DNA of 23,878 nucleotides. Origin: a virus. A model generated the notes under the pieces. It saw nothing but the letters and a program-made list of their open reading frames with translations. It was not told the origin of the DNA and did no database searches. The position numbers were made by a program, and so were the translations under genes. Location of the stretch: positions 1-23,878 of IMG/VR virus record IMGVR_UViG_3300002835_001088; one strand, written 5' to 3'. This document shows, piece by piece, positions 1 through 23,878 of the stretch (positions are counted from its first letter, which is position 1; each line of letters starts with the position of its first letter).

Positions 1-2840
1 CCTCTTGTATACTCTCTTTCAATAGCCTCAAGAGGGTTACGCATGTGAATGCCCTTAGCCCCGTACCCGTGGAGGATAAGGTCAGGTCTTCTACCAACAG
101 GGTTTGTATTCAGATCATAAAGATCACGGAATGTCCTCTTACCATCAAAGGTAGTATCCATTTTTTCAACTCTAACATCAGAGTAAGAAAGACCGGCTTC
201 ATCCATAAACTTAATGAAGTCATCAACATCTTCGATATTAGGGTTGAAAGAATTGTTAGCACGGATGATATCATCTAGACCGGGAGCAGCCCTAACAGCT
301 TCTACATTACCACGGTAAACATCTCTCACTGCTTTCAAGATTGTATTAATTTCTGTAACAGCCTTATTCGTAATACCCTCTGTCCTCTCAACAAGGACTG
401 TCTTTGGAGTAAGTGTTCTCTTAGCACCAGAGATTGTTTCAACAATATTGTCTTGAACAACAACGTGGCTGGCATTCGGCAAGGCTCTATTAGCTCCCGG
501 CTTATAACCGAGAACATCGGCGTGAGCTAGACCACGGTTGTTTTCAAGAGTCCCTGTAACGTAAAACTGCTTATAATCACCGAGGTCAAGTCCAACCTCA
601 TCTCTAATTTCGTAAACAGCTTTACCTTTAATATCACTAGCCTTTACAAGTTTACCAGTATCAAAGTCAAAAACATCTTCACTATCTGCGACAGATACCT
701 TCTTAATCTTCTTGTCTATACTGTTCTTAAATCTACCGATAAACTCATTGTTATTGATAGCTGTCTTAAGAGCATCATCAGCCCTAAGAATATAAGCTGT
801 TTCGTAAAGATCTGCCCTAAGCTTATAGGCTTTGTAGACCTTTTCAGACGGAAGAGTATTTGTATAACGATAGTAAATGTTATTAAACTCAGCTTCATTA
901 TACCAGTTTCTTCTGGCATAGTCATTAGTCAGTTCATTAACAACATTCAACAGTCCATCTTTTTCCTTCCTAGAAAGACCAGAAAGGGACTTACCAAGCT
1001 CTTTACCAATTTGTCTACCAACAGCATTCAATTTAATAATGCCGCTTTTCATAATAGCTTCTGTTGTAAGATTGCTGGTAACTTCTGGAGACATTAGGAA
1101 GTCAAGGGGAAGACTTCTAAGTTCCTGTTGTTCCTTTGTAAGAGAGGTCTTAAGAGAAAACTCAATAGGAAGTGTACGACTTCTCTTAACGACATACCCA
1201 TCTACAAGTTTAACAAGAGTCCCACCAAGTTGAGCAGCAGCCTTTTCACCAGATACCTTTGTCTTAAACGGAGTACCGTCTTTCCTACCCATGTAAACAG
1301 TAAGATCGTAGGAGTTCAATCCACCAATATCTTCAACCTTAAGAGCAGCAGTAACATCGGATACAGGCTCAGCGGCAACAGGAGTAGTAGTAACCTTTGG
1401 TTTAATATTCAGGATCTTGTTTGAACCAGAGATAATACCATCCTGCCTAAGCTGCTTGATGTACAGGAAAGTATCTTTCTTCTCAAGACCAGAGACTTTC
1501 ATAAAATCTGTTAGGCTGAAATCCTTACCAGCTTTCTCAGCAGTCTTTACAACATCAAGTGCTTTCTTATAGACAGACTTTCTAACTCCCGGCAGGAGTT
1601 CACCAGCAGTTTTACCGGCAACTTTAACAGTCTTTGTTGCTTTACCAGTAGCAACAATTGGGATATCTCTCGTTACGTTTAGAATGCCGTAGCTTGTTGT
1701 CCTAGTCAGATCCTCTGCATACTTCTCTACACTCTTTACAAGTTCATCGGGAGTTGCAACCTGAGTCTTATAAATATTCAGTGTCTTCTGGAGTACCGCA
1801 TTAATCTTATTAGAAGCCTCGACGTCGTAGACGGGCCTCATTGTCGGAGTAATAGCATTCTCAGCATTAACTGTAGCTACTCTAGAGATACCGGGGGCAG
1901 TCTGACGGGGAAGCTCAACAGAAGTTTCTACTCCATCTACAATTGCTCTCTTAACGACATTATCACCAGCAGCAACACCACTGGTAGCAATCTTCATGTC
2001 TGCTGGATCTACGGCAGTAGCAACTCTGGTAGCATCAACTGCGGCATCTGTCGCCTTTGCAAGCTTAGCAACCTTGCCAGCACCCAAAGCAGCAATGTCT
2101 ACAGCAGCCCAAAGGGCTTCATTCTCAGTTAGTCCCTGTGCAAGAGTACCCTCTGAAAGTTGAGAAAGGTAAAATGTATTATCTCCGATAAGACCAAAGG
2201 ATGCCATTTCGTTAGCAATCTCTGCTGCTACTGCATCTGTCTCTTCAATAGGAGAGTCGAGGAGCCTCTTATACCACCCCTGTTCTCTCGCGGTCTTACC
2301 ACCAATGCCAAGGACATAGGCAACATTCTCAAGAGAACCGTAGGTAGCTTCTCTGCCAAGGTATCCAAGGAAGTCTACTGTTGTTCCGAAGATACTCCTT
2401 TCGGGCATAATCTTCTGAACTGCTGTCCTAAGCTTCGCCATCTTAAGGAGACGGGTATCTGAGATAGAGAGTGGATCTGCTACAACCTTCTCAGCTACAT
2501 CAATATCTTCTTTAGCAACTGCAAAGATTTGCTTATTCTTTACATAGTTTTCAAGAGACTGCTTCATCTGCTCTGGTGTTTTCAAAGAGCGATAAGCCTC
2601 TTCAAAGACGTCTCTCTCAGTAACTCCAATAACTGCTGAAGGAGTAATAGATGCAGTTCCCTCAAACTCAGCCTTATCTACAGCCTGACTAACGGGCATA
2701 CCTGTATTATCAGCATACCTCTCAGCGAGAGAAACAATAAATTCCTTTCTTTCCTTAATCTGCTTTTCAGCAGAAGACTCTGGAAAGATATTAGGAGTTG
2801 TTTCTTCGACGGTAGGGAAAATACTGGTAGGATTATCCAT
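1..2840 (-). CDS. Very large internal virion / DNA-ejection protein (partial, C-terminus outside window)
   Basis: Reading the minus strand from the ATG at 2840, I find no stop codon down to base 1, so at least 946 residues are present and the C-terminus lies outside the window. It starts MDNPTSIFPTVEE and is rich in Lys, Glu, Ala and Thr. I see no signal peptide. It is the last visible gene of the tail/ejection module, 1-2 codons downstream of a small Ala/Gln-rich internal virion protein. In podoviruses this slot holds the giant internal core or ejection protein (T7 gp16 role) that leaves the capsid with the DNA and crosses the envelope. I do not recognise a lytic transglycosylase or peptidase motif in the visible part; an enzymatic domain could lie in the missing end. 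The family call rests on size and position and the function is inferred. Confidence 0.75.
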   Translation of the reverse strand, partial: MDNPTSIFPTVEETTPNIFPESSAEKQIKERKEFIVSLAERYADNTGMPVSQAVDKAEFEGTASITPSAVIGVTERDVFEEAYRSLKTPEQMKQSLENYVKNKQIFAVAKEDIDVAEKVVADPLSISDTRLLKMAKLRTAVQKIMPERSIFGTTVDFLGYLGREATYGSLENVAYVLGIGGKTAREQGWYKRLLDSPIEETDAVAAEIANEMASFGLIGDNTFYLSQLSEGTLAQGLTENEALWAAVDIAALGAGKVAKLAKATDAAVDATRVATAVDPADMKIATSGVAAGDNVVKRAIVDGVETSVELPRQTAPGISRVATVNAENAITPTMRPVYDVEASNKINAVLQKTLNIYKTQVATPDELVKSVEKYAEDLTRTTSYGILNVTRDIPIVATGKATKTVKVAGKTAGELLPGVRKSVYKKALDVVKTAEKAGKDFSLTDFMKVSGLEKKDTFLYIKQLRQDGIISGSNKILNIKPKVTTTPVAAEPVSDVTAALKVEDIGGLNSYDLTVYMGRKDGTPFKTKVSGEKAAAQLGGTLVKLVDGYVVKRSRTLPIEFSLKTSLTKEQQELRSLPLDFLMSPEVTSNLTTEAIMKSGIIKLNAVGRQIGKELGKSLSGLSRKEKDGLLNVVNELTNDYARRNWYNEAEFNNIYYRYTNTLPSEKVYKAYKLRADLYETAYILRADDALKTAINNNEFIGRFKNSIDKKIKKVSVADSEDVFDFDTGKLVKASDIKGKAVYEIRDEVGLDLGDYKQFYVTGTLENNRGLAHADVLGYKPGANRALPNASHVVVQDNIVETISGAKRTLTPKTVLVERTEGITNKAVTEINTILKAVRDVYRGNVEAVRAAPGLDDIIRANNSFNPNIEDVDDFIKFMDEAGLSYSDVRVEKMDTTFDGKRTFRDLYDLNTNPVGRRPDLILHGYGAKGIHMRNPLEAIEREYTR

Positions 2841-3310
2841 TATACAACCTGTCCAAAACTCGGAAATCTAAAGGTAGTTTTCTGTAGACCGGAGGCAAAG
2901 TCACCAATGGAGGAACCAAGAGATCCAATACCAGCCGCAATACTAGCACTCTGCTGATACTTAGCAGCCTGATTAAGAGCAGCCTGTTGTCTCTTCATAC
3001 TCTCAGCAGTCATGCCTTGGAAAGCAGTAGCAGAGAGAACCTGATTCTGAAGACCAGAGAGACCACCAGTCAGTGCTGTACTTGCTGTCGGACCCTGACC
3101 AGCACCAACCTGTGCGGCTACGTTGACTGTCTGACCACCTGCAATTGCCTGTTCACGAAGCATACGCCGTCTTTCACGGGCATCAGCACCCCTCTGCAAA
3201 GCTCTTTGTTCTCTTGCAGCCTTCTCCTGTGCCTTAATAGCCTTATTCTGCTGGACCATACCAAAGATACCAGCACCAGCACTAACCAACAAACCTACAG
3301 CAGCAGCCAT
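2840..3310 (-). CDS. Small internal virion protein
   Basis: A 156-residue protein. Residues 1-18 form a hydrophobic Ala/Gly segment (MAAAVGLLVSAGAGIFG). Next comes a charged, probably alpha-helical stretch rich in Arg, Gln and Glu (about 22-55, with ERRRMLREQ). The rest is a long Ala/Ser/Gly/Gln-rich tail. This composition is usual for small internal virion proteins of podoviruses (the T7 gp14 type), which sit in the head core and form the outer-membrane part of the ejection channel. Its position between the nozzle/GNAT genes and the giant ejection protein fits. Its stop (TAA) shares bases with the start of the downstream giant gene. No catalytic motif is visible. The assignment comes from composition and gene order. 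Confidence 0.7.
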   Translation of the reverse strand: MAAAVGLLVSAGAGIFGMVQQNKAIKAQEKAAREQRALQRGADARERRRMLREQAIAGGQTVNVAAQVGAGQGPTASTALTGGLSGLQNQVLSATAFQGMTAESMKRQQAALNQAAKYQQSASIAAGIGSLGSSIGDFASGLQKTTFRFPSFGQVV

Positions 3311-3311
3311 G

Positions 3312-3770
3312 TTATATTTCCTTCCAATGTACTATTTCTTTCTCAGTGTACCCAAGTTTCTTGTACACCTTGTTTAGATATTCTGGACTAAGATTATGAA
3401 AGGTACTGATGCAGAGTGTATCCGCCTTCATATACTTTCCCCAAGACTCAAAAGCCTTCAGCATTTCTAGTCCGTATTTTCTACTTTCTTCTTTTACAAA
3501 GATAGCCATACAATAGGCTAGTTTAGTAGAGTGAAAGTAGTGTTCTGTTACATGCCCTAGGATAAACCCCTTAATTTCTTCGTCGATTACGAGGACAATC
3601 CCCGCAAATAGTTCGTTGATTAACGCAGTATTAAAGAGGGCTTCGATCTTCTCTTCTTCAAAGGGTTTATCCGGTAGGACAGCTTTAATAGGTTCTTTTG
3701 CTAGTTCTAATACTTCGAGGTAATCTTCTGGTTTAATATATCGAATACTAATATCTTGGGTTGCTTGCAC
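3312..3770 (-). CDS. GNAT-family N-acetyltransferase
   Basis: A 152-residue protein with the layout of a GCN5-related N-acetyltransferase. An N-terminal beta strand (ISIRYIKPEDY) leads to the central strands GIVLVIDEEIKGFILGHV. The acetyl-CoA-binding helix region follows at AIFVKEESRKYGLEMLKAFE, where SRKYGLEML is a degenerate form of the R/Q-x-x-G-x-G/A loop. The C-terminal part is the usual YLNKVYKKLGY motif. It overlaps the tail tubular B gene by 23 bp and precedes the internal virion gene by one base, so it belongs to the virion operon. GNAT genes inside structural modules occur in other podoviruses, but their substrates are mostly unknown. It could modify a virion protein during assembly or a host target; the sequence does not decide. 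Confidence 0.85.
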   Translation of the reverse strand: MQATQDISIRYIKPEDYLEVLELAKEPIKAVLPDKPFEEEKIEALFNTALINELFAGIVLVIDEEIKGFILGHVTEHYFHSTKLAYCMAIFVKEESRKYGLEMLKAFESWGKYMKADTLCISTFHNLSPEYLNKVYKKLGYTEKEIVHWKEI

Positions 3771-6219
3771 TTATCATTTCCCAACCAATGAGATAAAAGT
3801 CTTTCCCTTGCTCTGACTCAAATTTTAAGCGTAGAACCCTACCCTTACCTCTAATCTTTGTTCTACATACAATTGTATCATAGGGATAGGCAAATGTCAA
3901 ATTACTTGGATTAACAATAGTATAGTTCATAGCACGATAAATTTGACTGGGGGTACTCCACCTAGAACTATCTCCTGAAAGATCCCACTTAACTGTAAGA
4001 GTACAACTAGAAGGATAATCTACTTCATATCCTGCTCCAGAGGCTACAAAGTTTTCTTCTGTTCTCTTCAAGTAAGTTGTAATATACGGGGCATTCTTCT
4101 TCAACGTAGCAGAACCTTGAAAATCGTAACCCGTCTCAGCGTATGAACTGTAATTTGCAGTATCCCAGTCAAGGAAGTCTCTATTAGTAAAAGTAGCAAA
4201 AGTCAGTTTCCTAACTCCAGAAACAACTATAGATGTAAGAAACTTTATTTCTGTTGGGACTGTACTAGAAACATCTACGGTTTTTACAACTATATCGCTA
4301 GTAGCATCAATAACTTGATTTTCGGCAGTTCCAGCAACAATGTTAATAACAGCATCTTCTGCACCAAGACCGGAAAGGAACACGCCATCTACAATATACG
4401 GAGTACTGCTTGCTTTATCAGAAACAGTCCAAGGAAAGAAAGCTTGAAGAGACATATCAAGAACAAGTATCTTGTTTTTCTTATTTACAATTGTTTCAGT
4501 CTCAGAAGAGTACATCCAATAAATTCGATTATTTAATCTATCAAAGATAGAAGTAGCACTTTTCTTAGCAGAGTTACCAATATTATCGTAGAATGTCTTA
4601 ATATTATCAGAGATAGAAGTAACTGTTGGAGAATTATTCTCTACTGTAATAGCAAAAATACCAGAGACTCCCCAATAAATTGGTGTTCCAGAAACATTAG
4701 AAAGTGTTCTAGAATTTACAATACCAAAGTTGGAGATCTTACTAACGTAATATTCAGTAGCTTTAAAGACCTGATCAACGCCACCAATAGCCCATACGCC
4801 ATTACTAGCGAGGACATAAAGAACGGAGCCTGTTGGAAAGAGAGCTTTAATATCCGAGATATCGGGGATAATAATATATCCACCATCTGAGTCTACAACA
4901 CCAGCAGTATCTTCTGCTGTTGGACTTGCCATCTGATAGCACTTGCCAAAGTCATCTTTATTCTCGACAACTTTCGAGAAGAAGATCTTTCCACCATTCT
5001 TAGAAGAGTTCAAACCAGCATACCAAACTCTTCCAGCATAAGAAGCAGTGCAAGAAAATCTTGAACTTTCGTTTACAACTGGAAGATTATTTATTGTAAC
5101 TGGTGTATACTCTGTTGCTTTAGATCTATCTTGATTAAAGAAGTCAAGAATAAAGAAACCATTTGGAGAAAGGGTATTACCTGAAGCAGTTGTATAAAAC
5201 TGGCTTGCATTGAATTTAATACCCTTTTCAGGAGGAGAGGTTTGTTCTACATAAAGTTTTCCAAAATACCAAGGTTTGTTTCTAGGAGGATAACCATAGA
5301 AACCACCTTCAACTAAATACTGTTCATAAGGCGTTGGTTCCGAAGGACTACCAACAAAAGTAACTCTTTCTACCCAACCCATATTGAACAAATCATACTG
5401 ATAATTCTTTGTAATACCACCATTTGTATCTTCTGGAACAAAGTCATTTGGAATAACTTTTGTTACAGTACCAGTAATATTATCATCTAAAGAATAGTTT
5501 GAACCACTAAGAGTAAAAGTAAAAACTCTATTTGAAGTAACAGTATTTACTAAAAACTCTCCGTTAAACTGAGAAAGATTACAATCAATTTTGATAGTAT
5601 CCCCAGCTTCTAAAGCATGCTTATTCAATGTAGTAATCGTAACTGTATTACTAGTTCTTACAATACTATCAATATCAGAAGACATATTAAGGTATTCAAA
5701 GTCTCTAATTTCAATCTTAATTTTAGAGACAGAGATAGTATTATCGTTTGAATTATAAACTACTCTAATTGGATGAATAGCTTGAGATACAATTACAAGG
5801 TATCCGATGGAAGAAGAAACACTTATCGGAGAAGTCGCAGTATCAAATTCATTTTCAGCTTTATAGTCTAGAAGATTAATTGAAAAGGGTTTCTCGCTAA
5901 GCGAAAGTGTTGAGTAAGACTTATCGTAAAAGTAAACTTTGCTGTTTACCTGAACAACAAGAAACTCAGCACCACCAATACCAGAAACATTCTGCCAATT
6001 TTGCGTATGAATGAACGCATTAGATCCGGCAGTAAAGGAACTTCCAATATAATTCTCTTCAAATTCGATACCCCTCCTTCTCTGCCTAGCACCGTTTTTA
6101 AGGAGATCGCAGTTCAATTCATCAGAAGAAGCACCATCAGGATAGGTCATAACAGAGGCTTCGGTAATAAGCCCCTTGATAAAGTTGTTTACAGGTTTAG
6201 TGCTATACGTCTGTACCAA
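3748..6219 (-). CDS. Tail tubular protein B (tail nozzle)
   Basis: An 823-residue beta-rich protein in the position and size range of T7 gp12-like nozzle proteins. The start has the typical form of the family: an early NFIKGLITEAS segment followed by a Cys/Asp-containing DELNCDLLKNGARQRRRGIE stretch, as in the family pattern where the nozzle N-terminus lists ungapped source-DNA contacts. Long Ser/Thr/Asn-rich beta stretches follow, consistent with a beta-propeller fold, and it ends in EMISASNPRY. The nozzle forms the lower tail tube and holds the fibers. It overlaps the preceding 110-aa gene by 17 bp and the GNAT gene by 23 bp, which points to coupled translation. I am confident of the class; no single catalytic motif is expected. 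Confidence 0.87.
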   Translation of the reverse strand: MVQTYSTKPVNNFIKGLITEASVMTYPDGASSDELNCDLLKNGARQRRRGIEFEENYIGSSFTAGSNAFIHTQNWQNVSGIGGAEFLVVQVNSKVYFYDKSYSTLSLSEKPFSINLLDYKAENEFDTATSPISVSSSIGYLVIVSQAIHPIRVVYNSNDNTISVSKIKIEIRDFEYLNMSSDIDSIVRTSNTVTITTLNKHALEAGDTIKIDCNLSQFNGEFLVNTVTSNRVFTFTLSGSNYSLDDNITGTVTKVIPNDFVPEDTNGGITKNYQYDLFNMGWVERVTFVGSPSEPTPYEQYLVEGGFYGYPPRNKPWYFGKLYVEQTSPPEKGIKFNASQFYTTASGNTLSPNGFFILDFFNQDRSKATEYTPVTINNLPVVNESSRFSCTASYAGRVWYAGLNSSKNGGKIFFSKVVENKDDFGKCYQMASPTAEDTAGVVDSDGGYIIIPDISDIKALFPTGSVLYVLASNGVWAIGGVDQVFKATEYYVSKISNFGIVNSRTLSNVSGTPIYWGVSGIFAITVENNSPTVTSISDNIKTFYDNIGNSAKKSATSIFDRLNNRIYWMYSSETETIVNKKNKILVLDMSLQAFFPWTVSDKASSTPYIVDGVFLSGLGAEDAVINIVAGTAENQVIDATSDIVVKTVDVSSTVPTEIKFLTSIVVSGVRKLTFATFTNRDFLDWDTANYSSYAETGYDFQGSATLKKNAPYITTYLKRTEENFVASGAGYEVDYPSSCTLTVKWDLSGDSSRWSTPSQIYRAMNYTIVNPSNLTFAYPYDTIVCRTKIRGKGRVLRLKFESEQGKDFYLIGWEMISASNPRY

Positions 6220-6535
6220 TCTTTTTACCCTTCGTCTTCAGTGGAGGAGCCTTATCCTCACCAAACATTCTATCCCACTTAGCCTCTTTGCTTTCGGGTA
6301 TACTGTCCAACCAGAACTCAAGATCTGCTAATGCTGACTTTCGGCTAGTGTAATATCCTGAAAGATGGTCTGGAATACTACCAGAGTCTGTACCAATCCT
6401 GAACATACTGTAACCATCTTCAGGTTTGTAAATCGTATACTTTGCTTTTCTTTTAGGACTTGTAATTGTAAGGACTGTACCTTCTTTATTGTCTTCTACA
6501 ACGATAAGGTCATTATCGGTTTCGGCCATAGTCAT
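6203..6535 (-). CDS. Hypothetical protein between the two tail tubular genes
   Basis: A 110-residue protein I do not recognise. The N-terminal half has short beta-type strands (DLIVVEDNKEGTVLTI, then KYTIYKPEDGYSMFRI). A middle part contains YYTSRKSALADLEFWLD, a helix-like segment with aromatic residues, and the end is Lys-rich (PPLKTKGKKIG). It overlaps the tail tubular A gene (23 bp) and the tail tubular B gene (17 bp) in different frames. It must therefore be co-translated with them and is probably an assembly helper or minor tail part; this is inference from position only. No signal peptide or membrane segment is present. Confidence 0.75.
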   Translation of the reverse strand: MTMAETDNDLIVVEDNKEGTVLTITSPKRKAKYTIYKPEDGYSMFRIGTDSGSIPDHLSGYYTSRKSALADLEFWLDSIPESKEAKWDRMFGEDKAPPLKTKGKKIGTDV

Positions 6536-7268
6536 TCAAAACCCTCACTTCAGGTGTCTTAGATCTATTGTTTCTCTGGAAGTATCTGTGCTTTCTAGCA
6601 AACTGTTCTACCTTCGGGTCTGCCCCTCCCTTAAGGAGAGACAGCGCCCGAGATTTAACCTCTGCAAGGTAGTAGGGAAAAATACTATCATCCATATCTG
6701 GCGTTGCATCATTGGTCATAGTAAAAGATGGTAGCTTTGTACCAAGTACCAATGACTTGCTTGTCTGAAGAGTAGTATCGATAGAAGAATCATAACTATC
6801 GAAACAAAGATACCTATCATCAAATGATGTATAATAGTCAGGCATCTTGTTATTCAGAATTGGAAGAGAAATACCAGATGTCGGATCGGTAACAATAATT
6901 ACTTCGGATGCAGAGGTATCCCTCTTAACAATTCTCTGAATAAATTCATCCGGTAGAACATAATCAATGAGCTTATATTCGAGTTCCCCAGCAGTTTCTG
7001 ATACATTGTATCTCAACTCCTTAATCTTTGTGACGCTGTTTGCATCCATAAAATTGGGCCTAGCGGAGTTAGAAAGACCAGAGATTGTAACCAACTCCGA
7101 GTGTTCCGGAAGTTCGTAAGTTGTAATTACATCATAGTAGACACTCCTGCAAATATTAGAGATTTGGGTTGCTTCTACCGTATCGGAAATGCTGTTGACT
7201 TCATCAGAGTCCATATCATTCAGGACATCCTGAACCATCTCCAATAGTGTCATTTTAGCTGTAGCCAT
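6513..7268 (-). CDS. Tail tubular protein A (head-to-tail adaptor/gatekeeper)
   Basis: A 251-residue protein, slightly longer than T7 gp11. It begins with a helical segment (MTLLEMVQDVLNDMDSDE, then SDTVEATQISNICRSVYYDV), the usual opening of tail tubular A proteins. It continues with a mixed alpha/beta core containing LRYNVSETAGELEYKLIDYV and DYYTSFDDRYLCFDSYDSS. The second half ends in a helical, Arg/Lys-rich stretch (PKVEQFARKHRYFQRNN). In podoviruses this protein forms a ring below the portal and above the nozzle. It lies two bases after the 206-aa fiber-like gene and overlaps the 110-aa gene, in the normal order TubA then TubB. The pattern fit is good; the length and the YxxY/CFDSYDSS block are typical. 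Confidence 0.85.
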   Translation of the reverse strand: MATAKMTLLEMVQDVLNDMDSDEVNSISDTVEATQISNICRSVYYDVITTYELPEHSELVTISGLSNSARPNFMDANSVTKIKELRYNVSETAGELEYKLIDYVLPDEFIQRIVKRDTSASEVIIVTDPTSGISLPILNNKMPDYYTSFDDRYLCFDSYDSSIDTTLQTSKSLVLGTKLPSFTMTNDATPDMDDSIFPYYLAEVKSRALSLLKGGADPKVEQFARKHRYFQRNNRSKTPEVRVLNDYGRNR

Positions 7269-7270
7269 TA

Positions 7271-7891
7271 TTATCTAGCCCTATGTATTCTAGATGAAAT
7301 CAAACTAATATTTCTAATATTACCAGTACCAGAAGGAAGAGAGCATTTAATTTTAGCACCATGAGAGGCCATATTTGCTGTTACATACACCAGTGAAGTT
7401 TCAGAAATAAACTGATTAGTTTTCAGCAACGGAACACTCTTCTCTGCAAGGAGAGTACCATAAGTAGTTCCATCTGAGGAACCATACAAAGAGATATCAA
7501 GATAAGCCTGAGAGCCTGATAGACTAACCAATTCAAAAGATAGCGTAATAGCCATCAAATCGCCAGTGGATACAAAAAGAAGAGTATCCGTACCCAACGT
7601 CATTAGGGTACTATCAACACCATTGAAAGTTACAGGAAGATTTGTTTCAACAGACTTTAAATCAAAGGGTATTGTTTGTGCAGTATTATTAAGTTGGAAG
7701 TATGTTGTACTCGTATACGTTGTATTTGTATAATGTCCCCAACCACTACCCGGAATATTAGAGAGGTTCTTCCAACTACCAGAGGAACTACCATTGGCTA
7801 CATAAACCTGATTTGAACTGGCAGTAGAAATACCCTTCGGTTCATGAATACCATCTGTATCAGTCAAAGCGGAATGTTGTACGTTAGCCAT
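7271..7891 (-). CDS. Head-fiber or tail-appendage protein
   Basis: A 206-residue Ser/Thr/Asn-rich beta protein. The first 45 residues have the form QHSALTDTDGIHEPKGIS, then QVYVANGSSSGSW. This H-S-A-L-T...HEPKG...VYVANG...GSGxW module recurs at the N-terminus of phage appendage and head-fiber proteins. The remainder looks like a beta-sandwich tip (DLMAITLSFELVSLSGSQAY) and ends SSRIHRAR. It is the first gene after the terminator/promoter pair at 7914-7994 and therefore opens the tail transcription unit. It could be a capsid fiber or an accessory tail fiber; the sequence alone does not distinguish these. Confidence 0.65.
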   Translation of the reverse strand: MANVQHSALTDTDGIHEPKGISTASSNQVYVANGSSSGSWKNLSNIPGSGWGHYTNTTYTSTTYFQLNNTAQTIPFDLKSVETNLPVTFNGVDSTLMTLGTDTLLFVSTGDLMAITLSFELVSLSGSQAYLDISLYGSSDGTTYGTLLAEKSVPLLKTNQFISETSLVYVTANMASHGAKIKCSLPSGTGNIRNISLISSRIHRAR

Positions 7892-7913
7892 TTAAGTATC
7901 CTATATTAGTATC

Positions 7914-7924
7914 AACCGGGGGAA
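7914..7924 (-). promoter_or_regulatory. Candidate operator box (TTCCCCCGGTT) in the 7.94 kb promoter
   Basis: On the minus strand this reads TTCCCCCGGTT. It begins about 12 nt past the -10 box of the promoter at 7936-7963. The same 11 bases, in the opposite orientation, occur at 21727-21737 at almost the same distance from the other leftward promoter. This suggests a shared regulator binding site in the early transcribed region. The core CCCCCGGT also occurs inside coding sequence at Pro-Gly codons, so only the full 11-mer is informative. No regulator gene is visible in the window. Confidence 0.4.
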
Positions 7925-7935
7925 CCATAAGTATT

Positions 7936-7963
7936 ATTATACCATTTCTTTTTAACTTGTCAA
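7936..7963 (-). promoter_or_regulatory. Consensus sigma70 promoter for the tail/ejection genes
   Basis: Minus strand: TTGACA (7963-7958), a 16-bp spacer, then TATAAT (7941-7936). Both hexamers match the sigma70 consensus perfectly, and TGG just before the -10 adds an extended -10. Transcription would start near 7929 and run into the 206-aa gene at 7891. It sits immediately downstream of the hairpin at 7973-7994, so the tail genes get fresh initiation by host-type RNA polymerase rather than relying on read-through from the capsid genes. Confidence 0.85.
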
Positions 7964-7972
7964 CGAGAAATA

Positions 7973-7994
7973 GGGAGGCTCCGAAGAACCTCCC
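7973..7994 (-). terminator. Hairpin terminator after the capsid/decoration genes
   Basis: In minus-strand RNA the stem is GGGAGGUUC, loop UUCG, GAGCCUCCC: nine pairs including one G-U, capped by a UUCG tetraloop. It lies ten bases after the stop of the 158-aa gene and is followed by UAUUUCUCGUU, a U-rich but broken tract. Rho-independent termination here is likely, possibly partial. The next promoter begins ten bases downstream, so the element separates head from tail transcription. Confidence 0.75.
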
Positions 7995-8003
7995 CGTAGT
8001 GTA

Positions 8004-8480
8004 TTACACTTCGATATACTGGATCACCAGCTTACCACGACCAGCGGTGAAAGCATCACCAGAGGTTGTCGGAGTCGTATAGACGTAAGCATTGGCAGAA
8101 CCAACCGAAGCCGTACCAGCAGACAGAGCGCCATCGCAACGCACAACCTTAGTGGCACCCAGCGCAGCAAGAGCGATAGTAGCGTCAATGCCATCAGCAT
8201 CAATCACAGTACCGTCCTTCTGAGCCAGACCGATTGTCAGAGTAGCTGTACCCGCAGAGGTAGCAGCAGTCGTAACAATAAGGTAAGCATCGACGATGTA
8301 CGAACCAGCCGGAATATACGCCTCATGACCGTCAGCAGCGGCAGTGATAGCCGTAGCAAAGTTAAAGTCAACAGCGATGCTCTTAATGGGGCCACAAGCC
8401 TCAAGACCAGCACCAGTCTGACCAGCGTCCGGGTTAGTAAAACGGACTTCAAGACCGTCCGAGTTTGTCCAATCAGCCAT
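8004..8480 (-). CDS. Probable head decoration/stabilisation protein
   Basis: A 158-residue protein very rich in Ala, Thr, Gly and Val, with almost no charged runs and no signal peptide: a soluble beta-sandwich type (for example AYIPAGSYIVDAYLIVTTAA and GRGKLVIQYIEV at the end). It follows the major capsid gene by 14 bases, has an AGGAGG ribosome-binding site ahead of the ATG, and is the last gene before the terminator. Such Ala/Thr-rich proteins straight after the capsid gene are commonly decoration or cement proteins on the head surface. It shares the GC-richer codon choice of the capsid gene, which suggests high expression. The function is inferred from position, composition and codon use. 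Confidence 0.65.
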   Translation of the reverse strand: MADWTNSDGLEVRFTNPDAGQTGAGLEACGPIKSIAVDFNFATAITAAADGHEAYIPAGSYIVDAYLIVTTAATSAGTATLTIGLAQKDGTVIDADGIDATIALAALGATKVVRCDGALSAGTASVGSANAYVYTTPTTSGDAFTAGRGKLVIQYIEV

Positions 8481-8494
8481 AATTTATCCTCCTA

Positions 8495-9436
8495 TTACAC
8501 AGCAGCGTTCGACAGAACGACAACAAGGTTCTCAGGACGGTACAGCTTCACGCCATAGCGGGCGGTTGTAACAAACTCTGTACGCTGGAAGTCCTTATTG
8601 TACTCAGTATCGACTTCCGGCATCTGTCTCCAAGCGCCGATGAACGGAGCAACCGAAGCATCAGCAGAGAAGAACAGGTTCGCCTTAAACCCAGCGCAGT
8701 TCACAGTCTCAAGCGTTTCCGAAGAGATCGTAGCCAGACGCTGCGAAGTGTACACATCAAAGCCGTAGACGTTACGGACGAAGCGCATACCCGTTGCAAT
8801 ACCCGAAGACACGATACCTTCGAACATCGGGTTGTTGTTGATGCCAACAAGCTGAGTCGCCGTTTCGATTGTGTAGGCCACAGACGGGTCCACAATAGCG
8901 ACACGGTTGTTAGCCGAGACATTGGCAAGGTTCAGCGAAAGGTTAGCACGGGCAAAGTCAGCCACATTGATAACATTCGAGGAACCCGTAGCAACATAAC
9001 GATGCTTACCACCGTTAATAGCGTTCGTGTTAGCAGCCGTCTGCTGAGACTGAAGACCAAGGACTGTTTCCTCGACATGCTCCATAATGGCTCTCTCCTG
9101 CTCCGGAACGAAGCGAGAAACAAGCTCATTCATGTAGAACATATCCTGCTCAGCCTTCTTCGTCACATAAGTACCCGAAGAGAGGTACTCAGTGATCTGG
9201 AAGGTGAACTGACCAGTGTCCAGAGGACGATACTTCACCGACTCATCTTCAGCGTAGTCATCAACATACGCCTGACCGATGGACGGGATCTTGAACGTAT
9301 CGCCATCAGGGAACTCCTGAAGCCAGCGAACGTACTTCTGAGCCATAAGCTCATCACGCAGAATTTCCTTAAGCTCTCTCGACCACACTTCCGAGCGAGT
9401 AAGGAGGGTAGTATTACCAGTTGTCATACCCGACAT
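8495..9436 (-). CDS. Major capsid protein
   Basis: A 313-residue protein with the position and features of an HK97-fold major capsid protein. An N-terminal arm (VWSRELKEILRDELMAQKYV) leads to the E-loop region GDTFKIPSIGQAYVDDY and LDTGQFTFQITEYLSSGTYV. A long helix follows (MNELVSRFVPEQERAIMEHVE), then the P/A-domain part with NRVAIVDPSVAYTI and FEGIVSSGIATGMRFVRNVYGFDVYTS. The end LYRPENLVVV is typical of such capsids. An AAGGAG site precedes the ATG at 9436. It sits between the scaffold and the decoration gene. Codons favour C- and G-ending forms (AAC, TTC, CTG, CGT), unlike most neighbours, as expected for the most abundant virion protein. Confidence 0.9.
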   Translation of the reverse strand: MSGMTTGNTTLLTRSEVWSRELKEILRDELMAQKYVRWLQEFPDGDTFKIPSIGQAYVDDYAEDESVKYRPLDTGQFTFQITEYLSSGTYVTKKAEQDMFYMNELVSRFVPEQERAIMEHVEETVLGLQSQQTAANTNAINGGKHRYVATGSSNVINVADFARANLSLNLANVSANNRVAIVDPSVAYTIETATQLVGINNNPMFEGIVSSGIATGMRFVRNVYGFDVYTSQRLATISSETLETVNCAGFKANLFFSADASVAPFIGAWRQMPEVDTEYNKDFQRTEFVTTARYGVKLYRPENLVVVLSNAAV

Positions 9437-9460
9437 ATCTGATCTCCTTCATTGTTAAGA

Positions 9461-10216
9461 TTAAGATTTGTAGAACTTATCCCCAAGTCTAGTACGATCC
9501 TGAAGCATCATGTTCTGGATCTTCGGGGAATAATAGAGACTCCTATTCTCCTTACGGAGCTTCTGATAATACTCAAAATCTCTTTCCTGAGAATTGGAGT
9601 TAAAGTTTTCACTTCGAACTGAAGATTGAGTTGTCATAGAAGTTACCTTCTTATTATTGTTATTAAACCCAACCAACTGGAAGAAAGCTGTCGGAGACTC
9701 CGCTGCAATTTCCTTAAGTCTTTCGAGCGACATATTAAGTTCTGCACTCTTCGCCTTAAGGATCTGACCGGCCTTGTCACCGTACTGCTTCTCCATCTCT
9801 TCGTTTACAACAGAGAGATTCTGAGTAACAGTCCTGCTTCTTTCCTTCTCAGTAATAACTTTTTCTACAAGGGCTTCAATATCATCACTCGCTCTCTGAG
9901 TGGTATTCTCAGTATTAGAGGGACTAGGTGTACTGGAAGAAGGCTGTTCTGCCGTAGTCTCAGAAGCCTTGTTCATCTGCTCAAGGAGGGACTTAGCATA
10001 ATCTTGCTTAGCAAGTTCTGCCCGAAGCTCATCAAGGGTCTTTGTAATCTCACCGATATGCCTATCAGCTTCGAGTTTACCCTTAGCAAGCGATTCGACA
10101 TCCTTGAACTTCTTGCCTTCTCCAACCAACTGTGTTACATAAGAATCGTTTGTCGGATTATTAGTAATCTCAGTTGTTACAGTTTCCGTTGTCGCGGAAG
10201 AAAAAACGTCAGTCAT
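9461..10216 (-). CDS. Scaffolding protein
   Basis: A 251-residue acidic, Gln/Glu/Ser-rich protein with no membrane segment. It has coiled-coil-like helices: KKFKDVESLAKGKLEADRHI, TKTLDELRAELAKQDYAKSL and VEKVITEKERSRTV. A low-complexity Thr/Ser/Pro spacer lies between them (about residues 88-110). The C-terminal part is basic and aromatic (YQKLRKENRSLYYSPKIQ ... RLGDKFYKS), suitable for binding the inner capsid surface. It lies between the portal/76-aa genes and the major capsid gene, the classical scaffold slot. Scaffolds direct procapsid assembly and leave before DNA packaging. No protease motif is visible, so proteolytic removal is not shown. Confidence 0.85.
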   Translation of the reverse strand: MTDVFSSATTETVTTEITNNPTNDSYVTQLVGEGKKFKDVESLAKGKLEADRHIGEITKTLDELRAELAKQDYAKSLLEQMNKASETTAEQPSSSTPSPSNTENTTQRASDDIEALVEKVITEKERSRTVTQNLSVVNEEMEKQYGDKAGQILKAKSAELNMSLERLKEIAAESPTAFFQLVGFNNNNKKVTSMTTQSSVRSENFNSNSQERDFEYYQKLRKENRSLYYSPKIQNMMLQDRTRLGDKFYKS

Positions 10217-10238
10217 TTATAATACCTCTTGGTCTAGG

Positions 10239-10469
10239 TTAGAATTTGAGAATGTTAAGGACTTCTGTCAAAGCCCGATTATAACCATTTCTATCAGCTT
10301 GCTTATAAGCCCAACTCGGGTTGTCATAATCTTCCGATAGTGTTATTTCTTTAATCTTTGTTTTAAGGATGCTCTCCAGCTTTTCCAGAACATCCTTAGA
10401 AGAACTTACTTGCTTCTTGAAATCTTCCTGCTGGTCTTTCGGAAGATCCATAAACCAAATTGTTTTCAT
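10239..10469 (-). CDS. Conserved small protein between portal and scaffold
   Basis: A 76-residue, highly charged, probably all-helical protein: FMDLPKDQQEDFKKQVSSSK, VLEKLESILKTKIKEI, then PSWAYKQADRNGYNRALTEV. The last block (PSW-YKQADRNG-xxAL) resembles a conserved small protein that I recall from the same place (portal - small protein - scaffold) in other podoviruses. The function is not known to me. Its location in the head module and its charge suggest a head-assembly role, but this is inference. It begins 18 bases after the portal stop and precedes the scaffold by 22 bases. Confidence 0.75.
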   Translation of the reverse strand: MKTIWFMDLPKDQQEDFKKQVSSSKDVLEKLESILKTKIKEITLSEDYDNPSWAYKQADRNGYNRALTEVLNILKF

Positions 10470-10487
10470 TAACTCAGAACTCCGTGC

Positions 10488-12242
10488 TTAAATTCCTTGT
10501 TCTGCTGCAATCATATTCTCTTCGTTAGCAATCAACTGAACTTCCTGCGCTGTCTTCTGAGTTTCGTAGTTTTCATAGACAGAGATGTTCTCGCTAAACA
10601 GGTTCTTCTCACCGAGTTCTTCGGCAAGGATTCTGGCAAATTCCTTACCACTCATATGAGCAGCAACGGAGGGATCAGCCGATTTAATCTGCCAAAGCTG
10701 CTGGAGGTTCTGCAATCTCTGCGCTCTCTCAGCAAAGTGTCTTGCACCCATTGGAACAATCTTACCCTTCGCAGTAATATCTTCCTTCGTAATCGTCTGG
10801 AAGATCGTAGTCCCGATAGCTTCATCGAAGACACGGATAACATCAGAGGCATCCATATTGCGTCTAGCAGCCTCAAGCATAGCATTCAGGATAGGCTCTA
10901 CGAAGATGCGCTCGAAGTGCTGGGTCTTGTTCTGGAAGATCCTGCTGGCTGCATTCTGGAGGCTGTTAATCTCGAAGGCTGTCTTTTCACCGGGGGTTCT
11001 GATACCCATAGCCTCTCTCGGCGCACCAGCAAGCTGTTCCATTCTATTCTCAAGAATGTTAATCTGGTTATCAGCCGTAAGAGCCGTACCAGCAGCATCA
11101 GACTGGAGGTAGGAGACATCACCTTCATCGCCGCAGTAAATTCTAGACCCCGGCTGGAAGTCAAAGTCTTCAACATCACCCTTAATCTTAATAACCGGGA
11201 AGGCTACCTGATCGAATACGTCAGCGCGGAGGTTCTCAAGGTGGTCAATGCGGTACTGCATACCAACGAGGTTGTCCAGTGGACCCATAGCGTACAAGTT
11301 ATCGGGTCTTTCTCTCCAACCGACATGGTAAATTGGGGAAGTACCAAGCCAAGAGGGGTTGGGAATATCGTGAAGAACGTAGGATCTGTCTACAACCTTA
11401 ATGATTCTATTCTTCATCAGGGTATTTGTAGCCTTATCGTACATATCCCCGTAAAATGTCAGGATCTCAACGTAGTCTGATTCATAATACTGACGGATAG
11501 ACCCGAAGCCATCGACAACAAAGCCGTCATTCTTATGAAGATCCGAGTCAGAGTAACCCTGAATAGCGTTTCTTGTACCAATCATACGATCAAAAACCTG
11601 AGACATATATTCCTTCTCAGGGTTCTCTTCAATCATCTTCTTCACTTCACCAAATGTCAAGAGTGAACGAATGATCTTCGGAGTCTTCTTGAAATCTGTA
11701 GCTACTGGGTTAAAAACAATATCGTAGGGAGAGATCCTAACTACCTTCGGACCAATGTATCCGGGGATAAACTCCTTACCCTCAAGCTCAGTGTAATTTG
11801 TCTCATAGTCTACTGTAGCAAAACAGTTACCGTAGTCAATGAAGTCAAGGACAAGCTTAGACATTGTAACTTCAAAATCAGAAAGTCTAACCTTATTCTC
11901 CATGTACGATTGGATAGTTTCACGCTTTACCTTATTATTACTATCCTTATCGTCAGCATACCACTTCATCCACTTATTCTGTGGAAAAAGTGCAGCCATA
12001 TAATTAGCATGAAGATTGTCTCTAATCTGTGTAAGCTTAGGAACTGTTGTGCTATTCTTCCAAGGGAGTGTACTATTGCTCGTCCGTCTGGTATCAGTAG
12101 CAAAAAGATAATTGCGAAGCTCCTTCCACTCTTCAAGCTTTCCAACGCGCTGCTGGTTCCAGAGACGCCATCTATCAGCAATCTCTGTAGCAATATTATC
12201 GGGGCTGATAATCAGCTTCATGTCGATTGTATTACCAGCCAT
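10488..12242 (-). CDS. Portal protein (head-tail connector)
   Basis: A 584-residue protein of T7-connector type. Near the N-terminus is DRWRLWNQQRVGKLEEWKEL, then LPWKNSTTVPKLTQIRDNLHANY, which matches the usual start of podovirus portals. The stem and crown part includes PREAMGIRTPGEKTAFE and FQNKTQHFERIFVEPIL, and a Gln/Glu-rich helical tail follows. Portals form the dodecameric ring at one capsid vertex through which the DNA enters and leaves. It overlaps the large terminase gene by one base (TAATG) and precedes the 76-aa gene, so packaging motor and portal are co-translated. Length and motifs fit the family closely. Confidence 0.92.
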   Translation of the reverse strand: MAGNTIDMKLIISPDNIATEIADRWRLWNQQRVGKLEEWKELRNYLFATDTRRTSNSTLPWKNSTTVPKLTQIRDNLHANYMAALFPQNKWMKWYADDKDSNNKVKRETIQSYMENKVRLSDFEVTMSKLVLDFIDYGNCFATVDYETNYTELEGKEFIPGYIGPKVVRISPYDIVFNPVATDFKKTPKIIRSLLTFGEVKKMIEENPEKEYMSQVFDRMIGTRNAIQGYSDSDLHKNDGFVVDGFGSIRQYYESDYVEILTFYGDMYDKATNTLMKNRIIKVVDRSYVLHDIPNPSWLGTSPIYHVGWRERPDNLYAMGPLDNLVGMQYRIDHLENLRADVFDQVAFPVIKIKGDVEDFDFQPGSRIYCGDEGDVSYLQSDAAGTALTADNQINILENRMEQLAGAPREAMGIRTPGEKTAFEINSLQNAASRIFQNKTQHFERIFVEPILNAMLEAARRNMDASDVIRVFDEAIGTTIFQTITKEDITAKGKIVPMGARHFAERAQRLQNLQQLWQIKSADPSVAAHMSGKEFARILAEELGEKNLFSENISVYENYETQKTAQEVQLIANEENMIAAEQGI

Positions 12243-13786
12243 TAGTGTGCCACTCCACCGAATCGTTGCGAATAAACTACATTCTGATTATTAAATCTTC
12301 TATTCATCATATTACTCGCTGGCTTAACAGCAATTTCAATAGCCGAGGCAAGGGCATCCTTAATATCGTCATGAGGGGGATTATTACTAATAAGCTCCTC
12401 CTCAAGTAACTGGCAGTGTCCACCCTTATAGTGGTAGATAGACAGGTTATCATACCTTGGCTCAAGGATTGCAGACATTCTTTCTTCCTTACTGCCAGAG
12501 TGCCTTGTCGGTCTATGCTCCTCAATTTTAAGCATAAGCCCGTGAGGCTTTATGTAACTGTCTTTCAACTCCTGAACAATTGCTGCCTGTGCAGCGGTTA
12601 CTTCAGCCCTAAGCTTCTTAAAATCCCATTTATTAAGTAGCTCAAGAATGTGTCTGAAGTATTCAGAAATCTTGTCCGTTCTAAATCTGTCAATGTCAAG
12701 AACATAAACATTGTTTTCGTAATCTACGCCAATGACAACAATCGCAGTATAGTCAGCCTTCCGTCTTAAACTGTACGCAAAGTCAACTGCTGCAAAAACA
12801 TTCAACTTACGATCTCTATAATACCATGAACCACTATTGTTTGTCAAGAACTCTTTTTCAAAATATTGAAATTTATCATAGTCAATAGGACGGTTATCTG
12901 GATCATTCGGATCGTTATAATACTGCGCTCTAAACTGGGTCTTATCCAGATACTGCGCCCTCTTCTTAGCCAGAACCTGAATATCAAAGCCAAAGGACTT
13001 GCCATCGTGACGGATCTGACGGGGCCAAAGGAACTCTCCAGTACCGTCCCCAACGTCCTCTACGGCTTTCTCGAAGACCTCATAGATAGGCTCTGCACCG
13101 ATAATCTCACCCTGCTTATTGTAGATATCCTCTTCCATACTAAGCAGTTCTGAGTACAGATCCTTCGGGTGGTAACGTGTACCGACTACCCACTCCCTTG
13201 CATTCGCCCCTTCGATAGAGGACAGGAGTGAATACTGTGATTTAACCTTATCCCGGCCTTCTTGAGTATAGGCATTTTCGTAAACAACAACGTCATCTAG
13301 GACAGCGATATCGCAGTGAAGGCCAGTAAGGGATGTCGTTAAACCACCCGTAAAGATTGAGGGATCTCTAACAGCTTCCTCTTTTCTCTTCGGATGGTCT
13401 AAAGCTATTTCACTCATCGTCCACTTTTCTCTCTTGCCTTCATCATCGTGGATGTGCTCCGGCCAGTAGCGACGATGAATATCAGAAGTAAAGATAGACT
13501 TAATAAACGAGAGCTGCTTCTGAGCAAGATTACTAGTAGCCGAGATGTACAAGACTCTCAGTGTAGGATCTCTTGTAAGTTCCCAAGCAACTCGGTAGGC
13601 TACCATAGCGGATTTGCCATGATCTCTCGGTAGCAGAGTAAGCTGGTGGGACTTAGCATCCTCACGATTCCACCATCGGCAGAGTTCCTCATGGACTGCA
13701 CCCATCATTCTCTGCGGAGCTATAAGCCTAATGAAGGTCACTAGGTCTTGTTCAGCAGCCTCTCTAATATCGTCTAAACTAGCCAT
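12242..13786 (-). CDS. terL: Terminase large subunit (TerL)
   Basis: A 514-residue packaging ATPase/nuclease. Walker A is PRDHGKSA (residues 53-60), with Walker B CDIAVLDD (158-165), where D164/D165 are in the expected place, and a motif VGTRYHPKDLYSE near 201-213. The nuclease domain follows, with acidic residues D335 (AAVDFAYS) and D345 (KADYTAIVVIG) and the late acidic cluster D473/D474/D477 (HDDIKDALASA). TerL pumps DNA into the procapsid and cuts concatemers. It overlaps TerS upstream and the portal downstream, each by one base (TAATG), so the three are translationally coupled. Length and all motifs are intact. The packaging strategy cannot be read from the sequence. Confidence 0.95.
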   Translation of the reverse strand: MASLDDIREAAEQDLVTFIRLIAPQRMMGAVHEELCRWWNREDAKSHQLTLLPRDHGKSAMVAYRVAWELTRDPTLRVLYISATSNLAQKQLSFIKSIFTSDIHRRYWPEHIHDDEGKREKWTMSEIALDHPKRKEEAVRDPSIFTGGLTTSLTGLHCDIAVLDDVVVYENAYTQEGRDKVKSQYSLLSSIEGANAREWVVGTRYHPKDLYSELLSMEEDIYNKQGEIIGAEPIYEVFEKAVEDVGDGTGEFLWPRQIRHDGKSFGFDIQVLAKKRAQYLDKTQFRAQYYNDPNDPDNRPIDYDKFQYFEKEFLTNNSGSWYYRDRKLNVFAAVDFAYSLRRKADYTAIVVIGVDYENNVYVLDIDRFRTDKISEYFRHILELLNKWDFKKLRAEVTAAQAAIVQELKDSYIKPHGLMLKIEEHRPTRHSGSKEERMSAILEPRYDNLSIYHYKGGHCQLLEEELISNNPPHDDIKDALASAIEIAVKPASNMMNRRFNNQNVVYSQRFGGVAH

Positions 13787-14283
13787 TACTGAAGCTTCAA
13801 TCCAATTCTTTCAGCATCATCCTGAAGGGTCTTATTAACCTGAACTTCCTTCCTCAACTCGGCCTTAACCTCTTCCTTACTTGGTCTACCTCTCTTGTTC
13901 TTCTTTTCGAGGTATTCATTATCAGCAAGATACTTCATAGCTTGGAAGGAGAGCTTCTCATCCTCTGTCGCAGACTTAATAATTGAGCGCATAGCCCTAG
14001 CCTTCAACTTCAGATTAAGTTCCTTCCTCCACTGATCAATGTGTGGACGAATAATTGGAGACTCTAGGACACGCTCCCAATGCTTATAAGATCCAAGTGT
14101 AGCGATAGCAAAGTCGTATTCTGTAACGTCTTCCATCTCAATGTAAATGCGCTTCATTGAACGGTAGACTTTATCACCAACAATGTGATCTTCTTCTTTC
14201 AGAGTCCAAGCTGTACCAAAAGTTTCTCTTTCCTCTGGAAGAGTTGTTTCATAGAAAAGAGCCTTTGTCTGCGGCTGTCCCAT
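13786..14283 (-). CDS. Terminase small subunit
   Basis: A 165-residue protein upstream of TerL with TAATG coupling. It is charged and helical: EYDFAIATLGSYKHWERVLE, PHIDQWRKELNLKLKARAMR, then IIKSATEDEKLSFQAMKYLA. An AT-hook-like basic motif KRGRPSK follows at about 130-136. TerS proteins bind the packaging site and regulate TerL. The order (basic small gene, TerS, TerL, portal) and the central helix content fit, although the N-terminal helix-turn-helix is not obvious. The start at 14283 overlaps the preceding 44-aa gene's stop. The assignment is mostly from position and the conserved C-terminal basic region. Confidence 0.85.
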   Translation of the reverse strand: MGQPQTKALFYETTLPEERETFGTAWTLKEEDHIVGDKVYRSMKRIYIEMEDVTEYDFAIATLGSYKHWERVLESPIIRPHIDQWRKELNLKLKARAMRSIIKSATEDEKLSFQAMKYLADNEYLEKKNKRGRPSKEEVKAELRKEVQVNKTLQDDAERIGLKLQ

Positions 14284-14417
14284 TAGTATTTACCTCTTGC
14301 TGTTTTCATTCCTGACTTGGGTCCAAGCTTCTTTCTAACTCTGAGGTGCTTAACCTTTGTACGTCTCTTTCGAACAATCTTTACAAGCTGTTCTTTATCA
14401 AACTTCTTCTTAGCCAT
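14283..14417 (-). CDS. 44-aa highly basic protein upstream of TerS
   Basis: A short gene of 44 residues (MAKKKFDKEQLVKIVRKRR ... MKTARGKY). Nearly half the residues are Lys or Arg. It begins in the TAATG overlap with the 75-aa gene (14417) and ends in a TAATG overlap with TerS (14283). This double coupling and the fixed frame support a real gene despite its size. A highly basic peptide beside the terminase could bind DNA or RNA, but I do not recognise the family and no fold can be read. Confidence 0.7.
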   Translation of the reverse strand: MAKKKFDKEQLVKIVRKRRTKVKHLRVRKKLGPKSGMKTARGKY

Positions 14418-14644
14418 TACTCACATCGCTTTGTTCTATAATTCCACTTACCACCCCGAAGCTGGCACTTTCTCCAAGCCTCTTCTTCTTCCGGTGGCAT
14501 TCTCTTCAGTATGATCGGTAACATCTTTTTGAATACTTCTTCACCCATTCCGAACCAGAAGGTTGGACTTCTAGCAACCATAAAGGCACCAGCAGTCAAA
14601 CCCCCTAGCGCGAAAAGAAAGAGTATAATGCTAATCCAGTCCAT
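14417..14644 (-). CDS. Small membrane protein of the lysis region
   Basis: A 75-residue protein with one N-terminal membrane segment (residues 4-24, ISIILFLFALGGLTAGAFMV). A region with FWFGMGEEVFKKMLPIILKR follows, then a charged C-terminal part RMPPEEEEAWRKCQLRGGKW, with Cys residues near the end (CQLRGG and RCE). I recall similar small proteins beside holin and endolysin genes in alphaproteobacterial phages; their role is not established to my knowledge. It overlaps the holin stop and the 44-aa start (TAATG). It could be a lysis helper or a spanin-like protein, but the sequence has neither an Rz-type coiled coil nor a lipobox. Confidence 0.75.
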   Translation of the reverse strand: MDWISIILFLFALGGLTAGAFMVARSPTFWFGMGEEVFKKMLPIILKRMPPEEEEAWRKCQLRGGKWNYRTKRCE

Positions 14645-14844
14645 TAGGCAGCGGGAGTAGTAGACTTTTTAGCGGGAGTAGTAGACTTCTTATCGTAAGC
14701 AGACCAAGCAATACCGAGGATGGTCATAACAGCACCAATACCATCGCTCAACATGCTCTGATCGACAAGACCCTGTGCAACAATAAAACCACCACCGAAG
14801 GTGAGGATGTGACGAACGAGACCGAGGATAACTTCCTTATTCAT
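14644..14844 (-). CDS. Holin, Pam3-gp28 type
   Basis: A 66-residue protein with two hydrophobic segments: residues 7-25 (LGLVRHILTFGGGFIVAQG) and about 33-49 (SDGIGAVMTILGIAWSA). A short polar turn separates them (LVDQSMLSD), and a Lys/Thr/Pro/Ala tail with two STTPA units ends it. The VRHILT-x-GG-x-x-VAQGL start and the IAWSAYDKK end match small class-II-like holins of alphaproteobacterial phages known as the Pam3-gp28 family. Holins open the inner membrane to let the endolysin out. It lies directly after the endolysin gene in transcription order and is coupled to the 75-aa gene. Confidence 0.8.
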   Translation of the reverse strand: MNKEVILGLVRHILTFGGGFIVAQGLVDQSMLSDGIGAVMTILGIAWSAYDKKSTTPAKKSTTPAA

Positions 14845-14862
14845 TTATTTTCTCCTTAAAGA

Positions 14863-15264
14863 TTATGGATATTTAATTTTAGGTAGTTGAAAGTGAGGAC
14901 CATCTTTAAAAGTCTTCCAGTCCCCACCCCATTCGATAGGCACGTTCTCAAGTTTAGCAGCTTCTTTAACAATACTAGAAAGCTTCGAGTAAAGGGGCCA
15001 ATCCCATCTAACTTTACCAGAGAGTGTAACAGCAAAGTCTACAGCCTTCGAGTATCCGTCTGCACCGGGAATATGCCGAGAGGTAAGTGTTCTTGTAGCA
15101 CCAGCCTTCAACAGCTTCTTCTGTTCTTCGAGAGTTCTAGCACCACAAGTAATGATAAAGCCAAAGTCCTTCTCCTTAATCAGTTTAGCTGTCCTATAAA
15201 CAACTCTTACAAGATCAGGATGAACCTTCTTCAACTTACCTTCTGAAGTAGAATTAAGAACCAT
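14863..15264 (-). CDS. Endolysin, M15-family peptidoglycan peptidase
   Basis: A 133-residue zinc peptidase of the VanY/M15 (T5-endolysin-like) type. The signature is SRHIPGADGYSKAVDFA with zinc ligands H64 and D76, followed by EWGGDW (catalytic acid probably in 111-115) and the third ligand H124 in GPHFQL. The usual RTLEEQKKLLKAGATRT stretch (43-59) precedes the motif. It should cut peptide bridges in peptidoglycan. No signal peptide is present, so it needs the adjacent holin for release. It lies two bases from the secreted 124-aa gene. All expected ligands are present and the length is normal for single-domain phage M15 endolysins. Confidence 0.9.
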   Translation of the reverse strand: MVLNSTSEGKLKKVHPDLVRVVYRTAKLIKEKDFGFIITCGARTLEEQKKLLKAGATRTLTSRHIPGADGYSKAVDFAVTLSGKVRWDWPLYSKLSSIVKEAAKLENVPIEWGGDWKTFKDGPHFQLPKIKYP

Positions 15265-15266
15265 TA

Positions 15267-15641
15267 TTAAGCATCTTTCAGTTTAGTAAAATCATCAGCA
15301 GTAAGGCCAAGACCAATCAAGTAAATTACCCACTGTGAAGCTGGCATAGTACCCGTAGATCCTTTTATAACACAACCGTCTTTAAGCATTACAATACCAA
15401 CGTATGTCATTCCAGAGGAAGAAAATGTACCAACAAGTACTTCGTCTACTTCAATCTTTTTATTTTTAGAATTGCTAATGACTACTGTAAAGGCTTCTGC
15501 TACTTTAGCATTACCCTTGTAAATATCTGGCTTAAGATGTGCAACAGAAGAGATAAACTCATCTCTCGGAATACACGATTCGTTAGCCTGTACCGGAGTG
15601 ATAAAGGAAACAAAAAGTAAAGGACGAAAGATTTTCATCAT
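15267..15641 (-). CDS. Secreted small protein of the lysis region
   Basis: A 124-residue protein with a clear Sec signal peptide: MMKIFRPLLFVSFITPVQA, with cleavage likely before NES. The mature part has two cysteines (SCIPRD and DGCVIKG) that could form a disulfide in the periplasm. The rest is mostly beta strand (AFTVVISNSKN, DEVLVGTFSSSGMTYVGIVM). No lipobox is seen, so it should be soluble in the periplasm. The gene starts in an ATGA overlap with the 80-aa membrane protein and precedes the endolysin. It may be a lysis accessory or superinfection factor; I do not recognise the family. Confidence 0.75.
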   Translation of the reverse strand: MMKIFRPLLFVSFITPVQANESCIPRDEFISSVAHLKPDIYKGNAKVAEAFTVVISNSKNKKIEVDEVLVGTFSSSGMTYVGIVMLKDGCVIKGSTGTMPASQWVIYLIGLGLTADDFTKLKDA

Positions 15642-15880
15642 TTTGGTAGGTTCCAGTAATGATAGGTTCCAAGTGCTAGGATAGCAAGGATACCTGTTGT
15701 AATTATTTTAGCAACAGTCTGAGTAATTGTCTTCTTAGTTTCTCGCCAGCTTTCGAGAAGATCTCGAACTTCCTTTAGATCATGGACAGCCGATTCGTCG
15801 TGGAGTCCAATCTTTTTCAAGGCTGACTCTGCACCACGTTCTGCTGCTTCATTAAGAAGTCTGTCAAGATCCTCTGTCAT
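15638..15880 (-). CDS. DUF6127-like membrane protein
   Basis: An 80-residue protein. An acidic/amphipathic N-terminal part (MTEDLDRLLNEAAERGAESA) is followed by a helical stretch DLKEVRDLLESWRETKKTIT. It ends in a C-terminal membrane segment at about 57-74 (VAKIITTGILAILALGTYHY). This layout (LDRLL-AAERGA-x-ALxxIGL ... DLKEVRDLLESWR ... TM) resembles the small phage proteins I recall as DUF6127, common near lysis genes of alphaproteobacterial phages. Its function is unknown. It starts two bases after the tailspike stop and overlaps the 124-aa gene start by four bases. Confidence 0.8.
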   Translation of the reverse strand: MTEDLDRLLNEAAERGAESALKKIGLHDESAVHDLKEVRDLLESWRETKKTITQTVAKIITTGILAILALGTYHYWNLPK

Positions 15881-15882
15881 TA

Positions 15883-17913
15883 TTAAACAACAATTCTTAC
15901 TTCACCAGTTGATGTTTGATAGACATCTCCTGCTACAAGACCACCTGAAACAGCAGCAGAATTTGTTGCATAAACTTTTAACAAAGGAAGTTGCACAGTT
16001 CCAGTTGGCTTGAAATAAGCAGTTTCTCTAACTGTTTCATGAGTTGTACTTGATGCGTTACTTGGCATAAGGGAAATACCGCAATTTTCTGAACTTGTAT
16101 TAAATTGCTTTGAAACAATAGCAGAACCTCTTTTTGAAGAACCCGGTCTTGAAAAAGCAAGAGAAGCTCCAATAGCTCCAGTACCAGCAGTTGATGTTCC
16201 ATCTGCGTTTAAGAACAGATCTCCTGCAAAAGTAGGGCTTGATGAATCTACAAAAGTACCCGGAGAACCTACAGTAAGAGAAGCAGAATATGTATCATTT
16301 GTAGATATACCAACATATCTTAAGCCAGTATCTCGGCGTGTAATATCAAGATAGATTGGAGTAATCGTATTTATTGTTACTGGTCCTGAAGAAATACCTC
16401 TAATAGAGATAATACCAGTCAACGACAATGCAGTTGAACAATTAAAAAGAGCTGAATTATGTCCTGTAACATTGATATTATCAATAAAAATATTGCCAAT
16501 AGTTCTACCACCAGAAGAATAAATTATCTTAAACGGATAATTTGCTGCTGAATCTAGAGTAGCAACACAGTTTCTAATAAAGACATTAGACATATTTTCA
16601 GTTGTATCATCTGAATCCTCATCAAAAGAAATTACAGAACCATAAACTTTTTCAGCGTGAATATTATTAATAGTTATTTCATTACAACCGTTGAACTGTC
16701 CTATAATTTTTGCAGAAAAAGAATATTCACTGGCAAGAGATACAAGAGAGTTAACAGAAATATTCGAACAAGCTGAAAAACGGAGAACTTCGTTATTTCC
16801 TCCAGTAGATCCCCTTCCAGTATCAATCGCTGTAATTGTACCAATAGTTCCGTTTTGAGCGAAAAGAGGAGTAGCGTTGAATTTTACAGAGCATCCTCCT
16901 GTTTTTCTAGTTGTAATTGAAGTAATTGAAAACCTCTGTGTTTCTCTATCATTTCCACCAATTCTGAATCCATGTTCTCCAGAATCGTTGATAACAAGAT
17001 CTCCCATAAAAAAGTCTGTACAACTATCTAGAAGAACTCCGTTATGTCCCGAACTTTTTGTAGCCCGAGTATCCATTGTGCGTATAAACGTACTGTTTAC
17101 TTGGAAGAAAGAACAGTTATCAAACTTTAATCCGCGAATATAATTCTCAACGGAAACATTACCAAGAAAAATATTATTACGAACTGTTGCTGCAACACTT
17201 GGAGAAAAAGAAACACCTCTTGGTATTCTAATTAGATCAATATCCTTTACAGCAATATTTGATCCTTGGAAGTTAATACTACCACCTATCGCTGAATATT
17301 CAATATCCGAATACGCTTTTAAAGAACCTATCTTAACATTATTACCTGTAAAGACAACAATATCAGGATTTGTTTCTGTACCAGCAGTAGAGAAATTAAA
17401 ATTCTCTGCTTCAAAATTACCAGCAACAGTAATAGTTACGGCTGTACCAGTAAGAGAAGAGTTGCATTTAAAGAAACTATTACCTCTAATCTTTACATTT
17501 TCTGGAATAGACAGTTGAGAAAAGAGATAAATAAAATCATCACCAATTTCTCCAATTGGTTTGTTAGTACCAGAGATAGCAGTAAAGAAGGCTGTTAATG
17601 CAGTCGTATCATTTGTAATACCATCTCCTTTAGCACCAAAGTCTGCTGGTGATAGTGTATCATTTCCACCGCCGCCTCCTCCTCCACCTCCACCAATTGT
17701 TCCTGAAATAAAAATATCATGAACATAGAGTCTATTGACATTAACAATGTCGTTATTATTCATATCCAAATCTGCTCCCATTGCGTTTGGAGAAGATCCG
17801 TCTAATGAAAGAGTATTATCGAAGGCTTGCTGCAAAGCCGACATATTATTATTAAGAGTACTAGATGACTGAAAGCCAGCAGATACTGTTGTTATTGTTG
17901 GTTTCTTTGCCAT
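15883..17913 (-). CDS. Tailspike with pectate-lyase-like beta-helix (depolymerase candidate)
   Basis: A 676-residue adhesin. Residues 1-70 match the N-terminus of the 402-aa fiber (shared FDNTLSLDGS at 31-40 and PNAM at 42-45), so both probably dock at the same virion site. A run of ten glycines (74-83) then acts as a hinge. Next comes the pectate-lyase-3-type start ADFGAKGDGITNDTTALTAF (about 90-110) and a long right-handed beta-helix region of Asn/Ile/Val/Gly-rich repeats (to about 540). The C-terminal part is a smaller beta domain ending GDVYQTSTGEVRIVV. Such spikes usually cleave capsular or surface polysaccharide. Active-site residues cannot be read by eye. An AGAGGA site precedes the ATG. 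Confidence 0.88.
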   Translation of the reverse strand: MAKKPTITTVSAGFQSSSTLNNNMSALQQAFDNTLSLDGSSPNAMGADLDMNNNDIVNVNRLYVHDIFISGTIGGGGGGGGGGNDTLSPADFGAKGDGITNDTTALTAFFTAISGTNKPIGEIGDDFIYLFSQLSIPENVKIRGNSFFKCNSSLTGTAVTITVAGNFEAENFNFSTAGTETNPDIVVFTGNNVKIGSLKAYSDIEYSAIGGSINFQGSNIAVKDIDLIRIPRGVSFSPSVAATVRNNIFLGNVSVENYIRGLKFDNCSFFQVNSTFIRTMDTRATKSSGHNGVLLDSCTDFFMGDLVINDSGEHGFRIGGNDRETQRFSITSITTRKTGGCSVKFNATPLFAQNGTIGTITAIDTGRGSTGGNNEVLRFSACSNISVNSLVSLASEYSFSAKIIGQFNGCNEITINNIHAEKVYGSVISFDEDSDDTTENMSNVFIRNCVATLDSAANYPFKIIYSSGGRTIGNIFIDNINVTGHNSALFNCSTALSLTGIISIRGISSGPVTINTITPIYLDITRRDTGLRYVGISTNDTYSASLTVGSPGTFVDSSSPTFAGDLFLNADGTSTAGTGAIGASLAFSRPGSSKRGSAIVSKQFNTSSENCGISLMPSNASSTTHETVRETAYFKPTGTVQLPLLKVYATNSAAVSGGLVAGDVYQTSTGEVRIVV

Positions 17914-17944
17914 TAATTATCCTCTAAATACTTTATTACTTCAA

Positions 17945-17958
17945 AACTCTTAAGAGTT
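17945..17958. repeat. Perfect 14-bp palindrome at the end of the 28-aa ORF
   Basis: AACTCTTAAGAGTT reads the same on both strands and includes the stop codon of the 28-aa ORF. It has no T-tract behind it, so it is a poor terminator. It may be a protein-binding or RNA-processing site, or chance. Confidence 0.3.
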
Positions 17959-18036
17959 CATATTTTCCCATTGATTGATAACATTTTGAAAATCATCAAG
18001 GAGTGCTTTGAGATCATCAGACATTACATCAGACAT
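17950..18036 (-). CDS. 28-aa mini-ORF between BNR protein and tailspike
   Basis: The stop of the 457-aa gene overlaps an ATG (TAATG at 18036), which opens a 28-residue acidic frame (MSDVMSDDLKALLDDFQNV, then INQWENMNS). It ends 36 bases before the tailspike start. The duplicated start ATGTCTGATG is visible in the DNA. The TAATG coupling matches the other real gene junctions here, which is the main support. It has no membrane segment and could be a helical linker or chaperone peptide. It could also be a chance frame. Confidence 0.45.
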   Translation of the reverse strand: MSDVMSDDLKALLDDFQNVINQWENMNS

Positions 18037-19409
18037 TACAGAGGCTCGGTATCAAAAGTGCAGCTTGCAATAATAGGATTCTCTTCTACACCCCTTCTAT
18101 GATAGAATACGGTATTAACCCGATTAGCTGTAGAAGTTTCGTTTGTATAGGGCTGACCACCATCAGAGCTATACATACCAGCAATTCTTGTTCTAAAACC
18201 AAACTGTGTAATATTGTACAGTTTTACAGAGCTACCCCCGCCAGAGACACCACCAGCAGTAGCGCCTGTCGTAGTCGTAAAAGAGTATGAGTTATTATTA
18301 ATTTTTGTAATTGTCTTCAGCCCCTTTAGTTCTGCGGTAGGAATACCGTCGAAACCAACAGCGTCGTAAATGAAGACAACATCGTTTGTTTCATATCCGT
18401 GTGAATCATGAGTAACAACAATTGTCGTTGTCCCAGCACCACCGGATGTGGTCAATGGATTAGAGACAAGTGAAACCAACGGCTTCTTATAGATAGTAAT
18501 ACCTGTCGTATCATAGACAGCATTAGATATTGTACCATCAGAAGCATAACCAGAAGAGCCTGTCTTTCTGTCACCAGTAGAAAGGATAATATCGCCATTA
18601 GTAATCTTAATCAGGTTAGGCTGTCTACCATTAACCTTTGTCTGGGTAAACAGAACAGGAGAACCCCAGCTAGAACCATCATTTGTGCTGATGCTGTAGT
18701 ACAGAGAATTGTAAAGAGACGAAGTGCTGTCTTCTCTGACAATAGCTATCCAGTTAGTCCCATTCAATTGAACGATATCTGCTTCGCTGTAATACTTTGT
18801 AGGGTCTGCAAAAATAACAGAAACACCCGCCCAAGTAAGACCACCATCAGAAGAACTGAACAAAGCTGTCTGTGTTACACCACTGACAAGAGCATACCCT
18901 GTTCTCCAGAGGATTCCGCCCGGACCAGTAATTGGTCTAGACCAAAGAGCATAGGTATTGCCGCCATATGAAACTGTGCTTGTAGACGTTACAGAAAAAA
19001 TCCCTGCTGTGTTCTTTACAGTCCAGATCTTGAGTGTGGCAGTATCTCCGTTACCAAGGAGATCTGTCAGGAGAGATGTATTAAAGATTGTAGGATTATC
19101 TGCATCAAAGAAAAGAACCTTTGACCAAGTTGCCCCATTATCATCTGATCTGATCATCCACTGACCATTAGAACCAGAGGCATGGGCATCACTGTCAGAG
19201 TAAATGCCGACAAAGGAAGTACCAATCTTCAGGATATAGGGAAACGCAAGATAGTTGTCTGGAAGAGAATTATCAACAATCTTTGACTTAAGATTAAACA
19301 ATTCAGCACAGACAGGATTGGAAAAATCCCTTGGGATGATAGAAGGATTACTTCCCGAGTCTGTTACAATAAACTCAAACTCTCTTTTAACAGAAACAGT
19401 TACAGCCAT
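18036..19409 (-). CDS. BNR/Asp-box beta-propeller protein (sialidase-like tail protein)
   Basis: A 457-residue protein with repeated Asp-box motifs S-x-D-x-G-x-T/S-W: RSDDNGATW (87-95), SSSDGGLTW (185-193) and STNDGSSW (241-248). These mark a sialidase-type six-bladed propeller. A late Gly/Ser-rich region (GATAGGVSGGGSSVKLYNI) leads to the C-terminus. It sits between the 402-aa fiber and the tailspike in the adhesin group but lacks the FDNTLSLDGS anchor of those two, so it may attach differently. It may bind or cleave a surface glycan. The catalytic Tyr/Glu and Arg triad of sialidases is not identifiable by eye, so enzymatic activity is uncertain. Confidence 0.8.
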   Translation of the reverse strand: MAVTVSVKREFEFIVTDSGSNPSIIPRDFSNPVCAELFNLKSKIVDNSLPDNYLAFPYILKIGTSFVGIYSDSDAHASGSNGQWMIRSDDNGATWSKVLFFDADNPTIFNTSLLTDLLGNGDTATLKIWTVKNTAGIFSVTSTSTVSYGGNTYALWSRPITGPGGILWRTGYALVSGVTQTALFSSSDGGLTWAGVSVIFADPTKYYSEADIVQLNGTNWIAIVREDSTSSLYNSLYYSISTNDGSSWGSPVLFTQTKVNGRQPNLIKITNGDIILSTGDRKTGSSGYASDGTISNAVYDTTGITIYKKPLVSLVSNPLTTSGGAGTTTIVVTHDSHGYETNDVVFIYDAVGFDGIPTAELKGLKTITKINNNSYSFTTTTGATAGGVSGGGSSVKLYNITQFGFRTRIAGMYSSDGGQPYTNETSTANRVNTVFYHRRGVEENPIIASCTFDTEPL

Positions 19410-19419
19410 TTATTATCTC

Positions 19420-20628
19420 CTAGAATACACATCTTGCTGTCCAATGGCAGAGGAGTACATCCCCTGCTGTGACTGCTCCGTTATTTTGAAGGGTAACGCC
19501 TTGGTCATTGATATTGTAAGGAAGACCATTTACAAAAAGACCTGTAGTCTCATTCTCCCATCTATTCTCTGTACCAGACAAAGGCGACTGCATAAGAACT
19601 TGAGGAACAACAGCCATAGGAGGATCAAACCTGACAGGAACAATAACAGAGCTTGTTGTGCTTGTATTAATGGCTACTGCTCTGATAGACCCGCCTTTGC
19701 TAGAGACGCCTCTTGGAGCGCCATACGGGTAAGTAGTCTGGTATCTTGTCTTAGCCTTCATCAGAAGTTCCGAGAATGTCTCAGGAATAATCTCCACCGG
19801 AGGGCTTGTGCCAATTGTAAGGAAAGCCCCTTCAAAGTCTACATAATCAGCCGAACCAGCAGTACCACTAAAAGTAACCGCAATCTTAAGGGAAATCTGG
19901 ATAGCATCAACCGGAAGAATAGCCGAGACATACTCAGGATTGACAGAGATATCCGTAGTCAAGATAATGTTCTTAGAGTCAAGGACTGTATTTCCATTTG
20001 TGTACTCACCATTTGCCCGAATAATAGGCTGCTGGGGTTCCTTAGAGTACTGGATAGACATAGTTACAGTAGAGCCAGACCAAGTAGAAGATTTCTTCCC
20101 GCTGATCTGAAAACAAATTGTTTTACCAAGAAGAGGAGCCGTCTCTACCTGAGTAAAGTTCATAACAATATTAGCAGATGCTGTATTAGCATTCGTAGCA
20201 TTTCTCTGGATACGAATACCATCAGGCTGGTTTGTACCCTTGATATGGTAAATTGTTACCTTATCGTCAGCAAAAGAAGTTCTGGCAACTGTTAGACCGG
20301 AACCACCAAGCTGTCTTGTTGTCGTCTCTGTCTTAAAACCATGACCATTCTGCCAAGTCCTGAAGAAACCCATCCAGTTAAAGTTCTTCTTCGGGAAATC
20401 AGCATTCGGCAAAGCCGTATTATAGACAATGTTATCTACATACAGAGTACCTACGTTGATAAGGTCATTGCTGTTAAGATCAATGTCCGCAAGCATGGCA
20501 TTAGGAGTACTACCATCAAGAGACAAAGTATTATCAAAAGCATCCCCTATCTTGGTAAAGTTGCTGTTGATGACATGAGATGACTGATACCCAGAAGATG
20601 TCGTAATTATGGACGGTCTTTTTGCCAT
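19420..20628 (-). CDS. Tail fiber with shared N-terminal anchor
   Basis: A 402-residue fiber. Residues 1-65 (MAKRPSIITTSSGYQ ... FDNTLSLDGS ... LADIDLNSNDLINVGTLYV) are closely similar to residues 1-65 of the 676-aa tailspike. The D-L-N-x-N-D-x-I/V-N-V block is the usual form of podovirus fiber anchors that bind the tail. The remainder is beta-rich (TVTMSIQYSKE, ISLKIAVTFSGTAGSADYVD) and ends AGDVLLCHWTARCVF. No enzymatic motif is seen, so it is probably the receptor-binding fiber. It is separated by ten bases from the BNR gene and abuts the 191-aa gene (TAATGG overlap). Confidence 0.82.
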   Translation of the reverse strand: MAKRPSIITTSSGYQSSHVINSNFTKIGDAFDNTLSLDGSTPNAMLADIDLNSNDLINVGTLYVDNIVYNTALPNADFPKKNFNWMGFFRTWQNGHGFKTETTTRQLGGSGLTVARTSFADDKVTIYHIKGTNQPDGIRIQRNATNANTASANIVMNFTQVETAPLLGKTICFQISGKKSSTWSGSTVTMSIQYSKEPQQPIIRANGEYTNGNTVLDSKNIILTTDISVNPEYVSAILPVDAIQISLKIAVTFSGTAGSADYVDFEGAFLTIGTSPPVEIIPETFSELLMKAKTRYQTTYPYGAPRGVSSKGGSIRAVAINTSTTSSVIVPVRFDPPMAVVPQVLMQSPLSGTENRWENETTGLFVNGLPYNINDQGVTLQNNGAVTAGDVLLCHWTARCVF

Positions 20629-21203
20629 TAGATTACTCTATATGTAAAGGTAAAATAAAAGGGGTTAACACCAGCATAGTTACAGTTAAAGTTAAAACCA
20701 ATCCTGTCATTAGGAGAATCAGAAAAAATCTGTGAATAAGTTGATCTGCTGGCTGTAGACGAAGTAAAGACAGCAATGCCAGTCCCTTGGGAAGCAGCAG
20801 AAAAATTACTTGCGACTGGAAGATCCAGTGTAAAAGTAGAAAGAGTACCTGAGGCTGTCGTACAAGTCGTAGTGACATAACCAGATACTGTTACCGTATT
20901 ACCTACTCGCATGTACTGAGCTTCAGAGGGTGTTACTACAGTCACGTTCGTACCTGTATAACCTGTTGGGGTATACGTCCCGCTGAAGATATTACCATCA
21001 CTGGCAGAGGGAGAAGTAACCGCTGTTTTACCTGTTGTGATACTACCAGTAGCTACAAAGTCACTGGCAGAAACAGACTTACCAGCAGTAAGGTTATTAA
21101 TAGATACTTTCTTTGTAGCACCGCTCTGAACAATAGCAAGAACCTCAGTACCAGCTACTGGAGTACTTGCAGGATCTAGTGCTGAAATCTTCTTGTCTGT
21201 CAT
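20628..21203 (-). CDS. Tail fiber/appendage protein
   Basis: A 191-residue protein. The first 40 residues (KISALDPASTPVAGTEVLAI ... KVSINNLTAGKSVSASDF) are the recurrent ISALP/ASTPLAGTE-LPI-Q-G-xTKKVS-NL module that precedes many phage fiber and tail appendage proteins. The C-terminal 100 residues form a beta tip (RVGNTVTVSGYVTTTCTTAS, FYFTFTYRVI). It follows the 116-aa repeat protein and overlaps the 402-aa fiber start. It probably makes a separate fiber or caps a fiber; the precise partner cannot be read from the sequence. Confidence 0.75.
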   Translation of the reverse strand: MTDKKISALDPASTPVAGTEVLAIVQSGATKKVSINNLTAGKSVSASDFVATGSITTGKTAVTSPSASDGNIFSGTYTPTGYTGTNVTVVTPSEAQYMRVGNTVTVSGYVTTTCTTASGTLSTFTLDLPVASNFSAASQGTGIAVFTSSTASRSTYSQIFSDSPNDRIGFNFNCNYAGVNPFYFTFTYRVI

Positions 21204-21221
21204 TAAAGTCCCCCTTATTAA

Positions 21222-21572
21222 TTACTCAAGCAGCAAGAAACTGCCATTCTCCAAAAGCAAGTTAAAGCCATCTTCTGTCTCAAGGTTATTAAAGCTCTGG
21301 TCATAACCATCAATGTAAAAGGCCCCGGATGGAGTATGAAGACCACGATCAGCAGAATACACCATTACACCCCGGACAGCACCACAAGGATGGTAAAGAC
21401 TACCATCTCCCAAGACAAGATTCATAGACCCGTCAGCAGCATACAGCCCTGTATAGGTAGAACCTGTAACAATTGTAATACGAGCAGAGCCATCGGCAGC
21501 ATACCTTCCGTAGGAGACAGAAGTATCATTAGCTGTAACTCTTAATGCTCCAGATTCTGAGTAAATTCCCAT
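21222..21572 (-). CDS. Repeat-containing tail protein (GxYAxDGS repeats)
   Basis: A 116-residue protein and the first gene of the leftward operon. It carries repeats of about 20 residues with the core G-x-Y-x-x-D/S-G-S/A: GIYSESGA (2-9), GRYAADGS (22-29), GLYAADGS (42-49), then degenerate forms YHPCGAV (60-66) and GLHTPSGAF (77-85). It ends DGFNLLLENGSFLLLE. The pattern resembles repeat proteins encoded beside tail genes in rhizobial phages and prophages, whose role is unclear to me. It would fit a beta-solenoid tail or fiber component. Preceding bases offer only a weak GGGA ribosome-binding site after a small hairpin. Confidence 0.7.
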   Translation of the reverse strand: MGIYSESGALRVTANDTSVSYGRYAADGSARITIVTGSTYTGLYAADGSMNLVLGDGSLYHPCGAVRGVMVYSADRGLHTPSGAFYIDGYDQSFNNLETEDGFNLLLENGSFLLLE

Positions 21573-21582
21573 TTATGTTCCC

Positions 21583-21598
21583 AGCCCGTGCTTCGCAC
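21583..21598 (-). promoter_or_regulatory. Small hairpin in the leader of the leftward operon
   Basis: Minus-strand RNA CUGUGC-GAA-GCACGG (six pairs including one U-G) lies about 11 bases before the ATG at 21572. It is too small for a terminator and has no U-tract. It could shape translation initiation of the 116-aa gene, whose own SD is weak. Confidence 0.3.
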
Positions 21599-21644
21599 AG
21601 TTAAAGTTAAGACAAAAAAGAAGATTGGATATACTATAGGTTAT

Positions 21645-21666
21645 ACTATTAGTTTATTCTAATAGT
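21645..21666. repeat. Inverted repeat ACTATTAG / CTAATAGT in the leader
   Basis: Eight perfect bases each side of a 6-base spacer. It lies within the AT-rich transcribed leader between promoter and first leftward gene. It is not GC-rich and has no T-run, so it is a better fit for a protein-binding site than for a terminator. Confidence 0.35.
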
Positions 21667-21726
21667 CTATATTAATATTATTATAAGACCAAAGGTAATA
21701 AGAGTAATGGTAGGAACTTAAGTTTA

Positions 21727-21771
21727 TTCCCCCGGTTTAACATATGGTATTATAACATATGATTTACCGGG
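21727..21771. repeat. Interrupted palindrome overlapping the leftward promoter
   Basis: The arms are CCCGGT (21731-21736) with CATATG (21741-21746) against CATATG (21756-21761) with ACCGGG (21766-21771). Thirteen of sixteen arm positions match around a nine-base centre. The centre holds most of the -10 box and the right arm lies in the spacer, so a dimeric protein bound here would cover the promoter. The left end continues as TTCCCCCGGTT (21727-21737), an 11-mer also found at the other leftward promoter. Confidence 0.55.
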
Positions 21772-21777
21772 AGTCAA
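21749..21777 (-). promoter_or_regulatory. Leftward sigma70 promoter for adhesin, lysis, packaging and head genes
   Basis: Minus strand: TTGACT (21777-21772), exactly 17 bp, then TATAAT (21754-21749). The -10 is perfect and the -35 has 5 of 6 consensus bases. Start would be near 21742, giving a leader of about 170 nt before the first gene at 21572. No other promoter of this quality occurs between here and 7.96 kb, so it probably drives about 13.6 kb of operon down to the terminator at 7973-7994. The interrupted palindrome across it suggests negative or switch-type control. Confidence 0.8.
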
Positions 21778-21925
21778 TGTCTATTATCTTTCCCCCGCCT
21801 CCTAAGTCAATAATAAATATACTTTTAGTGTAAATAAATCCCTTGTGTGATATTTATGATACAATACCACTGGACCCCGATTGTCTGGAATTTCTATACG
21901 AAAATTTTCTGTTGTGATCTAGGAA

Positions 21926-21949
21926 TATAATCCTATTTCAACCCCCGGT
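21926..21949 (+). promoter_or_regulatory. Possible rightward promoter with CCCCCGGT box
   Basis: Plus strand TATAAT at 21926-21931 is a perfect -10, but no -35-like hexamer lies 15-18 bases upstream. CCCCCGGT (21942-21949) lies ten bases downstream, similar to its place in the two leftward promoters. It would need an activator if used. The -10 also overlaps a CTAGGAATA repeat, which could explain the match. Confidence 0.3.
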
Positions 21950-21960
21950 ATGGGTGGGGG
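21942..21960 (+). repeat. C5/G5 hairpin
   Basis: CCCCC (21942-21946) can pair with GGGGG (21956-21960) around a nine-base loop. Alternatively GGTAT (21947-21951) pairs with ATACC (21961-21965). No clear U-tract follows, so termination is doubtful. Confidence 0.3.
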
Positions 21961-22186
21961 ATACCCTTGATTTCATTGGGTTTTATCTAGCCCCTAGGAA
22001 TATATTCCCAGACTACCCTAGGATTATCTTCCGCTATTGGCTTTTATAAGGGGGACTAGGAATAAATTCCTATATCTAGTGGTTTATTCCTATTGTACCT
22101 ACTAGGAATAGTATCATGGGATAGGAAAAAAAGTGTGATACAACTAGACCGATCTATTAGCCATCTTATCCTATTGAATTTCTTTA

Positions 22187-22192
22187 TATAAT
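22187..22192 (+). promoter_or_regulatory. Candidate -10 for the rightward transcript
   Basis: TATAAT on the plus strand, about 120 bases before the structured RNA segment. The -35 position (about 22164-22169) reads TCTTAT, a poor match. Start would be near 22199, giving a leader that includes the ATCYGGTWAC repeats and the whole structured segment before the 150-aa gene. It is the best rightward candidate I see but is weak. Confidence 0.3.
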
Positions 22193-22208
22193 TCCTTTCT
22201 TACCAACT

Positions 22209-22265
22209 ATCGGTAACTCATCCGGTTACACATCTGGTACCATCTGTTTTTACCTAATCTGGTAC
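22209..22265 (+). repeat. Short direct repeats ATC(C/T)GGT(T/A)AC
   Basis: ATCGGTAAC (22209-22217), ATCCGGTTAC (22220-22229), ATCTGGTAC (22232-22240) and ATCTGGTAC (22257-22265). The first three start 11 and 12 bases apart, about one helix turn, so a protein could bind them on the same DNA face. They lie between the candidate -10 and the structured RNA segment. Confidence 0.45.
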
Positions 22266-22309
22266 TACCGCCGTTTCTGCATTGTGCTAGTCTCTACCCA
22301 TAGACAAAC

Positions 22310-22663
22310 GGAAAGGACAAACGCAACGGACATAGCGCGGCACCTAGCGCAAGCCACTAGGCCAGAACGTGAGTTTTGGACACGGCAAACTGTGGGTGTA
22401 GAGCAACTAGCTGAATAGTAAGTATTGGCGCAACTATATGTTGCAGGATAATGAGAAGCTGCCAGTAATGGTGGTGGAAGCCCGAAAGCTATCCGGAAAT
22501 AGGCTTGAAGCAAGCTAGAACATGCTTGTGCTGGTGTGGTGAAATTCCATGCGCTCAGTTTATGAGCGGACAACAATGGCGGGCGATACGGATGCAACCA
22601 GTAATGGGTCCGGGTCAAATCGAACAAGCATCCGTTGCGCTTGTCCTTACCGATTGTGGTAAG
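22310..22663 (+). ncRNA. Candidate large structured RNA (unclassified), leader or independent transcript
   Basis: The segment is visibly richer in G and C than the AT-rich flank. A closing helix joins 22310-22330 to 22631-22651 (19 of 21 pairs). Inside lie hairpins at 22343-22361 (CCTAG/CTAGG), 22362-22379 (7 bp with a GUGA tetraloop), 22381-22394 (5 bp, CAAA loop), 22424-22466 (ATTGGC/GCCAGT enclosing GCAAC/GTTGC at 22430-22444), 22478-22506, 22534-22551, 22552-22568 (CGCTCA/TGAGCG) and 22588-22635 (8 bp). A last hairpin (CTTACC/GGTAAG, 22646-22663) precedes the SD of the 150-aa gene. G-U pairs in several stems would be A-C mismatches on the other strand, which supports plus-strand RNA. I see no RNase P, tmRNA or group I intron core. 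Function is unknown. Confidence 0.6.
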
Positions 22664-22678
22664 AGAAAGAGGAAACAA

Positions 22679-23131
22679 ATGAAGATCATCACTGAAGTCA
22701 AGGCTATTGAAGCCTCTATTAAGTCAATCCAGACAAGGGGTAAGAGCCTTGCGAAGGATATCCATATTGTCGCTGTCTCATGTCTTGCTCATATCGAAAA
22801 GCATGGCGACATAACGTTACTCAATCGCCTTGTCACGGCATTGCCTAGTGGTTGGCGGTCTAATGCTGTTAAGGCTTGGGGAGAAGCCTTTGGCAAGGTC
22901 AATTGGGATAATAAGGCAAAAGCCTTTGTCTATGATAAGAATAAGAAAACTGACCTTGAGGGTGCAATTGAGATTTCACCGGAGGATTTCAAGCCTGAAC
23001 CGGAGTATAAGCCGATGGACCTTGCGGCGGATATTGTCAAGCTTGTGAAAAAGGCTTCTGAGCGTGTCGGTTCTGATAATGATAATGTTCCGGCTGAACT
23101 TCTGAAGAAGCTTCAGGAATTGGTGGCATAA
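22679..23131 (+). CDS. Conserved hypothetical early phage protein, 150 aa
   Basis: I place the start at the ATG at 22679 because AGAGGAAA (22667-22674) is a proper SD and the sequence upstream is structured rather than coding; an in-frame extension to 22505 has no SD. The protein starts MKIITEVKAIEASIKSIQTR. A helical N-terminal part contains AKDIHIVAVSCLAHIEKHGD and LPSGWRSNAVKAWGEAFGKV, then a charged C-terminal tail (FKPEPEYKPMD, ELLKKLQELVA). It resembles a hypothetical protein I recall from other podoviruses, without known function. It is the first gene of the rightward arm. No membrane or catalytic motif is seen. Confidence 0.85.
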   Translation: MKIITEVKAIEASIKSIQTRGKSLAKDIHIVAVSCLAHIEKHGDITLLNRLVTALPSGWRSNAVKAWGEAFGKVNWDNKAKAFVYDKNKKTDLEGAIEISPEDFKPEPEYKPMDLAADIVKLVKKASERVGSDNDNVPAELLKKLQELVA

Positions 23132-23142
23132 GGGGAATTGAC

Positions 23143-23217
23143 TTGACACTAGCAATGTACGGAATAATCTGGGCAACACTGATCTTGTTTTACTTTGCAG
23201 CAAAGGGAGTAGTCTAA
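23143..23217 (+). CDS. 24-aa single-pass membrane mini-protein
   Basis: A TTG start at 23143 fits the SD AGGGGA (23131-23136) at normal spacing and gives 24 residues (MTLAMYGIIWATLILFYFAA, then KGVV). The ATG at 23155 would give 20 residues but lies 18 bases from the SD. Almost all residues form one membrane segment. The stop overlaps the next gene's ATG (TAATG at 23217), as at other real junctions here. A small early membrane peptide could act on the host envelope, but function is unknown. Confidence 0.55.
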   Translation: MTLAMYGIIWATLILFYFAAKGVV

Positions 23218-23426
23218 TGACACTAGTTGTACGCTATCCAAGTAAGAAGGAACTGAGTTCCCACGTGGGAAAACCGTTGAAGTATATCGAAACATCTCTA
23301 TTCGGTCCTGAGTATAGGGATGATGGTATGCTGACGGTGGCAAACCGGCCTCATATCACGGGCATTGGCAGGGAGTTCTTCGCTAATGTCTACATGAAAG
23401 ATGGTCTTATTCAGAAGGTAAAGTAA
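23217..23426 (+). CDS. Conserved hypothetical early protein, 69 aa
   Basis: A 69-residue protein of beta character: VVRYPSKKELSSHVGKPLKY, IETSLFGPEY, then DGMLTVANRP, and it ends YMKDGLIQKVK. The block RYPSKKxL-x-x-VG-PLxYIETS-FGPE resembles small proteins of podovirus early regions that I recall; their function is unknown. It starts in the TAATG overlap with the mini-protein and ends one base before the next gene, so it is part of an early operon. No motif for a catalytic or DNA-binding domain is visible. Confidence 0.8.
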   Translation: MTLVVRYPSKKELSSHVGKPLKYIETSLFGPEYRDDGMLTVANRPHITGIGREFFANVYMKDGLIQKVK

Positions 23427-23427
23427 G

Positions 23428-23661
23428 ATGGCATATAACGGTTGGACTAACAGGGAAACATGGTTGGTTAACCTATGGTTTGGAGAGGATATAGAAACTA
23501 TAGCAACGGATAATAAGGTAACTGCTGAGTGTATCAAGAATCTTGTAGAAGAGCATGTCAGCAATTGCAAAATTACATCTTTATTTATCCTAGATATGCT
23601 AGACCTGTCTTGCATAAACTATGAAGAACTAGCCAATTGCTATGCAGAAGTGAGGGATTAA
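23428..23661 (+). CDS. DUF7249-like early phage protein, 77 aa
   Basis: A 77-residue acidic protein starting MAYNGWTNRETWLVNLWFGE. The NGWTNRETWLVNLWFGD-type opening is the signature of small phage and bacterial proteins that I recall as DUF7249. It continues with helices (AECIKNLVEEHV, YEELANCYAEVRD) and contains several cysteines (four in all). The function is unknown; the family is often found in early regions or near DNA-metabolism genes. It is one base from the preceding gene and two bases before the next start. Confidence 0.85.
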   Translation: MAYNGWTNRETWLVNLWFGEDIETIATDNKVTAECIKNLVEEHVSNCKITSLFILDMLDLSCINYEELANCYAEVRD

Positions 23662-23663
23662 CA

Positions 23664-23878
23664 ATGGAAGATAGCTATATCGTTTATAGTAAGGGCAGGA
23701 AGGAAGCAACTTCCTACGTTGGTCCGGATGCAACTCAGTTGTTCCGTGTGAACATGCTGAAGTCTGCAATCCGATTGTATGTTAAAACTGGTCTGATCCC
23801 AACCCGTGGTATGGGTATTAAGAAGATGCTTAAAGCAGCAGAACAATATACAGGGAGGAAGTATAAAACATCTGAAGC
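23664..23878 (+). CDS. Conserved hypothetical early protein (partial, C-terminus outside window)
   Basis: The ATG at 23664 opens a frame that runs to the window edge without a stop: at least 71 residues, starting MEDSYIVYSKGRKEATSYVG. It has FRVNMLKSAIRLYVKTGL and KKMLKAAEQYTGRKYK, both helical and basic. The pattern Y-x-V-Y-x-x-GRK-x-A-x-SY-x-GPDA-x-x-LFR resembles a small conserved podovirus protein that I recall without known function. It follows the 77-aa gene by two bases in the same operon. Confidence 0.75.
   Translation, partial: MEDSYIVYSKGRKEATSYVGPDATQLFRVNMLKSAIRLYVKTGLIPTRGMGIKKMLKAAEQYTGRKYKTSE

Follow-up and report, generated by a model that had tools for sequence, protein, structure and literature searches.

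The stretch of DNA analysed here (the window; 23,878 nt, with its sequence referred to as W) carries a GC-richer segment of ~340 nt between its control region and its first rightward gene. We propose that this segment specifies a folded, non-coding leader RNA, read from the plus strand at the start of the early operon, that is coupled to the downstream PHROG_1448 gene and probably processed at its closing stem, a reading to which we assign a probability of roughly 0.5. Early genes located by the end of phage genomes serve takeover and counter-defence functions and are mostly uncharacterised, and a conserved folded RNA tied to a widespread early gene offers a handle on both.

Genomic setting and fold of the RNA segment

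The window terminase is 75% identical to those of Lentibacter phage ICBM1 and Celeribacter phage P12053L, a similarity by which this 23.9-kb uncultivated virus record is that of a Zobellviridae/Cobavirinae-like podophage. Its structural genes are read leftward, and a promoter-like TTGACT-17-TATAAT on the minus strand (21777-21749) points leftward for this structural arm. The rightward genes begin with the 150-aa PHROG_1448 protein, and the RNA lies directly 5' of this gene, as the first-pass annotation had it. The non-coding control region measures ~1.1 kb and ends at 22678. The DNA immediately upstream of the RNA (Table 1) is conserved in the relatives L002-L004, L007 and L020, as well as in L005/L073 despite the different leaders there, and is probably an early promoter/activator region. 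Two direct repeats of TCTGGTACYA within it, spaced by 25 bp (22233-22270), are conserved in the clade 5' of differing leaders and are possible activator sites.

The first-pass annotation had described the segment as a closed multi-hairpin RNA, and comparison with shuffled sequences bears out its stability. The whole element has an MFE of -128.1, whereas its shuffled versions average -106.6 (z -3.7; 0 of 100 shuffles equal it), and a second shuffle run gave z -4.2, with three neighbouring control windows at -0.1, -0.5 and -1.9. The minus strand of the whole element is weaker (z -2.7). The long-range closing stem P1 drawn in that annotation forms with 19 of 21 pairs in both the MFE and the centroid structure, interrupted by an internal mismatch of A22321 opposite C22640, and it supplies most of the stability of the element: without it, the interior (22331-22630) retains a weak plus-strand signal (z -1.7) and no minus-strand signal (z +0.8). 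The terminal hairpin competes with the outer P1 pairs, with a probability of up to 0.43. For the 5' core (Ha/Hb/Hc), the thermodynamic model prefers other pairings in W, and the possible pseudoknot (22340-22345/22394-22399) has a probability of ~0 in W's own ensemble.

Open frames of 208 aa (plus strand) and 137 aa (minus strand) overlap the RNA, as might be expected if the segment were part of a coding region or its fold a chance product of GC-richer DNA. Both frames are interrupted in L002, L003 and L007; the segment is therefore not coding, and that candidate was rejected. A chance fold is hardly credible given the stability of the element together with the covariation and the distant homologue described below. 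It is also conceivable that conservation acts on the DNA, through replication, packaging or regulator binding, since the presumed genome end is close (the ICBM1 terminal repeat stops ~200 nt before the corresponding leader) and several related contigs start or stop at ~22015-22142. We regard this as very unlikely, because G-U pairs in Hc, He, Hf and the pseudoknot favour the plus strand, an argument already made in the first-pass annotation, and because GNRA loops are present and the minus-strand interior does not fold.

Table 1. Coordinates of the RNA, its parts and its flanks in the window
Feature	Position	Strand	Evidence or remark
Upstream control DNA	22200..22309	+	TCTGGTACYA direct repeats at ~22233 and ~22258, plus TTGTGCTAGTCTCTACCCAT
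5' arm of closing stem P1, GGACAAACGCAACGG core	22310..22330	+	pair probability ~0.99; invariant in clade relatives
Ha, hairpin GCGC/GCGC with 8-nt loop GGCACCUA	22335..22350 (22335-22338/22347-22350)	+	clade-invariant
Loop strand, possible pseudoknot with 22394-22399 (GGGUGU)	22340..22345	+	comparison of relatives
Hb, GCC/GGC helix around Hc	22353..22386 (22353-22355/22384-22386)	+	invariant
Hc, GUGA-tetraloop hairpin	22362..22379	+	supported by relatives
He, hairpin GCAAGC/GCUUGU	22510..22529	+	ACGUGC/GCAUGU in L007 (A-U to U-A)
Hf, hairpin GUGUGG/CCAUGC	22534..22552	+	double changes in L007 and L020
Hg, hairpin CGCUCA/UGAGCG	22552..22568	+	unrelated yet paired stem in L007
3' arm of closing stem P1	22631..22651	+	fold; missing from L020 lineage
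Small terminal hairpin CUUACC/GGUAAG	22646..22663	+	invariant in five relatives
PHROG_1448 protein, 150 aa, first gene 3' of RNA	22679..23131	+	PHROGs E 2.7e-46

Conservation in relatives and in a distant phage

Over the region, L002, L003 and L004 are ~97% identical to W, and L007 is ~75% identical (77-79% in the alignable parts) with a middle that differs in length. One phage recovered from three samples (L016/L018/L020) carries a partial RNA, comprising the first two thirds, at ~76% identity. A 5' block of 42 nt, GGACAAACGCAACGGACAUAGCGCGGCACCYAGCGCAAGCCA, is nearly invariant. Independent lineages with the full or partial RNA number only about four.

Comparison leaves Ha, Hb, Hc, He, Hf, Hg and the terminal hairpin standing, and the relatives conserve several of these plus-strand helices, including He and Hf, through compensatory changes. 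Ha becomes GCCC/GGGC in L136 (G-C to C-G), Hb is seen in the centroid folds of L007, L020 and L136, and Hc is shortened to GCC-UAAC-GGC in L007, while Hf changes from U-A to G-C in L007 and from G-C to A-U and U-G to G-C in L020. The pseudoknot forms six of six pairs in W, L004, L007 and L020, five of six in L002 and L003, and is weaker in L136. Among in-register changes across W, L007, L020 and L136, all five double changes and four of five single changes still pair; the probability of retaining nine of ten changed pairs by chance is ~2e-4 for helices that were chosen by eye, and six further double changes in Hg are alignment-dependent. For the Ha/Hb/Hc core, too, compensatory pairing is found in independent lineages; since helices were picked by eye and the sequences are few, we take the compensatory changes as support and not as proof.

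These comparisons sort the local hairpins listed in the first-pass annotation. Relatives support the GUGA-tetraloop hairpin Hc and the two adjoining hairpins Hf and Hg as real. For the hairpin at 22343-22361 (CCUAG/CUAGG), pairing fails in both L007 and L136, and that at 22381-22394 (CACGG/CUGUG) is not kept in L007, the relatives backing Ha, Hb and the possible pseudoknot instead. The arms of the closing stem are invariant and therefore provide no covariation evidence; the sequence of the 5' arm is not conserved in L136, and the closing arm is absent from L020, so that one rigid closed unit does not describe the fold. In L020:5443-5680 (also in L016, L018, L044 and L045), the RNA ends after Hf and PHROG_1448 is absent; the end consists of a hairpin with a GUAA loop followed by UCUUUUAAUU and has a terminator-like look.

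A covariance model of the core (R1, 22315-22401), built without L136, found one strong match outside the clade, at L136:1966-2043 (39.2 bits, E 5e-6 over 547 kb), and thus recovered a distant homologue on which it had not been trained. The local fold of this match is exactly Ha, Hb and a short Hc, and 100 nt downstream of the core, in the right order, L136 is weakly matched by a He-Hf model. The 33-kb contig that includes L136 comes from a contractile-tailed phage with a sheath, a gpJ-like baseplate, a GpA terminase and DnaN. A PHROG_1448 gene (E 3.6e-36) lies 458 nt downstream of the L136 core; core and gene are therefore linked across very different phages.

Other searches define how far the RNA can be traced. 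Rfam 15 contains no match to the segment at gathering or permissive thresholds, so that by Rfam the RNA is not a known class, and a BLASTN search of 50,697 phage records with the RNA gave no match. In 397 genomes of a Roseobacter's family, a later covariance model (R3) reached at best 25.5 bits, in an apparent gene; over these and 369 genomes of a second class, its weak matches of ~24-25 bits lay in apparent genes with no PHROG_1448 neighbour. Two sequence patterns were rejected as probes: ACCGTTGCGCTTGTCC, from the 3' arm, found chance sites only beyond the known relatives, and the new sites of GGCACCYAGCGCAAGCC in viral and genome contigs were likewise due to chance.

Proposed coupling of the RNA to PHROG_1448

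PHROG_1448 is matched in 605 phage records, mostly of Pseudomonas and Acinetobacter phages, with homologues in Autographiviridae and L136. An AlphaFold2 model built from 33 sequences is confident (pLDDT 89.5) and predicts a mostly helical fold with a helix-helix-beta-hairpin stretch. A PDB search with this model returned no significant match, the weak top ones being partly winged-helix regulators; a first model from six sequences had a pLDDT of 58, and its fold matches were disregarded except for family members. A copy of the RNA core was not detectable at most other PHROG_1448 loci, and a universal GGACAA...UUGUCC closing stem before the gene was rejected, as it is present in few loci.

Phages related to that of the window likewise have non-coding DNA ahead of their first gene, though not always with the same RNA. 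L005 and L006 encode PHROG_1448 at 73-78% identity behind a largely different leader common to both, and L061, L064, L067, L073 and L046 have a third leader type with an unrelated first gene. Up to the leader, L073 (reverse strand 1450-2250) and L005:4300-5012 are ~91% identical; beyond the shared part, leader and first gene are both unrelated, as if the two had been exchanged together, as a cassette, between related phages. Judged by shuffling, the leaders of L061 (z -5.9), L067 (-6.1) and L046 (-4.8) are strongly structured and those of L005 (-0.9) and L006 (-1.1) are not.

The first-transcribed position, the predicted co-transcription with PHROG_1448, the linkage in L136 and the 20-bp stem suggest a leader that RNase III excises and whose target or partner is PHROG_1448. 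Transcription of the leader would start near 22300, and the RNA would be made soon after DNA entry as the start of the rightward early operon. RNase III could then cut the ~20-bp closing stem, as in T7 before gene 0.3, and release the folded RNA from the mRNA. The core might act with the PHROG_1448 protein, either as the site of its translation control or as its RNA partner.

Alternatively, the segment could be a trans-acting structured RNA, such as an RNA-only particle of the GOLLD/ROOL type or a decoy aimed at some host or defence factor, that is merely co-transcribed with PHROG_1448 and whose turnover reflects an arms race. Its first-transcribed position would suit such a role, as would the strong differences between leaders at this site among close relatives, the near-invariance of the 42-nt block amid diverged flanks and the survival of the 5' domain without PHROG_1448 in L020. 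We consider this possible but doubtful, given that the core adjoins PHROG_1448 in an unrelated phage too and that no terminator was found 3' of the RNA in W, so that the RNA is co-transcribed with the gene unless it is processed. Between the two roles that the first-pass annotation had offered, a leader and a trans-acting RNA, the linkage found in an unrelated phage speaks for a leader or RNP module coupled to the gene, while L016/L018/L020, which hold the 5' two thirds without the 3' arm or PHROG_1448, run counter to coupling.

A broader form of the coupled leader, which we think rather improbable, would be a phage RNA-protein module in which the early RNA and PHROG_1448 act against the host or its defences, through an RNP or RNA-controlled expression, and which travels as a mobile cassette across unrelated families, with diverged versions in phiKMV-like and Cobavirus leaders. 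If the RNA and PHROG_1448 do work together, they would constitute a testable RNP or leader switch, for which ICBM1 and phiKMV are cultured candidates.

Comparison with known systems

GOLLD and ROOL are large structured non-coding RNAs of phages and prophages that measure ~660 to >800 nt and are often located near tRNA islands (PMC12286853). The window RNA is like them a structured non-coding phage RNA that lacks an assigned function. In contrast to these larger RNAs, which are in Rfam, it spans ~340 nt and lies 5' of an early gene; there are no tRNA genes in the window, whereas GOLLD, ROOL and OLE often, though not always, have tRNA genes as neighbours. The Rfam covariance models of GOLLD, ROOL and OLE gave no match to the window RNA even at a permissive threshold, which rules out identity with any of the three and agrees with the first-pass annotation, where the RNA was not recognised as GOLLD or ROOL.

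In the T7 record, the early host promoters A1-A3 lie at 498-750 and gene 0.3 at 925, and T7 early RNA is cut by RNase III at R0.3, before gene 0.3. T7 and the window have in common a several-hundred-nt leader ahead of the first early gene, in which a double-stranded stem that could be cut precedes that gene, and by this analogy the closing stem with its 19 of 21 pairs is plausibly an RNase III substrate. The first gene is Ocr in T7 and PHROG_1448 in the window, and we know of no sequence-conserved RNA core in the T7 early leader; the T7-type position of the leader matches the window, where a promoter scan found no rightward sigma-70 consensus. At PHROG_1448 loci in general, the 200 nt 5' of the gene are unusually structured in 20 of 29 cases (mean z -2.9 versus ~-0.7 inside genes). 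In many of these loci the stretch before the gene includes a long hairpin similar to the RNase III site that precedes gene 0.3 in T7, and the structured 200 nt elsewhere may simply be RNase III-type hairpins. Both this pattern and the T7 layout from A1-A3 to R0.3 would fit an ordinary early mRNA leader with T7-like RNase III hairpins, whose fold only separates or protects mRNA. Such a leader is an unlikely account of the window RNA, as it leaves unexplained the conserved loops and a sequence-conserved core that is common with a contractile-tailed phage.

The control region of Cobaviruses (Siovirus/Veravirus) such as ICBM1 is likewise a several-hundred-nt non-coding stretch with conserved blocks before the first rightward gene. 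SIO1-type Cobaviruses are without a phage RNA polymerase, and the Cobavirus genome paper describes no ncRNA (PMC6775973). The ICBM1 leader contains CAAGCC...CCACGGCAA, also given as GAGCAAGCC...GACCACGGCAAGCU; its overall sequence is not alignable to the window, and no PHROG_1448 was found in ICBM1. The leaders of cultured Cobaviruses (L008:380-440, L010:9102-9153 and L200:511-561) have GUCACUGUGUCAACCUGAG..GAGCAAGCCCUAGC in common, and ICBM1 and SIO1 share a hairpin loop, UAGGGU(U)CACCCCGAUAAU, on stems that differ, a second conserved leader RNA element. The early leader of phiKMV (L204, 1044-1095, between annotated promoters) contains AAGCGCGGCAC, AAGCCA and GGGACACGGCAAACU in the same order, and this early region also encodes PHROG_1448, as ORF3; the match to the core is weak (19 bits) and the local predicted fold is another hairpin. 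Since chance alone should produce the bare motif about once in the DNA searched, homology to phiKMV and ICBM1 is only suggested. With respect to these systems, the window RNA represents a new family within a known kind, that of structured phage RNAs of unassigned function.
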